From an uncultured Flavobacterium sp. (lineage in GTDB: Bacteria; Bacteroidota; Bacteroidia; Flavobacteriales; Flavobacteriaceae), in assembly GCF_946478785.1 (NCBI RefSeq), contig NZ_CAMLDD010000019.1, positions 38,234 through 102,233 of the forward strand: a DNA stretch of 64,000 nt, given 5' to 3'. Under the pieces are notes generated by a model, which was not told where the DNA came from, ran no database searches, and saw only the letters and a program-made list of their open reading frames with translations. A program made the translations under genes and the position numbers. Positions 1-64,000 of this stretch are shown here, in pieces. Numbering within the stretch: position 1 is the first letter of the stretch; every line of letters starts with the position of its first letter.

Positions 1-2269
1 TTTTATTCTGAATCAGTTTAGATTTGAAAAAATAGGTCTGCGAATTGCTCACATGCTGTAATAATCCGTTTCGCAAACTATCGTTTTTTCGTCTTAAATA
101 ACCCAGTTCTACAAAAACTTTCGTGCTGTCGCCTCGGCCAACAAAAACACCATATTCTGAAAATCGCTGGCTAATTGCCGAAAATTGATTCGTAGCCTTG
201 TCTTTTTCCTGATTGTCTTCTATCTGAATATTTCCTCCAACCCAGTTTTTACCAAAATGATATTTGGTTTTAGTTAAGTTTCTAATGAATTTTGAAGTCG
301 AAGTTGTCGCATCGCTATTCAAAAAACTGCCCAGATTTTCGATTGTCCAGTTTTTTAATTTAAAAAAAGCGTTTGAAGTATGCCTGTTTCCGGAATAACT
401 TTCGGTAAAATCTAATTTTTCAAACTGATAGGTAAACAAACCGATATTATTTGTTTTTTTCTTCGAAAATAAATCAAAATTCAAACCAGCGACCAATAAA
501 CTTTGATCGCCTAAAAGGGTGGTATTTAAATTCCAGTCCCTATCAAATTCTATATTATATAAACGCTCTACGGATTTAAAATCTTTTTCTACAAACTGAT
601 AATTGGCATAACCATCCAATGTCCAGTCTTTGGTAAAAAGACGTTTTTTGGTGTTTAATTTTAAGGCAATTCCGTTATTGTTTCCGTCATCAATATCCGA
701 AAATAAATTCTGGTCGTTATTGCTAATTCCAATTTCAAAATCAACAAGTGTTTTTTCATTAGGATTGTATTTTCCTAAAAAAGTAGCTACCTGAATTTTC
801 ATTGGAGCCACTAATTGCACAATAGGTTCATAATTTCCCTGAGGAATTCCGTTTATTGGAGCAACATATTCATAAATCCGTTCCACTGAATTTGCATTCT
901 GAATCGCATAATTTCCGGAGTTGGCTCCTACAAGACTAAATTTCACATTATACAAAACATCGTCCGGATTGTTTGAATACTCATAAATTTCATCCGAATT
1001 CTGAATTACTTTTTTATACAAAATTTTAGTGTCGGAATAGGTTTCTTCATAAGCAGATGGAGCTGTCATTAAGGTGGTGTCATCTCCCGCCTGGCTTAAA
1101 ACTTCAACTTGTTCAGGAGAAAGATTTTGCTGCAGAGGCTGATTTTTTAAATCATTTTCTGAATATAAATAACCAGCAAAACTCCAGCTTTTGTTTTCAT
1201 GAGAAGCGCCGGCATATGTTACCATGCGGTTATAATTTCTATCTGAATATTGGTATTCAATATTAATTCGCATTTCAGAAGTAATAGTGAAAAGCGATGT
1301 AAAAACAATTTCTCCTGCGTTATAATCAATCACATAATCATTGTTTTCGCCTCTTTTTAGTAAAACACCATTTACATAAACACGTTCAGATCCTGAAATG
1401 ACCAAAACATACAATTCGCCATTTTGACCTTTTAACTTGTATGGACCCTGATTTCCTTCCTGACCTGTAAATGTGCTTTTGGCATATTGACCTTTGGCGA
1501 ATGCCACTGAGGCAAAGACATTGGTTTTGTTGTCCTCTTCCCCAAAATCGAAACTGGCCGAAATTCCCTGAACCTTTTTGTTGAAACTTAAAAATTGAGT
1601 TTTTCTGTTTTCTAAAAAAACATCTCCCGCACGGATGTTCCAGTCATCGCTGAATAATTCCATAAAAATATTATCGAACTGATCCAGTTTTTGCGAATAA
1701 CCGCCTTCTTGCAACGGAATATTATTATCCTGAAGCGATGCCCGCAAACTTACCTTATCAGATATTTTACCGGTAATCTGAAGATCCAGATTGGAGTTTA
1801 AAACTGTATTTTGATTATTTCCAATGGTAACGCCACGAGTGATGCTTCCGGACGTATTCAATCCGTCAAATGGGGTGACTTTTTTAGCATTGGAGTTGTC
1901 TATTTTGTATAGTTTCTCAGAACCCACATCATTACTCACAACCTGACTTGATTTGTATAGGCTGTATTCCTTGGTTAGAAAATCGGGATATTTTAAATAA
2001 TTAACAATTAAAGTGTCTGAGTCTGAAGTGAATTTTTCGTTTAAAAGAAGTTTCCCTTTTTGAAAATCTATTTTATAAAAAGTAGAATCGATTGGCTCGT
2101 TTTTAGCATTTAAAAGCTCAAAAAAACCGGAATTAATGCTAACATTTTCAAGATGAATGGTATCTCGTGTCGCAATTACTTTTTTAGTTTTATAGAGTAA
2201 ACCTGTTTCCTGAGCCTGAATCCCGGAACACCAGATGAAAACTATAAAAAAAAGTAATTTTTTCAACAT
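1..2269 (-). CDS. Outer-membrane or surface protein, 3' end beyond window
   Basis: An uninterrupted minus-strand frame starts at an ATG at 2269 and runs off the left edge, giving about 756 residues without a stop. The N-terminus (MLKKLLFFIVFIWCSGIQAQ) is a signal peptide. The rest is rich in Asn, Ser and aromatic residues with alternating short strands, as expected of a large beta-rich envelope protein. A segment near residues 275-325 reads GSERVYVNGVLLKRGENND and is followed by VIDYNAGEIVFT, a pattern I associate with large Bacteroidota surface proteins of unknown role. It is divergent from the GH74-like gene. I do not recognise a specific function. The frame and signal peptide are clear; the location is inferred. 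Confidence 0.75.
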   Translation of the reverse strand, partial: MLKKLLFFIVFIWCSGIQAQETGLLYKTKKVIATRDTIHLENVSINSGFFELLNAKNEPIDSTFYKIDFQKGKLLLNEKFTSDSDTLIVNYLKYPDFLTKEYSLYKSSQVVSNDVGSEKLYKIDNSNAKKVTPFDGLNTSGSITRGVTIGNNQNTVLNSNLDLQITGKISDKVSLRASLQDNNIPLQEGGYSQKLDQFDNIFMELFSDDWNIRAGDVFLENRKTQFLSFNKKVQGISASFDFGEEDNKTNVFASVAFAKGQYAKSTFTGQEGNQGPYKLKGQNGELYVLVISGSERVYVNGVLLKRGENNDYVIDYNAGEIVFTSLFTITSEMRINIEYQYSDRNYNRMVTYAGASHENKSWSFAGYLYSENDLKNQPLQQNLSPEQVEVLSQAGDDTTLMTAPSAYEETYSDTKILYKKVIQNSDEIYEYSNNPDDVLYNVKFSLVGANSGNYAIQNANSVERIYEYVAPINGIPQGNYEPIVQLVAPMKIQVATFLGKYNPNEKTLVDFEIGISNNDQNLFSDIDDGNNNGIALKLNTKKRLFTKDWTLDGYANYQFVEKDFKSVERLYNIEFDRDWNLNTTLLGDQSLLVAGLNFDLFSKKKTNNIGLFTYQFEKLDFTESYSGNRHTSNAFFKLKNWTIENLGSFLNSDATTSTSKFIRNLTKTKYHFGKNWVGGNIQIEDNQEKDKATNQFSAISQRFSEYGVFVGRGDSTKVFVELGYLRRKNDSLRNGLLQHVSNSQTYFFKSKLIQNK

Positions 2270-2509
2270 AAATACTTAACTCTAAAAAGTCAAAAGTAGT
2301 ATTTAAAATATACTTCTTTAAATTTTTTCTCTGTAGCTATTTTAGAATGCCAAGAGAACTTAATGGTTATGCCTTTTTATTGTTGCCTTTTTGCTTTTTT
2401 TTAACTTAAAAAAATAAAACGTATACTTGTAGTCAATTTAACTATAAGGCAGGAAATTAATATTTTTGAACTATAATTACTTAAAACCACAATTTAAACT
2501 ATTACTAAA

Positions 2510-4933
2510 ATGAAAAAAAACTATTTTTTACTTTTTTTATTGCTTCTGGCTTCATTGTCAGGAAAAGCACAAAACGTCTGGAAGAATGTTCAGATAGGCG
2601 GAGGAGGTTTTGTATCTGGAATTATTACCAGTAAGAATGACGCAGATTTAAAATATGCCAGAACCGATGTGGGTGGTGCTTACAGATGGGATGCGGCTAA
2701 TAAAAAATGGATCTCTCTGCTGGATTGGTTAAGCGCAGATCAGGTGAGTTATTTTGGGGTTGAATCGCTGGCGATAGATCCACAAAATGATAATGTGGTC
2801 TATTTATTAGTTGGAACGGATTATTTTAATAATGGAAAAACTGCTATTTTAAAATCTACCAATAAAGGGAATTCATTTACTGAAATTGAAGTGACTTCGC
2901 AATTTAAAGCACACGGTAATGGTATGGGACGTTCGAATGGTGAACGTTTGGCTGTTGATCCAAATAATTCGAACATTCTATATTGCGGAACCAGAAGAAA
3001 TGGTATTTTTCAAAGTATTGATGCCGGTTTAACTTGGAATAAGTTATCAGGTTTTCCTGTTACGACAACTCCAAATGATAATGGGGTATGTTTTGTTGTT
3101 TTGGATCCGGCTTCGGTTTCAGGAGGTAAAACACAGACTATTTATGCAGGAGTTTCTCGTTTAGGAGCCTCTAATTTATATAAAAGTGTAGATGGCGGAA
3201 TTAGCTGGACTGCTGTTTCAGGGGCTACCACATCTTATATGCCACAACGAGCTGTTTTAGATTCAAATCGGTCTTTATTGATTACTTTTGCTGATTTTGA
3301 AGGACCCTGGAACGGAACCAAAGGACAAATATCAAAATTAAGCAGTACAGGAATTTTTACAGATATTACGCCAGCTGGTATTACAAGGCCGTTTGGAGGT
3401 ATTGATGTAGATCCTGCAAATCCACAACGTTTAATCGCTTCAACGACAAATACATGGTTGTTACAATATACTACTTCTGGGGGGAAAGATGTATACGGGG
3501 ATGTTTTTTATTTAAGTACAGACGGAGGAACTACTTGGAGAGATTTAGTTGGTAATTCCGGATTTTCTTTTGAAACTAATGGCTGTACATGGGTTTCCGG
3601 TCAGTCAATACATTGGGCAACAGATTTTAAATTTAACCCTTTCAATACATCTCAGGCAAGTATTGTTTCTGGAAACGGACTTTTTACTTGCGATGATATT
3701 AATGCAGCTAAAACTACCTGGAAATTTGATGCAATCGGTATTGAAGAAACGGTTCCTTTAGATTTAATAAGTATTCCATCTGGTCCGTTAATGAGTGTAA
3801 TTGGCGACTTTGACGGATTTAAACATACAGATGTAACTATTTTTGCTCCGCAACATGCTCCTACTATGGGTACTTCGACTTCTATTTCGTATGCTGCGGG
3901 AAACACAAACAAAATTGTGAGGTTAGGTAATTCTATGTATTATTCTGAAAATCAAGGTGCGACATGGACTAAAACTACAGCGGCCTTAAAGGGGGAAAAA
4001 GGCAGAACAGCCTTGTCTTATGATGGCAACACTATTTTGCATTGTCCTTCCGGTTCAACAAGTATATATCGTTCTGTTGATAACGGAACTACATGGACAA
4101 CCAGCAACGGTATAAGTGTTAGTAATGCAATTCCGGTTTCTGATCCCGTAACGAATAATAAGTTTTATGCTTATAATCAACCAACAGGATCGATGATGAT
4201 TAGTACCGACGGAGGTGTTAATTTTGTTTCTGCAGGTAATCCCGGTTCATGGGGTTCACAATTAATTAGAACTGTTCCCGGTAACGCTGGTCACATCTGG
4301 ATTGCGATGAATAACGGTGGCTTAAAACGTTCAATTGATGGTGGTCAGACTTTTAGTGTTCCTTCAGCAAATGTGACAGCTGCGGGATCTGTAGGTATAG
4401 GAAAGGCTGCTCCGGGAAAAACATATCCTTCTATATATATTTGGGGAACAGTAAACGGCGTTACCGGTGTATTTCGTTCTATTGATGAAGGCGTTACCTG
4501 GCTTCGTGTAAATGATGATGCATATGAGTTTGGCGGAACAGGAAATGGTAATTTTGTAATTGGTGATATGAATACTTATGGCAGGGTTTATATGAGTACC
4601 GTAGGAAGAGGAATTGTTTACACCGACAGTGATGCAAATCTTGGAGTTCCTGATAATGAATTTGAAAATGATGCTCAGATATTCTCTGTAAAAGCGCATC
4701 CAAATCCAATGAAAGAGTATGTGGTATTAGAACTGCCTGATTATACAAACGGAACCTTTGTTAATATTCAGGTTTATGATTTATTAGGGAAACTGATAAA
4801 GCAAAATATGCATGCGGTTTCAAATAATGCGGTAACATTATTCTCTGATGATTTATCAAATCAACAAGGTGTATTATTGGTAAAAGTAAAAACCAGCAAC
4901 GGAAAATCAGGTTTTGTGAAAATCATAAAATAA
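2510..4933 (+). CDS. Secreted GH74-like glycoside hydrolase with T9SS sorting domain
   Basis: 807 residues. A signal peptide (residues 1-21, ending GKAQ) is followed by two BNR/VPS10-type beta-propeller blocks. The start of the mature protein (GGGFVSGIIT, then YARTDVGGAYRW near residues 49-60, then GVESLAIDP) matches the hallmark of GH74 xyloglucanases. D53 in that motif and D433 in VIGDFDGF are the probable catalytic acids. Asp-box repeats (STDGG, SxDxGxTW) recur throughout. Residues about 720-807 form a type A T9SS C-terminal sorting domain (HPNPMKEYVVLELP at its start, GFVKIIK at its end), so the enzyme is probably exported across the outer membrane by the Por system. Substrate is inferred to be xyloglucan or a related beta-glucan. 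No SusC/SusD pair or other CAZyme lies nearby. Confidence 0.85.
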   Translation: MKKNYFLLFLLLLASLSGKAQNVWKNVQIGGGGFVSGIITSKNDADLKYARTDVGGAYRWDAANKKWISLLDWLSADQVSYFGVESLAIDPQNDNVVYLLVGTDYFNNGKTAILKSTNKGNSFTEIEVTSQFKAHGNGMGRSNGERLAVDPNNSNILYCGTRRNGIFQSIDAGLTWNKLSGFPVTTTPNDNGVCFVVLDPASVSGGKTQTIYAGVSRLGASNLYKSVDGGISWTAVSGATTSYMPQRAVLDSNRSLLITFADFEGPWNGTKGQISKLSSTGIFTDITPAGITRPFGGIDVDPANPQRLIASTTNTWLLQYTTSGGKDVYGDVFYLSTDGGTTWRDLVGNSGFSFETNGCTWVSGQSIHWATDFKFNPFNTSQASIVSGNGLFTCDDINAAKTTWKFDAIGIEETVPLDLISIPSGPLMSVIGDFDGFKHTDVTIFAPQHAPTMGTSTSISYAAGNTNKIVRLGNSMYYSENQGATWTKTTAALKGEKGRTALSYDGNTILHCPSGSTSIYRSVDNGTTWTTSNGISVSNAIPVSDPVTNNKFYAYNQPTGSMMISTDGGVNFVSAGNPGSWGSQLIRTVPGNAGHIWIAMNNGGLKRSIDGGQTFSVPSANVTAAGSVGIGKAAPGKTYPSIYIWGTVNGVTGVFRSIDEGVTWLRVNDDAYEFGGTGNGNFVIGDMNTYGRVYMSTVGRGIVYTDSDANLGVPDNEFENDAQIFSVKAHPNPMKEYVVLELPDYTNGTFVNIQVYDLLGKLIKQNMHAVSNNAVTLFSDDLSNQQGVLLVKVKTSNGKSGFVKIIK

Positions 4934-4964
4934 AAATACATCTTTTTTAATTGGTTGATTAAAT

Positions 4965-4992
4965 AAAGGTCTCACTTTTTGGTGAGACCTTT
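4965..4992. terminator. Intrinsic terminator, possibly bidirectional
   Basis: A perfect 11-bp inverted repeat (AAAGGTCTCAC with GTGAGACCTTT) has a 6-nt loop and flanking A and T tracts. It sits between the convergent GH74-like gene and aspartate kinase. Confidence 0.85.
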
Positions 4993-5031
4993 TATTTATT
5001 ATGCTGAATTTAATAATATAACCTGTCTAAA

Positions 5032-6291
5032 CTAATTTAGATCTTTAGTAACAATTTGCATGGTTTCGCGGCTTACTTGTTTTAGTAAAACTGCCTTGTT
5101 TTCTTCAACAGTTTGTGCAGCCTGTTCGTTAAAATGACGAATGGTGTATAAAGTAACATTTTCGTTATAATCTACTTTGAATTTTTTAGAAAGTATGGCA
5201 TTCAATTCGTTGAAGTTTTCAAATTTATCTTCTACACAAACAGAGAAACTAATCGCTGAGTTCTGAATTAAATTTACTTTCAATTTAAATTGATGAAACA
5301 ATCCGAAAATTTCGCTGATGTTTTCCTCCATGATAAATGAAAAGTCAATAGAAGAAAGTGAAATTAAAAGCTGATTTCTTTTTACAATAAAACAAGGTAA
5401 GTAAGGCTCTAAATCAACTCCATTAGAAACGCATGTTCCTTTCAATAATGGGTTGATAAATGATTTTACGTACAACGGAATTTCTTTTTTCTGTAGCGGT
5501 TGTAACGTTTTAGGATGTATAACTGTTGCTCCGTAGAAAGCCAATTCTATTGCTTCGCGATACGAAATTTGGTTTAATAGACTCGCATTTTCAAAATAAC
5601 GCGGATCCGCATTCATAACTCCGGGAACATCTTTCCAGATGGTAACACTTTCAGCATTCAGGCAGTAAGCAAAAATTCCGGCTGTATAGTCAGAACCTTC
5701 ACGTCCTAAAGTGGTAGTGAAATTATTTCCATCTGCTCCTAAAAATCCCTGAGTAATGTTTAGGATCTTTGGTTTTACGTTTTTACTGATGTTTTGCTGG
5801 GTAGTTTCCCAGTCTACTTCAGCATCCCTGTAGTTAGAATCAGTTTTTATAAAATTACGAACATCAAGCCATTGTGTCTGAATGCCCATGAAATTCATGA
5901 AATGACTTAGGATATTTGTCGAAATTAATTCCCCGAAACTCACAATCTGATCATAAACAAAATTGTAATTTGGAGATTTGGTATGTGCTAAAAAATATTC
6001 TAATTCTGAAAACTGAGCATTTACAGCTTCAAATACTTCGTGTTTTTCATCTTGAAATAAATCAAGCAATATTTGATTATGATATTTTTTTATTTCCTGT
6101 ACAGATGAATTAAGCTCAGCCGATTTATCAAAATAATTTTTAATAACAAGCTCCAGAGCATTAGTGGTTTTTCCCATAGCCGAAACGACTAAAATCACAT
6201 CTTCATACCCAACTTTCTGTAAAACGTCATAAACGTTTTTAATTCCTTCAGCATCTTTTACCGATGCACCACCAAATTTAAATACTCTCAT
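5032..6291 (-). CDS. Aspartate kinase (monofunctional)
   Basis: 419 residues. It phosphorylates L-aspartate, the first step toward lysine, threonine and methionine. The N-terminal KFGGASV motif (residues 5-11) is the amino-acid-kinase phosphate loop. TTLGREGSDYTAG and WKDVPGVMNADPRYF are the aspartate- and nucleotide-site signatures. The region after about residue 300 is the C-terminal regulatory part expected to hold ACT-type folds. There is no homoserine dehydrogenase domain, so this is not a ThrA-type bifunctional enzyme. The acetyltransferase gene lies 83 nt upstream on the same strand. Family certain; which end product inhibits it cannot be read from sequence. Confidence 0.93.
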   Translation of the reverse strand: MRVFKFGGASVKDAEGIKNVYDVLQKVGYEDVILVVSAMGKTTNALELVIKNYFDKSAELNSSVQEIKKYHNQILLDLFQDEKHEVFEAVNAQFSELEYFLAHTKSPNYNFVYDQIVSFGELISTNILSHFMNFMGIQTQWLDVRNFIKTDSNYRDAEVDWETTQQNISKNVKPKILNITQGFLGADGNNFTTTLGREGSDYTAGIFAYCLNAESVTIWKDVPGVMNADPRYFENASLLNQISYREAIELAFYGATVIHPKTLQPLQKKEIPLYVKSFINPLLKGTCVSNGVDLEPYLPCFIVKRNQLLISLSSIDFSFIMEENISEIFGLFHQFKLKVNLIQNSAISFSVCVEDKFENFNELNAILSKKFKVDYNENVTLYTIRHFNEQAAQTVEENKAVLLKQVSRETMQIVTKDLN

Positions 6292-6374
6292 CTTTAATTT
6301 CGTATATGCTGTTTTTTATAGTTTTAAAGTTTATGACAGAAGTTCACTCCTTTTGCCGCTGTCCTAATTTTTTA

Positions 6375-6851
6375 TTAATCTATTTTTTCTAAAAACGAAT
6401 TGATTCCTGTTTCATCCATTTGAACAACCCTCCAGTCTTCGAGAACTTTTGCGCCTGAGTTTTCGTAGAAATTTACAGCAGGTGTATTCCAGTCGAGAAC
6501 ATTCCATTCGATTCTTCGAACATTATCTTTTTTCCCCTGTTTCATTATTTCAGAATAAAGTGCAGATCCTAAGCCAGTACCGCGCATCTTTTCTTTTACA
6601 ATTAAATCTTCAAGGTGTATTGTTTTTCCTTTCCAGGTCGAATATCGATAATAGTACAATGCAATTCCAACTATTTCGGTATCAGCTTCTGCCACAAAAA
6701 CATGAAATAATGGATTTTCTCCAAAGCCATCACGAACCAAATCGGCTACAGAAATCAAAACTGCATCAGGCTCTTTTTCGAATATTGCAAGCTCCCGGAT
6801 CAGTTCTAAAACTGATTTCATGTCTTCAGGATTTCCTTTTCTAATATTCAT
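6375..6851 (-). CDS. GNAT-family N-acetyltransferase
   Basis: 158 residues forming one complete GNAT domain. The acetyl-CoA loop is visible as VKEKMRGTGLGSALYSEIM (residues about 84-102). WNVLDWNTPAVNFYENSGA is the conserved motif B region. The overall pattern (FEKEPDAV near the N-terminus, LEDLIV, then RxxGxG/A) resembles the spermidine/thialysine acetyltransferase branch. The true substrate is unknown. It is transcribed away from fbp and toward aspartate kinase, and may be cotranscribed with the latter. Confidence 0.85.
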   Translation of the reverse strand: MNIRKGNPEDMKSVLELIRELAIFEKEPDAVLISVADLVRDGFGENPLFHVFVAEADTEIVGIALYYYRYSTWKGKTIHLEDLIVKEKMRGTGLGSALYSEIMKQGKKDNVRRIEWNVLDWNTPAVNFYENSGAKVLEDWRVVQMDETGINSFLEKID

Positions 6852-7022
6852 AATTCATATTTTTAATCTGTAATTGCCTAAAGAAGCATTTTTTATTGGA
6901 TACTTTTTAGATTTAATTAGCAAATATACAATAGTAGCAAACTAACTAAATAATTTTTAAATCATTCTCACAAAAAAAGCGATATTTGTGACTTATAACC
7001 AAAATTTTTAACGATATAGCAA

Positions 7023-8030
7023 ATGGAAGAACGCAATAAAACACTGGGAGAGTTTATTATTGAGAACCAAAAAGCATTTCAGTATTCATCGGGAGAACTT
7101 TCCCGAATCCTTAACTCTATACGTTTGGCGGCAAAGGTCGTAAACTATAAAGTAAACAAAGCAGGTTTAGTGGATATAATTGGCGCTGTAGGCGAGCAAA
7201 ATATTCAGGGAGAAGACCAACAAAAACTAGATGTCTATGCCAACGAAGTATTTATCCAGACGTTAATAAACCGTGAGATTGTCTGTGGAATTGCTTCTGA
7301 AGAAAACGACGAATATATTACTGTCAAGGGGAGCGACAACAGTAATAATAATAAGTACGTGATCTTAATGGATCCTCTTGATGGATCTTCTAACATTGAA
7401 GTGAATGTTTCTTTAGGGACTATTTTTTCTGTTTTTAGAAGAATATCGCCTATTGGAACTCCAGTAACAAGTGAAGATTTTTTGCAGCCTGGAACTAATC
7501 AGGTGGCAGCAGGGTATGTTATTTATGGAACTTCAACAATGTTGGTGTATACAACAGGTCATGGCGTAAACGGATTTACTTTGAATCCTGCTATTGGTAC
7601 ATTTTACTTATCACATCCGAATATGCAATTTCCGAAAGACGGACATATCTATTCGGTAAACGAGGGGAATTATGTTCACTTTCCGCAAGGAGTTAAAAAC
7701 TACATTAAATATTGTCAGCGTGAAGAAGAAGACAGACCTTATACTTCAAGATATATCGGAAGCTTAGTTTCTGATTTTCATAGAAATATGATCAAAGGTG
7801 GAATTTATCTGTATCCAACAAGCTCAAAAGCACCAAAAGGAAAATTACGATTGATGTATGAATGTAATCCGATGGCATTCATTGCAGAACAGGCAGGAGG
7901 AAAGGCGACAGACGGTTTTGGAAGGATTATGGAAATCCAGCCAACTGAATTGCATCAGCGGGTTCCATTTTTCTGCGGAAGTTATAATATGGTCGAAAAA
8001 GCCGAAGAATTTATGGCAGAAGTGCTGTAG
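7023..8030 (+). CDS. fbp: Fructose-1,6-bisphosphatase class I
   Basis: 335 residues, the usual length of class I enzymes. It removes the 1-phosphate of fructose-1,6-bisphosphate in gluconeogenesis. The metal site is visible: ASEEND near residue 93 and MDPLDGSSN at 116-124, with D117, D120 and G121. [12 protein letters not shown] and the C-terminal [20 protein letters not shown] carry the sugar-phosphate site. A GATATTTG sequence about 35 nt upstream resembles the -7 box TAnnTTTG with one mismatch. Identification is secure. Confidence 0.96.
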
Positions 8031-8096
8031 CCGTAATTGTTTTTTTTATGAGCGCAACCTTTTTACATTTTCAACATCTTCTAATAAAATAAACTT

Positions 8097-8474
8097 ATGA
8101 AGAAATTATTGATTTTAGTTATCATAGCTGTTGTTTTATCAGGCTGTTCTAGTGAGGATTCAGACTCCGAATTGAGAATTCGATTGTCAAATGCAAGTAA
8201 ATTTGATTTTCAAAATATTACAGTAAATACTTCAACTGGAAATGTGAATTTTGAAAATGTAAGTTCCGGGCAGAATACAACATACAAAAATTTTTCCAAA
8301 GCATATAGATATGCATTTGTTGAATTGCAAATTGCCGGGAAAACATATACATTGCAACCTATTGATTATGTTGGAGAAACGCCATTGAAAAAAGGGAATT
8401 ACACCTATCAGATTACTGCAAATGATTCTCAAGAACAACACGGGAAATTAAGTTTGACATTAATTAAAAATTAA
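8097..8474 (+). CDS. Small lipoprotein of unknown function
   Basis: 125 residues. A short signal peptide ends in the lipobox VLSGC with lipidated Cys17, followed by SSEDSDS, which is compatible with outer-membrane or surface lipidation in Bacteroidota. The mature part (about 105 residues) is Asn/Thr-rich and beta-like, with no motif I recognise. It follows fbp by 66 nt on the same strand and may be read through from it. It is closed by a strong hairpin just downstream. Confidence 0.75.
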   Translation: MKKLLILVIIAVVLSGCSSEDSDSELRIRLSNASKFDFQNITVNTSTGNVNFENVSSGQNTTYKNFSKAYRYAFVELQIAGKTYTLQPIDYVGETPLKKGNYTYQITANDSQEQHGKLSLTLIKN

Positions 8475-8502
8475 AATGCCAAAATTCAGTTGCATGAAAT
8501 TA

Positions 8503-8531
8503 AAAACCCGATAGTCTGACTATCGGGTTTT
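8503..8531. terminator. Bidirectional intrinsic terminator
   Basis: The palindrome AAAACCCGATAGTC / GACTATCGGGTTTT has T tracts on one side and A tracts on the other. It lies between the convergent lipoprotein gene and the TerB-like gene. The AAACCCG stem base recurs in other terminators of this window. Confidence 0.85.
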
Positions 8532-8566
8532 GTTTTTTGTTTCAGTTTAAAACTGCAAACTGAATA

Positions 8567-8998
8567 TTATTTATTCATATTTTCCATTTCGAAAAGGAAA
8601 GTATCTAAATCTACTTTTTTATCTACCAGAGACAATGCTTTTCTAACAATATAATCAACGTTTCCTGGTGTAAACCCTAGTGCCAATCCCATACGGGTTA
8701 ACATAATTTCTTGCTGATCTCCTAAATGATGATCTACGTGAACCATTCTTGCCAAATCATATAAACGCTCTAAACGCTGTGCATATAAATAAGGAGGATT
8801 TATAGCATGTTGCCATGGATCTTTAAGGATTTCCATGTATTCGTCTTCTGAAATCTCTAATCTTGACGCTAGTTTGTCTAAAAACGATTTTTCTTCGTCA
8901 TTAATTTTTCCGTCAGCATAAGCTACACGAACAATTGCAGAGAAGTGACCTCTGTTTCGTTGTTTGAATTCGTTATCAAATAATTCTGAAAATGGCAT
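8567..8998 (-). CDS. TerB-family protein
   Basis: 143 residues from the ATG at 8998. A longer frame from 9022 adds eight residues, but the protein start MPFSELF fits the family better. The helical TerB/DjlA-like core is visible: AIVRVAYADGKINDEEKSFLDKLA at residues about 20-43, with acidic residues of the ADG(x)ID/NxEE type that can bind a metal. Members are often labelled tellurite resistance, but no ter genes occur here, so that role is not implied. Confidence 0.75.
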   Translation of the reverse strand: MPFSELFDNEFKQRNRGHFSAIVRVAYADGKINDEEKSFLDKLASRLEISEDEYMEILKDPWQHAINPPYLYAQRLERLYDLARMVHVDHHLGDQQEIMLTRMGLALGFTPGNVDYIVRKALSLVDKKVDLDTFLFEMENMNK

Positions 8999-9168
8999 AA
9001 TCAATAGGTTTTTATGGAACAAAGATAATTTTTATTTTAAATTATTAATTTTAAAGTTCTCATAAAATTTAACTTATTTTTATCCGTTGTTTTAATGTGG
9101 GGCTTTCTCAAATTTTCAAAATAAATCGTAAGTTTACAGCCCCTTAAATCATTAATACAAGTAACCTC

Positions 9169-9762
9169 ATGTCAGAATTTTGGATTTATTTTCAGATTGG
9201 TTTAAAGCATGTTTTAGATATCCATGCTTATGATCATGTATTATTTTTAATTGCATTAACCATTCCATACTCATTTAAGGACTGGAAACGAATTTTGTTA
9301 TTAGTAACCGTATTTACAATTGGTCACACACTGGCTTTATTACTTTCTGTTTTTGGTATTATAGCCGTAAAAGCAAGTTTAGTAGAGTTTTTAATTCCGA
9401 TTACAATTTTGGTAACAGCATTTTTTCATCTCTTTACGGCTGGTAAAGCAGCTAAAAATGAAAGTGTTAATCTTATTTTTTTCGTGACGCTGTTTTTTGG
9501 AATTATACACGGACTTGGATTTTCAAATTATTTTAAAACGATTTTAGGTGGTACAGCTTCTTCAAAATTAGTACCTTTATTGGAATTTGCTCTCGGAATT
9601 GAAGCCGCTCAAATCATAGTGGTTTTCGTAGTTTTGGTAATATCATATATAGTGCAGACTATATTTCGTTTTTCAAAACGTGATTGGGCACTTGTAATGT
9701 CGGCTTTTATTATCGGAGTTGTAATTCCGATGATTGTAGAAAGCCCAATTTGGAACAGATAA
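9169..9762 (+). CDS. HupE/UreJ-like membrane protein
   Basis: 197 residues with about six transmembrane helices. The conserved histidine motifs of the HupE/UreJ family are present: GLKHVLDIHAYDHVLFL near the N-terminus, IGHTLAL at residues about 64-70 and GIIHGLGFSNYF near 115-126. Relatives are implicated in nickel or cobalt handling for hydrogenase or urease, but neither enzyme is encoded here, so the substrate is open. It heads a compact plus-strand group with dCMP deaminase only 6 nt downstream. A TAAGTTTA sequence near 9130 is a near-match to the -7 box. Confidence 0.8.
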   Translation: MSEFWIYFQIGLKHVLDIHAYDHVLFLIALTIPYSFKDWKRILLLVTVFTIGHTLALLLSVFGIIAVKASLVEFLIPITILVTAFFHLFTAGKAAKNESVNLIFFVTLFFGIIHGLGFSNYFKTILGGTASSKLVPLLEFALGIEAAQIIVVFVVLVISYIVQTIFRFSKRDWALVMSAFIIGVVIPMIVESPIWNR

Positions 9763-9768
9763 AATTAA

Positions 9769-10200
9769 ATGGATATAAAAAAATTAAATAAATACGACAG
9801 AGCATATTTACGAATTGCCAAAGAATGGGGTTTATTGTCGTATTGTAAGCGTAAGCAGGTAGGCGCTATAATTGTAAAGGACCGAATGATTATTTCTGAT
9901 GGTTACAACGGTACACCATCCGGATTTGAAAATTGCTGCGAAGATGAAGACGGATTAACACGTTGGGATGTTTTGCATGCTGAGGCAAATGCAATTTTAA
10001 AAGTAGCCAGATCAACACAATCCTGTGAAGGTGCGACTTTGTATATTACACTTTCACCATGCAAAGAATGCAGCAAGTTAATACATCAGTCAGGAATTAA
10101 AAGAGTAGTGTATCAAAATGGATATCGTGATGATTCCGGAATCCAGTTTTTGTTGAAAGCAGGCGTAGAGGTAGAGCATATTCCTGTTTTAGAAGAATAA
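9769..10200 (+). CDS. dCMP deaminase family protein
   Basis: 143 residues. Zinc-dependent cytidine/deoxycytidylate deaminase fold: the HAE motif at residues 70-72 and PCKEC at 97-101 supply the ligands H70, C98 and C101 with catalytic E72. The DGYNGTPSGFENCCEDEDG segment is typical of dCMP deaminases of the ComEB type. The probable reaction is dCMP to dUMP, feeding thymidylate synthesis. Its stop codon overlaps the start of the S41 protease gene in the sequence TAATG, implying translational coupling. Confidence 0.9.
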   Translation: MDIKKLNKYDRAYLRIAKEWGLLSYCKRKQVGAIIVKDRMIISDGYNGTPSGFENCCEDEDGLTRWDVLHAEANAILKVARSTQSCEGATLYITLSPCKECSKLIHQSGIKRVVYQNGYRDDSGIQFLLKAGVEVEHIPVLEE

Positions 10201-11777
10201 TGAAATTCAATTCAAAATATTTGCCAATCGTTATCGGAGCAACTTTTGCTCTTGGAACTGTTCTCGGAAGCCTCATGAATGCTCCCGTAGAGGATACTCT
10301 TTTGGCTAAAAATTATTCAAAAACCAAACTGAATAAACTCATTGATTTCATCAATAATGAGTATGTGGATAGTGTTAATACTGATTCGATTGTAAATCTG
10401 ACAGTAGATAATATTTTGTCCAAATTAGATCCACATTCCGTTTACATTCCGCCAAGTGAACAAGCCGAAGTTGCCGAAAGCATGAAAGGTGATTTTGTAG
10501 GTGTAGGAATTAATTTTTACATGTATAAAGATTCTGTTGCGATTATAAAGCCTGTTGAAAACGGCCCTTCAGCGAAAGCCGGAATAAAATCAGGGGACCG
10601 AATTTTATATGCCGGAAAAACGAAATTGTATGGAAGAAAACTTCCTTCTGATAGTTTGTTTTCTAAATTAAAAGGAATAAAAGGTTCTGAAATAGAATTG
10701 ACGGTTTTTAGAAAATCAGAACAAAAGAAACTTAAGTTTAAAATCAAAAGAGATGTTATCCCGCTAAAAAGTGTTGATGCTTCTTTGTTGCTTGATAATA
10801 GAACCGGTTACATCAAAATTAATCGTTTTGCCGAAACAACTTATAATGAGTTTAAAGTTGGGTTGACAAGATTAAAGCAAAAAGGAATCCAGTCGTTGAT
10901 TATTGATCTTCGTGACAATGGCGGTGGCTATATGGAAGAAGCCGTGGCTATTGCCGATGAGTTTTTGAAAGACAAACAACTGATTGTTTTTACCAAAAAT
11001 AAAAATGGCACTACTGAAAAAACATACGCCACAAAAAGCGGAAGTTTTGAATCCGGAAAAGTAACGGTTTTGATTAATGAAAATAGTGCCTCGGCAAGTG
11101 AGATTCTGGCAGGTGCTATTCAGGATAATGACCGCGGAACCATTGTTGGCCGCCGTTCTTTTGGGAAAGGTTTGGTACAGCGCGAAATGGATTTTAATGA
11201 TGGTTCAGCTGTTCGATTAACTATTGCAAGATATTATACGCCTACGGGAAGATCGATTCAAAAACCGTATGCCAAAGGGAACGAAGAATATTATAAAGAA
11301 TCTGAAGCAAGAATAAAATCAGGTGAATTATATGCGAAAGACAGTATAAAAGTGGCTGACTCTTTAAAATTCAAAACTCCAAAAGGAAAAATTGTATACG
11401 GCGGAGGCGGAATCGTTCCGGATGTTTTTGTTCCAATGGAAGCAGAACACGGTAATGAAAATGTGGCTTATCTGATGCAAACAGGAATCGTAGGTCATTT
11501 TATTTTTGAAGAGTTAGACAAAAACAGAAATGCTTTTGCTGGACTTCATTTTAATGCCTTTTTGGATAAGATGAAAAAATCGGATACCTATTTTAAAAAG
11601 TTCAAGAACTACATTTTCATGACAGGTTTAGATCTCAAATTAGATAAAACCAAAACTTTAGTCAATCGTTACATCACTGCCGAATTTGCCCGACAATTAT
11701 ATGGTGAATTGTATTATTACGATGTGATCCTGAAAGAAGATGCGATGATTAAAACAATCCTGAACCCAAAGAAATAA
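10200..11777 (+). CDS. S41-family carboxy-terminal processing protease
   Basis: 525 residues. An N-terminal transmembrane anchor (residues about 8-25) is followed by a PDZ domain (about 95-180, FVGVGINF then GPSAKAGIKSGDRIL) and the S41 catalytic domain. By spacing and comparison with Prc/CtpA, the Ser-Lys dyad is S298 in NENSASASE and K323 in RRSFGKGLVQ. The C-terminal region of about 130 residues beyond the core is typical of Bacteroidota members. It likely trims or degrades envelope proteins in the periplasm. It is coupled to the dCMP deaminase gene by a 1-nt overlap. Confidence 0.92.
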   Translation: MKFNSKYLPIVIGATFALGTVLGSLMNAPVEDTLLAKNYSKTKLNKLIDFINNEYVDSVNTDSIVNLTVDNILSKLDPHSVYIPPSEQAEVAESMKGDFVGVGINFYMYKDSVAIIKPVENGPSAKAGIKSGDRILYAGKTKLYGRKLPSDSLFSKLKGIKGSEIELTVFRKSEQKKLKFKIKRDVIPLKSVDASLLLDNRTGYIKINRFAETTYNEFKVGLTRLKQKGIQSLIIDLRDNGGGYMEEAVAIADEFLKDKQLIVFTKNKNGTTEKTYATKSGSFESGKVTVLINENSASASEILAGAIQDNDRGTIVGRRSFGKGLVQREMDFNDGSAVRLTIARYYTPTGRSIQKPYAKGNEEYYKESEARIKSGELYAKDSIKVADSLKFKTPKGKIVYGGGGIVPDVFVPMEAEHGNENVAYLMQTGIVGHFIFEELDKNRNAFAGLHFNAFLDKMKKSDTYFKKFKNYIFMTGLDLKLDKTKTLVNRYITAEFARQLYGELYYYDVILKEDAMIKTILNPKK

Positions 11778-11794
11778 TCTTTAATTTTTTTGAA

Positions 11795-12160
11795 ATGAAA
11801 ACAGAAACCGTTGTAAATGCAGAAATAGAACTTTTGACTGCCATTAAAAATACTGATGTTCCGGTTTTGGAAAAGATGTTGCATGACGACTTGCTGTTCA
11901 ATTTACCCGACGGAAATACCATTACCAAAGAATTTGATTTAAATTCATATCGTTCAGGTAGACTGAAAGTCGATTCACTTGAAGCTTCAGATCAAATTAT
12001 AAACATAATTGATGATACGGCTGTGGTTACAGTAATAATTTCTTTAAAAGGGGCATTTGATAATAATCCTGTAAATGGCGCCTTTCGTTATATCAGGGTC
12101 TGGAAACAATTCGGCGAAAGCCTTAAAGTAATTGCCGGAAGTTGTGTGCAATTGGCATAA
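11795..12160 (+). CDS. NTF2-like (SnoaL/DUF4440-type) protein
   Basis: 121 residues with the cystatin-like alpha+beta pattern of NTF2-fold proteins: an N-terminal helix (EIELLTAIKNTDVPVLEKMLHDD), LLFNLPDG, then strands ending RYIRVWKQFGESLKVIAGSCVQL. Members of this superfamily are small hydrolases, isomerases or binding proteins; the job of this one cannot be told. It starts 17 nt after the S41 protease gene and is probably cotranscribed. Confidence 0.7.
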   Translation: MKTETVVNAEIELLTAIKNTDVPVLEKMLHDDLLFNLPDGNTITKEFDLNSYRSGRLKVDSLEASDQIINIIDDTAVVTVIISLKGAFDNNPVNGAFRYIRVWKQFGESLKVIAGSCVQLA

Positions 12161-12224
12161 ATTTGAAAACAAAAAAAATATAAATTTAAACATACTTCGC
12201 GACCTTAGCGGTTAATAAACAAAT

Positions 12225-12536
12225 ATGAAAAATCTAAAAAGAATAAGTTTTTTACTGCTATTAATTACTTTTATATTTTCTTGTGCAACTATGAAAGAAA
12301 ATAATACTGTTTCAGGGAAAGTTGATTTGATAGAATCAGGGAAAGACGGCTACATGGCTAAAATTACTACTGATGCAAAGGAAGTTTATTTTGCGACGAT
12401 CAGTATTGTAAACGTAGGCGGGCCTCAAAATTACAAGCAATTAAAAATTGGTGATGAGGTTTCGTTAAAAGGTGAAATCTGGAAAACAGATGACGAGAAA
12501 CATATTAAAGTGCAAGAGATTGTATCGGTTAAGTAA
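12225..12536 (+). CDS. Small lipoprotein of unknown function
   Basis: 103 residues. A signal peptide ends in FIFSC with lipidation at Cys20. The mature part is a short beta-rich domain resembling an OB fold (VSGKVDLIES, ATISIVNVGG, KIGDEVSLKGEIWKTDDEKHIKVQEIVSVK), but this is a loose impression. It ends the plus-strand group and faces a convergent flavoprotein gene. The degenerate sequence CTTCGCGACCTTAGCGGTTAA just upstream resembles a dispersed flavobacterial intergenic word. Confidence 0.7.
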   Translation: MKNLKRISFLLLLITFIFSCATMKENNTVSGKVDLIESGKDGYMAKITTDAKEVYFATISIVNVGGPQNYKQLKIGDEVSLKGEIWKTDDEKHIKVQEIVSVK

Positions 12537-12546
12537 AAATTTAAAG

Positions 12547-12612
12547 CATATAAGCCATATAAATTCATTTAATCTGTGTGTAAAGCATAATTAACTTATA
12601 TGACTTATATGG
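12547..12612. repeat. CATATAAG-type inverted repeat between convergent genes
   Basis: The left arm contains CATATAAGCCATATAAAT and the right arm, read on the minus strand, CATATAAGTCATATAAGT. Each arm is two tandem 9-mers, and the arms are inverted about 30 nt apart. The right arm begins 10 nt after the flavoprotein stop codon. Related copies lie at 24475-24638 and 37760-37778. Confidence 0.75.
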
Positions 12613-12622
12613 TTTAATGATT

Positions 12623-13228
12623 TTACCGAATACTATCGTGAGCATGAGTCTGCACGCCATTATTCCATAAAGTAAGAATATCTGTAGCAACAGCGGCACC
12701 ACTTCCGGCAGCAATAGCCAATTGGCTTCTCCAGCCTGCCAGAGTTCCAATAACATAAATGCCATCGGCTACTTTATGGTCGTCATTTTTAAGTTGGATG
12801 CGCTGTTTTTCGGGTAAAGCTTTTTTGTGTGGTTCAACATATTGCATCAAACCTTTGATGTCGAAAGTATTGGCAGAGCCAATTCCGATAACGAGGTTTC
12901 TTGTTTGGTAAGAGTTTTTGTTTGTAACCACAGTAAATTCAGGATAAGAACCTTCTATTTTGATTACTTTCTCATTTGCAATCTGAGTAATATGTGGATA
13001 AGTCATAGCTAAATCCTGTGTGCTTTCTATAAGCAACTCCGAACCTAATTTACCCGGTTTTATGCCATAAGCATTATAGAAAATAGCTTCTTGCAATGAA
13101 GAATTTTTTTGATGTGTAAAAATTCCGATTTTTTTATCGGTTACAAAAGCTTTGTTTTTGGCAGATCCTAAAACCAGAGCACATGATATGCCGGAAACGC
13201 CGCCCCCAACAATTAAAACGTCAAACAT
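12623..13228 (-). CDS. Short FAD-dependent oxidoreductase (thioredoxin-reductase-like)
   Basis: 201 residues. The N-terminus DVLIVGGGVSGISCALVLG (residues 3-21) is a Rossmann FAD-binding motif. The second conserved flavin motif, DGIYVIGTLAGW, lies near residues 155-166 and is followed by AIAAGSGAAVA. The protein matches only the FAD half of thioredoxin reductase: it is about 110 residues shorter, with no separate NADPH domain and no CxxC. The electron partner is unknown. It begins one base after the stop of the small membrane protein gene, so the two are coupled. Confidence 0.82.
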   Translation of the reverse strand: MFDVLIVGGGVSGISCALVLGSAKNKAFVTDKKIGIFTHQKNSSLQEAIFYNAYGIKPGKLGSELLIESTQDLAMTYPHITQIANEKVIKIEGSYPEFTVVTNKNSYQTRNLVIGIGSANTFDIKGLMQYVEPHKKALPEKQRIQLKNDDHKVADGIYVIGTLAGWRSQLAIAAGSGAAVATDILTLWNNGVQTHAHDSIR

Positions 13229-13229
13229 A

Positions 13230-13430
13230 TTATCTTCCGTTTGTTTTTTCTTCTATACTTTTTGAAATTCTAAAAATCAAAAGAATCAAAACGGCGCAGA
13301 ACGAAGCAGCAATTCCAATTAAAGCTACTGCGCTATCTCCCTGAAAAGGATTTTGGAAGTCAAGCTGCGAAATATTAAAAATAATTAAAGCTAATGCCAA
13401 AAGCACTAAGATGGAAGTGAAAATTTTCAT
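13230..13430 (-). CDS. Small two-helix membrane protein
   Basis: 66 residues from the ATG at 13430. An in-frame upstream ATG at 13514 would add 28 residues with no membrane or signal character, so the internal start is preferred. Two hydrophobic helices (residues about 3-20 and 33-52) are followed by a short basic, probably cytoplasmic tail. No family recognised. Its stop is one base from the start of the flavoprotein gene. Confidence 0.65.
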   Translation of the reverse strand: MKIFTSILVLLALALIIFNISQLDFQNPFQGDSAVALIGIAASFCAVLILLIFRISKSIEEKTNGR

Positions 13431-13531
13431 AAGGCTGTTTGTTTGTCTAAAATAATAAAGAATAGCATTTGGATGAAAAACCTTTGGGCTGTATTTTAGA
13501 ATTTTATGGAGCAAATTTATAAAAATATCCT

Positions 13532-14110
13532 TTAGACGAACAAACCTTTAACATTAGCTGCGAATAATTTAACAGCTATTGCTAAAAGAATTACTCCAAA
13601 TGTCTTGCGAACCACACCAAGCCCGTTTTCTCCTAATAAAGTTTCAATTTTTTTGGATGATTTTAAAACAATATATACCAGGATAATATTTAATAAAATT
13701 GCAATAATGATGTTAATAGTGTGAAATTGAGATCGTAATGAAAGTAAAGTAGTCATGGTTCCTGCCCCGGCAATTAACGGAAAGGCCAACGGAACAATAG
13801 AAGCTGATCCGGGTTCTTCGTCACGGTAAATACGAATTCCTAATATCATTTCCAGCGCAAGGAAGAATAACACGAATGAACCTGCAACTGCAAACGAATG
13901 TACATCAATACCTATAAGATTAAGGAATCCTTCGCCAACAAAAAGAAAAACAATCATAATCATTCCCGCAACAAGAGAGGCTTTCTCTGATTCGATATGC
14001 CCTACTTTGGCTCTTAAATTTACGATAATCGGAATAGAACCCACAATGTCAATTACGGCAAAAAGCACCATCCCAACAGTAATTATTTCTTTGAAGTCGA
14101 TTTCTAACAT
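13532..14110 (-). CDS. MarC-family integral membrane protein
   Basis: 192 residues, about six transmembrane helices. Conserved MarC features include VIDIVGSIPIIVNL near residue 20, ALEMILGI in the middle and PLAFPLIAGAGTMTTLLSL after it. The biochemical function of the family is unknown; the historical link to antibiotic resistance is not supported. A consensus -7 box lies about 32 nt upstream. It is followed by the small membrane protein and flavoprotein genes on the same strand. Confidence 0.9.
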   Translation of the reverse strand: MLEIDFKEIITVGMVLFAVIDIVGSIPIIVNLRAKVGHIESEKASLVAGMIMIVFLFVGEGFLNLIGIDVHSFAVAGSFVLFFLALEMILGIRIYRDEEPGSASIVPLAFPLIAGAGTMTTLLSLRSQFHTINIIIAILLNIILVYIVLKSSKKIETLLGENGLGVVRKTFGVILLAIAVKLFAANVKGLFV

Positions 14111-14141
14111 ATTGCTTTGAATTTAAGGGATTAAATTTTTG

Positions 14142-14149
14142 CAAAGGTA
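14142..14149 (-). promoter_or_regulatory. Promoter -7 box for marC-like gene
   Basis: Read on the minus strand this is TACCTTTG, a full match to the Bacteroidota -7 element TAnnTTTG, 31 nt before the MarC start codon. No clear TTTG -33 element is seen at the expected spacing. Confidence 0.55.
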
Positions 14150-14244
14150 GAGAATAAAGATACGGGTTTTTTAGACCTGAAGATTTTTGTTGTAAAAATA
14201 TGTTTTAATAATTAAAGTAATATTTATAACAATTGACAGCTTTG

Positions 14245-14400
14245 CCACAGGGATTCAAAAAATTTTCCGAAGAGTTTCAATTTTTTGAGCCCGTAAATTT
14301 CTTGATTTTAAACTTTCGAAAGCATAATAAATCTTTGTGAATCTCTGTGGTAGAATTTATGCGGTAAAATTTAACCAAAATATGCAGTAAAATTTAATCC
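14245..14400. repeat. Repeat-bearing 349-nt divergent gap (14111-14459)
   Basis: The gap between the divergent MarC and DUF3109 genes holds an imperfect inverted repeat, CCACAGGGATTCA (14245-14257) against TGAATCTCTGTGG (14338-14350). It also holds two near-identical direct copies of GCRGTAAAATTTAAYC (about 14361 and 14384). Apart from promoter boxes at both ends I see no coding potential. Confidence 0.6.
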
Positions 14401-14422
14401 CATTACATCTGTTTTCTTTAAC

Positions 14423-14430
14423 TATCTTTG
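14423..14430 (+). promoter_or_regulatory. Promoter -7 box for DUF3109 gene
   Basis: TATCTTTG, a full match to TAnnTTTG, followed by GCAC and 30 nt of A/T-rich leader before the ATG at 14460. The same TATCTTTGCACTTTA context recurs upstream of queE at 59791. Confidence 0.6.
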
Positions 14431-14459
14431 CACTTTATAAACTACAGTATTTTACAATC

Positions 14460-15029
14460 ATGTTTCAATTAGGGAAAACCATTATTTCAGAAGATATTCT
14501 TGAAAAAGAATTTGTGTGCAATTTGTCAGCTTGTAAAGGAGCCTGCTGTGTTGACGGAGATGCGGGTGCACCTTTAAGCGAAGCTGAAACTAAAATCCTG
14601 GAAGAGATTTATCCAAAAGTAAAACCTTTTTTGCGCAAGGAAGGAATTGCTGCAATCGAAGCGCAGGGAACCTGGGTAAAAGGAACCGATGGTGATCTTG
14701 AAACGCCATTAATCGATAATAAAGATTGTGCTTATGTGATTTTTGACGGCAAAACAGCACTTTGTGGAATCGAACAAGCTTATAATCAGGGAATCGTTGA
14801 CTGGAAAAAACCAGTTTCCTGTCATTTATATCCAATCCGTGTAAAAGATTTTACGGAGTTCGCTGCAGTGAATTATGATAAATGGGATATTTGTAACGAC
14901 GCCTGTTCTTTAGGTAAGGAATTAGAAGTTCCGGTTTATAAATTTGTCAAAGAAGCCCTGATTCGCCGTTTTGGAGAAGACTGGTATCTGGAGCTGGAAA
15001 AAGTAGCAGAAGAGCTCAAAAAATCCTAA
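14460..15029 (+). CDS. DUF3109 cysteine-rich protein
   Basis: 189 residues with nine cysteines: C20, C25, C29 and C30 in an N-terminal cluster ([15 protein letters not shown]), C90, C102, C121 (SCHLYP), C145 and C149. The arrangement resembles the YkgJ zinc or iron-sulfur cluster family, and CHLYPIR is typical of it. A second cysteine-cluster protein is encoded at 61865-62359. The function is unknown. A good -7 box lies upstream, so it is probably transcribed alone. Confidence 0.82.
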
Positions 15030-15364
15030 AAAATAAGTGTTATAATTACATCTTTTTTAGAATCTATTTTAACTCAAAAAATAAAGTTTTAACTCAAAAA
15101 AAAACTTTTTGAAAACAATTAATATTTCTTGCTTTTTATTCTAAAAAGTCTATATTTTACAAGGGGTTTAGGTATAGTTAACTTTATTAAATACCTCATT
15201 TACAAATGTTTAATTATTGTCTGAAAAGTATCTCATTTTCATGCGTTGTTAAAAACTACATCGAATTGTGAATAAGTTTGGCTTTCATTTTTGGCTACAA
15301 ATGACAATCTTTGTAATCGTTCTGAATAAGTAAAAATTCAGCATAAAAATTAAATAAAACTGTC
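15030..15364. other. Upstream region of nrdB with direct repeat
   Basis: 335 nt with no credible gene. It carries two direct copies of TTTTAACTCAAAAAA (15067-15081 and 15087-15101, period 20), which could be protein-binding sites. AATCTTTG near 15308-15315 resembles a -7 box with one mismatch and would give an RNA starting roughly 45 nt before nrdB. I see no riboswitch. Confidence 0.4.
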
Positions 15365-16342
15365 ATGTCACAAGTCGAACCAATATTACAAGAAAATAAG
15401 AATCGTTTTGTTATTTTTCCAATTAAACATCATGATATTTGGGAATGGTATAAAAAAATGGAAGCTAGCTTCTGGACTGCCGAAGAAATCGATTTGCATC
15501 AGGACTTGACAGATTGGAACAATAAACTAAGTGATGACGAAAGATATTTTATCAAACACATTTTAGCATTCTTTGCTGCTTCTGATGGAATCGTTAATGA
15601 AAATCTTGCTGAAAACTTTGTAAACGAAGTGCAGTATGCAGAGGCAAAATTTTTCTATGGTTTTCAGATCATGATGGAAAACATTCATAGTGAAACTTAT
15701 TCTTTATTAATTGATACGTACGTTAAGGATGAAGCAGAAAAAGCAGAGTTATTCAATGCTTTGGAAGTTTTTCCTGCCATTAAGAAAAAAGCGGACTGGG
15801 CTTTAAAATGGATTGAATCTGATTCGTTTGCAGAAAGATTAATTGCTTTTGCAGCAGTTGAAGGAATTTTCTTTTCGGGTGCATTCTGTTCTATTTATTG
15901 GTTGAAAAAACGTGGTTTGATGCCAGGTTTGACTTTCTCTAACGAATTAATTTCGCGTGACGAAGGTGTACATTGTGACTTTGCTGTACACTTGCACAAT
16001 CATCACCTGATCAACAAAGTGCCGAAAGACAGAATTAAGGAAATCATCGTTGATGCCTTGGATATCGAGAGAGAATTTGTTACAGAATCTCTTCCGGTTA
16101 GTTTGATTGGAATGAATGCTGCTTTAATGACACAATATTTAGAATTTGTTGCCGACAGATTATTAGTAGAGTTAGGCTGCGAACGTGTGTATGGATCAGC
16201 GAATCCATTTGATTTCATGGACATGATTTCTCTTCAGGGAAAAACCAATTTCTTTGAAAAACGTGTTGCCGAATATCAAAAATCAGGCGTGATGAACACA
16301 GATAGTGATGCTCAGAAAATTTCATTTGACGCAGATTTTTAG
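15365..16342 (+). CDS. nrdB: Ribonucleoside-diphosphate reductase, class Ia small subunit
   Basis: 325 residues. This subunit carries the di-iron centre and tyrosyl radical that reduce ribonucleotides together with NrdA. The ligands are readable: D43 (AEEID), E105 and H108 (MMENIHSE), E166 ([10 protein letters not shown]), E200 and H203 ([10 protein letters not shown]). The radical tyrosine is Y112 in HSETYSLL. The sequence is of the eukaryote-like R2 type ([13 protein letters not shown]). The order nrdB then nrdA is reversed from that in Escherichia coli, with a 263-nt spacer. Confidence 0.96.
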
Positions 16343-16353
16343 ACAAAAATATT

Positions 16354-16516
16354 TTAGTGTTTTTGCCTCAAATAAACACTAATTTAACAATACAATTTAC
16401 AACAATACAATTTTAGAATCTCTTTTCCCAAATCGAAGATTCAATAATTTTCAACACATTTTCGGTCTGATTTCAGATTGGAATAGGGTAGCTATTGAGA
16501 ATGCTGTAATTCTCAA
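16354..16516 (+). other. Two hairpins in the nrdB-nrdA spacer
   Basis: TTAGTGTTT pairs with AAACACTAA (16354-16382), just after nrdB, and TTGAGAAT pairs with ATTCTCAA (16495-16516), about 90 nt before nrdA. Neither has a proper T tract on the plus strand, so they look more like processing or stabilising structures, or operator palindromes, than terminators. Confidence 0.4.
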
Positions 16517-16605
16517 AAAATAATTTAAAAATACGCAATGTTTAAGTACTGGAATTCGTTTTCTAGTGTCTTTACACTTTTTCAAAAACTAAAAATAGTA
16601 AGCTT

Positions 16606-18999
16606 ATGTATGTAGTAAAAAGAGATGGCCACAAGGAGCCGGTAATGTTTGATAAGATTACAGAGAGAATCAAAAAATTGTGTTACGGGCTTAATGAGCT
16701 TGTAGATCCTGTTAAGGTAGCCATGAGAGTTATCGAAGGATTGTATGACGGAGTTTCTACATCTGAACTAGATAATCTTGCGGCAGAAACTGCAGCTTCT
16801 ATGACTATTGCACATCCTGATTATGCTCAATTGGCAGCTCGTGTGGCAATTTCAAACCTACATTCGAATACTAAAAAGTCTTTCTCAGAAACGATGAAAG
16901 ATATGTATCACTATGTAAATCCAAGAAATGGACAAGACGCTCCATTGCTTTCGGATGAAGTATTTAAAGTGATTCAGGAAAATGCAGCTTTCTTAGATTC
17001 TCATATCATTTATACAAGAGATTTCAATTACGATTATTTCGGATTTAAAACTTTGGAGCGTTCGTATTTGTTGAAAATCAACGGAAAAATTGTTGAAAGA
17101 CCACAGCATATGCTGATGCGTGTTTCGGTTGGTATTCACTTAGATGATTTAAAATCAGTAATTGAAACTTACGATTTAATGTCTAAAAAGTTCTTTACGC
17201 ATGCAACGCCAACTTTGTTCAATGCGGGAACTCCAAAGCCTCAGATGTCTTCTTGTTTCCTTTTAGCAATGCAGGATGACAGTATTGATGGTATTTATGA
17301 CACCTTAAAACAAACAGCTAAAATTTCGCAATCTGCGGGAGGAATTGGTCTTTCTATTCATAACGTTCGTGCGACAGGATCCTACATCCGTGGTACAAAC
17401 GGAACTTCAAACGGAATCGTTCCGATGTTAAGAGTTTTTAATGATACGGCTCGTTATGTAGATCAGGGTGGTGGAAAACGTAAAGGTAGTTTTGCGATTT
17501 ACATCGAAACCTGGCATGCTGATATCTTTGATTTCTTAGACTTAAAGAAGAATACAGGAAAAGAAGAAATGCGTGCAAGAGATTTATTCTTTGCCATGTG
17601 GACATCGGATTTATTCATGAAACGTGTTCAGGAAGATGCTAGCTGGACTTTAATGTGTCCAAATGAATGTCCTGGATTATACGATGTTTATGGAGAAGAA
17701 TTCGAAGCCTTGTATTTGGATTATGAATTTAGAGGAAAAGGTAGAAAAACCATCCGTGCACGTGAATTATGGGAGAAAATCCTGGAATCACAAATCGAAA
17801 CCGGAACACCGTATATGTTGTACAAAGATGCAGCAAACCGTAAATCGAACCACAAGAACTTAGGAACAATTCGTTCATCAAACTTGTGTACTGAGATTAT
17901 GGAGTATACTTCTAAAGATGAAATCGCGGTTTGTAACCTGGCTTCTATTTCGTTGCCGATGTTTGTTGAAAACGGAAAATTTGATCACGAAGCGCTTTAC
18001 AATGTTACAAAACGTGTAACCCGCAACCTGAACAAAGTAATCGACAGAAATTACTATCCGGTAAAAGAAGCTGAAAACTCAAACATGCGTCACCGTCCGG
18101 TTGGATTAGGGGTGCAAGGTTTGGCAGATGCTTTCATCATGTTGCGTATGCCGTTTACAAGTGATGAAGCTAAAAAACTGAACCAGGAAATTTTCGAAAC
18201 TTTATATTTTGCAGCCGTAACCGCTTCTATGGAAATGGCAAAAGAAGAAGGACCATATTCTACATTTGAAGGGTCTCCAATGTCTAAAGGAGAATTCCAA
18301 TACAATATGTGGGGAATGAAGGATGAAGAATTATCTGGCCGTTGGGACTGGGCTTCCTTAAGAAAAGAAGTGGTAGAACACGGAGTTCGTAACTCACTAT
18401 TAGTTGCGCCAATGCCGACTGCTTCGACTTCACAAATATTAGGAAACAACGAAGCTTTCGAACCGTATACATCAAACATTTACACACGTCGTGTATTGTC
18501 AGGAGAATTTATCGTAGTAAACAAACACTTACTTCATGATTTAGTAGAAAGAGGTTTGTGGAACGAAACTTTGAAACAAGAAATTATGCGTCATAACGGA
18601 TCAGTTCAAAACATTGACGTGATTCCGCAAGACTTAAAAGAACTATACAAAACAGTTTGGGAAATGTCAATGAAAGACATTATCGATATGTCACGCCAAA
18701 GAGGTTATTTCATTGACCAATCGCAATCATTGAACTTGTTCATGCAGGATGCTAATTATTCTAAACTAACATCAATGCACTTCTACGCCTGGCAGTCAGG
18801 TTTGAAGACCGGAATGTATTACCTAAGAACAAAATCTGCAGTTGATGCGATTAAGTTTACATTGAACAACGATAAAAAAGAAGAAACTACTCCAGCTTTA
18901 GTTGCAGATACTGAAGAAATCAATATTGAGGAATACAAAGCGATGTTGCTAAAAGCACAAGCTGCAGGTCCTGAGGATTGTGAGATGTGTGGGTCTTAA
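16606..18999 (+). CDS. nrdA: Ribonucleoside-diphosphate reductase, class Ia large subunit
   Basis: 797 residues. An N-terminal ATP-cone (about 1-90, [17 protein letters not shown]) implies allosteric control by ATP/dATP. Active-site residues are visible: C217 in MSSCFLLAM, then NLCTEI with C428 and E430, and C443 in AVCNLAS. The C-terminal tail ends EDCEMCGS, with the redox pair C792/C795 that passes electrons from thioredoxin or glutaredoxin. Complete and canonical. A terminator follows. Confidence 0.97.
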
Positions 19000-19040
19000 T
19001 TTTTTAAGAATAAAGAATAAAGGATTGTCCTTAGTAATAG

Positions 19041-19078
19041 AAAGCAGTTATTGTAATGATAGCTGCTTTTTTTTGCTC
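19041..19078 (+). terminator. Intrinsic terminator of nrdA
   Basis: AAAGCAG pairs with CTGCTTT around an imperfect inner stem, and a run of eight T follows. It lies about 45 nt after the nrdA stop. Confidence 0.8.
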
Positions 19079-19187
19079 ATTATTTTAACGTAACAAAATC
19101 GCGTAAATAGAAACCACAAACCTGACAATTATCAGGTTTAGAGAAAATGTTTTTTTTAATCTTTGTTTTTATTTTAATTGAAAACAA

Positions 19188-20981
19188 ATGACAAACAAAT
19201 CTTTACACACTTTTCATATTCCGGTAATGGGACTCGCTTATACTATTGACAGTCCAATTAGGGTGGCACAATACGGCATTTCATCTGTAATTTCGATTGC
19301 TGATGATGATTTGATAGAGAAGATGAGTAATTTTTACAGCACCAAATTCAACCTTCCTTATGAAGAAATAACTCAAAAATTTCATGATTATCGAGCCGAA
19401 AGAATTACTTCTTATTTAAATTTAGTCGATAAAATCGTTAAAGAGAAATTCGAAAGTTTTAAAACAGAAATTGCCGAAAGCAAAACCGCCCTGGAAAATT
19501 TCATTGCAATGTTGCCGAATACTTCCCACATCAAAAAAGGTTTTCAAAATTTACTTGAAGACGGAATCTCTTTCAAAGAAAATATTCAAAATTATATTGA
19601 ATCGCATCTTTTCCCGGGAGAAATTGATGTAAACATCATGACAAAATTAGATAAAGATAATTTCGCCAAAAACAAGCCCCTTCCTATTGAATTTAATGAC
19701 GCGCACGCCGCTTTAAGAGGTTTTGCCAACAGCAATCTTGAGTCTTCGGTTGTATTATCGGCGGGAATGAATCCGAGACTTTACAGCTATTTTGAAAATT
19801 TCAGCGATTTTTTCCCTGATGAAAAGAATCAACTTAGAAAGAAAATCATTTTAAAGGTGAGTGACTTTCGGTCTGCGATGATTCAGGGTAATTTTTTAGC
19901 CAAAAAAGGACTTTGGGTTTCTGAATACCGAATTGAATCAGGCTTAAATTGTGGAGGTCATGCTTTTGCTACAGACGGACTTTTATTAGGAACAATTCTG
20001 GAAGAGTTCAAACAGAAAAAAGAACAATTAATTCAGTCTGCTCATGAATTGATGATAAAAGCACTGCGACAGAAAAATGCTACTTTTCCTGACCAGCCTT
20101 TAGATTTAAAAATTACAGTTCAGGGTGGTGTGGGAACAGCTGAAGAACATGAATTTTTATTGAATACCTACAATGTTGATTCTGTGGGCTGGGGCTCACC
20201 TTTTTTATTAGTTTCTGAAGCTACTTGTGTCGATCATGAAACCCGAAATTTGTTGATAAACGCCAACGAGGAAGACTTTTATTTAAGTCATATTTCACCT
20301 TTAGGAGTTCCGTTTAATACTTTAAAAGGAACTACAAATGAAATTTTGAAGCAAAAACGAATTCAGGAAAATAAAGCCGGAAGTTCCTGTCCGAAAAAAT
20401 TTCTGGCATTAAGTAAAGAATATGATATGCATGGAATCTGTACCGCATCAAAAAAATATCAGGATCTTAAATTAGCTGAATTAGAAAATATAAAAGATTC
20501 GCTTTCATCAGAAGCTTACGAAAAAAGCAAAATCAAAATCACTGAGAAGTCTTGTTTGTGTGTTGGCCTTGCAAATTCATCGTATATAGAAAATGATATC
20601 AGGATAAAAGGTCAGTCACAAGGAGTTGTAATTTGTCCTGGACCCAATATGGCTTATTTTGATCAGGAAGTTTCTTTAAAAGATATGCTGCAGCATATTT
20701 ACGGCAATAAATCGGTTTTGAGAACTACAAATCGCCCTAATATGTTCGTCAAGGAGTTAAAGATGTATATTGATTATTTTAGAAATGAAATTGAAAATAT
20801 TTCTGAACAAATGACAACTTCGCAGCTTAAAAAATGGAATACATTTAAAGCTAATCTTTTTGATGGAATTGTTTATTATCAAAATTTATTAAACTCAACA
20901 TTTTATTTTAAAAATGAAACAGCTCAAATGAAACAACAGTTTGAATTTTATAAAAAAGCATTGGCTGAAATTGAAATTTAA
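19188..20981 (+). CDS. Large conserved-looking protein, family not recognised
   Basis: 597 residues, no signal peptide or membrane helix. The N-terminus (FHIPVMGLAYTIDSPIRVAQYGISSVIS) and a later TVQGGVGTAEEHEFLLNTY (about 310-328) followed by DSVGWGSPFLLVSEA recall the strand-glycine pattern of FMN-binding TIM barrels such as nitronate monooxygenase, but the match is loose. Seven cysteines lie in conserved-looking settings: C255 (LNCGGHAFATDG), C347 (EATCVDHET), C401 (SSCPKKF), C418 (HGICTAS), C456 and C458 (KSCLCVGLANSS) and C483 (VICPGPNMAYFD). These could bind an iron-sulfur cluster or be catalytic. A 100-residue helical insertion follows the N-terminus. It is a single-gene unit with its own terminator. 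Real gene; function unknown. Confidence 0.85.
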   Translation: MTNKSLHTFHIPVMGLAYTIDSPIRVAQYGISSVISIADDDLIEKMSNFYSTKFNLPYEEITQKFHDYRAERITSYLNLVDKIVKEKFESFKTEIAESKTALENFIAMLPNTSHIKKGFQNLLEDGISFKENIQNYIESHLFPGEIDVNIMTKLDKDNFAKNKPLPIEFNDAHAALRGFANSNLESSVVLSAGMNPRLYSYFENFSDFFPDEKNQLRKKIILKVSDFRSAMIQGNFLAKKGLWVSEYRIESGLNCGGHAFATDGLLLGTILEEFKQKKEQLIQSAHELMIKALRQKNATFPDQPLDLKITVQGGVGTAEEHEFLLNTYNVDSVGWGSPFLLVSEATCVDHETRNLLINANEEDFYLSHISPLGVPFNTLKGTTNEILKQKRIQENKAGSSCPKKFLALSKEYDMHGICTASKKYQDLKLAELENIKDSLSSEAYEKSKIKITEKSCLCVGLANSSYIENDIRIKGQSQGVVICPGPNMAYFDQEVSLKDMLQHIYGNKSVLRTTNRPNMFVKELKMYIDYFRNEIENISEQMTTSQLKKWNTFKANLFDGIVYYQNLLNSTFYFKNETAQMKQQFEFYKKALAEIEI

Positions 20982-20988
20982 GACTAAA

Positions 20989-21019
20989 AAACCCGACAGG
21001 TTTTAAAACTGTCGGGTTT
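20989..21019. terminator. Bidirectional intrinsic terminator
   Basis: AAACCCGACAG and CTGTCGGGTTT form a perfect 11-bp stem with a 9-nt loop between the convergent 597-residue gene and the glycine-zipper lipoprotein gene. Confidence 0.85.
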
Positions 21020-21039
21020 GCTATTTGATAAGATTAAAT

Positions 21040-21477
21040 CTATTCTTTTTTCTTTTTTTCGCTATCAATAATAGCTCCTGTTCCGGCTCCAACACCAGCT
21101 CCTGCCAAACCACCAATAATAGCACCTTCGCCTTTTTTCTTACTGACTGCAGCTCCGGTTATTGCTCCGACTCCGGCACCAATTACAGCACCTTTTGCAG
21201 TAGAACTCCAGCCTTTCTTTTTCGTGGTTGTAGTTGTAGTTGCAGTACCATTATTTGCCTGTTGGTGTACGACTACCACTTTTTGTTCTTCAGCTTTTTG
21301 CTGTTCCTCCTGCAATTTAGCCATTTCAGTTTTCATTGAATCAATGACTCTTTGCTTGTTAATTTCAACTTTCATTGAATCAATACTGGCCTGTTTAGCT
21401 TTATCAATGTCAGCCTTTCCCTGGTTTTGACAAGAAAGAATAGTTAAGGCTAATAATAAAGAATATAATGCTTTCAT
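21040..21477 (-). CDS. Glycine-zipper lipoprotein
   Basis: 145 residues. Signal peptide with lipobox LTILSC (Cys16). Residues about 30-70 are a charged helix containing two copies of an IDSMKxEx motif. A Thr run follows (about 78-85). Residues about 95-138 alternate glycines and alanines (GAVIGAGVGAITGAAV, then GAIIGGLAGAGVGAGTGAII), a YMGG-type glycine zipper that usually inserts in or packs against membranes. The Lys-rich end is hydrophilic. The role is probably structural in the envelope; this is inference. Confidence 0.82.
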   Translation of the reverse strand: MKALYSLLLALTILSCQNQGKADIDKAKQASIDSMKVEINKQRVIDSMKTEMAKLQEEQQKAEEQKVVVVHQQANNGTATTTTTTKKKGWSSTAKGAVIGAGVGAITGAAVSKKKGEGAIIGGLAGAGVGAGTGAIIDSEKKKKE

Positions 21478-21573
21478 GGTTGTGGTTTTAAATTATACCA
21501 CAAAGTAAAGCACAACATTTTTTGGATATGTTACATGATTTGTCTGAAATTTTACAGAATTAAATGAATTCCA

Positions 21574-22848
21574 TTATTTTCCTAAAATTCCATTTTTTAA
21601 AATCTGCCCGAAATCGTACATATCTTCAAAAGAACAATACAAAGGAACTGGTGCCAGACGAATCACGTTAGGTTCACGCCAGTCTGTAATCACTCCGTTT
21701 TTCATTAGATAATCGAACAGGCTTCTTCCTTCACCATGTAAAAAAACAGATAATTGAGAAGCTCTTTCTTCAGGGTTTGAAGGGGTAATAATTTCGAAAC
21801 TACTATCGACTTCCTTATCGATTTCCTCAAGTATAAATTCTAAGTAGGAGGTAATTTTATCTCTTTTAGCGATTAAAGCATCCATTCCGACTTCAGCGAA
21901 CATTTCTATAGAAGCCAAATAAGGTGCTAACGAAAGTACCGGCAAATTACTAATTTGCCAGCCTCCTGCACCATTAACAGGGTCAAAATTAGGTTCCATT
22001 TTAAAACGGCGTTCTTTGTTATGTCCCCACCAGCCTGCAAATCTTGGTAAATTGGCATTGTGATGTTTTTCATGTACAAAACAGCCGGAAGCATTTCCAG
22101 GTCCTGAATTCATGTATTTATAACTGCACCAGGCAGCAAAATCAACATTCCAGTCGTGAAGTTCTAATTTGATATTTCCGGCTGCGTGCGCTAAATCCCA
22201 ACCAACTTTTGCTCCTGCTTTTTGTCCGGCTGCAGTAATGGTTTTAATATCGAAAACCTGTCCGGTATAATAATTTACTCCGCCAATTAAAACCAAAGCC
22301 AGTTCATCACCAACTTCCTCAATTTTAGCCAGAACATCTTCAAGACGAATATTATGCTCCCCCTCACGACGCTTGATTTCTACAATAGCATCTTCCGGTT
22401 TATAGCCATGAAAATTAACTTGGCTCTGAAACATATACTGATCTGAAGGAAATGCTTTTTCTTCGCAGATAATTTTATAACGGGTCGCTGTTGGCTGATA
22501 AAATGAAACCATAAGCAAATGCAGGTTTACTGTCAAAGTATTCATTACCGTAACTTCTGAATGCAGAGCACCAACAATTTTACTCAAAGGTTCCGGGAAT
22601 CTTTCCTGATAATCCCACCATGGTTTTTCAGCATAAAAATGGCCTTCTACCGCAAGATTTGCCCAATCATTCATTATTTCATCAATATAGGATTTGGTTC
22701 TTTTAGGCTGTAATCCTAAAGAGTTTCCTGTAAAGTAAATAACACGTTTGTCATTTACTTTCGGAAAAATAAACTGATCCTGATACTGATTTAAAACGTC
22801 TTGTGAGTCTAGCTGTTTAGCGAATTCGCGTGTATTCTGAAAATTCAT
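21574..22848 (-). CDS. kynU: Kynureninase
   Basis: 424 residues from the ATG at 22848; an in-frame ATG at 22917 adds 23 residues absent from the family pattern. It is a PLP enzyme cleaving kynurenine or 3-hydroxykynurenine to anthranilate or 3-hydroxyanthranilate plus alanine. Visible motifs: YFTGNSLGLQPK near 38-49, ATRYKIICEEKAFPSDQY, GWDLAHAAGN at 216-225 (cofactor Asp), and SYKYMNSGPG at 242-251 with Schiff-base lysine K244. Its pathway partner kmo is about 28 kb away at 50679. No partner gene adjoins it. Confidence 0.95.
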   Translation of the reverse strand: MNFQNTREFAKQLDSQDVLNQYQDQFIFPKVNDKRVIYFTGNSLGLQPKRTKSYIDEIMNDWANLAVEGHFYAEKPWWDYQERFPEPLSKIVGALHSEVTVMNTLTVNLHLLMVSFYQPTATRYKIICEEKAFPSDQYMFQSQVNFHGYKPEDAIVEIKRREGEHNIRLEDVLAKIEEVGDELALVLIGGVNYYTGQVFDIKTITAAGQKAGAKVGWDLAHAAGNIKLELHDWNVDFAAWCSYKYMNSGPGNASGCFVHEKHHNANLPRFAGWWGHNKERRFKMEPNFDPVNGAGGWQISNLPVLSLAPYLASIEMFAEVGMDALIAKRDKITSYLEFILEEIDKEVDSSFEIITPSNPEERASQLSVFLHGEGRSLFDYLMKNGVITDWREPNVIRLAPVPLYCSFEDMYDFGQILKNGILGK

Positions 22849-23054
22849 TGGTTTTGTTTTGTGAAGTAAAAATAACAAAAAATGGTCTAAAGAGTTGGTT
22901 TTTGTTTCAGGTTTCAAGTTTCAGGTTCTGGGTTACAAATATTGGTACGCGGATGAAACAGATTCGCTATCGCGAAAACGCTGATTAAAAACGGATTTTC
23001 TTTTTTGCCTTTCTCTGTGTAATTTGATTTTTTCCTTTTTGGAATCTACATTTT

Positions 23055-23195
23055 GCGTTAGGGATAGAAATGGAAAGCTTTTGGGATGAAAACCGTAGTA
23101 ATACTGCAACGAGGAAGCGACCAGCGGAAGCTCCCGCAGTGCTTGTATTACTTGGATTTTATTGCAAAACTTGAAATGAATAGCCCGTAATACGC
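23055..23195 (+). ncRNA. Dispersed structured RNA element, copy E (long apical arm)
   Basis: The conserved core GATAGAAATGGAAAGCTTTT on the left and CAAAACTTGAAATGAATAGC on the right bracket a long apical arm that folds on itself (GTAATAC with GTATTAC, CTGC with GCAG). The base closes through GCGT-GGG / CCC-ACGC. Copies A-D lie at 42475, 39761, 50491 and 63876. It sits in the 409-nt gap 22849-23257 with a TTTCAGGTTTCAAG-type simple repeat near 22905. An open frame across it (22933-23199) is not a gene. Confidence 0.6.
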
Positions 23196-23211
23196 CCAAA
23201 TTGAAATAAAA

Positions 23212-23235
23212 AAACCCGTCATTGCTGACAGGTTT
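23212..23235 (-). terminator. Intrinsic terminator of queA
   Basis: On the minus strand, AAACCTGTCA pairs with TGACGGGTTT (one mismatch) around a 4-nt loop, followed by a run of seven T. It lies 23 nt after the queA stop. Confidence 0.8.
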
Positions 23236-23257
23236 CTTAAATATATATGTTTTCAGA

Positions 23258-24307
23258 TTAGATGATTAACATTGCATCTCCGTAAGAATAAAATTTGTAT
23301 CCTTCTTTGATTGCTTCATCGTAAGCTTTTTTCATTAAATCATGTCCACAAAAAGCTGAAATCATCATTAATAATGTTGATTTTGGTGTGTGGAAATTAG
23401 TGATCATACAATTTGCAATACTAAAATCATGAGGAGGAAAAATGAATTTATTTGTCCAGCCTTCGTAAGGATTTAAAGTGCTTTGTGATGATACAGAACT
23501 TTCAATAGCACGCATTGAAGTTGTTCCAACCGCACAGATACGTTTTTTCTTCACTTTTGCTTCATTCACAATATCACAGGCATCCTGTTTGATGATCAAT
23601 TCTTCAGAATCCATTTTGTGTTTCGATAAGTCTTCAACCTCAACCGGATTGAAAGTTCCAAGACCAACGTGAAGTGTTACTTCAGCAAAATTAACTCCTT
23701 TGATTTCCAGTTTTTTCAAAAGGTGTTTTGAGAAGTGTAAACCTGCAGTTGGTGCCGCTACAGCTCCTTCTTCTTTTGCATAAATAGTCTGGTATCTTTC
23801 TGCATCTTCGGGAGTTACCTCACGGCTGATGTATTTTGGGATTGGAGTTTCTCCAAGTTCTGTCAGTTTATTTCTGAATTCTTCATAAGAACCGTCATAT
23901 AAAAAACGTAATGTTCTACCACGAGAAGTCGTGTTGTCAATTACCTCAGCTACCAACGAATCGTCATCTCCAAAATAAAGCTTGTTTCCGATACGGATTT
24001 TACGAGCCGGATCAACCAAAACATCCCAAAGACGTTGTTCGGAATTCAATTCTCTCAACAAGAAAACTTCGATTCTTGCTCCTGTTTTTTCTTTGTTTCC
24101 GTACAAACGTGCAGGAAAAACTTTTGTATTATTAAGTATTAAAACGTCTCCGTCATCAAAATAATTGATAACATCTTTAAACATTTTATGTTCTATAGTT
24201 TGTTTTTTACGGTCGATTACCATTAAACGAGACTCATCTCTGTTTTCTGCCGGGAATTCTGCTAAAAGTTCTTTTGGTAAATTGAAACTGAAGTGTGATA
24301 ATTTCAT
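23258..24307 (-). CDS. queA: tRNA preQ1(34) S-adenosylmethionine ribosyltransferase-isomerase
   Basis: 349 residues, full length. It transfers the ribosyl part of S-adenosylmethionine to preQ1 in the tRNA wobble position, making epoxyqueuosine. Family motifs: [23 protein letters not shown] at the N-terminus, [12 protein letters not shown] at about 185-196, [15 protein letters not shown], and [18 protein letters not shown] at about 304-321. The early pathway gene queE is at 59816, far from it. It has its own promoter and terminator. Confidence 0.96.
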
Positions 24308-24369
24308 ATTTGAATGTTGATTTTAAAATGTAGCTTTTAGATTTTGTATCTAAAATTGTAAATCGTGTG

Positions 24370-24401
24370 CAAATATACGATTGTGAGACAGGCGTTGTCA
24401 A
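24370..24401 (-). promoter_or_regulatory. queA promoter
   Basis: On the minus strand the -7 box TATATTTG (24370-24377) is a full match to TAnnTTTG, and a TTG lies 21 nt upstream as a weak -33. A leader of about 55 nt would precede queA. Confidence 0.55.
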
Positions 24402-24474
24402 GTGTTTTGCTGTTTATTTTTAAAAGTCGTTGATTTAGTGGCGTTTCGACAACATCGAAAAAACGTTTTTTCCA

Positions 24475-24638
24475 CCATATAAGTGATATAAGTTCTTTTA
24501 AGTTTGATTATTAAAATTGTAAACGTCATTATTTGGCTAAAGCCGAAAAATTAATCGCATAAAAAAACCTCCAGTTGAAACTGGAGGCTATTCAAATTAT
24601 GCTCATTTTATTTTAATGAACTTATATCACTTATATGG
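24475..24638. repeat. 164-nt inverted-repeat element downstream of aroA
   Basis: Perfect 21-nt inverted termini, each containing CATATAAGTGATATAAGT, lie at 24475-24495 and 24618-24638. The enclosed 120 nt contain a GGCT/AGCC hairpin and the CCTCCAGTT/AACTGGAGG terminator. The right terminus starts 9 nt past the aroA stop. The 340-nt gap 24308-24647 shows no gene. Confidence 0.8.
24561..24586 (-). terminator. Intrinsic terminator of aroA
   Basis: On the minus strand CCTCCAGTT pairs with AACTGGAGG and is followed by seven T. It lies inside the inverted-repeat element. Confidence 0.82.
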
Positions 24639-24647
24639 TTAAAAATT

Positions 24648-25871
24648 TTACAGTTCTGAAATTTCAAAGTTTAATTCTTTTAAATCATTCCAGAAATCCG
24701 GGTATGATTTTGAAACCACTTCAGCATTTTCGATAATAATAGGCACTTTTAGTGCTAAAGGAGCAAATGCCATCGCCATACGGTGATCGTTATAAGTCGC
24801 AATTTTTACATTATGATTAATCGTATCAGAAAGTCCTAAAGTTAAACTATCATTTGTTACCGAAATATTGGCTCCTAATTTTGTCAATTCGATTCGAAGC
24901 GCTTCAAGTCGGTCTGTTTCTTTGATTTTTAAAGTATGAAGACCGGTTAAATGACAGCCAATTCCTAAACCTAAACAAGTAACGACAATAGTTTGTGCAA
25001 TATCTGGGGTGTTATTCAGATCAAAATTTACTGTTTCAAATTTAAAATCAGGCTGTTTCACCAATGTCATTTTATTTCCTTCGAAAGTAGTTTTGACACC
25101 CATTTTTTCATAAATAGAAATCAAAGCAGAATCTCCCTGCAAACTATTTTCTTTATAACTGCTCAAAGTAATAGATGCTGTATCTGCCAAAGCAACCAAA
25201 CTAAAAAAGTATGAAGCTGAACTCCAGTCAGATTCTACTACCATTTCTTTTGAAGCAACAGCTTCTTTTGGATAAACCTTAATTACATTTCCTTCAAAAC
25301 TGGTTTGAATATCCAAATCTTTAAGCAAAGCCAAAGTCATTTTGATATATGGAATAGAAGTGATTTCGCCTTCTAAAGTTAACTCTAAACCATTTTCTAA
25401 TTTTGAAGCGATCAATAAAAGAGCCGAAATATACTGACTGCTGACATTTGCAGCCAAACTTACTTTTGAAGCCGTAACTTTTTTCCCCTTGATTCTTATT
25501 GGAGGATATCCTTCTTCTTTTTCATATGAAATTTCAACACCTAATTGAGCCAAAGCTTCCACCAAAATTTTTATAGGACGTTCCTGCATTCTGCTTGAGC
25601 CTGTCATTACTACTTCGCGTCCTTGATTTACAGCAAAATAAGCGGTTAAAAAACGCATTGCAGTTCCTGCATGATGAATATCTACAATCTCGTCATTTCC
25701 GATTAAAGCTTTTTGCATTACCTCACTGTCATCAGAATTGGAAGTATTGGAAAGCGTAATGTTTGGGAAAAGAGCTTTTAACAGCAATAACCGATTTGTT
25801 TCGCTTTTAGATCCTGTGACCGCAATTTGACCTTGTAAATTATGTTGAGTTGTCTGAAGAAGTAAATTCAT
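24648..25871 (-). CDS. aroA: 3-phosphoshikimate 1-carboxyvinyltransferase (EPSP synthase)
   Basis: 407 residues. It joins phosphoenolpyruvate to shikimate-3-phosphate, the sixth shikimate step. Motifs: GSKSETNRLLLL at about 20-31, HAGTAMRFLTAYFA, SRMQERPI, SSQYISALLL, NTPDIAQTIVVTCLG and KETDRLEALR. It has a full consensus promoter of its own, although the upstream MazG-like and DUF3857 genes lie close on the same strand. It is about 13 kb from the Phe/Tyr operon that uses its product. Confidence 0.95.
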   Translation of the reverse strand: MNLLLQTTQHNLQGQIAVTGSKSETNRLLLLKALFPNITLSNTSNSDDSEVMQKALIGNDEIVDIHHAGTAMRFLTAYFAVNQGREVVMTGSSRMQERPIKILVEALAQLGVEISYEKEEGYPPIRIKGKKVTASKVSLAANVSSQYISALLLIASKLENGLELTLEGEITSIPYIKMTLALLKDLDIQTSFEGNVIKVYPKEAVASKEMVVESDWSSASYFFSLVALADTASITLSSYKENSLQGDSALISIYEKMGVKTTFEGNKMTLVKQPDFKFETVNFDLNNTPDIAQTIVVTCLGLGIGCHLTGLHTLKIKETDRLEALRIELTKLGANISVTNDSLTLGLSDTINHNVKIATYNDHRMAMAFAPLALKVPIIIENAEVVSKSYPDFWNDLKELNFEISEL

Positions 25872-25900
25872 TATTGGGTAATTAAATTTATGCGTTTTGG

Positions 25901-25931
25901 CAAATTTATTTTAAATAAAGCACACTCCAAA
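25901..25931 (-). promoter_or_regulatory. Consensus Bacteroidota promoter for aroA
   Basis: On the minus strand TTTG (25928-25931) is separated by 19 nt from TAAATTTG (25901-25908). Both elements and the spacing match the known Bacteroidota consensus. It lies in the 81-nt gap between the MazG-like gene and aroA. Confidence 0.7.
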
Positions 25932-25952
25932 ACTTTGCTGTGACTTATCACA

Positions 25953-26279
25953 TTATTTTAATTTATCGTTGTTTTTGTGACGGTCTTTGTCCCTAACCGA
26001 CTTTAAATCCATTTTTTTATCAAAAGCGGCCTGCAAATCGATACCAGTTTGATTGGCCAGACATAAAACCACAAAAACAACATCGGCCAGTTCTTCGCCT
26101 AAATCTTTGTTTTTATCACTTTCTTTTTCAGATTGCTCTCCGTATCTGCGAGCGATAATTCGGGCAACTTCGCCTACTTCTTCTGTAAGCTGGGCCATGT
26201 TTGTTAATTCGTTAAAATAGCGGACACCGTGTTCTTTTATCCAGGTGTCAACGTCTAATTGTGCATTTTTTAAATCCAT
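25953..26279 (-). CDS. MazG-like nucleotide pyrophosphohydrolase
   Basis: 108 residues, a single all-alpha MazG/dUTPase-type domain. The acidic metal-binding motifs are readable: LTEEVGEVARI at about 31-41 (EExxE) and LGEELADVVFVVLCL at about 60-74 (ExxD). Such enzymes cleave nucleoside triphosphates to monophosphates and pyrophosphate; the substrate is unknown. Its start is 2 nt after the stop of the upstream DUF3857 gene, so it is cotranslated with that operon. Confidence 0.85.
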   Translation of the reverse strand: MDLKNAQLDVDTWIKEHGVRYFNELTNMAQLTEEVGEVARIIARRYGEQSEKESDKNKDLGEELADVVFVVLCLANQTGIDLQAAFDKKMDLKSVRDKDRHKNNDKLK

Positions 26280-26281
26280 TG

Positions 26282-28270
26282 TTATGTTTTTTTAAGAACA
26301 ATTTTCTCGTTTTGGCTGGCAATCATTTTCTGGAAAATTTCTTTTATTCCATTATACTCGTCTGGTGCAAAAATAGTATTGTTAATCTCTTTTAAACAAC
26401 TAATTTGAATTTTGTTTCCTTCATTAGAAAAGTTCATGATATAAATTATATTTTTATCCTCTGTAGCAATTTTAATGGGAGTTGGCATTGATTCTAAAAT
26501 ATAACCTTCGGGAATTTCAACAATGATATTATATTTAACCTGATTTTTATATCCAAAATAAATCGGCATTTGTCTTTGTTCCTGATTAAAAGGATTTTTA
26601 CTTCTGGTAAAGAAAAGTAATGGATTTACATAAATTTTTCCGCTAATAATATCAAATTGATTGTTTGATGTAAATGAAAAAGTTTCTAAAATTGGGTCTT
26701 TAAAATTAGATTTTTTATTTTCTATATGATAATTTGAAATGCTAATATTACCTAAGTCTCTTTCAAACTTTTCCAGATAATTTTCTTCACTTATATTGTT
26801 TTCAACCCTAAATTGATAAGCATCATAATCTGTTCGCTGAATCCGTACTTTCCCATTTATTCTGCCTTTCGCATCAATAGCGACCATCAAATTAAAATTT
26901 TCTTTTGACAGATTTGAAGGCAATAATTCAATCTCTTCAGAAGTTCCGTCAATTTTGATAAGCCTCCCTTTCCAATTTAAAATGTTTAATGGTAAAATAT
27001 TTGGAGATGTAAACTTATGGGAAGCATCTAACAAAATGCGTTTTCCTTCAATCTCAGCAGCTGCAATGACATAATTGAATCCTGTTCGGGTTGGATAAAC
27101 AGGAATACCATTTTCAACAGTACTTACTAATACCGGATTTGCCTCAATACCAGCTAATTTCAGCATATTGATTAAAATAAAATTAATTTCGGCTACATTT
27201 CCTGTTTGATTTTTATAAGCTTCTACGATTCCTTTATCTGTATAATAATCGTTCTTTTCGTTCCAATTCATTTTATTCTGGACAAATTTGAAAATGATAT
27301 TTAATCTTTCGTCCATGGATTCAACATTTATTAATATACGCCTTAAATCTTCCAGTAAGAATGACTTTTCATTGAGTTGTTTCCCAAAATTTTCATTTTT
27401 AAAAATAGTAGTAGCAACACCCTCCCAAGTCATGGCATAATCTTTAACAGGCAGTTCTGGCAAACGAACTCTTTCAAGCTCTTGTCTTATAGAAATTCTG
27501 TAATTTTCAATATTATCAATATAAGGTTCATGTAAGAGTGCTGGAATCTCTTTGCCTGAATAAACTGCCTCTATTTGTTTATATGTAAACGAAGTGGATT
27601 GATTGAACTGATTTTCAAAACTCTGACTTCCCGAAGTAATTTTAGAGTCGGATGTAATTTCTTGATATCCAATCAATATCGGCTTATAGATGTAGAATTC
27701 GGGAATTGCTGTTTTGTATTGAAAATAATTTACAGGAATATCATACTGGCATTGAAAATCAGGAAACTCAACAATGTTTTCAGATTTTAAAATATATTTA
27801 AATTCTATAATTGAACCCACTTTTACATTAGGGAATGTTATTGTTTTTTCGCTCCAGTATTTGTTTACATTACTTTTGAAAGTTCCCTGACCATCCAATT
27901 TGGTTTTTACAATGCTTCCGTTTTCAAGATTATACGTAAGTGCATTAGAAAATTCTAATTGATCTTTGTTCATATTTTCATATCCAACATAGTACCTTAC
28001 TTTTTGATTGGCCCAGCTCAAACCTTCTTTCGTATAAATCTTTATTTTATACTCATAAACATGATTTGCTGTAAAACCAGTTTTTATATTATAAGTAAAA
28101 AAGGTTTTGGCTTTCTTGAATAATATAGTTGCAGAAGCCGTTGTATCTTTTGGATTAAATTTTTCTTCCAATTCCCTAATAGTTACTTTGCCTAACTCAT
28201 AATTTTGAGCTTTGGTTTTCATAGAAGTAAAAATTAATACTATTGAAATAATTATTGTTCGTAATGTCAT
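26282..28270 (-). CDS. DUF3857 / transglutaminase-fold protein, catalytic residues lost
   Basis: 662 residues. Signal peptide (1-22, ending KAQ), DUF3857-type beta domain (about 50-230), transglutaminase-like core (about 315-425), then a C-terminal beta region. Where the intact neighbour has GDCK, this protein has GNVA with V359 at the Cys position, and Y400 replaces the His; D415 remains. It therefore cannot work as a Cys-His-Asp enzyme and may bind a ligand or partner. It starts one base after the stop of its close paralogue and ends 2 nt before the MazG-like gene. Probably periplasmic or exported. Function unknown. Confidence 0.85.
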   Translation of the reverse strand: MTLRTIIISIVLIFTSMKTKAQNYELGKVTIRELEEKFNPKDTTASATILFKKAKTFFTYNIKTGFTANHVYEYKIKIYTKEGLSWANQKVRYYVGYENMNKDQLEFSNALTYNLENGSIVKTKLDGQGTFKSNVNKYWSEKTITFPNVKVGSIIEFKYILKSENIVEFPDFQCQYDIPVNYFQYKTAIPEFYIYKPILIGYQEITSDSKITSGSQSFENQFNQSTSFTYKQIEAVYSGKEIPALLHEPYIDNIENYRISIRQELERVRLPELPVKDYAMTWEGVATTIFKNENFGKQLNEKSFLLEDLRRILINVESMDERLNIIFKFVQNKMNWNEKNDYYTDKGIVEAYKNQTGNVAEINFILINMLKLAGIEANPVLVSTVENGIPVYPTRTGFNYVIAAAEIEGKRILLDASHKFTSPNILPLNILNWKGRLIKIDGTSEEIELLPSNLSKENFNLMVAIDAKGRINGKVRIQRTDYDAYQFRVENNISEENYLEKFERDLGNISISNYHIENKKSNFKDPILETFSFTSNNQFDIISGKIYVNPLLFFTRSKNPFNQEQRQMPIYFGYKNQVKYNIIVEIPEGYILESMPTPIKIATEDKNIIYIMNFSNEGNKIQISCLKEINNTIFAPDEYNGIKEIFQKMIASQNEKIVLKKT

Positions 28271-28271
28271 T

Positions 28272-30290
28272 TTAGATTCTTTTCAAAACAATTTTTTCTG
28301 TTTCTTTTGCAATCATCGCTTTATAATATTCCTTCAGCATTTCGTATTGTTGCGTTGAGACAATAGCGTTATTAATTTGATGGGAAATAATCATTTGAAG
28401 CGTATTTTCGTTAGCAGCTATATTAAATTTGAAAGAACCTAAATTATCTTCCATGCTCATTGCAGCAGGTGCAGGAAGTGTTTCAACTGTAAAACCATCC
28501 GGAATTTTAATTGTAATGTTATACTTATCCAGAAAAGGAAATCCAAAATCAACCGGATACTCTCTTGTTTCCTGATTAAAAGGATTTTTTTCATTAGTGA
28601 AAAATAACATCGGGGACACATAGATTTTTCCTCCTATTACTTCACATAAATTATTTCCTGTAAAAGAATACGTTTCTATGATTGGTTTCAAGATATCTAT
28701 TTCGTCTGTCTTTGAATAATCGCTGATTTCTATTTTGTTATTTTCATTTTCGAGTTTTTCCAGATATTCATCTTCTTTGGTACTAAAAATATTCTCTCTG
28801 GTAATCATGGCATTGTAATCTGTGCACTGTCTTTTTGCTTTTCCTGCAATTTTTCCATCTGCATCAATGCTATAACTCATAAAAACAATATCATTTGATG
28901 CTTTTTTAGGCATTAAGTCGATTTCTTCTGAGGTTCCGTCTTTTCTGATTAGTCTTCCATACCAATTTAAGGTGCGCATAGGCAAAACATTTGGAACAGA
29001 AAATTTATCTGAAGCATCTAATAATATATTTCCGTTCTCGGTTTCAACTGCAGCAATTACATAGTTATATGCTGTTCTGTTTGGGAACAATGCAATTCCG
29101 TTCGATCTTGTACTAACTAAAACCGGATTTGCTGTTAAGCCGGCATAACGCAACATTGCAGTAAGCATTAAATTTATCTCTGCAATATTTCCTGATTTTT
29201 CCTGATATGCTTTACGTACTCCTTTATCGCAGCTATAACCATAATATTTATTCCATTTTACATTTGATTTCACATGGTTCAGAATAACTATTATTTTTTC
29301 TTCAGGCTTAGTAATCCCTGCTAACAATGCTTTTAAATCATTTTCAAAATATCCGGTTTTATTTAATTCAGGGCCAAAATCATCATATTCATAAATTGTC
29401 TTTGCAACTGAATTCCAATCTGTAGAAAAGGTTTTTAGGGGACTATTTGGATATTTAATCATTGAAAGTTCCTGTTCTAAACTTGAGGTATAATTATCAA
29501 TATTATTTATGAATGATTCCTCTTTCATTGCAGGTAAATCCTGAGCGGAGTAAGTGGTTTGTATTTCTGTATAATCAACCTTTTCTGTATGAAAAGTTGT
29601 TTTTGTAACTCCTGGCCCTTCAGATCTTTCCTTGCTGTTAAACATTATTGACTGATTGTTTTTCTTTGCTGTTACTTTAGGAAAAACATATCCTTTTTGT
29701 CTAATATTAAAAGTAAAATATTCAGGTATATAAGTCGTATATTCTGAATGATTTACCGGAATACTGGTTTGAAAAGCCCATTCCCTAATCATCCCAATAT
29801 TAGGCGTTCTTACTGTATAACTATATTCCAACACAGAACCTTCTTTCACATTAGGCATTGTGATTTTTTTTCTTGATCTGTATTTATTAACTTCTTCATT
29901 AAAAACTCCATCACTTTTCAGTTTGGTTTTTTCAATCTTTCCATCAACCAGGTTAAAAGTATTTACATCCGAAAAATCAACTTTTTCTCTTGATTCGTTG
30001 CTTCCAACATAATAAATTACATTTTGATTTGCCCAGTCATAACCTTCTTTTTTATATATTTTAATACGTGCATCTACTTGAGTAACTAAAACAAAACCCT
30101 CACTTTGATTGTATTCAATAGTGGATGTGCCCTTTTTATACAATATTGCTGCAGCTGCAGCTGAATCTTTAGGGTGCATTTTTTGCTCTAATTCGGCAAT
30201 TGATACTTTCCCTAATTTAAATTCCTGAGCAGTTGTTTTAGAAAAAATAAAAAGCACACATAGAAAACGGAAAAATTTAATGAATTTCAT
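28272..30290 (-). CDS. DUF3857 / transglutaminase-fold protein, catalytic residues lost
   Basis: 672 residues, with the same architecture as the gene at 26282: signal peptide (1-22, ending TTAQ), GKVSIAELEQKMHPKD motif, DUF3857-like domain, degenerate transglutaminase core. I369 stands at the catalytic Cys position (GNIAEIN) and Y410 at the His position (YNYVIAA), while D425 is kept. The two paralogues are alike along their length (for example TYSFTGNN against TFSFTSNN, and NPFNQE in both), pointing to tandem duplication. Gaps are 24 nt upstream and 1 nt downstream. Confidence 0.85.
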   Translation of the reverse strand: MKFIKFFRFLCVLFIFSKTTAQEFKLGKVSIAELEQKMHPKDSAAAAAILYKKGTSTIEYNQSEGFVLVTQVDARIKIYKKEGYDWANQNVIYYVGSNESREKVDFSDVNTFNLVDGKIEKTKLKSDGVFNEEVNKYRSRKKITMPNVKEGSVLEYSYTVRTPNIGMIREWAFQTSIPVNHSEYTTYIPEYFTFNIRQKGYVFPKVTAKKNNQSIMFNSKERSEGPGVTKTTFHTEKVDYTEIQTTYSAQDLPAMKEESFINNIDNYTSSLEQELSMIKYPNSPLKTFSTDWNSVAKTIYEYDDFGPELNKTGYFENDLKALLAGITKPEEKIIVILNHVKSNVKWNKYYGYSCDKGVRKAYQEKSGNIAEINLMLTAMLRYAGLTANPVLVSTRSNGIALFPNRTAYNYVIAAVETENGNILLDASDKFSVPNVLPMRTLNWYGRLIRKDGTSEEIDLMPKKASNDIVFMSYSIDADGKIAGKAKRQCTDYNAMITRENIFSTKEDEYLEKLENENNKIEISDYSKTDEIDILKPIIETYSFTGNNLCEVIGGKIYVSPMLFFTNEKNPFNQETREYPVDFGFPFLDKYNITIKIPDGFTVETLPAPAAMSMEDNLGSFKFNIAANENTLQMIISHQINNAIVSTQQYEMLKEYYKAMIAKETEKIVLKRI

Positions 30291-30314
30291 TTGGTTAGTT
30301 TTGGTTGATTCTGA

Positions 30315-32222
30315 CTAGTCTCTTGTTAATATAATTTTGGCATTATCGTTTCTTGATACCTGCTCTATGAAAAGACGATATTCGTCATATTCCTTATTTG
30401 AATATTTTCCTTTATTTAAAAACATGTAGCGTTTGTAGCTCAGTTTATTATTATCATTTTTGATGATTTCTGTTTTATACTCACCAAATTTCCCTTTCAG
30501 TTCAAAATTTGAAGGTAAAAATTCAATTTTAAAACCAACTGGCAAAGAAATTTCAATTTCATCAATATCCGAATAACCACGCTGAATTTGAAATGGTGTT
30601 TTACGATTTCTGATGCGTTTAACATTACCTTTATTCTGATTGAAAGCGTCTACCGGAAAAATCATTTTATTGTTCGAAATCACACCATAATTCATGGCAC
30701 TTACCTGTACATCTTCGGTAAAACGAATATTTTCTTTATCATTTGAAAAAGTTATTTTTCCTAATTTTAGGTTATTGATATTACTCCAATATTCTTTATA
30801 ATGTGTTTCTTTTTCTGTAGGCTGAAAGGTTTCAGTTCTTGATTTTGAACTATATTGAGAGCCTTCAGAAATTATGGAAATATGGCCCAAAAGATTACCA
30901 TTCTCATCAATTGTGTAATTCCCTTTGTCGATTTGGGAATTCCCTTTGTCTTCGTATACCTTAGTCCTTACAATCACGCCCCCTTCAGGTTTTACAACCA
31001 AAACATCCCTGTCATCCGTAAAAGTACCCTGATAACCAAAAGGATCATCCTGACTTGTGCATTCCAGCCAGACAAAATCATCTCCATTTGGAACCGCCAA
31101 TATCATGTGATTTCCCTGCATCGAAACAAAATCAGACTGAATGTTTGACTTATAGCGATCCCCATATAAAATTGTATTATAAGAAGGGACGTCAACTACC
31201 TGCAAAAGCGCTTTAGTATAATTCGACAATGCTTTACAATCCCCATATCCCAAACGGTCTACATCACTTGCCAGCATAGGTTTCCATCCTCCAATACCAA
31301 CTTGAATACTAACATATCTCGATTTTTTTTGAACAAAATGGTAAACTATTTTTGCTTTTTTAATGGGATCTTTTTCATCTCCAATTATAGCTTTAATTTT
31401 TGTTTTCGTTTCTTCCGGTAATTCAGTAGTTCCTGCTAATATTTTTTCAGAATACCATTTCCCAAAATCAGTCCAATTTGAAGCATTCCCGTCAACACCT
31501 TCCAAATGAAAACGCTCTAGTCCCATCATAACTTTTGGAAAAAGCTCTTTATAAGATGGGCTGTAATCTTCTGGTTTTTGGGCTAAAAGATTATTCGCCG
31601 AATACGAAAGCTGCGTATTAGTATCGATTGTTTTTTTTACTTTAAAATCAGAAAATTGAAACTCCTTCTTTTTGAAACCCAAATCTGGAGGATAAAAAAC
31701 ATTTAAGGATGAATTTTCAATACTTGTATAAGGCGTTCTTAAAGGCATCCAACTTGGAAGAAAAGCGGTGGATGAAGTTTGTACTTCACTATTAAATTCA
31801 ACTGTAAAAGGGTAAGAAATTGGCGTGTAATCTAAATAAATATAGCGACTATCTGAGAAAAGAGTCCCTCCTCCAACAACACTCTGATCCTTAAAATCTT
31901 TTCTTTTTATCTTTTTGATTTCCTTACCAAAAGCATCATAAACTATTGCTTCTATATTTTTAACAGAAGTTGACTTATCGTAAAACTCATAAGCTTGTAT
32001 GGCTTCAACGCCCTTTTCGTTCAAGACTGTTACGACACGATGATTTTTAGCAATCATGTTTCGCTGTGAAGAAATCAAGATATCTGTTTGATCTAAACGA
32101 ACAACTGCATAAGCGTTTTCTTTAAGACTATCGGCGATTGCAGCAATTGGAAATTGGCTCTTCTGAGCAGTAGAAGTAAGGGAAAACAATAAAAGGAGTA
32201 ATACAGAAATCAGGTTTTTCAT
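30315..32222 (-). CDS. DUF3857 transglutaminase-like protein, Cys and His intact
   Basis: 635 residues. Signal peptide (1-20, ending STAQ), DUF3857 domain (about 40-210), transglutaminase-like domain (about 290-400). The nucleophile is C329 in RLGYGDCKALSNY and the histidine H372 in GNHMILAV; the acid position carries E387 in VWLECTSQ. It could be a protease, amidase or crosslinking enzyme of the envelope. First gene of the three-paralogue operon, with its own promoter. No substrate can be inferred. Confidence 0.87.
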   Translation of the reverse strand: MKNLISVLLLLLFSLTSTAQKSQFPIAAIADSLKENAYAVVRLDQTDILISSQRNMIAKNHRVVTVLNEKGVEAIQAYEFYDKSTSVKNIEAIVYDAFGKEIKKIKRKDFKDQSVVGGGTLFSDSRYIYLDYTPISYPFTVEFNSEVQTSSTAFLPSWMPLRTPYTSIENSSLNVFYPPDLGFKKKEFQFSDFKVKKTIDTNTQLSYSANNLLAQKPEDYSPSYKELFPKVMMGLERFHLEGVDGNASNWTDFGKWYSEKILAGTTELPEETKTKIKAIIGDEKDPIKKAKIVYHFVQKKSRYVSIQVGIGGWKPMLASDVDRLGYGDCKALSNYTKALLQVVDVPSYNTILYGDRYKSNIQSDFVSMQGNHMILAVPNGDDFVWLECTSQDDPFGYQGTFTDDRDVLVVKPEGGVIVRTKVYEDKGNSQIDKGNYTIDENGNLLGHISIISEGSQYSSKSRTETFQPTEKETHYKEYWSNINNLKLGKITFSNDKENIRFTEDVQVSAMNYGVISNNKMIFPVDAFNQNKGNVKRIRNRKTPFQIQRGYSDIDEIEISLPVGFKIEFLPSNFELKGKFGEYKTEIIKNDNNKLSYKRYMFLNKGKYSNKEYDEYRLFIEQVSRNDNAKIILTRD

Positions 32223-32238
32223 TCGTAAGTAATTTCGC

Positions 32239-32272
32239 CAAATATATATTATTTTTAGAAATCCTTAACAAA
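32239..32272 (-). promoter_or_regulatory. Promoter of the DUF3857 operon
   Basis: On the minus strand TTTG (32269-32272) is followed after 22 nt by TATATTTG (32239-32246). The -7 is a full consensus match; the spacing is at the long end of the usual range. Confidence 0.55.
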
Positions 32273-32285
32273 TGTTTAGGAATAT

Positions 32286-32738
32286 TTACTCCCTATTTTT
32301 ACTGTCAATTAAAATAGTCACGGGACCGTCATTTAACAGACTGACTTTCATATCGGCACCAAAAATTCCGGTTTGTACTTTTTTATTGAATTCTTTTTCT
32401 AAAGAATTTACGAAATTCTCATACATCGGAATGGCGAATTCTGGTTTTGAAGCTTTTATGTAAGATGGACGGTTTCCTTTTTTTGTAGAAGCATGAAGTG
32501 TAAATTGACTAACCACAATTATATCCCCATCAACATCCTGAACCGAGCAGTTCATGACATCATTTTCATCGCCAAAAATGCGCATTTTAATGATTTTTCC
32601 AACTAGCCAGTCAATATCTTCCTGGGTGTCAGCATCTTCAATTCCGACTAGAACCAATAGTCCTTTTTGGATATCAGCTACAATTTTAGAATCGACTGTT
32701 ACGGATGCCTGAGAAACTCTTTGAAGAACAACTTTCAT
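32286..32738 (-). CDS. dtd: D-aminoacyl-tRNA deacylase
   Basis: 150 residues, full length. It hydrolyses D-amino acids wrongly attached to tRNA. The two family signatures are present: SQFTLHA at 77-83 and NDGPVTILID at 136-145, which carries the GP motif that inserts into the partner active site of the dimer. The N-terminus MKVVLQRVSQASVTVD is canonical. It follows the four-helix-bundle gene and rsgA on the same strand. Confidence 0.95.
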   Translation of the reverse strand: MKVVLQRVSQASVTVDSKIVADIQKGLLVLVGIEDADTQEDIDWLVGKIIKMRIFGDENDVMNCSVQDVDGDIIVVSQFTLHASTKKGNRPSYIKASKPEFAIPMYENFVNSLEKEFNKKVQTGIFGADMKVSLLNDGPVTILIDSKNRE

Positions 32739-32748
32739 AATAATGGAA

Positions 32749-33168
32749 AATTATGAATGGTGAATTGTGAATTCATATTGAGGTCATTTTTTGTTTCGTT
32801 GTAATTATGATTGAAGCTAAAATTTTATTTATTTCGACAATATCAGATTTTATAGATTGAAATTGCGTTTGATTCAAATAGTCAGATTGGTATAGTAATT
32901 CTAACCAATAATCGGTTTCATTAGCTTCTTTCTGTGCAATAGCAAGTTTATGAATAAAATCTTTTTTACTTTCTGCTTGCTCTGACTCTCTGACTAATGC
33001 TCCAATTGCTGTTCCGCTTCTAAGTAATTGTTTGCTTAAAAGAAACTCTTTCTTTTCTTGATTCAAAAACTGAAACAATTTAATAATCCTCAAGGCGAAA
33101 TTAAAAGATTTTGTTTTTGTAACGTTTCCAGACATAATTCACAATTAACCATTTACAATTCACAATTA
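32749..33168. repeat. Inverted GTGAATT-type repeats flanking the four-helix-bundle gene
   Basis: The left flank (32749-32773) ends GGTGAATTGTGAATT. The right flank (33136-33168) contains AATTCACAATT twice, the inverse of the left. They abut the gene on both sides, and the right one overlaps the rsgA stop codon. This is the layout of a small inserted cassette. Confidence 0.5.
32773..33135 (-). CDS. Four-helix-bundle protein (23S rRNA intervening-sequence type)
   Basis: 120 residues, four amphipathic helices. The pattern FNFALRIIKLFQFL, then LLSKQLLRSGTAIGALVRESEQAESKKDFIHKLAIAQKEANETDYWLELL, matches the S23/IVP family found in rRNA intervening sequences and, in Bacteroidota, widely as stand-alone genes. 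Some relatives (Avd) work with diversity-generating retroelements, but no reverse transcriptase or variable repeat occurs in this window. It sits between rsgA and dtd, bracketed by inverted repeats. Confidence 0.82.
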   Translation of the reverse strand: MSGNVTKTKSFNFALRIIKLFQFLNQEKKEFLLSKQLLRSGTAIGALVRESEQAESKKDFIHKLAIAQKEANETDYWLELLYQSDYLNQTQFQSIKSDIVEINKILASIIITTKQKMTSI

Positions 33169-34149
33169 TTTCTGGTTTCTGGTTTCATCACTAATTTTGC
33201 GATCTTCGTCATAAGAATCAGTACGATAATTTTCCTCGTCGCCCTCCAGTATTTTAAGATAACTGTTGTAGCGCGACCAGGCGATTTCATCTTTTTCTAA
33301 AGCTGCCTTTATGGCGCAATGCGGTTCTTCTTTATGCAGACAATTGTTAAACTTGCATTGGTCTTTTAGTTTAAAGAATTCAGGAAAATAACCACTGATT
33401 TCTTCCTTTTCCATATCAACAATTCCGAATCCCTTGATTCCGGGGGTATCGATGATTTTTGCATTAAAAGACAAATCATACATTTCGGCAAAAGTTGTCG
33501 TATGCTGACCTTGTTTGCTGGCTTCCGAAATGTTTTTTGTTTTAAGATGCAAGGAAGGTTCCATGGCATTTACCAAAGTTGATTTCCCAACTCCTGAATG
33601 TCCCGAAAACATACTGACTTTGCCAATCATCATTTCTTTTAATTCATCAATACCTTTCATCTCTGTTGATGAAACGCGAAGACATTTATAGCCAATTTGC
33701 TGATAGACATATTGCATATATAATTGATCGTCTGTTGTCGCTTCATCAAAAGTGTCGATTTTATTGAAAACCAAAATTGTTTCGATATTGTAAGCTTCAG
33801 CAGTAACTAAAAAACGGTCTATGAAATTGAAAGTCGTTGGAGGATTATTTATCGTTATTAATAAAAACACACGATCAATATTGGATGCGATAATGTGCAT
33901 TTGATGCGACAGGTTAACCGATTTCCGAACGATGTAATTCTTTCTTTCGTGAATATTAAAAATAGTTCCGGTTACAGCATCCGAAGTTTCTTCCAATTCA
34001 TAATCGACAATATCGCCTACAGCAATAGGATTGGTACTCTTGATACCTTTCATCCTAAACTTGCCTTTCATACGGCATTCTATAAAATCTCCTTGTTCAG
34101 ATTTTACAGTGTACCAGCTTCCTGTAGATTTATAAACGAGTCCTGTCAT
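33166..34149 (-). CDS. rsgA: Ribosome small-subunit-dependent GTPase A
   Basis: 327 residues. It assists late maturation of the 30S subunit. An N-terminal OB fold (1-70) precedes a circularly permuted GTPase: G4 NKID at 129-132, G1 GHSGVGKS at 183-190, G3 DTPG at 234-237. The C-terminal zinc site uses C265, C270, H272 and C278. The last residues (DETRNQK) are encoded by a GAAACCAGAAACCAGAAA stretch that looks like dispersed simple repeat, so the C-terminus may have been altered by repeat insertion. dtd and the four-helix-bundle gene lie downstream. Confidence 0.95.
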   Translation of the reverse strand: MTGLVYKSTGSWYTVKSEQGDFIECRMKGKFRMKGIKSTNPIAVGDIVDYELEETSDAVTGTIFNIHERKNYIVRKSVNLSHQMHIIASNIDRVFLLITINNPPTTFNFIDRFLVTAEAYNIETILVFNKIDTFDEATTDDQLYMQYVYQQIGYKCLRVSSTEMKGIDELKEMMIGKVSMFSGHSGVGKSTLVNAMEPSLHLKTKNISEASKQGQHTTTFAEMYDLSFNAKIIDTPGIKGFGIVDMEKEEISGYFPEFFKLKDQCKFNNCLHKEEPHCAIKAALEKDEIAWSRYNSYLKILEGDEENYRTDSYDEDRKISDETRNQK

Positions 34150-34284
34150 TCAAACTTAGATTTTAGATTTTAGATTTAGATTGTTCTAAAACTAAAAAAT
34201 ATTAAAAGGCAAAATTACGTTTTTAGAATTGAACAACGCAACTTCGCCTTTTAAAATTGAATACATAATTTGAATTTCAATTGC

Positions 34285-37200
34285 CTACCAAACAATTTCA
34301 GCTAAAACATCATTTTCTTTAATTTTTCCTAACTGAATTGTTTTTAAAGCTTTCGTTGTTTTTCCTGCTTTAGTGGTATAAATTTCAACCATAACTGTTG
34401 CAGGACCATTTTCAGTCAATTCACTTTCGCCAAAATAATTCGTTTTAATTTGATATTTTCCTTTCACAGCATTTCGAATCAGATATTGTTCGGGACCATA
34501 ACCCTGTGTGAAATCTTTTGAAAATTTTGCACCTGCTTCTGTTGATTTACGGGCATAATAACATTCTTCCCCTGTTGGTTCGATAATATGTAAATCCAAA
34601 TCGACATCCATCAAATTCCAGTTCATAATAATTCGAATATCAACCGGCATTTTTTGAAGGTACTTTTTATCTAATTTACCTGAATCCAAACCTGGATGCT
34701 CAGTCATCAATCGATTAATATCCATCAGAATAATATCTTCAACCCCTTCATATTGTCCGCTCATTTCTCCAAAATAATTCACTTCCAAAGCTTTTACCAA
34801 TTGATCAAAAGCTTCCTGATATTTACCTGCATCTTCAAGTGCCAAAGCGTAATCGCGTAAACTTTGTGGTTCGTGCGCTCTCCATTTTGCAATTTGTTTT
34901 GCAGTAAACAAAGCATCATCAAAATCTTTCCACTGACGTAAAGTGTAAGTCAATGTTTTATAAAGCTGATGATTTTCTAAACCTAAATCGGCAATATTGC
35001 TGATTACCTGTAATGCTTTTTTAACCTCTCCCTGATTGTAGAAAAAGTGTGCTACATCAAAATAAAAACTTGGATTTCTCTCTTGGGATTTTCTCAATTG
35101 GAAATACAAATCGTACTGTTTTTCTTTTGGAGCTGATGATAAGGCTTTTAAATACAATCTGTCTGGATTCCAGATTTTTGATTCATTTTCAACAATTACA
35201 GATTCTCCAGATTGCCCCACTTCATCTCTTACAGCCTGATCATTTTTTAGGTCTGAACTTGTTTCATTTTCTTTATTGGCCACTTTGTCACTACTTACTG
35301 ACGGCGAGACTTGAAGTCCCGACACTCTGCTGGCAAGCGCTTGAGATATATCAACACTTTTAGAAGCTCTTTCAACTGAAACAGATTCCACAGCACCAGT
35401 AAGATCTCTTTTTTGCATTGTTCCATAACCAGCAACAACAACCTCTTGTAATGAGTTTGAATTTTCTTGTAATTGAACTCGAATCTGATTGTTTCTGCCC
35501 ACATTTACGCGAGTAGATTCATAACCAATAAAACTAATATCTAACGTACTATTCTCAACAGCTTGTATCATAAAATTACCTTCAAAATCTGTAGTTACAC
35601 CTTGTCTATTAATCGTAACAGTTGCTCCGGGTAATGGTAAACCTTCATGATCTGAAACAACTCCCCTAATGTATCCGACAGGCACACTTGCGCTTCTCCC
35701 TGAAATCACATTTGAAACATTGTTATTTTGTCGTATAGGTTTTTTAACTTTTGGTTTTGGAAGCGGTTTCGGAGCCACATATTTAATATCCTGTTTCCAC
35801 CAGGAATTCAATCCTGCAAAATAACGGTCTATATTCTCCCAATTATTTTTTTGTTTGGCCAGATTCGTATCATGCTCCTGTTTTTTAATTCGATCAAATT
35901 CTGCACGCAATTCGGCTGGTGGGACAATATCATACATAATATAATCACGAATATTTTCTAAAACAATCAACGAAGTATTTTTAGTTATAATACCATATTT
36001 CTTTCCTAAAAGTTCAATTTCTTCAGCGTTTTTGGCATATTGTAAATCAAGGCTAGCAATTTTTTTCTGTGCCCAAAGTTTTTCAATATTGACAGCATTC
36101 GTGTTTTGAACCGATGCGTCTAAAGTTATTTTTCTTTCTAAAACAGCTTCATTATAACCAAACAAAAGCGTAATTTCATTTTTCGGATTCAGTGAAATTC
36201 CCGAAAAACTAAAACTTCCCGAAACCGAAGTTCCTTCCAGCGGAAATAAATCCGTCACTGTAAAGTTTTCTTTTAGTCCTAAAAACTTCAAATTATTGTT
36301 GACCAGTTTATCCAAAGCATTTTCTACATTCAATTGATTCAGATTAATAAAATTTCCGCCCGTTTGCATGGATGAAAAATTCAGAAAAGCAAAATCTGCA
36401 GATGCTGAAGACGTAATCGTATAAACTGGCTTTTTGGTTTTTGGTAATGTATTCTCGCTCAAAGAAGATAATCCATCCGAGAAAAACAAGTATTCATCAT
36501 GCCCAACAAAATTGAGTTGAGAAAAACGGGTTCCTCCATCATACCTTGCGCTTTGCAAAACCGATTTTAATTCTGCCCAATTTCCATTCGAAATCACATA
36601 TTCTTTTTGTTTTTCAAAAGTGTAATTCAAAAAATACAAGGTCACTTTTGTATTTTTTATTTTTTGAAAATAAGCATCCAGCAAATCCAGTTCTTTTTTT
36701 AAATCCCTAGTTTGGCAGCTCAAAGAATTATCCCAAACCAATCCAATTGAAGCCGCTGTTTTTTTAGCTACTTTATTTCCTTCAATAAAAGTATTTCCAT
36801 AAAAATAATGCTGACCTACAATATCCTGCATCACAACACTTGGAATGTTCTGCTGAATCGGAATCTTGAAAACCAGTTTTTCAGAAGGCTGGTAGTTTTC
36901 TTTTTTTAATGAAGTCTGAAAAGATTGATTCCAGTTGGAAAAAGCAATAACTTCTCCGGAATTTTCTGCAACAGTTGGAGAAGCCGAAGCTCCTAAAACC
37001 GAAACATTGATCTCGAATTTATCCAGCTTTTTAGGATAACGGCTCACCAATTGATACGCCAAGTTATTTTTATCAAAGGCTGACAATTCTTCTTCATAAC
37101 CAATAATAACAATTCGTTCTCCATTTGGCATCAACGGATAAATTCGGGTTCTGAAATTATTCCCATCCACTTTCTCCAATAATCCCGGATCAACACGACG

Positions 37201-37569
37201 GTGTTCAATAGCCTCAAAAACCTGTTTTCCTTTATTTTTATTTACAGGAACAGCTTCACGCATTTTCCCATTAATATCAATGGCATATCTCGAAACCGAA
37301 ACATTTTCCGGCAATGGAAAAATCAATTCTGCTTCCATTTGACGATTCCCCGAATTAAAAAAATGCATTTCAGCTGTAGTGTAAGCAATATTGCCTACCA
37401 CTTTCACATTGACAATCAACTGACTCATTCTGACTTTTTCAGCTTCTTCTCCTTTTACGGTCATTTCCGGACTTTGTGCAAAAGTTTTGGTTCCTAAAAA
37501 AAGTAAAACATAAAATAATAATTTCAAACGCATTTGAAATTTCTTTGGCGTAAACATTTTTGATTTCAT
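34285..37569 (-). CDS. Multidomain VIT protein with SusC-like plug signature and DUF2135
   Basis: 1094 residues. Order: signal peptide (about 13-32), VIT domain (about 35-165), von Willebrand A-like region (about 270-400, SIGLVWDNSLS, then FFSDGL), helical region (490-590), carboxypeptidase-regulatory-like beta sandwich (about 632-705, YIRGVVSDHEGLPLPGATV), a TonB-plug signature of SusC type (about 708-755, EVVVAGYGTMQKRDLTGAV), TPR-like helices (about 830-930), and a DUF2135-like domain (about 975-1065, MNWNLMDVDLDLHIIEPTG). No beta barrel follows the plug signature. Probably periplasmic or surface exposed. In-frame ATG codons at residues 5 and 13 are possible alternative starts. Confidence 0.83.
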   Translation of the reverse strand: MKSKMFTPKKFQMRLKLLFYVLLFLGTKTFAQSPEMTVKGEEAEKVRMSQLIVNVKVVGNIAYTTAEMHFFNSGNRQMEAELIFPLPENVSVSRYAIDINGKMREAVPVNKNKGKQVFEAIEHRRVDPGLLEKVDGNNFRTRIYPLMPNGERIVIIGYEEELSAFDKNNLAYQLVSRYPKKLDKFEINVSVLGASASPTVAENSGEVIAFSNWNQSFQTSLKKENYQPSEKLVFKIPIQQNIPSVVMQDIVGQHYFYGNTFIEGNKVAKKTAASIGLVWDNSLSCQTRDLKKELDLLDAYFQKIKNTKVTLYFLNYTFEKQKEYVISNGNWAELKSVLQSARYDGGTRFSQLNFVGHDEYLFFSDGLSSLSENTLPKTKKPVYTITSSASADFAFLNFSSMQTGGNFINLNQLNVENALDKLVNNNLKFLGLKENFTVTDLFPLEGTSVSGSFSFSGISLNPKNEITLLFGYNEAVLERKITLDASVQNTNAVNIEKLWAQKKIASLDLQYAKNAEEIELLGKKYGIITKNTSLIVLENIRDYIMYDIVPPAELRAEFDRIKKQEHDTNLAKQKNNWENIDRYFAGLNSWWKQDIKYVAPKPLPKPKVKKPIRQNNNVSNVISGRSASVPVGYIRGVVSDHEGLPLPGATVTINRQGVTTDFEGNFMIQAVENSTLDISFIGYESTRVNVGRNNQIRVQLQENSNSLQEVVVAGYGTMQKRDLTGAVESVSVERASKSVDISQALASRVSGLQVSPSVSSDKVANKENETSSDLKNDQAVRDEVGQSGESVIVENESKIWNPDRLYLKALSSAPKEKQYDLYFQLRKSQERNPSFYFDVAHFFYNQGEVKKALQVISNIADLGLENHQLYKTLTYTLRQWKDFDDALFTAKQIAKWRAHEPQSLRDYALALEDAGKYQEAFDQLVKALEVNYFGEMSGQYEGVEDIILMDINRLMTEHPGLDSGKLDKKYLQKMPVDIRIIMNWNLMDVDLDLHIIEPTGEECYYARKSTEAGAKFSKDFTQGYGPEQYLIRNAVKGKYQIKTNYFGESELTENGPATVMVEIYTTKAGKTTKALKTIQLGKIKENDVLAEIVW

Positions 37570-37654
37570 GACTCGAAAAGTTAAGATTGTATATCAATAT
37601 AGAGAACTAAAAACAAATAAAGGTTGGAAACAACTTCAATTAATTTCATAAAAA

Positions 37655-37689
37655 AATCTCCAAACCTTATTTTTAAAGGGATGGAGATT
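37655..37689 (-). terminator. Intrinsic terminator of the Phe/Tyr operon
   Basis: On the minus strand AATCTCCA pairs with TGGAGATT around a partly paired loop, followed by seven T. It lies about 100 nt past the stop of the DAHP synthase gene. Confidence 0.75.
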
Positions 37690-37759
37690 CTACTTAATTA
37701 TCTAAATCACAACTATGATATAATAAAAGCTATAAAAAAGTTTGCAAAAACTTAAATTC

Positions 37760-37778
37760 ACTTATATCACTTATATGG
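37760..37778 (-). repeat. CATATAAGTGATATAAGT repeat after the DAHP synthase gene
   Basis: An exact copy of the 18-nt core found downstream of aroA, 12 nt past the stop codon and in the same orientation relative to the gene. I see no clear inverted partner in this gap (37570-37790). Confidence 0.7.
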
Positions 37779-37790
37779 TTTAAAAAAATA

Positions 37791-38873
37791 TTATGCATTC
37801 AATACTTTTTCCTGGTGACCGATACTTTCCTGGTGAATTGCTTTGAACATTTTCAAAACAAACTCTTCAGTAAGACCTTTCTTCTCACCTTCTAAAATCA
37901 TTTTTCCTAAAATTTCGTTCCAACGGCTGTTTTGAAGAATCGCTACGTTAGCATCTTTTTTCACCTGACCAATTTCGTCAGCTACTTTCATACGTTTTCC
38001 TAACAACTCTAATAAGTTAGCATCCAATACATCGATATTAGCTCTTAGTTTAGTCATTTTTGAACTGTACTCATCTGTAGTATCATCCGTTTTTCTGATA
38101 GTCAAATCTTTGATGATTTGTTTCAAAACATCTGGAGTAACTTGTTGAGCAGCATCAGACCATGCATTGTCCGGATCGTAATGCGTTTCGATAATCATAC
38201 CATCGTAATTCAAATCTAAAGCCTCTTGTGTTACTTCGAAAATCATTTTACGATCTCCTGTAATGTGAGATGGGTCGATGATTAATGGTAAATCAGGGAA
38301 TTTATTTTGCAATTCGATAGCAATCTGCCATTCCGGAATGTTTCTGTATTTTGTTTTTTCGTAAGTAGAGAACCCTCTGTGAATAACACCTAATTTCTCA
38401 ATTCCGGCCATGTGTAAACGCTCAACACCACCTAACCATAAAGCTAAATCTGGGTTTACTGGGTTTTTAACCAAAACGATTTTATCCGTTCCTTTTAATG
38501 TATCAGCAATTTCCTGAACTGCGAAAGGGTTTGCAGTTGTACGAGCTCCAACCCATAAAACGTCGATATCATGTTCTAAAGCTAATTTACAATGCGCTGC
38601 AGTCGCCACTTCAGTACCCATTAGTAAACCAGTCTCCGCTTTTGCTTTTTGCAACCATTTCAAACCAATTTCCCCAACACCTTCAAATCCTCCCGGACGC
38701 GTTCTTGGTTTCCAGATTCCAGCTCTGAACACACTAACTTTTGAATCTTTCAATTCGTGAGCAATTTTCAAAACCTGATCTTCCGTTTCTGCACTACAAG
38801 GTCCAGCTATCACAAGTGGGTGATTTAAATTGAAATCTTCTAACCACTTTCTCATTTCTTTCTTATTTTCCAT
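37791..38873 (-). CDS. Bifunctional DAHP synthase / chorismate mutase
   Basis: 360 residues. The N-terminal domain (about 1-255) is a type I DAHP synthase of the KDPG-like branch: VIAGPCSAE at 16-24, FRAGIWKPRTRPGGFEG, GARTTANPF, LVKNPVNPDL and IIDPSHITGDR. A C-terminal AroQ chorismate mutase helix bundle (about 270-355) begins TKLRANIDVLDANLLELLGKRMKVADEIG. The enzyme catalyses the first shikimate step and the chorismate-to-prephenate step. It is 12 nt downstream of tyrA and is the last gene of the pheA operon, so it shares its attenuation control. Confidence 0.95.
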   Translation of the reverse strand: MENKKEMRKWLEDFNLNHPLVIAGPCSAETEDQVLKIAHELKDSKVSVFRAGIWKPRTRPGGFEGVGEIGLKWLQKAKAETGLLMGTEVATAAHCKLALEHDIDVLWVGARTTANPFAVQEIADTLKGTDKIVLVKNPVNPDLALWLGGVERLHMAGIEKLGVIHRGFSTYEKTKYRNIPEWQIAIELQNKFPDLPLIIDPSHITGDRKMIFEVTQEALDLNYDGMIIETHYDPDNAWSDAAQQVTPDVLKQIIKDLTIRKTDDTTDEYSSKMTKLRANIDVLDANLLELLGKRMKVADEIGQVKKDANVAILQNSRWNEILGKMILEGEKKGLTEEFVLKMFKAIHQESIGHQEKVLNA

Positions 38874-38885
38874 CTTAATTCTAAT

Positions 38886-39746
38886 TTACTTTTTAGTTGT
38901 TGTTAATCCGTTTAGTATCTCTTTTATTTTATTCGTGCTTTCCATTTCTTCAAAAATGGCATTGTAATTATCTTCTTTTAGCAAATCCCTAAACCGACTG
39001 AGATTCGATATATATTCTTCTAATGTTTCAATAACATGTTCCTTGTTCTGCTTAAAAATCGGCGTCCACATTGCGGGAGAACTTTTTGCCAAACGAACGG
39101 TGCTTTCAAATCCACTTCCCGCCATATCAAAAATATCCTGTTCGTCCTTTTCTTTATTCATTACCGTTTTCCCAAGCATAAACGAACTAATGTGCGACAA
39201 ATGCGAAACGTAAGCAATATGTTTGTCGTGCGATGTCGGATCCATATATCGAATCCTCATTCCAATTTCGCTAAAAAGTTTCAACGCCTTTTCCTGCAAT
39301 TTAAAAGTGGTTTTTTCCACCTCGCAAATAATGTTTGTTTTTCCCTGAAACAACCCTTTTATTGCTGCCGAAGGTCCAGAAAACTCCGTTCCTGCTATCG
39401 GATGTGTTGCAATAAAGTTTCTTCTTTTCGGGTGACTTGCTACCGCATCGCAAATTGGTTTTTTAGTAGATCCTACTTCAAAAACAATCGTTTGATCTCC
39501 AACTGCATCAAGCACTTTTGGCAAAACAATCAAGGCCACATCAACTGGAACCGAAACAATTACAAAATCAGCTTCCGCCAGATCTTCAAAGTTTCCTGCC
39601 TGATCGATTACGCCCAAATCAATCGCTTCCTGCAGATGATTTTCGTTTTTATCGATTCCAAAAACAGTAGCATCCGGATGTTTCTCTTTGATGTCCAGCA
39701 CCATCGAACCTCCTATCAGCCCTATTCCTATTACGTATACTTTCAT
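38886..39746 (-). CDS. tyrA: Prephenate dehydrogenase
   Basis: 286 residues from the ATG at 39746. The frame extends upstream to 39824, but those 26 codons run through RNA repeat copy B and precede the true Rossmann start MKVYVIGIGLIGGSMVLDI. It converts prephenate to 4-hydroxyphenylpyruvate with NAD(P). Other motifs: VFEVGSTKKPICDAV, THPIAGTEFSGP at about 112-123, and the helical dimer domain (SHLSHISSFML). Third gene of the Phe/Tyr operon; no fused chorismate mutase, as that is on the next gene. Confidence 0.94.
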   Translation of the reverse strand: MKVYVIGIGLIGGSMVLDIKEKHPDATVFGIDKNENHLQEAIDLGVIDQAGNFEDLAEADFVIVSVPVDVALIVLPKVLDAVGDQTIVFEVGSTKKPICDAVASHPKRRNFIATHPIAGTEFSGPSAAIKGLFQGKTNIICEVEKTTFKLQEKALKLFSEIGMRIRYMDPTSHDKHIAYVSHLSHISSFMLGKTVMNKEKDEQDIFDMAGSGFESTVRLAKSSPAMWTPIFKQNKEHVIETLEEYISNLSRFRDLLKEDNYNAIFEEMESTNKIKEILNGLTTTKK

Positions 39747-39760
39747 AATTCTTTTTATTA

Positions 39761-39840
39761 GAAGCTTAATCCTGCTATCCGCTTCAATCTTTTCTGCCGA
39801 ACCCCGGCAAAAAAGGATTTCCACTTCTATCAGGGCTAGG
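39761..39840 (-). ncRNA. Dispersed structured RNA element, copy B
   Basis: On the minus strand: CCTGATAGAAGTGGAAATCC, apical stem TTTTTTGCCG/CGGCAGAAAA, then GATTGAAGCGGATAGCAGG. The base closes CCTG/CAGG. Relative to copy A both helices change while pairing is kept. It lies between the aminotransferase stop and tyrA start, inside the operon transcript and in the same orientation. Confidence 0.65.
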
Positions 39841-39863
39841 GCTTCTCGTTTTTTAACACCTCT

Positions 39864-39938
39864 GTCATTGCGAGGAACGAAGCAATCTCAGCTGCTGAAT
39901 CAATTGTTAGCGTGATTGCTTCGTCCCTCGCAAAGACA
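39864..39938. repeat. GTCATTGCGAGG palindromic repeat element
   Basis: Left arm GTCATTGCGAGGAACGAAGC followed by AATC; right arm the imperfect inverse (GATTGCTTCGTCCCTCGCAA, then AGAC). About 75 nt in total, beginning 2 nt past the aminotransferase stop. Elements opening with GTCATTGCGAGG are widespread REP-like palindromes in many bacteria. Confidence 0.75.
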
Positions 39939-39940
39939 TT

Positions 39941-41086
39941 CTAAAATCGGTCAATCGCCTCTTGTACTTTTTCTTCTTTCACACACAACGAAAATCTGAT
40001 ATATCCTTCACCATTGCTTCCGAAGATTGTTCCCGGTGTGATAAAAATATGTTTCTCGTATAATATTTCATCAATGAACTTCTCTGCTGATTCGATTCCT
40101 TCAGGCAATTTCGCCCAGACAAAAAGTCCAACTCCTTCTTTATACACTTTGCAGCCTAATTTTTCTGCCAGTTTTTCTGTTAATTCTCTTCGGCGTCTGT
40201 AAATTTTGTTCTGGTCTTCGAACCATGATTTATCACAATTCAACGCTGCAATTGCACCTTTCTGAATTCCGTAAAACATGCCGCTGTCCATATTGCTTTT
40301 TACTTTTAAGACTGCATCTATAATTTCAGGATTTCCTAAAACCATTCCGACTCTCCAGCCTGCCATGTTGAACGTTTTGCTAAGTGAGTTTAATTCTAAA
40401 GCCACATCTTTTGCGCCTTCAACCTGCAATAAACTCATCGGATTATCATTCAAAACAAAACTATACGGATTATCGTTAACCAATAATATGTTGTGTTTTT
40501 TAGCAAAAGCAACCAATTTTTCAAATAACGCTAAACTTCCTCTCGCTCCTGTTGGCATGTGAGGATATCCCAGCCACATAATTTTCACTTTCGAAAGATC
40601 CATTTTTTCCAATGCTTCAAAATCCGGTTCCCAGGCATTTTCTTCTTTCAAATCATAATAAACCGGAACAGCCTGAACCAAATTAGTTACCGAAGTATAA
40701 GTCGGATAACCCGGATTCGGAATCAAAACGTGATCGCCTTCATTTAAAAATGCTAACGAAATATGCATGATTCCTTCTTTCGAACCCATCAAAGGCAAAA
40801 TCTCATTATTCGGATTTAACGCAACACCAAACTGATCCTGATAAAAATCTGACATTCCCTTTCTCAATTCCGGCAATCCCTGATAACTCTGATAACCGTG
40901 ACCGTTTTCATCTAAAATTGCCGAAGCTACTGCTTCAATAACCTCCTTCGACGGACTCAAATCAGGGCTTCCAATTCCCATACTGATAATCGGTTTTCCT
41001 TCAGACATTAGCTGACGAACTTCTCTCAATTTTGATGAGAAATAGTATTCTTCAACTGTATCTAATCTTTTTGCTGTTGTAATCAT
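39941..41086 (-). CDS. PLP-dependent aminotransferase of the Phe/Tyr operon
   Basis: 381 residues, fold-type I class I/II aminotransferase. MGIGSPDLSPS and GYQSYQGLPELRKGM are N-terminal motifs; PNPGYPTY and NDNPYSF carry cofactor contacts; the Schiff-base lysine is K237 in NSLSKTFNMAGWRVG. Placement between pheA and tyrA implies it transaminates phenylpyruvate and 4-hydroxyphenylpyruvate to Phe and Tyr, although sequence alone resembles the LL-diaminopimelate/alanine aminotransferase group. The stop is followed by a palindromic repeat and RNA copy B, then tyrA. Confidence 0.88.
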   Translation of the reverse strand: MITTAKRLDTVEEYYFSSKLREVRQLMSEGKPIISMGIGSPDLSPSKEVIEAVASAILDENGHGYQSYQGLPELRKGMSDFYQDQFGVALNPNNEILPLMGSKEGIMHISLAFLNEGDHVLIPNPGYPTYTSVTNLVQAVPVYYDLKEENAWEPDFEALEKMDLSKVKIMWLGYPHMPTGARGSLALFEKLVAFAKKHNILLVNDNPYSFVLNDNPMSLLQVEGAKDVALELNSLSKTFNMAGWRVGMVLGNPEIIDAVLKVKSNMDSGMFYGIQKGAIAALNCDKSWFEDQNKIYRRRRELTEKLAEKLGCKVYKEGVGLFVWAKLPEGIESAEKFIDEILYEKHIFITPGTIFGSNGEGYIRFSLCVKEEKVQEAIDRF

Positions 41087-41154
41087 TATTTTTTGCTTTA
41101 GGCTTTAAGCTGTATGCTTTAGGCTTTCTTTTTTTAACTTCTAACTAATAACTT

Positions 41155-41991
41155 CTAACCTACAAAGGGTTTCGTGTTTTTATATTCTCCCAATACCTTA
41201 AAATATTCTGCCATAATATTCAGTAATGTTTTGGCTTTCGAGTAATCTTCGTAATTTTCAAATGTTACATCTACGAAAAACGAATATTTCCAGGGCGTTT
41301 CAATTTTTGGAAGTGACTGAATTTTTGTCAAATTCAGTTTGCAGTCGCTCATTACATTCAAAACCGCTGCCAAACTTCCTCTTTTATGATCTAATTCAAA
41401 TTTGATGGAAGCTCTGTTGATTTCGCTTTCCGGTAAAAATGAATTCTGTTTTTTAATAATCACAAAACGGGTCATATTGTTTTTGATTGTTTGAATTTCC
41501 GGTGCCAGAATTTCTAAATCATACATTTCAGATGCCGTTCTGCTTCCAATCGCTGCAATACCTCTTAATTGATTTTGCTCAATTCTTCTGGCAGTTTCAG
41601 CTGTATCCTTATCTTCGACCAATTTGATGTTTGGATACTGTTTTAAGAAATCCATACATTGCAATAACGCCATCGGGTGCGAATGAACTTCTTTAATATC
41701 TTCAATCTCCTGACCTTTCAAAGCCATTAAATTTTGGTGAATGCTTAAATAATGCTCTCCAATAATGTGTAAATTATTCTTGTCAATCAAAGCATAATTC
41801 GGAATAATGGGTCCTGCAATCGAATTTTCAATTGCCATAACCGCCTGATCCGTTTTTCCTGAAAGCAAGCTGTCAACCAATTCCTCAAAAGACAGACATT
41901 CATCAATATCCACGCTTTCAGAAAAATATTCCTTCACAACCTGATGATGAAAAGATCCTTTGATACCTTGTATTGCAATTTTAGTTGTCAT
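41155..41991 (-). CDS. pheA: Prephenate dehydratase
   Basis: 278 residues. It decarboxylates and dehydrates prephenate to phenylpyruvate. Catalytic domain about 1-180 (IAIQGIKGSFHHQVVKEYF, then ENSIAGPIIPNYALI and the NNMTRFVII motif at about 170-178). A C-terminal ACT domain (about 195-275, HKRGSLAAVLNVMSDCKLNLTKIQSLP) is the expected phenylalanine feedback site. No chorismate mutase fusion. It is the first structural gene of the operon and is preceded by a leader peptide and terminator, so control is both transcriptional and allosteric. Confidence 0.95.
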   Translation of the reverse strand: MTTKIAIQGIKGSFHHQVVKEYFSESVDIDECLSFEELVDSLLSGKTDQAVMAIENSIAGPIIPNYALIDKNNLHIIGEHYLSIHQNLMALKGQEIEDIKEVHSHPMALLQCMDFLKQYPNIKLVEDKDTAETARRIEQNQLRGIAAIGSRTASEMYDLEILAPEIQTIKNNMTRFVIIKKQNSFLPESEINRASIKFELDHKRGSLAAVLNVMSDCKLNLTKIQSLPKIETPWKYSFFVDVTFENYEDYSKAKTLLNIMAEYFKVLGEYKNTKPFVG

Positions 41992-41997
41992 ATAGTC

Positions 41998-42028
41998 AAA
42001 AAAAAATCCTGATTTTCATCAGGATTGT
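41998..42028 (-). terminator. Attenuator terminator in front of pheA
   Basis: On the minus strand AATCCTGAT pairs perfectly with ATCAGGATT around a GAAA loop and is followed by nine T, ending 6 nt before the pheA ATG. The 5' arm, extended to ACAATCCT (42021-42028), can instead pair with AGGATTGT at 42073-42080 next to the leader stop codon, forming an antiterminator. The two pairings exclude each other. Confidence 0.85.
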
Positions 42029-42078
42029 ATATTAGTTTTATTTGTCTTTTAATTTTCTCAAATAACCATAGCACAATC

Positions 42079-42138
42079 CTAACTTCTACTAAAGAAGAAA
42101 TAAAAGTTGTTGCTAAAATAAAAACGGTTAGTTGCCAT
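42079..42138 (-). CDS. Phe/Tyr-rich leader peptide controlling pheA
   Basis: A 19-codon frame, ATG at 42138 and TAG at 42079-42081, encodes MATNRFYFSNNFYFFFSRS. Six of 19 residues are Phe and two are Tyr, with a Phe triplet at codons 14-16. The stop codon overlaps antiterminator segment AGGATTGT (42073-42080). A ribosome stalled at codons 14-16 leaves that segment free; one reaching the stop would cover it and allow the terminator before pheA to form. A small hairpin CTTCT/AGAAG lies in codons 15-19. This is the classical layout of amino-acid attenuation. Seen: frame, composition, pairings. Inferred: the mechanism. The symbol pheL would be analogous but is not assigned. Confidence 0.82.
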   Translation of the reverse strand: MATNRFYFSNNFYFFFSRS

Positions 42139-42169
42139 TTTGTTTGTGTTATTTTTTAAATTCTGTGCG

Positions 42170-42198
42170 AATGTATAAATTATTTTAACTGCACCAAA
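42170..42198 (-). promoter_or_regulatory. Weak candidate promoter for leader and pheA
   Basis: On the minus strand TTTG (42195-42198), 17 nt, then TATACATT (42170-42177). The -33 and spacing fit, but the -7 keeps only part of TAnnTTTG. It would place the start about 25-30 nt before the leader ATG. Confidence 0.3.
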
Positions 42199-42348
42199 AA
42201 AAATATTGCATTTTCTGAAACAAAAAAGGATTTCTTAACAAATTAAAGCCGTTTTGTATTATATTTCAATAAAACAGGCTTAAAATGAGATTTATACAAT
42301 TGGTTTCAGGTCGATTAGATGACTTATTGTTTAATTACTCTCAATATT

Positions 42349-42444
42349 GTCATTCGACGAAGGAGAAATCTCATATGCAATTCGACAAAGATTGGCAACT
42401 TAGGGACGGAGCTACGAGTGTGATTTCTCCTTCGTCGAAATAAC
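42349..42444. repeat. Palindromic REP-like element with GACGAAGGAGAAATC arms
   Basis: Left arm GTCATTCGACGAAGGAGAAA (continuing TC) at 42349-42370 and its near-perfect inverse at 42422-42444 flank about 50 nt. Like the element at 39864 it opens with GTCATT. It occupies the 567-nt gap 41992-42558 along with the pheA leader and RNA copy A; the open frame at 42324-42659 crossing it is not a gene. Confidence 0.75.
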
Positions 42445-42474
42445 AAAAAGGTAATTGAAACGAGAATATTTTTT

Positions 42475-42550
42475 AGCCCCGATTGAAGTGAAAATCCTTT
42501 TGTGCCGGGGTTCGGCATAAAAGATTGTAACGAAAAGCGGGAATAGCTCC
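42475..42550 (+). ncRNA. Dispersed structured RNA element, copy A
   Basis: CCCCGATTGAAGTGAAAATCC, apical stem TTTTGTGCCG/CGGCATAAAA, then GATTGTAACGAAAAGCGGG. The base closes CCCG/CGGG. Closest to copy B. It lies 8 nt past the DUF1501 stop, on the strand opposite to that gene. Confidence 0.65.
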
Positions 42551-42558
42551 TGAAAAAA

Positions 42559-43722
42559 CTAAAACAATCCTGAAACCGGTTTATTCTTAATTCCGATTTT
42601 TGAATAATCAAAATCCATTTTTTGCTGCAATAAGGAAGCATAAACTGATCTAAAATCAATTTGATGTTTTAGATCGCCTTTATCTAAGTCGGCTAAATTT
42701 GGATTATTACCCAGAATTGTTCCTTTATTATTTCCTCCTATTACAAACATTGGTGCCGCAGTTCCGTGATCGGTTCCGCTTCCGTTGTCTTTTACGCGTC
42801 TTCCAAATTCTGAAAACACAACAACAGTAACATTTTGAAGCAATTGTGCCTGTTTTAAATCATTATAAAAACTAAACAATGCATCATTTAATTCTTTTAA
42901 TTTTCTTTCATGAAGAGTGAGTTGATTGTCGTGTGTATCAAATCCGCCAAGAGATGTGTAATATACTTTCGAATTCAGATTCCCTTTCACCAATCGGGCA
43001 ATCCATTCCAGATTTTTAGACAATCCTGTTTTTGGATAACTGATTTCGGTTTTGGATTGTTTAAGAGCATTCTGAATATCATTTGATCCTTCGACAACCG
43101 AATTGGCAATTTTTCGAACAAAATCTAGTTGCGGATTATCAGACAGCTTTTCATTTTCCTTATTTGATTTTACCTTAAATCGATCAGGGTCTTTTACTGT
43201 AATAGTATTTGGCTCCATTCCTTTTAATGCCAGATTATCTATAGAGTCCAGATTGATACCGGCAGTTGGCTGATGATCATGACATTGCAGATCCAAATAA
43301 CGTCCTAACCAGCCTTCGTTTATATATTTATTCGAATCAACAGCAGTTTGCCAAATCTCCTGACTGCGGAAATGCGAACGGACCGGTTCCGGATACCCCA
43401 CATTCTGAATTACCGTTAAATCTCCGTTTTGCTGCATCTGAGCAAAATCTTTTAAAGCAGGATGAAAAGCCATTCCTTTATTTTTACCTACAACTGCATC
43501 TTTATTTATGGCAATTTTGGTTCTGAAATCATAATATAAAGGATCTTCATACGGAATAAAAGTATTCAATCCGTCGTTTCCTCCATTAAGCTGAATAAAA
43601 ACCAGACATTGTTCGCCCATAATCAAACTATCCTGAGCACCAAAAGCATGTAAAAAACTCGGAAGAACAAGCATTCCACCAGTAAACGTACCTGTTAAGG
43701 TTAGAAAATTTCTTCTGTTCAT
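42559..43722 (-). CDS. DUF1501 protein with twin-arginine-like signal
   Basis: 387 residues. The N-terminus MNRRNFLTLTGTFTGGMLVLP is a twin-arginine type export signal. The body matches DUF1501 (alkaline-phosphatase-like fold): FIQLNGGNDGLNTFIP, RSHFRSQEIWQTA, GGFDTHDNQ and VVVFSEFGRRVKDNGSGTDHGTAAPMFVIGG, the last carrying metal-ligand-like Asp and His. The enzymatic role is unknown. It follows the DUF1800 gene by 12 nt; this pairing recurs in many bacteria and suggests the two act together. Confidence 0.9.
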   Translation of the reverse strand: MNRRNFLTLTGTFTGGMLVLPSFLHAFGAQDSLIMGEQCLVFIQLNGGNDGLNTFIPYEDPLYYDFRTKIAINKDAVVGKNKGMAFHPALKDFAQMQQNGDLTVIQNVGYPEPVRSHFRSQEIWQTAVDSNKYINEGWLGRYLDLQCHDHQPTAGINLDSIDNLALKGMEPNTITVKDPDRFKVKSNKENEKLSDNPQLDFVRKIANSVVEGSNDIQNALKQSKTEISYPKTGLSKNLEWIARLVKGNLNSKVYYTSLGGFDTHDNQLTLHERKLKELNDALFSFYNDLKQAQLLQNVTVVVFSEFGRRVKDNGSGTDHGTAAPMFVIGGNNKGTILGNNPNLADLDKGDLKHQIDFRSVYASLLQQKMDFDYSKIGIKNKPVSGLF

Positions 43723-43734
43723 AATGATAGGTTT

Positions 43735-45135
43735 TTAAATCAACTGATATTCCGGCAGCTTGGTGATATAATTAAATAAACGAACAACTGCATAATTGGC
43801 ATTAGGATTTTTAGGATCAAAATCATATTTAAGTAATTTTTCCATGTCTTTTTGCATTGAATCATTTACTTTAAATAATAACCTGTTGGACAATTCCGTA
43901 ATAATGGTTTTATTGTTTCCGTCCGGATCATATTGAATCCTGACCTCTCTTTTTTCTAATTCTTTTTTCGGTTTCGGATTGTCTTCACTCATCATAGTAT
44001 TGCTTATTTTTTTTGAAAGACTTCGTCCGCTGCAAAGCAAATCTGAAGTATTGTTTCGTTGCAGATATAGTTGTGAGGTCAGCCATGAATTTCCTCCATC
44101 CCATCCTTTTACATTGACCTGATTGTACAAATCCATTCCTTGCTGCTTTAAAAATGCTGCAACCATTGCCTCATCATATTCCTTCTGTTGTAATTCGTCA
44201 ATAAACTGTAAAATATAAACCAGAGGATCCTTGATTTTATTGCCCGAAATATTTTTGGTATATTCTTCGGTAAAGATTTTGGTAAGTAACGGTTCAATTT
44301 CAAAATTTACTTTTCTGAAATAATTACCATAATATTTCACCAATTCTTTTGATGGGGTATCGTAAAGAAACCATTTCAGGATTTTTCGTGTGATCAAATA
44401 TGGAATGTTTTTTTGTTCGAAAATGATATCGACCAAATCATCGGCTTTCCAGTTTCCTGTTCTGCCAAAATAGGTTTTGTTGCTATTATCTTCTGTGTTT
44501 TTTCTGTAAACGGCACCTTCATCACCATTATTTAATCCGGCCAGCGCTCTTGCACCGTTTTTAACATCTTCCTCTGTATAATTTCCGATTCCGATGGTGA
44601 ATAGTTCCAGTAATTCTCGGCTTAAGTTTTCGTTGATTTTACCTTTTTTATTATCTACATTATCCAGATATTTTATGATTGCATTCGACTTTACCATCTC
44701 TTTGGTTATTTCTTTGAAATTTCCAAAAGCATTTTCCCGTAAAATCATGTTGTGCTGGTAAATCCAATAACTGGTAGTTACTTTATTAGAACTTACCACA
44801 AAGTGATTGTGCAAAAAACAAACCATTTTTTCCCGCAATGGGAATTCCTCATTTTGCATTTTTGCAATCCACCATTTTCTTAATTCTGCGATAGTATTAG
44901 TTCCTCTTTTTTGAATTTTCTTTCTTTCTTCAAGATCCAATTTTTTTACGTACTCCCTATATTCTTTTAATTCAGCAATTGTTTTTGGACTGTCTTGTAA
45001 AAAGGCAGGAAGTTGAGTGTCAAATTTTGAATCATAAGATTTCTTTAGAAATTTTTCTAATCCAAGATTTTCAATTTTAACGGCTTCCTTTCCTGAAAAG
45101 CCCAATCGTAACGACCAAAGATTGCTTTTTTTCAT
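43735..45135 (-). CDS. DUF1800 protein
   Basis: 466 residues, no signal peptide. Helical protein with DUF1800 motifs: WWIAKMQNEEFPLREKMVCFLHNHFVVSSNKV near 88-119, NENLSRELLELFTIGIGNYTEEDVKNGARALAG near 165-197, and a C-terminal WDGGNSWLTSQLYLQRNNTSDLL. Function unknown. First gene of the DUF1800-DUF1501 pair. Because it lacks an export signal while its partner has a Tat-like one, they may be exported as a complex; that is speculation. Confidence 0.9.
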   Translation of the reverse strand: MKKSNLWSLRLGFSGKEAVKIENLGLEKFLKKSYDSKFDTQLPAFLQDSPKTIAELKEYREYVKKLDLEERKKIQKRGTNTIAELRKWWIAKMQNEEFPLREKMVCFLHNHFVVSSNKVTTSYWIYQHNMILRENAFGNFKEITKEMVKSNAIIKYLDNVDNKKGKINENLSRELLELFTIGIGNYTEEDVKNGARALAGLNNGDEGAVYRKNTEDNSNKTYFGRTGNWKADDLVDIIFEQKNIPYLITRKILKWFLYDTPSKELVKYYGNYFRKVNFEIEPLLTKIFTEEYTKNISGNKIKDPLVYILQFIDELQQKEYDEAMVAAFLKQQGMDLYNQVNVKGWDGGNSWLTSQLYLQRNNTSDLLCSGRSLSKKISNTMMSEDNPKPKKELEKREVRIQYDPDGNNKTIITELSNRLLFKVNDSMQKDMEKLLKYDFDPKNPNANYAVVRLFNYITKLPEYQLI

Positions 45136-45227
45136 AAATTAAAAATTTATTTAAGAATAAGACATTTGTTTGTTGAAATGGTTTAAATGTAATTCTTGTG
45201 AATGACAATCAGAAGGATTTTCTTGAA

Positions 45228-46784
45228 TTAAATCAAAATCTTCTTTAAAGATTCGGCTATACTTCGCCACAAAAAGTTGTAGAATGATTTTTCCTGAATA
45301 CGCTCCAATTCTACATCGGCAGTTTTTGATTTTTCATTTGAATCATTTTTGACTAATAAGTTGACGATTGCTGATTTTAGTTTCGCTTCTTTTTCAGGTT
45401 TTTTCTTCTTGTATAATTTCACTTTCAGATCATCGTAATCTAAAGATGCGTTTCCTTTTGCAATATTATCATTTCCATAAAAGTTAAAACGATATTTATT
45501 AAATACTCCTGTAAATGACGCATTCATATAAGGTTTACTGAATCTGCCCATTGCTGCAACATCAAAATTTGAAATTACGCCCTGAATATGAAAACTGTCG
45601 TTTTTGTCTAAAACATTAAAACTCCAATCAACATCCAATGGCGAAGTTTTCATGAATACACAATTCACTTTAATCTTAACATCATTGGTTTTTTTCAAAC
45701 CAAAACCACTTCTCAGATTGGTTGCCTGTAAATTGAATTTATCGAAATTTAAAACTCCCGGTCCTTTAGAAAAATCCTTTTCTTCTTCATAAACCAATTT
45801 TGATTTCAAAACCTGTAAAGTGTCAATTTGAAGCGGGAACTTAATATTTCGCAATAAATGATTGTACAGATATTTTTTGCTTAAATCGTCTTTTGGCATT
45901 TTACCACGGTAAATATTAGCATCAAAATGATTAATTACAACTGAGTTTGCTTTGAAGAAAAAGCGGTCATTTTTAAATCCCCAATCCATTTTTGCTACTT
46001 GAGCTGAATCAAATTTCAGAGTATAAATGTCTTTTTCTTTTTCTAACCGCTTCGTAAAATCACGTCGGTTAAATTGAGGTAGATGGGAGAAATTGTTGAT
46101 TTTTAAAAAATTCTTTTCAGTGCTTATTTTGCCAATATTAATGTGATAAAAAGCGCTGGGCCTGTAAAATAAACTGTCGATAATGAGTGCATACCTTTTA
46201 TATTGAATTGGAATTTTTTCTTTAAGAGTGGCATCTGTGATTAAAATGCCTTCCAGTTTTAAAATGATTTTTTTGACGCTTAAAATTGGCTTATCGTTAT
46301 CGAGGGAAACAACATCGACTGTTCCATCATTCAAATAAATATTCGAAACGGAAACTATTTTTCTAAAAGGCTCGACAATTTGTTTGTTAATGTTTTTACT
46401 GTCATTGATTAGTTTTTCGCCTTTTTTATATAAAATAACGCGGGGTTTATTGATGATGATACTTTCTGCCTGAATAACATCATTAAAAGCTAAATCCCAA
46501 ATATTAAAATGCTCAATTGTAATGGATTCTATTTTAGAAAAGAGTCCATTTTTGCTGTCTTTTGGCTCGTTTTTGGGATGGACGAGCAATGTAGTAGCAT
46601 GGATATTTCTTGACCAAAGCGAAACTTCAATTTTTTCATAATTGATATTATAGACAGTATTGTTTTTCTCGTGAATAATAATCGGTAATTGTTTTTTAAT
46701 CCAATAATTAAGACCAATATTGATTAAAATCAAAAAAAGGAAGATTGAAATTACAGCGATTACTATTTTTTTATAGATTGACAT
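45228..46784 (-). CDS. AsmA/DUF748-like membrane-anchored protein
   Basis: 518 residues. One N-terminal membrane helix (about 7-27) is followed by a long beta-rich region. The opening of the soluble part (INYEKIEVSLWSRNIHATTLLVHPK, then IESITIEHFNIWDLAFNDVIQAESIIINKPRVILYK) matches the start of AsmA-like proteins, whose repeats form lipid-transfer grooves between membranes. It is shorter than typical AsmA/TamB proteins. Divergent from the penicillin acylase gene across 114 nt. Assignment by pattern only. Confidence 0.65.
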   Translation of the reverse strand: MSIYKKIVIAVISIFLFLILINIGLNYWIKKQLPIIIHEKNNTVYNINYEKIEVSLWSRNIHATTLLVHPKNEPKDSKNGLFSKIESITIEHFNIWDLAFNDVIQAESIIINKPRVILYKKGEKLINDSKNINKQIVEPFRKIVSVSNIYLNDGTVDVVSLDNDKPILSVKKIILKLEGILITDATLKEKIPIQYKRYALIIDSLFYRPSAFYHINIGKISTEKNFLKINNFSHLPQFNRRDFTKRLEKEKDIYTLKFDSAQVAKMDWGFKNDRFFFKANSVVINHFDANIYRGKMPKDDLSKKYLYNHLLRNIKFPLQIDTLQVLKSKLVYEEEKDFSKGPGVLNFDKFNLQATNLRSGFGLKKTNDVKIKVNCVFMKTSPLDVDWSFNVLDKNDSFHIQGVISNFDVAAMGRFSKPYMNASFTGVFNKYRFNFYGNDNIAKGNASLDYDDLKVKLYKKKKPEKEAKLKSAIVNLLVKNDSNEKSKTADVELERIQEKSFYNFLWRSIAESLKKILI

Positions 46785-46898
46785 TTTATCGTATTGGTTT
46801 TAATACATAAATTTAGGCTTTAAAAAACAATGATTTTTATATGATTATCTATTTAAGTTACATCATTGCCGAATCATCTATCTGCTTATCTTTTGAAT

Positions 46899-49289
46899 AT
46901 GAGAAAAAATAAAAAAATTCTATTGGTTTTATTAGTACTGATTGTTCTTTTGGGAATCGTTTTATGCGCTTATATTTTTCATTTAAAACCCAAATATGAA
47001 GGAGAAGTGCAATTAAAAAACCTTCAAAAAGAAACCATCGTCTATTTTGATGATTTTGGTGTTCCGCATATTTACGCCAATTCAGAAAAAGATGCCATGA
47101 CGGCTTTAGGTTATGTTCATGCACAGGAAAGATTATGGCAGATGGAATTGCTTCGCAGAATTGCACCGGGAAGATTGTCAGAAATTTTCGGATCTGTAGC
47201 ATTAAAAAATGATATGTTTTTCTCCGGAATCGGTATTGAAGAAGCTTCGGCGAAAGCCATCGCAAAACTGGATAAAAATAGCCCGAGTTATCAATTAACA
47301 TTAGCTTATTTAGATGGGATAAATCAATATCTGCAAGAGGGAGTGACCCCAATTGAATTTACTTTAGTGGGTGTAAAAAAAGAAAAATTCACCATAAAAG
47401 ATGTCTATAATATTTTTGGATACATGTCTTTTAGCTTTGCAATGGCTCAAAAAACAGATCCGTTGCTGACAGATATTCGAAATAAATATGGTGCCGGATA
47501 TTTGAAAGATTTAGGAATTGAAGGTGAATTTAATACCACTCAAATCAAAAGCTCAAAAGAAAATATTGAAGAATATACTGCGATTTCAAAATCAGTTGCC
47601 TCTTTGTTGGATAAATCGCCAATTCCTCCATTTGTTGGAAGTAACAGTTGGGTTGTTGGTCCAAATAAAACCAAAAGCGGAAAAGTTATTTTTGCAAATG
47701 ATCCACATATTGGGTTTTCTCAGCCCGGTACCTGGTATGAGGCACATTTGATAACGCCCGATTATGAATTATACGGCTGTTATCTTGCGGGAACTCCGTT
47801 TCCGTTATTGGCACACAATCGTGATTATGCTTACGGTTTGACGATGTTCGAAAATGATGATATCGATTTTTATCAGGAAAAAAATAAAGCAGGAGATGCA
47901 ACTCAATATCAAACCCCTACAGGTTTTGCTAAATATGAATCCAGAAAAAAAACAATCAAAGTCAAAGATACTTCCGATGTAATTTTGACAGTTAAATCAA
48001 GCCGTCATGGACCAATCATGAATGATTTGCTGGAACGTTTAAAAAGTAAAAATCCAATCTCGATGTCATGGATTTTCACACAGCAGCCTATTCAGATTCT
48101 TGATGCTGTTTACGGACTTTCGCATGCAAAAAACAAAGATGATTTTAGAAAAGCAGTCCAATTAGTCGCAGCACCCGGATTGAATGTTATGTATGGCGAT
48201 GCCAAAGGAAATGTGGCTTGGTGGGCGACAGGGACATTATATAAACGCAATAAAGGTGTGAGTTCGTATTTCATTTTGGACGGTGCAAGCGGTAAAGATG
48301 ATGTTAAAGAATATCTGGATTTCTCTAAAAACCCCTCAGCAGAGAATCCGAAATGGGGTTATGTTTATTCAGCCAATAACCAGCCAGAAGCCATCGATGG
48401 TTATTTATATCCGGGATATTATTTGCCTGAAGACAGAGCCAAAAGAATTTCGGCTTTAATGGAAGCAAAATCAAATTGGGATAAAGTAGAAATCAGTAAA
48501 ATGATTTACGATAATGTATCTGATGTTTCGCCGGAAGTTGTTCAAAATCTGATTTCAAGTTTAAATAGTAATTCATTTTCTGCAGATGAAAAAGAAGCAA
48601 TAGCAGTTTTGAAGTCTTGGAAAGGAACTAATAAACTGGAAGATGTTGCGCCTACAATTTACAACAAATGGATTTATTTGTATCTCAAAAATACTTTTGA
48701 AGACGAAATGGGACCTGATGATTTTAATTTATTTCTGGGAGTTAGTTTAGGAAAACAAGTTATTGCCAATCAAATTAAGAATGAAAATTCAGTTTGGTGG
48801 GATAATATTAAAACTAAAAATATAAAAGAAACGAGAAGCCAAGTTGTATCAAAATCATTTCATGAAGCCATTACAGCCCTAAAAAAACAACTTGGAAATT
48901 CAGTTTCTGATTGGACGTGGAATAAGGTACACACCGTAGAGCACGAACATCCGTTAGGAAAAGTAGCTGCTTTGCGAAGTTTATTTAATGTTGGGCCATT
49001 TGCAGCTCCGGGATCAAATGAGGTGATTAATAATCAGTTTTTTGGATATAATGACGAAGGTAAATATTATGTAAAGGGAGGACCTTCAACAAGAAGAGTT
49101 GTCGACTTTTCGGATATAGAAAACAGCTGGAGCATTTTGCCAACAGGACAATCCGGAAACCCGTTTAGCAGACATTATGATGATCAGGCCGAAATGTTCA
49201 ATGCTGGGAAATTCAGAAAAATGAAACTGAATAAAGAAGAGATTATCAGAACTTCGACAAAATTGGTTTTTAAGCCTGAAAAGAAATAG
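46899..49289 (+). CDS. Penicillin acylase family protein (N-terminal nucleophile hydrolase)
   Basis: 796 residues from the ATG at 46899; a TTG-initiated extension from 46866 is less likely because the membrane anchor KKILLVLLVLIVLLGIVLCAYIF directly follows this ATG. The precursor contains an alpha part, spacer and beta part. Self-cleavage is expected before S248 in FVGSNSWVVGPNKTKSGK, making that Ser the nucleophile. The FDDFGVPHIYANSEKDAMTALGYVHAQERLWQMELLRR motif near the N-terminus and NDPH after the Ser are typical. Relatives cleave beta-lactams, acyl-homoserine lactones or other amides; the substrate is unknown. Confidence 0.92.
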   Translation: MRKNKKILLVLLVLIVLLGIVLCAYIFHLKPKYEGEVQLKNLQKETIVYFDDFGVPHIYANSEKDAMTALGYVHAQERLWQMELLRRIAPGRLSEIFGSVALKNDMFFSGIGIEEASAKAIAKLDKNSPSYQLTLAYLDGINQYLQEGVTPIEFTLVGVKKEKFTIKDVYNIFGYMSFSFAMAQKTDPLLTDIRNKYGAGYLKDLGIEGEFNTTQIKSSKENIEEYTAISKSVASLLDKSPIPPFVGSNSWVVGPNKTKSGKVIFANDPHIGFSQPGTWYEAHLITPDYELYGCYLAGTPFPLLAHNRDYAYGLTMFENDDIDFYQEKNKAGDATQYQTPTGFAKYESRKKTIKVKDTSDVILTVKSSRHGPIMNDLLERLKSKNPISMSWIFTQQPIQILDAVYGLSHAKNKDDFRKAVQLVAAPGLNVMYGDAKGNVAWWATGTLYKRNKGVSSYFILDGASGKDDVKEYLDFSKNPSAENPKWGYVYSANNQPEAIDGYLYPGYYLPEDRAKRISALMEAKSNWDKVEISKMIYDNVSDVSPEVVQNLISSLNSNSFSADEKEAIAVLKSWKGTNKLEDVAPTIYNKWIYLYLKNTFEDEMGPDDFNLFLGVSLGKQVIANQIKNENSVWWDNIKTKNIKETRSQVVSKSFHEAITALKKQLGNSVSDWTWNKVHTVEHEHPLGKVAALRSLFNVGPFAAPGSNEVINNQFFGYNDEGKYYVKGGPSTRRVVDFSDIENSWSILPTGQSGNPFSRHYDDQAEMFNAGKFRKMKLNKEEIIRTSTKLVFKPEKK

Positions 49290-49306
49290 TTTCAGTTTTT
49301 TTGAGA

Positions 49307-49347
49307 AAAGGTTCAAAGGTTTAACTAAACCTTTTGAACCTTTTTTT
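49307..49347. terminator. Intrinsic terminator of the acylase gene
   Basis: AAAGGTTCAAAGGTTT pairs with AAACCTTTTGAACCTTT (one bulged T), followed by a T7 tract. It lies between convergent genes. Confidence 0.85.
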
Positions 49348-49359
49348 ACGCTTTGAGTC

Positions 49360-49803
49360 TTACTTAGCCATTATATATTTACCCTTAACAATATCCCTGG
49401 CATAAATATCAAGATTGGTATTAAGCGCCTTATTGGTAGTCATTATGTTTGTAGTCTGATATATTTTGTCTTTTTGATACGTTTTTAAAAGAGTTTCTAA
49501 TTCTATTTCGTCATGAAACGCAAATAAATTATAAACAGCATCTCTGAAATTTCTAAAATTGATGGTTTCTGTTATTTCCTTTGTTTTTTGTTCATCCCAT
49601 TTTTCTTTGTTAGCAGTTTCGTTTATTTTATTTAAACAATAATCAACAAAAAAAGTTTTGTAGTTGGCTGCTTCAATAATGTCATTGACAATTATAGCAT
49701 TTTGCTGGGTTGGCATAGGTATTTTTGATGATGTTTGGCAAATACTAACAGAAGGAACAGTTAGTAATAAAATTAAAAACAGGACGGCTTTAAGGTTTTT
49801 CAT
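49360..49803 (-). CDS. Small secreted protein of unknown function
   Basis: 147 residues. Signal peptide about 1-23 (LFLILLLTVPSVSICQ); a Cys before the Gln could also be a lipidation site, though the lipobox SIC is imperfect. The mature part is helical with charged residues (LNKINETANKEKWDEQKTKEITETINFRNFRDAVYNLF). No family recognised. Faces the acylase gene. Confidence 0.65.
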   Translation of the reverse strand: MKNLKAVLFLILLLTVPSVSICQTSSKIPMPTQQNAIIVNDIIEAANYKTFFVDYCLNKINETANKEKWDEQKTKEITETINFRNFRDAVYNLFAFHDEIELETLLKTYQKDKIYQTTNIMTTNKALNTNLDIYARDIVKGKYIMAK

Positions 49804-49961
49804 AGGTTATTTTGACATTTCAGGGTTGAAGTTTTTTTGTCAGGGCTAAAATAGTATTTTAATTGTAAATGTTTACTCAGAAAATAACTTTCATAAAAAA
49901 CTCAAAAAAACGCTGTTTTAAAGGAGTATCAGAGTTAATATAAAATACTGCCGTGTGAGTC

Positions 49962-50378
49962 TTACTTTTTCGAAGTTCGCATCGCTTTTACAACTTTCAG
50001 ATTTTCGTCTTTCAGAAATTTTTGATATTCCGGTGTTTCAACTCCATAAAGGGCGATTTTCCCCTCTTTATTATTATGGATTCCCCAGCCATATCGTTTG
50101 GTTAAAGGTGAGGCTCTTAGACATGCTTGTCCTTTTGAGAAAAATTGTTCTCTGGCTGCTGTATGTTCTGATTTTGTTAAATCATTTTTATCTGCAAATA
50201 CCTGAAACAAAACATCATCTGATGTAAATTTATAAGGGTTTTTGCGGATAATTTCGAATTGAATTGCAGCAACTGTTTTAGTGTCACCTTTCATTTTTGG
50301 AATTTCACCAACAATTGCCGGACAGTCTTCAGCAACTTCAATAAAAGTATTTTCGTAATTGGTTGTGTGAACTTTCAT
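49962..50378 (-). CDS. DUF6157-type protein
   Basis: 138 residues. The pattern VHTTNYENTFIEVAEDCPAIVGEIP, then TVAAIQFEIIRKNPYKFTSDDVLFQVFA and SPLTKRYGWGIHNNKEGKIALYGVETPEYQ, matches my memory of the DUF6157 family: small soluble proteins of unknown role in many soil bacteria. No signal peptide. Divergent from kmo, with RNA copy C in the 300-nt gap between. Confidence 0.75.
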   Translation of the reverse strand: MKVHTTNYENTFIEVAEDCPAIVGEIPKMKGDTKTVAAIQFEIIRKNPYKFTSDDVLFQVFADKNDLTKSEHTAAREQFFSKGQACLRASPLTKRYGWGIHNNKEGKIALYGVETPEYQKFLKDENLKVVKAMRTSKK

Positions 50379-50490
50379 CGGTTCTTAGTATTGCTTTAAT
50401 TAATAGATTAACGAAATTACAAAAATATTCAATTTCACTTTTATCTATTTGTATTAACTAAAAAACTTAATTTCTTGTCAAATCAGAATT

Positions 50491-50582
50491 GCATGAGGGA
50501 TAGAGGCGGTATCCTTTTATGGAGAGAAACGAAATAAAAGATATAGCCGAAAGCCCGACCCGCTTTTTCAGCGGGTCATGCC
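50491..50582 (+). ncRNA. Dispersed structured RNA element, copy C
   Basis: GGGATAGAGGCGGTATCC, apical stem TTTTAT/ATAAAA, then GATATAGCCGAAAGCCC. The base closes GGG/CCC, extended by GCATGA with TCATGC around an extra hairpin GACCCGC/GCGGGTC (50557-50577). Here the base pairs are reversed from copies A and B (CCC/GGG). It lies in the DUF6157-kmo gap (50379-50678), which otherwise shows nothing. Confidence 0.6.
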
Positions 50583-50678
50583 ATATAAATAAAGGCCTAA
50601 AAGTAAATATTTGGTTTATTTGCAAGCTCTTGTCTATTTATTACTTATTTTTACGGCCTTATATTTAGATTTTTCTTG

Positions 50679-52019
50679 ATGCAAATACCATTAAAAATTG
50701 CTGTTGTAGGTTCTGGACTGGTAGGATCGCTGTTGGCAATTTATCTTAAAAAACAAGGCCACGCCGTTCATGTTTATGATCGTAGTCCGGATATTCGTAA
50801 AATAAATTTTTCAGGACGGTCAATTAATCTGGCAATGTCAAACCGGGGCTGGAAGGCGCTGGATGGGGTTGGTGTTGGAGATTCGGTGCGAGAAATTGCA
50901 ATTCCAATGGACAAGCGCGCCATTCATCTCGTTGATAAACTCAATTTTCAGAATTACGGACAGGAAGGCGAGTCCATCTATTCGATTTCAAGGGGAACTT
51001 TGAACCGAAAAATGATTGATTTGGCTGAACAAGCAGGAGCAGAGTTTCTGTTTGACCAAAAAATATGGGATGTAACACTAAGCGATGCGACTTTGCATAT
51101 TGGAGAAACTGAAAGAGGGGAATGGGAGGAGAAAAAATATGATATGGTTTTTGGTGCTGATGGTGCTTTTTCAAGAATCCGTCATAGGATGCAACGCCAG
51201 AGCATGTTTAATTATTCGCAGGAATTTTTGAATATGGGTTACAAAGAATTGAATATTCCTGCAAATGCTGATGGTTCGCATAAACTGGATAAATATTCTT
51301 TTCATATATGGCCACGTGGTGAATATATGCTGATTGCTCTTCCTAATTTAGACGGGAGTTTTACCTGTACTTTATTTATGCCGTTTGAAGGCGAAAATTC
51401 GTTTGCCTCATTAACAGACCGAAAAATGGTGGAAGATTTCTTTGAGAAAAATTTTCCCGATTCGATTGAAGTGATTCCAAAGCTTGCTGAAGATTTTTTT
51501 AAGAATCCAACAAGTACATTGGTAACCATGAAGTGTTTTCCGTGGACATATGAAGATAAAATTGCCCTGATTGGTGACGCCTGTCATGCTATTGTGCCGT
51601 TTTACGGGCAAGGCATGAATGCCGGATTTGAAGATATTACGGTTTTGTATGAAATGATCGAAAAATACGGAAACGACTGGAAAAAGATTTTTGCTGAATA
51701 TCAAATTTCACGTAAGCCAAATGCTGATGCAATTGCCGAACTTTCATATCGAAATTTCATGGAAATGAGTACAAAAACCGCTGATGAGAAATTTTTACTG
51801 CAAAAGAAAATAGAAAAGGCTTTCTCAGATAAACATCCTGATAAATGGATTCCGCTTTACAGCCGTGTTACTTTTAGCGATCGCCCTTATGCAGAGGCTT
51901 TAGCTATAGGAGATTTTCAAAACGCCATTATGGAAGAGATTCTAAAACTTGACAATATTGAGAATATTTGGAACACGCTGGAAATCGAAAATAAGATTCT
52001 TAAACTGTTGCAAAAATAA
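50679..52019 (+). CDS. kmo: Kynurenine 3-monooxygenase
   Basis: 446 residues from ATG 50679 (a TTG immediately before is in frame). FAD monooxygenase hydroxylating L-kynurenine with NADPH and O2. Motifs: KIAVVGSGLVGSLLAIYLKKQGH (FAD GxGxxG), GRSINLAMSNRGWKAL, SRGTLNRKMIDLAE, GADGAFSRIRHRM (about 163-175) and ALIGDACHAIVPFYGQGMNAGFED (about 306-329). The KMO-type C-terminal helix region is present. It produces 3-hydroxykynurenine, a substrate of KynU (21574). Transcribed alone, with a strong terminator. Confidence 0.96.
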   Translation: MQIPLKIAVVGSGLVGSLLAIYLKKQGHAVHVYDRSPDIRKINFSGRSINLAMSNRGWKALDGVGVGDSVREIAIPMDKRAIHLVDKLNFQNYGQEGESIYSISRGTLNRKMIDLAEQAGAEFLFDQKIWDVTLSDATLHIGETERGEWEEKKYDMVFGADGAFSRIRHRMQRQSMFNYSQEFLNMGYKELNIPANADGSHKLDKYSFHIWPRGEYMLIALPNLDGSFTCTLFMPFEGENSFASLTDRKMVEDFFEKNFPDSIEVIPKLAEDFFKNPTSTLVTMKCFPWTYEDKIALIGDACHAIVPFYGQGMNAGFEDITVLYEMIEKYGNDWKKIFAEYQISRKPNADAIAELSYRNFMEMSTKTADEKFLLQKKIEKAFSDKHPDKWIPLYSRVTFSDRPYAEALAIGDFQNAIMEEILKLDNIENIWNTLEIENKILKLLQK

Positions 52020-52022
52020 TTT

Positions 52023-52075
52023 CAATAGCAATATCAATGTCAATTTTTCAATTGATATTGCTATTGATTTTTTTT
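52023..52075. terminator. Bidirectional terminator between kmo and the HerA-like gene
   Basis: CAATAGCAATATCAAT and ATTGATATTGCTATTG form a perfect 16-bp stem with a 12-nt loop, then a run of eight T that overlaps the stop codon of the convergent gene. Confidence 0.88.
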
Positions 52076-53591
52076 ACTTCTTAAAGATTTTTGTCAAAAC
52101 GCCAAAGACACCTCTTATAAAGGTAGCGCTTGTAACGACTTTCAAGACTGATTTTCCAACAACGCTCGCTGTACTGGGCTCTGATTTTGATGATGTTTTT
52201 GATGTTTTTTCCTCTTGTTCGGCGGCAGCCTGATTTGCAGTTTCTATTTTTTTGTTTAGGATCTCGTAGGCACTTTCTCGATTGATTTCTTCGCGATATT
52301 TTTTGACTAATTTGGATTTGTTATTTATTCCTTCAATTTCATCAGAAGTTAAAATGTCCATTCGGCTTTGTGGAGCACGCATCATTGTGGCAACCAGAGG
52401 TGTCGGAACTCCTTTTTCGTTCAAAGCAGTAACTAACGCTTCACCAATTCCTAAGCTGGTCAGCAATTCATCGGTTTTATAATATTGAGAAGTTGGATAA
52501 TTGTCTGCTGTTTTTTTTATTGCCTGACGATCGTTTGCTGTAAAAGCCCTTAGTGCATGCTGAATTTTTAAACCCAACTGTGCTAAAACACCACTTGGAA
52601 CATCCATTGGGTTTTGCGTTACGAAATAAACACCAACACCTTTCGAACGAATAAGTTTTACAATCGTTTCAATTTGTTCTAGTAATGCTTTGCTGGCTTC
52701 ATTAAAAATCAAGTGCGCTTCGTCAATAAAAATGACTAGTTCAGGTTGCTCTGAATCGCCTTTTTCAGGCATTTGTTGGTAAATTTCAGCCAATAAGCTC
52801 AACATAAATGTAGAGAATAGTTTTGGTTTATCCTGAACATCCGTCAGTCGGATAATGTTGATGTAACCTTTTCCGTTTTCATCGATTCGCATTAAATCAT
52901 CAATTTCAAAAGATAATTCCCCAAAAAACAAATCGCCTCCCTGTTGTTCTAATTCGATTATTTTCCTTAAAATAGTTCCTGTTGTCGAGGTAGAGATTTT
53001 ACCATAGTTTTCTTCGATTTCGTTTTTACCTTCTTCTGTAATATAATTAATAACTTTTTTGATGTCTTTTAAATCTAACAAGGGCATTTTGTTGTCGTCG
53101 CAATATTTGAAGATTACTGCAACAACCCCTGATTGTGTGTCATTCAGGCCTAAAATTCTTGAAAATAAAACCGGACCAAACTCAGAAACCGTAGCGCGTA
53201 AGCGAACACCATTTTGTTTGGATAAAGACATTAATTCGACAGGAAATGAAGACACATTATAAGGCAAATTTATTTTAGTATGTCGTTCTGTAATAAAACC
53301 TTCTTCTTTTCCTTCTTTTGCAATACCACTAAAGTCACCTTTTATATCCATCATGAGAACGGGGATTCCGGCATTTGAAAGCTGTTCCGAAAAAACCTGA
53401 ATTGTTTTTGTCTTACCTGTTCCGGTAGCACCGGCAATGAGTCCGTGACGATTTAAGGTTTTTAAGGGTATCTTGATATGTACATCAGCGATTGCTTCTC
53501 CGTCAAGAATTGCGCCTCCCAGAACAATGCTGTTCCCCTTGGATAAATATCCGTGGTTTATATCCTGAATGAAACTGTCTTTTTTATTCAT
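52074..53591 (-). CDS. HerA-like / DUF853 ATPase
   Basis: 505 residues. Walker A GATGTGKT at 54-61, MDIKGDFSGIAKEG just after, Walker B FIDEAHLIF near 287-295 and a later FVTQNPMDVP sensor segment. This matches the DUF853 (YjgR) branch of HerA/FtsK ATPases, whose role is unknown. No NurA nuclease or other repair gene adjoins it. An Ala/Glu/Ser-rich linker (about 455-480) precedes the C-terminus. Transcribed away from exbB. Confidence 0.9.
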   Translation of the reverse strand: MNKKDSFIQDINHGYLSKGNSIVLGGAILDGEAIADVHIKIPLKTLNRHGLIAGATGTGKTKTIQVFSEQLSNAGIPVLMMDIKGDFSGIAKEGKEEGFITERHTKINLPYNVSSFPVELMSLSKQNGVRLRATVSEFGPVLFSRILGLNDTQSGVVAVIFKYCDDNKMPLLDLKDIKKVINYITEEGKNEIEENYGKISTSTTGTILRKIIELEQQGGDLFFGELSFEIDDLMRIDENGKGYINIIRLTDVQDKPKLFSTFMLSLLAEIYQQMPEKGDSEQPELVIFIDEAHLIFNEASKALLEQIETIVKLIRSKGVGVYFVTQNPMDVPSGVLAQLGLKIQHALRAFTANDRQAIKKTADNYPTSQYYKTDELLTSLGIGEALVTALNEKGVPTPLVATMMRAPQSRMDILTSDEIEGINNKSKLVKKYREEINRESAYEILNKKIETANQAAAEQEEKTSKTSSKSEPSTASVVGKSVLKVVTSATFIRGVFGVLTKIFKK

Positions 53592-53966
53592 TTTTATTTG
53601 TATTTTAGATGATTATAAGAGTATTGCGACGCTTTTTAACGCTTTTATTGGTTTTTTTTAACAGGAAAACCACTTTTGTGAATGAAAAAAATATAAAAAA
53701 TAAATCTGCAGCTTTTTAAGAAGATATCAAAGGAATATTTGAATATTTACTAAAACGTTGTAATTTTTGCATAAATTAACCCTTTTTTTGTTTTATCAAA
53801 AAAATGATGCGGGCAATTTAATGAGATCTTTTTTAAAATCAAGTTAAATTTCATTCAATTAAACTAAAAAAAGTTTTTTTATTTAAACTAAACGTATAAA
53901 TTTGCTCCTCTACAAGTTAAATATAACTAAAAATAAAAATTATTTAAAACTATTAAATTTAAAAAA
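53592..53966. promoter_or_regulatory. 375-nt AT-rich divergent region with exbB promoter box
   Basis: No gene or clear hairpin. TAAATTTG at 53897-53904 is a full match to the -7 element, 62 nt before the exbB start; no TTTG is found at the usual -33 distance. The region is very rich in A and T runs. I see no obvious Fur-like palindrome. Confidence 0.45.
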
Positions 53967-54791
53967 ATGGCAAACGTTAAAGTTAAAAAAGAAAGCACTT
54001 CAAATGGAGGAGGGATGGTTTCAGGAATCATTATTGTAGCATGTGTTTTTGTTGGTTGGTTAATTTGGCAATTCGTTATGGGAGCACCTTCTAACTTCGA
54101 AGGAGGAAATGTTGAAACAGGTCGTCCATTGAATACTTTAGGGATGGTTTACCATGGTGGATTTATCGTACCGATTTTGTTGGGTATGTTATTAATGGTT
54201 GTCGTTTTCTCTATTGAGAGATTTATTGTTATTTCTAAAGCTGCTGGTAAATCGAACCTTGATAACTTCATGAAAAATGTACAAGGTAATATCAAAGAGG
54301 GTAATATTGAGGCTGCTATTGCTGCTTGTGACAAACAACAAGGATCAGTTGCAAACGCAATTAAATCTGCTTTAATTAAATACCAAGATGTTAAGAAAGA
54401 AGGTTTCAATAGCGAAGAAGCTTCAGAAGTGATTCACAAAGAAATCGAAGAGGCAACTTCATTAGAAATGCCAATGTTAGAAAAAAACATGACTATTATC
54501 TCTTCTTTGGTATCATTAGGAACTTTAGGTGGGTTATTAGGAACGGTATCAGGTATGATTAAAGCATTTGGTGCATTAGCTTCTGCTGGAACTCCAGATC
54601 AGGCTGCACTTGCAAATGGTATTTCTGAGGCACTTATTAATACAGCTACAGGTATTGCAACGTCTATTTTTGCAATTATCGCTTACAATTTCTTTACATC
54701 TAAAATTGATGATTTAACTTACTCTATTGATGAGGCTGGTGTTACAATTGTAAACACTTACAGAAAATTCAGAGGAAGTTTGAAACAATAA
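53967..54791 (+). CDS. exbB: ExbB/TolQ/MotA-type proton channel subunit
   Basis: 274 residues with three membrane helices (about 18-38, 62-85 and 170-230 region). The motif SLVSLGTLGGLLGTVSGMIKAFGALASAGTPDQAALANGISEALINTATGI is the MotA/TolQ/ExbB core lining the proton path. It uses the proton gradient to energise TonB for outer-membrane import. First gene of a seven-gene operon. The N-terminal extension with a helix before the canonical first helix is usual for Bacteroidota. Confidence 0.93.
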   Translation: MANVKVKKESTSNGGGMVSGIIIVACVFVGWLIWQFVMGAPSNFEGGNVETGRPLNTLGMVYHGGFIVPILLGMLLMVVVFSIERFIVISKAAGKSNLDNFMKNVQGNIKEGNIEAAIAACDKQQGSVANAIKSALIKYQDVKKEGFNSEEASEVIHKEIEEATSLEMPMLEKNMTIISSLVSLGTLGGLLGTVSGMIKAFGALASAGTPDQAALANGISEALINTATGIATSIFAIIAYNFFTSKIDDLTYSIDEAGVTIVNTYRKFRGSLKQ

Positions 54792-54831
54792 TAATTTTTG
54801 ATACTAAATTATCAGAATAAAATAAAAGAGA

Positions 54832-55458
54832 ATGGCTAAAATAAAAATGAAAAAAAAGTCAACATCGACAGATATGACTGCCATGTGTGATGTTGCGTTC
54901 CTTTTGCTTACGTTCTTTATTTTGACCGCTACTGCCAAGGTGCCAGAGGCACTTCCTGTTGATACGCCATCATCTACTGTACAAACCAAATTGCCAGATT
55001 CAGATTTGGCTATTATTACAGTAGGAAAAGGTAAAGACGGGAAAAGCAAAGTGTTTTTTGACATTAAAGGAAGAGAGATTCGTAAAAGAACTCTTGAGGG
55101 AATGGGTGCAAAGTTCGGTGTGAATTTTTCAGAAGATGATAAAGCTAAATTTGCCTTAATGGATGACTTTGGTGTTCCTGTTGCAAATTTGAAGCAGATT
55201 ATTGATATGAAAGCTGCCGAGAGGAGCAAAGCAGATCAGCCTGGTATTCCAGTTGATTCTTTGGATAATCAATTAAAAGAATGGCTTTTGATTTCTAGAA
55301 GAGCAGCAATTGATATTGATGATAAAGAATTGCAGATTGCTATAAAAGGAGATGCTAAAGAAGATTATCCACAAATTAAGAAAATTATGGATATCCTGCA
55401 AGATCAAAAAATCAATACCTTTAACTTAGTTACAGGTATGAGAGGAAAAGACTTTTAA
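54832..55458 (+). CDS. ExbD-type biopolymer transport protein (first copy)
   Basis: 208 residues. One membrane helix near the N-terminus (TDMTAMCDVAFLLLTFFILTAT, residues 13-34) with the conserved acidic residue D20 that takes part in proton transfer. The remaining periplasmic domain binds peptidoglycan or TonB in relatives. It has an insertion near 85-125 absent from the second copy. Gaps: 40 nt from exbB and 18 nt to the second exbD. Confidence 0.9.
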   Translation: MAKIKMKKKSTSTDMTAMCDVAFLLLTFFILTATAKVPEALPVDTPSSTVQTKLPDSDLAIITVGKGKDGKSKVFFDIKGREIRKRTLEGMGAKFGVNFSEDDKAKFALMDDFGVPVANLKQIIDMKAAERSKADQPGIPVDSLDNQLKEWLLISRRAAIDIDDKELQIAIKGDAKEDYPQIKKIMDILQDQKINTFNLVTGMRGKDF

Positions 55459-55476
55459 TTAAAAAATATACACTAA

Positions 55477-56025
55477 ATGGCTGAATTAAATACCGGCGAC
55501 GGTGGTGGCGGAAAAGGTGGAAAAGTAAGAAGTAAAAAGCAGAACTCTAAGGTCGATTTAACGGCTATGGTGGATTTGGCTTTCTTATTGATCACATTCT
55601 TTATGTTGACCACTACGTTGTCAAAACCTCAATCAATGAGTTTAGGTTTGCCAGATAAAGATGAAGACCCTTCTAAAAATAAGGACATAAAAGTTGATGA
55701 AAGACGAACTATGACTATTATGATGGGGGAAGGGAATAAGCTTGTCTATTATATGGGATTGTTAGATACTCCTATTGCGGGGCCTAAAGATATTGCATAT
55801 GGTAAAGATGGCATCCGTAGAGAATTATTGGCTCGTAAAAAATCAGTACTTGAATATACTGGAAATAAAAATAAAGGAATTATCGTTATTATCAAGCCAG
55901 GTAAAAAATCTAAGTACAAAAACTTAGTAGACATTTTAGATGAAATGGCTATTACAGGAGTTGAGACTTATGCTATTGTTAATGATTTCTTACCTAAAGA
56001 AACAGAATTGTTAGAGAAAAAATAA
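55477..56025 (+). CDS. ExbD-type biopolymer transport protein (second copy)
   Basis: 182 residues. A Gly/Lys-rich N-terminus (TGDGGGGKGGKVRSKKQNSK) precedes the single membrane helix, with D33 in MVDLAFLLITFFML as the conserved acidic residue. The periplasmic domain differs from the first copy, so the two ExbD proteins likely form a mixed complex with the ExbB pentamer. Paired exbD genes are a common Bacteroidota arrangement. Confidence 0.9.
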   Translation: MAELNTGDGGGGKGGKVRSKKQNSKVDLTAMVDLAFLLITFFMLTTTLSKPQSMSLGLPDKDEDPSKNKDIKVDERRTMTIMMGEGNKLVYYMGLLDTPIAGPKDIAYGKDGIRRELLARKKSVLEYTGNKNKGIIVIIKPGKKSKYKNLVDILDEMAITGVETYAIVNDFLPKETELLEKK

Positions 56026-56066
56026 GACCAAATCTTGTTTTGTCAATGACTTAATAATCAAGAAAT

Positions 56067-56870
56067 ATGAAATTAGATATTATAAAAAATCAGTGGCTTG
56101 ATATCGTATTCGAAGGACGTAATAAGATATATGGTGCATATGAGTTAAGAAAATCTAATACCAAGACTACGGTAAGAGCACTTATCATTGGTTCTGTTAT
56201 TTTTAGCTTAGCTATTGCTGCTCCTCTTATTGCTAGTTTTTTGCCAGATTCTGGTGAAGAAATAGAGGATAACGATATTAAAATCACGACGGTAAAATTA
56301 CCTCCAAAGCCAAAAGAGCCTGTGAAACCAAATTTACCGCCACCACCACCACCGCCACCAAAAGTAGATCAGGTTAAGTTTGTGAAACCTGTAGTGGCTA
56401 AAACCGAAGAGATTACGGAAGAGCCGCCAAAAATTGTAGAGCTTAAGGAAAAGAAAATTGGCTCTGAAACTATTAAAGGAGATCCGGATGCAGTATTAAC
56501 TGTTGATGAACCTGTAGGGAAAGGCCCGGTTGCTGAAATAGTACAAGAAGACAACAATGTGTACAACACAGCTGGTATCGAAGTAAAACCAGATTTCCCT
56601 GGAGGGATGGAAAAATTCTACAAGTTTGTAGGAAACAATTATAGAACTCCTGAAGAAGAAGGTTTAAAAGGTAAAGTATATGTAACGTTTGTAGTTGAAA
56701 AAGACGGTTCATTAACAGATATTAAAGTTTTGAGAGATATCGGTTATGGAACTGGAGCTGAAGCTGTAAGGGTATTAAAAAAATGCCCAAAGTGGACTCC
56801 GGGTGAGCAAAATGGTAAAAAAGTAAGAGTACTTTACTCACTGCCTATTACAATCCAATCTGCAGAATAA
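56067..56870 (+). CDS. tonB: TonB energy-transducing protein
   Basis: 267 residues. Short cytoplasmic N-terminus (IVFEGRNKIYGAYELRKSN, a Bacteroidota TonB signature), membrane helix about 36-57, a proline-rich spacer (LPPKPKEPVKPNLPPPPPPPPK), and a C-terminal TonB domain about 175-267 (FPGGMEKFYKFVGNNYRTPEEEGLKGKVYVTFVVEKDGSL, then AVRVLKKCPKWTPG). It contacts TonB boxes of outer-membrane receptors. Its stop overlaps the next start in TAATG. Confidence 0.94.
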   Translation: MKLDIIKNQWLDIVFEGRNKIYGAYELRKSNTKTTVRALIIGSVIFSLAIAAPLIASFLPDSGEEIEDNDIKITTVKLPPKPKEPVKPNLPPPPPPPPKVDQVKFVKPVVAKTEEITEEPPKIVELKEKKIGSETIKGDPDAVLTVDEPVGKGPVAEIVQEDNNVYNTAGIEVKPDFPGGMEKFYKFVGNNYRTPEEEGLKGKVYVTFVVEKDGSLTDIKVLRDIGYGTGAEAVRVLKKCPKWTPGEQNGKKVRVLYSLPITIQSAE

Positions 56871-57097
56871 TGTTAAAGCATTTACTTGATAATATTAAGA
56901 AGAAATCGCTCAAAGAGCGATTTCTTCTTGTTTTAGGAATATTGTTTTTTTTGATTTATCTTGTACTTGGTTTAATGATTATGTTTTGGAAAAAGCTCCC
57001 ATTAGACATGGAACCAGTATATAGATATGCATTTGGCATATTGTTGATAGTGTATTCTGCAATACGATTTTTAAGATTAATTAATTCTAATACATAA
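56870..57097 (+). CDS. Small two-helix membrane protein in the TonB operon
   Basis: 75 residues. Basic N-terminus (LLDNIKKKSLKERF), helix about 18-38, short periplasmic loop, helix about 50-68. It overlaps tonB by 1 nt and ends 7 nt before the PstS-like gene, so it is a fixed part of the operon. Possibly an accessory subunit; no family recognised. Confidence 0.75.
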   Translation: MLKHLLDNIKKKSLKERFLLVLGILFFLIYLVLGLMIMFWKKLPLDMEPVYRYAFGILLIVYSAIRFLRLINSNT

Positions 57098-57104
57098 CAA
57101 AAAC

Positions 57105-58028
57105 ATGTTAAAATATGTTAAAATTTTGGGTTTGATTATTTTTATTTTTTTGTTTGCTATGTGTAACCAAAAAAGTAAAAATGGTTTAAATCAGGACACG
57201 ATTTTAAAAGGCTCTGTTACGATTACTGTTGATGAAACTGTCAAACCAATTGTAGATGATCAGATTGCTGTTTTTGAGGGGACTTACTATGATGCTAAAA
57301 TTTCGGTTAAAGCTAAATCTGAGGCAGAGTTAATTAATGATTTGTTGAATCAAAAAACTAAAGTTGTAATTACAGCAAGAGATTTAACTCAGGAAGAAAA
57401 AAACAAATTTGTAAAGTTTAAAATTAATCCAAGAGTTACTCCATTCGCAACAGATGCTATTGCATTTATTTCCAACAAGAGCAATAACGATACTTTGATT
57501 GCGTTAAAAACAGTAATTGATTTTATGAAAGGGATCCAAAATCCAAAAATTAAAGGATTAGTATTTGATAATCCAAATTCAAGTACTGTACGTTTCATGA
57601 AAAATTTAGCCAATATTAAGGCTATTCCTGATGAAGGTGTTTTTTCATTTAAAACAAATGAAGAGGTAATTAAGTTTGTGTCTGAAAATGATGGTATGAT
57701 TGGAGTAGTTGGTGTTAATTGGTTGTCTCAGCCTTCTCCTGATATGCAGCAAATAATCAGTAAAATAAATGTATTGAGTGTTAAAGCATTAAAAGGCAAT
57801 GGATATTATAGTCCGACACAAAATGACATAGCAGAGCAAAAATATCCTTTGGCACGCGAATTGTATATCATTAATTGTCAGGGATATTCAGGTTTAGGGA
57901 TGGGTTTTGCTTCATTTATTGCCGGCGACATTGGACAACGTGTAGTTTTAAAATCTGGGTTAATGCCAATTCGTACACCTGGCAGAAAATTACAAATTAG
58001 AAATGAAATTATAAATGATAAAGAATAA
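57105..58028 (+). CDS. PstS-like substrate-binding lipoprotein
   Basis: 307 residues. Signal peptide with lipobox FLFAMC (Cys20). The mature protein resembles phosphate ABC-transporter binding proteins (GSVTITVDETVKPIVDDQIAVFEGTYYDAKISVKAKSEAELINDLL, FATDAIAFISN, IVGVNWLSQPS-type segments, GFASFIAGDIGQRVVLKSGLMP). No pstC, pstA or pstB is nearby. Its position in the TonB operon suggests a role in TonB function or sensing rather than ABC transport. The ligand is unknown. Confidence 0.82.
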   Translation: MLKYVKILGLIIFIFLFAMCNQKSKNGLNQDTILKGSVTITVDETVKPIVDDQIAVFEGTYYDAKISVKAKSEAELINDLLNQKTKVVITARDLTQEEKNKFVKFKINPRVTPFATDAIAFISNKSNNDTLIALKTVIDFMKGIQNPKIKGLVFDNPNSSTVRFMKNLANIKAIPDEGVFSFKTNEEVIKFVSENDGMIGVVGVNWLSQPSPDMQQIISKINVLSVKALKGNGYYSPTQNDIAEQKYPLARELYIINCQGYSGLGMGFASFIAGDIGQRVVLKSGLMPIRTPGRKLQIRNEIINDKE

Positions 58029-58044
58029 ATTAATTATATTAAAG

Positions 58045-59712
58045 ATGAATAAATTTAAAATTTTTAGTCTTGCCTTAGTTGCTTCTGCTTCTGTTGCAAA
58101 AGCGCAAGACATCAAAGAAGTTAAAAAAGCAATTGATGCAGAACAATTTCAAAAGGCAAAGTCTTTGCTGAAATCAATTATCAAAGCAGAACCTTCAAAT
58201 GGAGAAGCAAATTTTGTTTTAGGAAATATATATTTGAATGAAAGTGTTGTTGATTCTGCTAAAATTTATTACTTAAATGGATTAGAAGCTTCCGATAACA
58301 AGAACTTAAATTATATTGGATTAGGACAAATAGATCTTAATGAAAAAAATACTGCGGCTGCCCAGGCTAATTTCGGCTTGGCGACAAAAGACATGAGACG
58401 TAAAGATGTAGAAGAATTTATATACATTGGTAAAGCATATATAAATTCTGAAAATCCTGATTATAATAATGCCATAGCTATTTTGAAACGTGCCTTGGCA
58501 ATTGAGCCACAAAATGCAACTGCGCTTTTAACGATTGGAGATGCATATTATGGAGCAAATAATCAAAACGATGCTTATAAAGCATATCGTGATGCATTTA
58601 CAGCTGATCCAACACTATTAAGAGCAAAAATGCAATTGGGCGTTTTGTTGAAAGGTGCGAAATCATATGATGAAGCAATTAAATCTTTTAATGAAGTTAT
58701 TGCTTTGAACGCAAGTTATGGTCCTGTTTACAGAGAATTGGCTGAAACTTATTACAAATGGGCCAGAAATAAGCCTTCTACTGCTAAAGTTAACTTGCAA
58801 AATGCAATTACGAATTATGAGAAATATTTAAGTCTTACAGATTATTCTTTAAACTCTAAAATGCGTCATGCGGATTTCTTAATCTTAGTTAAAGATTATA
58901 AAAAACTTGAAGAAGTTGCAAACAAAATGATTGCTGAGGATAAAGTTAATCCTAGAATTTTCAGATACTTAGGATATGCGGCTTATGAAAACGGAAATGT
59001 TGATGTGGCCATAAAATCTATTGAGGATTTCATTAAAGTGCCTTCAAACAAAGTAATTGGCAGAGATTACCTGTATTTAGGTCTTGCTAAAATTAAAAAA
59101 GGAACTAATGCGGAAGGTGTAGTAGATCAGGCTGCATTTAATGCTGGCCTTGCTGATATAAAAAAGGCTATTGAGTTAGAACCTTTAGTAGTGGAAGAAC
59201 TTGCTGATTTTGGAAAAGAGTTGTTCGGTAAAAAACAATATTTACAAGCTGCCTCTATTTTTGAACTTGGAGCAGCTAATGCAGAATCTAAAAATTATCT
59301 AGATGATGCTGTATATTATGGAATTTCTGTTTATTTTGGTAATGCAGGTAAAACAGCTGAAACTCGTGATACTGCTGCGTTACAGAATGCTGATGCAACT
59401 TTTGATAAGATTTTAGTAGCTTCTCCAACTTACGATGAAGCTTATATTTATAAAGCAAGAATCAACAGTTTGTTAGATAAAGATGATTTGATTATTAAGA
59501 ACTACACGGAGTACGTTAATAAAATTACAGCGAAGGGTGCTGAGGAAATGGCTAAACAAGCTACTGTGAAAAAAATAGTTGAATCTTATAATGCAATTGG
59601 TGCTGCTTATGCAAATACCGATAAAGCAAAAGCAGTCGAATATTTCAATAAAACTTTAGTTTTGGATCCAACAAATAATTATGCTAAAGAATCTGTAAAA
59701 GCGTTAAAATAA
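58045..59712 (+). CDS. TPR-repeat protein closing the TonB operon
   Basis: 555 residues from the ATG at 58045. An in-frame ATG at 58015 overlaps the previous gene and would bury the signal peptide MNKFKIFSLALVASASVAKAQ, so the later start is preferred. About ten tetratricopeptide-like repeats follow (for example ALAIEPQNATALLTIGDAYYGANNQNDAYKAY at about 141-172). Probably a periplasmic scaffold. It begins 16 nt after the PstS-like gene and is followed by a terminator. Confidence 0.88.
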   Translation: MNKFKIFSLALVASASVAKAQDIKEVKKAIDAEQFQKAKSLLKSIIKAEPSNGEANFVLGNIYLNESVVDSAKIYYLNGLEASDNKNLNYIGLGQIDLNEKNTAAAQANFGLATKDMRRKDVEEFIYIGKAYINSENPDYNNAIAILKRALAIEPQNATALLTIGDAYYGANNQNDAYKAYRDAFTADPTLLRAKMQLGVLLKGAKSYDEAIKSFNEVIALNASYGPVYRELAETYYKWARNKPSTAKVNLQNAITNYEKYLSLTDYSLNSKMRHADFLILVKDYKKLEEVANKMIAEDKVNPRIFRYLGYAAYENGNVDVAIKSIEDFIKVPSNKVIGRDYLYLGLAKIKKGTNAEGVVDQAAFNAGLADIKKAIELEPLVVEELADFGKELFGKKQYLQAASIFELGAANAESKNYLDDAVYYGISVYFGNAGKTAETRDTAALQNADATFDKILVASPTYDEAYIYKARINSLLDKDDLIIKNYTEYVNKITAKGAEEMAKQATVKKIVESYNAIGAAYANTDKAKAVEYFNKTLVLDPTNNYAKESVKALK

Positions 59713-59734
59713 TTAAGATTACAAATTAAATATA

Positions 59735-59770
59735 AAAACCGACAGTTCGTCAATGAATTGTCGGTTTTTT
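59735..59770 (+). terminator. Intrinsic terminator of the TonB operon
   Basis: AAAAACCGACAGTTC pairs with GAATTGTCGGTTTTT (one G-T pair), followed by T8. Confidence 0.85.
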
Positions 59771-59798
59771 TTGTTCCATATTTAATTGACTATCTTTG
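59770..59798 (+). promoter_or_regulatory. queE promoter
   Basis: TTTG at 59770-59773, 17 nt, TATCTTTG at 59791-59798. Both elements fit the Bacteroidota consensus. The -33 lies in the T tract of the preceding terminator. Confidence 0.65.
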
Positions 59799-59815
59799 CA
59801 CTTTAAAATAAAATA

Positions 59816-60448
59816 ATGCTATCAAAAGAAATACAATTAGAGGTAAATAAGGGAGCAATGCTGCCTTTAATGGAGGAGTTTTATACCATTCAGGGAGAAG
59901 GTTTCCATACTGGAACGGCTGCCTATTTTATACGAATCGGAGGCTGTGATGTTGGCTGTCACTGGTGTGATGTGAAGGAAAGTTGGAACGCAGAATTGCA
60001 TCCCCCAACAAGTGTAGATTTAATTGTAAAAAATGCTTCCACTTACGCTGATACTGTAGTTATAACAGGTGGTGAGCCGTTGACTTGGGACATGACTTTG
60101 CTGACTCAGGAGTTAAAAGACAGAAATTTAAAAGTTCATATTGAAACATCTGGGGCTTACGCACTATCTGGAACTTGGGATTGGATTTGTCTTTCTCCTA
60201 AAAAGAATAAATTACCCACTCAAACGGTCTATGATAATGCTGATGAGTTAAAAGTAATTATTCATAACAAGCACGATTTTATCTTTGCCGAAGAACAAGC
60301 TGAACTGGTAAATAATGAGGCCATTTTGTTTCTTCAGCCTGAGTGGAGCAAGAAAGAAGAAATGACTCCGTTGATTGTTGATTATGTAATGAACAACCCT
60401 AAATGGAGAGTTTCGCTTCAAACGCATAAGTATTTAAATATTCCCTAA
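59816..60448 (+). CDS. queE: 7-carboxy-7-deazaguanine synthase
   Basis: 210 residues, a compact radical-SAM enzyme making the 7-deazaguanine core for queuosine. The cluster motif is C44, C48 and C51 in GGCDVGCHWCDVKESW. EEFYTIQGEGFHTGTAAYFIR is the family N-terminus, and VVITGGEPLTWDM is the SAM-binding GGE motif. Single-gene unit with promoter and terminator. queA at 23258 acts later in the same pathway. Confidence 0.95.
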   Translation: MLSKEIQLEVNKGAMLPLMEEFYTIQGEGFHTGTAAYFIRIGGCDVGCHWCDVKESWNAELHPPTSVDLIVKNASTYADTVVITGGEPLTWDMTLLTQELKDRNLKVHIETSGAYALSGTWDWICLSPKKNKLPTQTVYDNADELKVIIHNKHDFIFAEEQAELVNNEAILFLQPEWSKKEEMTPLIVDYVMNNPKWRVSLQTHKYLNIP

Positions 60449-60450
60449 TT

Positions 60451-60480
60451 AAAAAACTCTTCGGCAGAAGAGTTTTTTGT
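60451..60480. terminator. Intrinsic terminator of queE
   Basis: AAAAAACTCTTC pairs perfectly with GAAGAGTTTTTT around a GGCA loop, 3 nt after the queE stop. Confidence 0.9.
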
Positions 60481-60521
60481 TTAATAATAAGAATATACAA
60501 TGTGTAAAAAAGAAACACTTT

Positions 60522-61067
60522 TTATTGCCAGTTCTTATATGTTTGTAAATTGGTAATATGTGCCAAATGATGATTTCCATGCCAGGCATAAGTTCCAATA
60601 ATTTGTTTGATTCTATATTCGGAGTTGTTTTCAGGATGGATAAAAGCTTTTTCTAAATCATCCGGGGATAAGTTTCTCATTATAAAAGCTAATCTAGTGT
60701 GCAATCCTTCCAGTAAATTCAGACTAGGAGATATTGGCATTTTTAAATTATCAGAAAGTTCAGACCACAATACTTCATCGTATGCTTTTATCACAGGATT
60801 GTTTTCTGTCAAAGCCCATTTTATTCTAATGAAACAATTCATATGACTTTCCGCACAGTGATGAATTACTTGGCGAACCGTCCATCCATTTGGTCGATAA
60901 GGCGTGTCTAATTGTTGATCTGTCAAATGAGTAATTGCTTTTTTTAATCTTTCGGGAAACGATTCAATTTCTTGAATTTTATTCGAAATGTATTCAGGAG
61001 AATATTCAGTTGGTGTAATAAATTTTCCAATCGGGTATTTTAATTTTTCTAAATCTAATTTTTCCAT
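60522..61067 (-). CDS. DinB-superfamily protein (YfiT-like metal hydrolase)
   Basis: 181 residues, four-helix bundle. The N-terminus (LEKLKYPIGKFITPTEYSPEYISNKIQEIESFPERL) and the motif YRPNGWTVRQVIHHCAESHMN match the YfiT/BstA branch. Metal ligands are probably a His in VIHHCAESH (about 67-75) and two in WHGNHHLAHI (about 163-171). Relatives include thiol transferases and hydrolases; the reaction is unknown. It follows the methyltransferase gene by 15 nt on the same strand. Confidence 0.87.
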   Translation of the reverse strand: MEKLDLEKLKYPIGKFITPTEYSPEYISNKIQEIESFPERLKKAITHLTDQQLDTPYRPNGWTVRQVIHHCAESHMNCFIRIKWALTENNPVIKAYDEVLWSELSDNLKMPISPSLNLLEGLHTRLAFIMRNLSPDDLEKAFIHPENNSEYRIKQIIGTYAWHGNHHLAHITNLQTYKNWQ

Positions 61068-61082
61068 GAATTTAAGTATGTT

Positions 61083-61790
61083 TTAAATTGAAAGTTTGGC
61101 CAGATAATCATAATGTTCGCCTTCTAAAACAAGTTCACATTTTAAACCATTTGCATTAGCGGCATTTTGAAGCGTGTTATAATCCAAATATAACCAATTA
61201 AAAGGGTCTTCTTTTTCTCCTTTGTATGAAATATTGAAGACCAATTCTCCATAATAATTATTATTTGATGGAATCCATTTTCCACCATCTTCATCTTCGT
61301 CAAACATATAAATAATATCTGAACTGTCTAATAGAATTTGTCCGCTTGGATTTAATAGTGATTTTAGTTTAGATAAGTATTTATTGCAGTCATCTAACTT
61401 TCCAAAAATACCAACGCCATTCATTAATAATATAATGGTGTCAAATTTTTCTCCTTCAAAATCTAATATGTTTTGAACTTTCGCATTTTTAATACCCCGA
61501 AGTTTACATGTTTCTATTGCTTTTTCAGAGATATCTATAGATATGACTTCTAAATTTCGATCATTTTGTAGTGATAAACTATGGCTTCCTGCTCCGCAAC
61601 CTACATCCAAAGTTTTTCCAAAGGCCAATTGTAATGCTTTTTGTTCGAGTTTAGGCATTTCATCATAAGAGCGAAATAAATAATCAACACTCATTTCGTC
61701 TTCTTCAGAAATGGTAGTTTCGGTAATAATGTCTTCAGGCGAATTATTAGTCTGAAAATCAAACATCGCTTTTCCAAAAAGATCTTTCAT
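61083..61790 (-). CDS. Class I SAM-dependent methyltransferase
   Basis: 235 residues. Motif I is TLDVGCGAGSHSL at about 55-67; EVISIDISEKAIETCKLRG is motif II; FDTIILLMNGVGIFG is motif IV. The substrate is unknown. Start at 61790 gives an N-terminal extension of about 50 residues before the Rossmann core. Coupled to the DinB-like gene downstream. Confidence 0.88.
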   Translation of the reverse strand: MKDLFGKAMFDFQTNNSPEDIITETTISEEDEMSVDYLFRSYDEMPKLEQKALQLAFGKTLDVGCGAGSHSLSLQNDRNLEVISIDISEKAIETCKLRGIKNAKVQNILDFEGEKFDTIILLMNGVGIFGKLDDCNKYLSKLKSLLNPSGQILLDSSDIIYMFDEDEDGGKWIPSNNNYYGELVFNISYKGEKEDPFNWLYLDYNTLQNAANANGLKCELVLEGEHYDYLAKLSI

Positions 61791-61833
61791 TGTAATTTAA
61801 TTCAAAGTTTAAGGTTTCAAGTTTAAAGTTGTT

Positions 61834-61841
61834 TAATTTTG
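61834..61841 (+). promoter_or_regulatory. Candidate -7 box for the cysteine-cluster gene
   Basis: TAATTTTG, a full match to TAnnTTTG, 23 nt before the TTG start at 61865. Upstream lies a TTTCAAGTTTAAAG-type simple repeat; no clear -33. Confidence 0.45.
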
Positions 61842-61864
61842 CAGATTAACTTTAAAGATTAAGC

Positions 61865-62359
61865 TTGAAACAGATTTTAAATAACTTAAATAAGTTAGCC
61901 AAAGATAAGCATATCGAAAACAAAAAGTATTTTGATAAGCTGAAAAAGAAACAACCGAAGAATTTGGATTATATTATGCAGGATTTGCATAATACCGAAT
62001 TTAAAAAGACGGATTGTCTACAATGTGCCAATTGTTGTAAAACGACCGGGCCTTTGTTTACTTTGGCGGACATTGAAAGGATTTCAAAATCTTTCAGGCA
62101 AAAACCACAACAATTCATTGATCAATATCTTCGAATAGACGAAGACAAAGATTATGTTTTAAAAAGTGTTCCCTGTACTTTTCTTGATAATGAAAATTAT
62201 TGTATGATTTATGATGTTCGTCCAAAAGCATGCAGAGAATTTCCACATACAGATCGGAAAAAGTTCCATCAGATTTCAGATCTTACATTAAAAAACGTTG
62301 CTATTTGTCCGGCGGCCTTTAATATTGTCGAAGAGATGAAAAAGAAATTGCCTTTATAA
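61865..62359 (+). CDS. YkgJ-family cysteine-cluster protein
   Basis: 164 residues, with TTG as the apparent start; the first ATG in frame is about 110 nt later and would cut into the conserved part. Eight cysteines: C51, C54, C57, C58 (CLQCANCC), C104 (VPCTFL), C113, C123 (KACREFPHTD) and C148. The arrangement is that of YkgJ/Fli-type zinc or iron-sulfur proteins of unknown function. Related in style to the DUF3109 protein at 14460. Confidence 0.85.
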   Translation: MKQILNNLNKLAKDKHIENKKYFDKLKKKQPKNLDYIMQDLHNTEFKKTDCLQCANCCKTTGPLFTLADIERISKSFRQKPQQFIDQYLRIDEDKDYVLKSVPCTFLDNENYCMIYDVRPKACREFPHTDRKKFHQISDLTLKNVAICPAAFNIVEEMKKKLPL

Positions 62360-62466
62360 GAAACTTAAATAATTGGTAATTGTTTTTAGTAGTAATATGT
62401 TTTTGCTTTTTAAAATGTATTTTTGACTAAATAAATATCATACATAAATCAATAATAAGACGTAAA

Positions 62467-63702
62467 TTGAATTTAGAATATTTTATAGCTAAAAGGCTTA
62501 TTACTGCTAAAGATTATAAAAGCAGTATTTCGGCACCCATTATTAAAATTGCCATTTCGGCTATAGCTATTGGTATTATTATGATGTTGGTTTCAGTTGC
62601 AACGGGAATCGGGTTACAGCAAAAAATCCGAGACAAAGTTTCAGCTTTTAATGGACAGATTATTATTTCAAATTATGACAACAATAATTCTGAAGTAACA
62701 TTGATTCCAATTTCTAAAAACCAGGATTTTTATCCTAATTTCAAATCCGTTCCAGAGGTAAGGCATATTCAGGCAATCGCCAGTAAAGCCGGAATTATAA
62801 GAACAGAAAATGCTTTCGAAGGAATTATTTTCAAAGGTGTTGGTGCAGATTATGATTGGAATAATATAAAGGAATATTTAGTAGAGGGAAAATTGCCTGA
62901 TTTCTCCAAAAGCTTAAATAAAGATGTAATAATTTCAAAATTTCTTGCGGATCGCCTAAATTTAAAAAAGGGTGATCAGTTCAATACATTCTTTATTAAA
63001 GAAGAACAAGGCAAGTTGCCAAATAGTCGCCGATTTAAAATTGTAGGTATTTTTAATTCAGGTTTCCAGAATTTTGATGCCACTTATATAATAGGAGATA
63101 TTCGCCATATTCAAAAGATAAATAAATGGACTTTAGATCAGGTTGGGGCTTTTGAAGTTTTTGTAAAAGACTTTAATGATATTAAAAAAGCTGGCGATCA
63201 AATTTACGATCAAACTTCATCAAATCTTGACACGAAAACAATAATTGAAAAATACAGTTACATTTTTGACTGGTTGCAACTTTTTGATTTCAATATAATA
63301 ATAATATTAGGTGTAATGGTATTAGTGGCGACAATTAATATGGTAGTTGCTTTGTTGGTTCTTATTCTTGAACGCACCCAAATGATTGGTATATTAAAAG
63401 CATTAGGAGCTAGTAACTGGAATGTACGTAAAATATTTTTGTACAATGCCTTTTATCTAATAATAAGAGGACTATTTTGGGGTAACTTAATAGGTATTTC
63501 AATATTATTAATTCAACAGCAATTTGGAGTAGTTCAATTAAATCCCGAAAACTACTATGTCAACCAGGCGCCAGTATATATAAATTGGGTTTATGTAGTC
63601 TTGTTGAATTTAATGACCATTATAATTTGTTTAGTAGTATTATTAATTCCGTCCTATATTATAACAAAAATTTCTCCAGTTAAAGCTATTCGTTTTGATT
63701 GA
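62467..63702 (+). CDS. ABC transporter permease, FtsX/LolC-like
   Basis: 411 residues from a TTG start (LEYFIAKRLITAKDYKSSISAPIIKIAISAIAIGI). N-terminal membrane helix about 27-50, a large periplasmic domain (about 55-265) of MacB/LolC type, then three helices (about 272-300, 325-350 and 375-400) with the FtsX-domain motif LERTQMIGILKALGASNWNVRKIFLYNAFYL. It resembles lipoprotein-release permeases. No ATPase gene is adjacent within the window, so the partner is encoded elsewhere. Confidence 0.88.
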   Translation: MNLEYFIAKRLITAKDYKSSISAPIIKIAISAIAIGIIMMLVSVATGIGLQQKIRDKVSAFNGQIIISNYDNNNSEVTLIPISKNQDFYPNFKSVPEVRHIQAIASKAGIIRTENAFEGIIFKGVGADYDWNNIKEYLVEGKLPDFSKSLNKDVIISKFLADRLNLKKGDQFNTFFIKEEQGKLPNSRRFKIVGIFNSGFQNFDATYIIGDIRHIQKINKWTLDQVGAFEVFVKDFNDIKKAGDQIYDQTSSNLDTKTIIEKYSYIFDWLQLFDFNIIIILGVMVLVATINMVVALLVLILERTQMIGILKALGASNWNVRKIFLYNAFYLIIRGLFWGNLIGISILLIQQQFGVVQLNPENYYVNQAPVYINWVYVVLLNLMTIIICLVVLLIPSYIITKISPVKAIRFD

Positions 63703-63731
63703 TCTTTAATATTAATATTTCACTCCTTAAT

Positions 63732-63763
63732 AACCCGACAGTTTTTTAAAAACTTGTCGGGTT
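63732..63763 (+). terminator. Intrinsic terminator of the permease gene
   Basis: AACCCGACA and TGTCGGGTT bracket an inner GTTTTT/AAAAAC stem, followed by a T-rich tract. It shares the AACCCGACAG base with the terminator at 20989. Confidence 0.8.
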
Positions 63764-63875
63764 TGTTTTATAAGGAGGAGAATTATATTATTACATATAA
63801 TGAGTTTTTGTCAGCAAAGAAATCTAATATGTTGGAATTGGAATTTATTATTGAGATTTGGCATTAGAGTTTTCA

Positions 63876-63955
63876 GGAGCTATTTCCCGCTATGCACTGC
63901 AATATTTTGCTTTTAAAAGGAAAAAGCAAAAGGATTTCCGTTTCTATCCTACCGT
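63876..63955 (-). ncRNA. Dispersed structured RNA element, copy D
   Basis: On the minus strand: GGATAGAAACGGAAATCC, apical stem TTTTGCTTTT/AAAAGCAAAA, then a TATTGCAGTGCATAGCGGG segment and AATAGCTCC as in copy A. The apical stem sequence differs wholly from the other copies yet pairs fully. The basal helix is not obvious here. No gene is seen in 63703-64000. Confidence 0.55.
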
Positions 63956-64000
63956 CTGGACACAAATATTTATATTTGGGGGAAAAATAAATTTTGAGAG

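Follow-up and report, generated by a model that had tools for sequence, protein, structure and literature searches.

Upstream of pheA in an uncultured Flavobacterium sp., a short reading frame rich in Phe and Tyr codons is followed by a hairpin and a run of T. Is this a ribosome-mediated transcription attenuator, and if so, which amino acids would it sense? We analysed the surrounding 64,000 nucleotides of contig sequence (the window, i.e., the whole stretch of DNA studied) and compared the locus with its counterparts in other Flavobacteriaceae and in the class Bacteroidia.

The pheA leader and its operon

The leader frame, read directly from the sequence, lies on the minus strand upstream of pheA and runs from ATG to a TAG stop (42138-42079; 60 nt). 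It encodes the 19 residues MATNRFYFSNNFYFFFSRS, eight of which are aromatic, with Phe at positions 6, 8, 12, 14, 15 and 16 and Tyr at positions 7 and 13. This is the 19-codon frame with six Phe and two Tyr reported in the initial annotation, and it places end-product codons in a short leader.

On the same strand, comparison with the flavobacterial consensus pointed to a probable promoter, composed of TTTTTTGG (42201-42194) and TACATTCG (42175-42168). The latter is one base off the flavobacterial TAnnTTTG box, the sigma-A consensus of F. psychrophilum (PMC9723704). The pattern TTG-N16-22-TAnnTT[TCG]G was found upstream of 23 of the 125 family leaders (window included), compared with 12 of 1250 mononucleotide shuffles, so most leaders fail this promoter rule. 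A sigma-70 scan gave 16 sites versus 16.9 expected, with no excess. None of the 125 family leaders had a Shine-Dalgarno-like site. In their start context, position -3 was an A in 78% and position -6 in 62%, which fits the A-rich start context reported for the flavobacterial group.

The intrinsic terminator, recognized from the sequence, the scan and the folds, is the 3:4 hairpin AATCCTGAT GAAA ATCAGGATT (42026-42005, minus strand), with a stem of 9 bp. Its T9 run (42006-41998, the first two T being inside the stem) is separated by six nt from the pheA ATG at 41991, as first described, and the whole element (42026-41998) stands between the leader and the first gene. Segment 2, the predicted 5' strand of the antiterminator, is GTTAGGATTGTG (42083-42072, minus strand); it was delimited by complement search, folds and co-variation in relatives. 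Its core AGGATTGT (42080-42073) is the exact reverse complement of ACAATCCT (42028-42021), in agreement with the earlier claim of an 8-nt segment complementary to the 5' part of the terminator. Six of the eight bases fall inside the 9-bp stem, and the duplex grows to 12 consecutive pairs, three of them G-U. Segment 3 (42029-42018, minus strand; sequence and folds) is common to both structures, serving the antiterminator as TACAATCCTG (42029-42020) and the terminator as its 5' arm AATCCTGAT (42026-42018). The minimum-energy fold of the window leader also contained a 1:2 (protector) hairpin (42115-42069, minus strand; arms 42115-42096 and 42087-42069), whose 5' arm corresponds to codons 8-15 and reaches into the Phe run. 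The predicted fold of the 176-nt leader was 3.2 sd below dinucleotide shuffles, with 1 of 200 shuffles as stable. The plain terminator scan performed no better than chance (1 site in 5.2 kb, 3.1 expected), and it gave no second terminator between 37500 and 42700.

Four genes follow on the minus strand: pheA (41155..41991), a prephenate dehydratase (PF00800, E 1.4e-58) with an ACT-like tail, whose match to the ACT domain PF01842 was weak and under its cut-off; a class I/II aminotransferase (39941..41086; PF00155, E 2.1e-63); tyrA (38886..39746), a prephenate dehydrogenase (NF006307 above cut-off; PF02153/PF20463); and a DAHP synthase/chorismate mutase fusion (37791..38873; PF00793 and PF01817). 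These domain matches bear out the operon content originally proposed behind one leader, and such an operon makes the amino acids that the leader would sense. For tyrA, a longer frame in the ORF listing begins at GTG 39824, with the NF006307 match starting at residue 27 of it; the start is probably the ATG at 39746 and not this GTG. The gene order pheA, aminotransferase, tyrA, DAHP synthase was found in 85 of the 97 loci with enough downstream sequence.

Leaders and terminators in the family and class

Loci were surveyed with a two-part rule, combining an ATG frame of 8-50 codons, having at least five F/Y/W in 10 residues, with a hairpin and T run at most 220 nt after the leader frame. The family sample had 149 genomes, 130 with a PheA match, and all 130 loci were examined. 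Leader and terminator were present in 124 of them. For L127 the leader was visible, but the contig begins inside it; by the rule, a leader was not found in L136, L160, L176, L196 and L201 (5/130). In the class sample, 52 of 198 Bacteroidia genomes had a PheA match. After removing those already in the family set (G001, G130), a close relative (L213) and a duplicate (L214), and leaving out G172 and G176, 46 further loci were examined, some of which may belong to the family. Leader and terminator were found in 29 (a few of these pairs weak by eye, e.g., L229), a leader only in 3 and neither in 14. A Pfam search for PF00800 in 20 of the 146 class genomes lacking a PheA match gave no hits (0/20), and therefore genomes without a PheA match were not counted as leader losses.

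Counting the window, the family and the class, leader plus terminator occurred in 154 of 177 loci, compared with 31 of 1770 dinucleotide shuffles; among the 673 other ORFs of these loci, 11 had both parts upstream. The leader rule by itself was passed by 169 of the 1770 shuffles. Single parts are thus weak evidence in AT-rich DNA, and it is their combination and conservation that carry the case. In seven of the 19 leaderless loci (L127 aside), namely L176, L216-L219, L237 and L242, a same-strand frame of at least 289 codons overlaps pheA or ends at most 92 nt from it, indicating that pheA is probably not the first gene of its operon there. Such a frame near pheA, of at least 100 codons, was found in one of the 154 leader-bearing loci.

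The distance between hairpin and gene bears on how the leader would act. If attenuation were translational, the 3:4 hairpin would mask the pheA start and a stalled ribosome would expose it, and the window hairpin, 13 nt away from the pheA ATG, is near enough to hinder initiation. However, the distance from stem end to pheA start varied between 2 and 187 nt across the 154 loci and was at least 40 nt in 43 of them. This variation argues for termination rather than translational masking, and we rejected occlusion as the main mode, considering it improbable. Also pointing to termination, at least five T in the eight bases after the stem were found in 147 of 154 loci, a count biased by the T run in the selection rule.

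All 154 leaders contained both F and Y, with a family mean of 5.3 F and 3.5 Y. W was present in 93 of them (84 of the 125 family leaders, window included, and 9 of the 29 outside), and was absent from the window leader and its 80 close relatives (best 80 of 303). Its share of the leader residues was 2.6%, as opposed to 1.0% for frames in shuffled DNA, and for 77 of the 94 W the last aromatic codon followed 4-5 or 9-10 residues later. The initial annotation had called the element a Phe attenuator; the attenuator reading was supported, but the sensor appears to be a mixed aromatic one. With the entry enzyme and both terminal branches in the operon, a mixed aromatic signal makes sense. Shortage of Tyr or Trp may also act on the leader.

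As close relatives of the window locus we took the best 80 of 303 PheA relatives in named genomes, which belong to Flavobacterium or are labelled near it. The leader frame was kept in all of these best 80 (80/80), with variation mainly at residues 2, 3, 11 and 20, and its 19-codon form was found in 8 of the 80. In the 75 distinct sequences, window included, codons 4-26 were identical except for 11 and 20, even at synonymous sites, and codons 6-8 (FYF) and 12-16 (FYFFF) were identical in 75/75. This invariance makes a constraint on the RNA as well as on the peptide probable. Codon 20 was GAG in 32, CAG in 24, TAG in 9, AAG in 9 and AGG in 1. The window is among the nine TAG forms; the other 66 of the 75 continue to a TGA at codon 27, the frame ending in SRS[EQKR]DCAMVI in most close relatives. 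This 26-codon form is present in an F. johnsoniae locus (L012), among others. The overlap between segment 2 and the stop codon is thus a local variant, and was rejected as part of the mechanism.

Spacing, co-variation and predicted folds of segment 2

In each locus, the stretch searched for the best complement of the terminator 5' arm began after the last aromatic codon and covered up to 70 nt, or less if the spacer was short. In all 154 loci, segment 2 started 6-20 nt past this codon, and in 137 the distance was 10-15 nt. This spacing presumably reflects, judging by footprint sizes, the leading edge of a ribosome with its A site on the last aromatic codon. Segment 2 had no fixed reading frame and could precede, overlap or follow the stop codon; the constant feature across loci was its distance from the aromatic run. 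The position of segment 2 therefore depends on the stall site and on neither the peptide nor the stop.

This constancy also bears on the idea that an RNA-binding protein, a riboswitch or a T-box works the same terminator, the aromatic frame being incidental. The synonymous invariance of most leader codons within the genus would suit a constraint on the RNA itself. Across the family and class, however, the aromatic codons stay while the surrounding sequence changes, and the distance of segment 2 to them is kept. In addition, Flavo-1 was the only Rfam family in the window at gathering thresholds; with no match over the leader at these thresholds, a T-box or metabolite riboswitch was rejected. 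We regard this whole group of explanations as very unlikely.

Segment 2 also changed together with the terminator arm. CGAGA after the aromatic run was found in 35 of the 69 loci with a TCTCG arm and in 0 of the 51 with a TCCCG arm (exact matches), and CGGGA in 31 of the 51 TCCCG-arm loci and 3 of the 69 TCTCG-arm loci (Fisher 1.5e-16 on the four counts, not corrected for kinship). Through G-U pairs, 42 of the 51 TCCCG-type loci can also pair with a TCTCG arm. For TCCTG arms, the class of the window, an exact core complement was present in 5 of 17 loci, or in 14 of 17 when G-U was allowed. In disjoint nearest-neighbour swaps, which control for kinship, the own arm paired better in 34, the swapped arm in 8, with 33 ties (75 pairs); among nearest-neighbour pairs with a different arm core, the figures were 20, 1 and 3 (24 pairs). 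The leader frame and the alternative pairing, whose conservation the initial annotation had made a test of its reading, are thus kept in relatives (leader plus terminator in 124/130 family loci) and co-vary (20/1/3). Compared locus by locus with mononucleotide shuffles, the 2:3 complementarity was significant (p<0.05) in only 103 of the 154; for the median locus, 26% of the arms from other species gave pairing at least as good, as expected of related sequences.

A constitutive terminator behind a chance AT-rich frame, with no regulation, is likewise scarcely credible: shuffled AT-rich DNA does yield the frame (169/1770) and the frame with a terminator (31/1770), and the terminator scan was no better than chance, but both parts recur in 153 other loci, with narrow spacing and co-variation between segment 2 and the terminator arm.

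For the RNA of the window leader up to the terminator loop, masking a ribosome on the last Phe codon gave a predicted 10-bp 2:3 stem with a further helix inside it (-15.0 kcal/mol); for a ribosome at the stop, the predicted fold was the terminator (-14.0 kcal/mol). Over all loci, 2:3 pairing of 5 bp or more appeared in 153 of 154 stalled folds (mean 10.9 bp, versus 5.8 bp with region 2 shuffled), and a terminator of 6 bp or more in 153 of 154 folds with the ribosome at the stop. The mutual exclusion of terminator and antiterminator, as claimed at first, is thus supported by prediction, with the spacing and the co-variation in agreement. The related claim that ribosome position decides the outcome is supported by the masked folds, which favour 2:3 in the stalled state and the terminator at the stop; the segment 2 overlap with the stop codon is a local feature. 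With the ribosome at the stop, segment 3 was free before segment 4 appears in 120 of the 154 loci, and not in 34. Pairing of segment 2 with the upstream leader (1:2, at least 4 bp) was predicted in 125 of 154 loci, a count without shuffle control.

Energies point to a kinetic process. For the full window leader in the stalled state, the best fold has the terminator (-15.9 kcal/mol), compared with -15.0 for the antiterminator alone, and hence the outcome must be kinetic. In the naked window RNA, before segment 4 emerges, 2:3 was preferred over 1:2 by energy, which makes the untranslated state uncertain and the weakest part of the model.

Proposed mechanism, related systems and nearby elements

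From the sequences, their conservation and co-variation, the predicted folds and the operon order, we infer that a ribosome-mediated transcription attenuator tunes pheA, the aminotransferase, tyrA and the DAHP synthase/chorismate mutase gene to the supply of charged Phe- and Tyr-tRNA (probability about 0.9). Transcription would begin just upstream, and a ribosome would enter the leader without a Shine-Dalgarno site. When charged Phe- or Tyr-tRNA is scarce, the ribosome would stall in the FYFFF run (codons 12-16), covering the 5' arm of the 1:2 hairpin, with its leading edge approximately at the beginning of segment 2. Segment 2 could then pair with the emerging segment 3, blocking the terminator and letting the polymerase enter pheA. 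When Phe and Tyr are plentiful, the ribosome would pass over segment 2 to the stop and leave segment 3 for segment 4, whose pairing would end transcription at the T9 run, upstream of pheA. If the leader were not translated, 1:2 would sequester segment 2 and the terminator would form.

The E. coli/Salmonella pheA (pheL) attenuator resembles this arrangement, with alternative antiterminator and terminator hairpins before a prephenate dehydratase gene and a Phe-rich leader like the one here; the likeness is drawn from descriptions of the enterobacterial system. The flavobacterial locus differs from pheL in its mix of Phe and Tyr (with Trp in many relatives), in its four-gene operon with tyrA and DAHP synthase, and in having no Shine-Dalgarno-like site. 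The enterobacterial ilvGMEDA and thr attenuators likewise have a single leader that combines codons for more than one amino acid of a pathway, whereas the locus here is aromatic, not branched-chain or Thr/Ile, and belongs to another phylum. Among attenuated operons, pheA has been listed before (PMC1183508).

The initial annotation held that nothing of the kind had been described in this phylum. This was contradicted by a study of F. psychrophilum (PMC9723704), which reports strong hints that leader-peptide attenuators precede amino acid operons, and names conserved structured 5' elements without an Rfam match upstream of pheA, hisG and others, the pheA element being said to be present in other Flavobacteriaceae genera. 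F. psychrophilum was absent from the named loci of our survey, but its pheA element is very likely the same as the one here. The relevant section of PMC9723704 is without the leader sequence, the pairing, the sensed amino acid and the range beyond the family. In B. thetaiotaomicron, a transcriptome study described long 5' UTRs containing short frames that resemble leader peptides (PMC7366714; the term pheA is absent from its main text). His attenuation is mentioned once in the introduction of PMC8305728, in its part on regulation. As of 2010, leader-peptide systems had been shown only in Proteobacteria and Actinobacteria, to which His leaders were added for Firmicutes, according to PMC2965389. 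We found no fuller account of a Bacteroidota pheA attenuator in the open-access literature. Classic attenuation is reportedly also the subject of Lyubetsky 2007 and Lopatovskaya 2010, which may describe Bacteroidetes attenuators. What appears to be new here is the anatomy of the element together with its co-variation, its presence outside the family, and a probable mixed Phe/Tyr(/Trp) sensor in front of four genes; the mechanism itself would be classic attenuation.

Other biosynthetic operons of the class were surveyed in 30 genomes, hand-picked for spread. L262 and L297 had no usable upstream sequence, and L318 and seven weaker places were left out. Of 29 trpE loci (L289-L317), 23 had an upstream frame with three Trp codons in a row, often as NTWWW, and 22 of these also had a terminator; upstream of hisG (L261-L288), a His-rich frame was found in 23 of 28 loci, 21 with a terminator, some of them weak. 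All of these are raw counts without shuffle control. The trpE frames probably represent classic trp attenuators.

We lean slightly towards the view that the Bacteroidia possess old, class-wide classic attenuators, including a Phe/Tyr/Trp sensor over the Phe/Tyr branch and the entry enzyme, as well as His and Trp leaders. If so, the coupling between RNA polymerase and ribosome would have to be close in these bacteria, where translation mostly starts without Shine-Dalgarno sites. Since classic attenuation needs ribosome and polymerase to move together, these leaders make coupling in Bacteroidota directly testable. An attenuator kept in the family and part of the class would also offer a ready reporter for aromatic amino acid supply, and one mixed aromatic leader over both terminal branches plus DAHP synthase would be an economical regulatory design.

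Two further elements were noted near the operon. The Flavo-1 RNA (RF01705, function unknown) had three matches in the window, at 42471-42548 (plus strand), 39764-39841 (minus strand) and 63879-63961 (minus strand). The first lies upstream of the pheA leader; the second is located between the aminotransferase gene and tyrA and overlaps the extra stretch of the longer GTG frame of tyrA. Upstream of the pheA promoter there is an inverted repeat (42351-42441), with arms at 42351-42370 and 42422-42441, formed by GATTTCTCCTTCGTCGAAAT and an opposite-strand copy with 2 mismatches; allowing up to 3 mismatches, the window contains no further copy.
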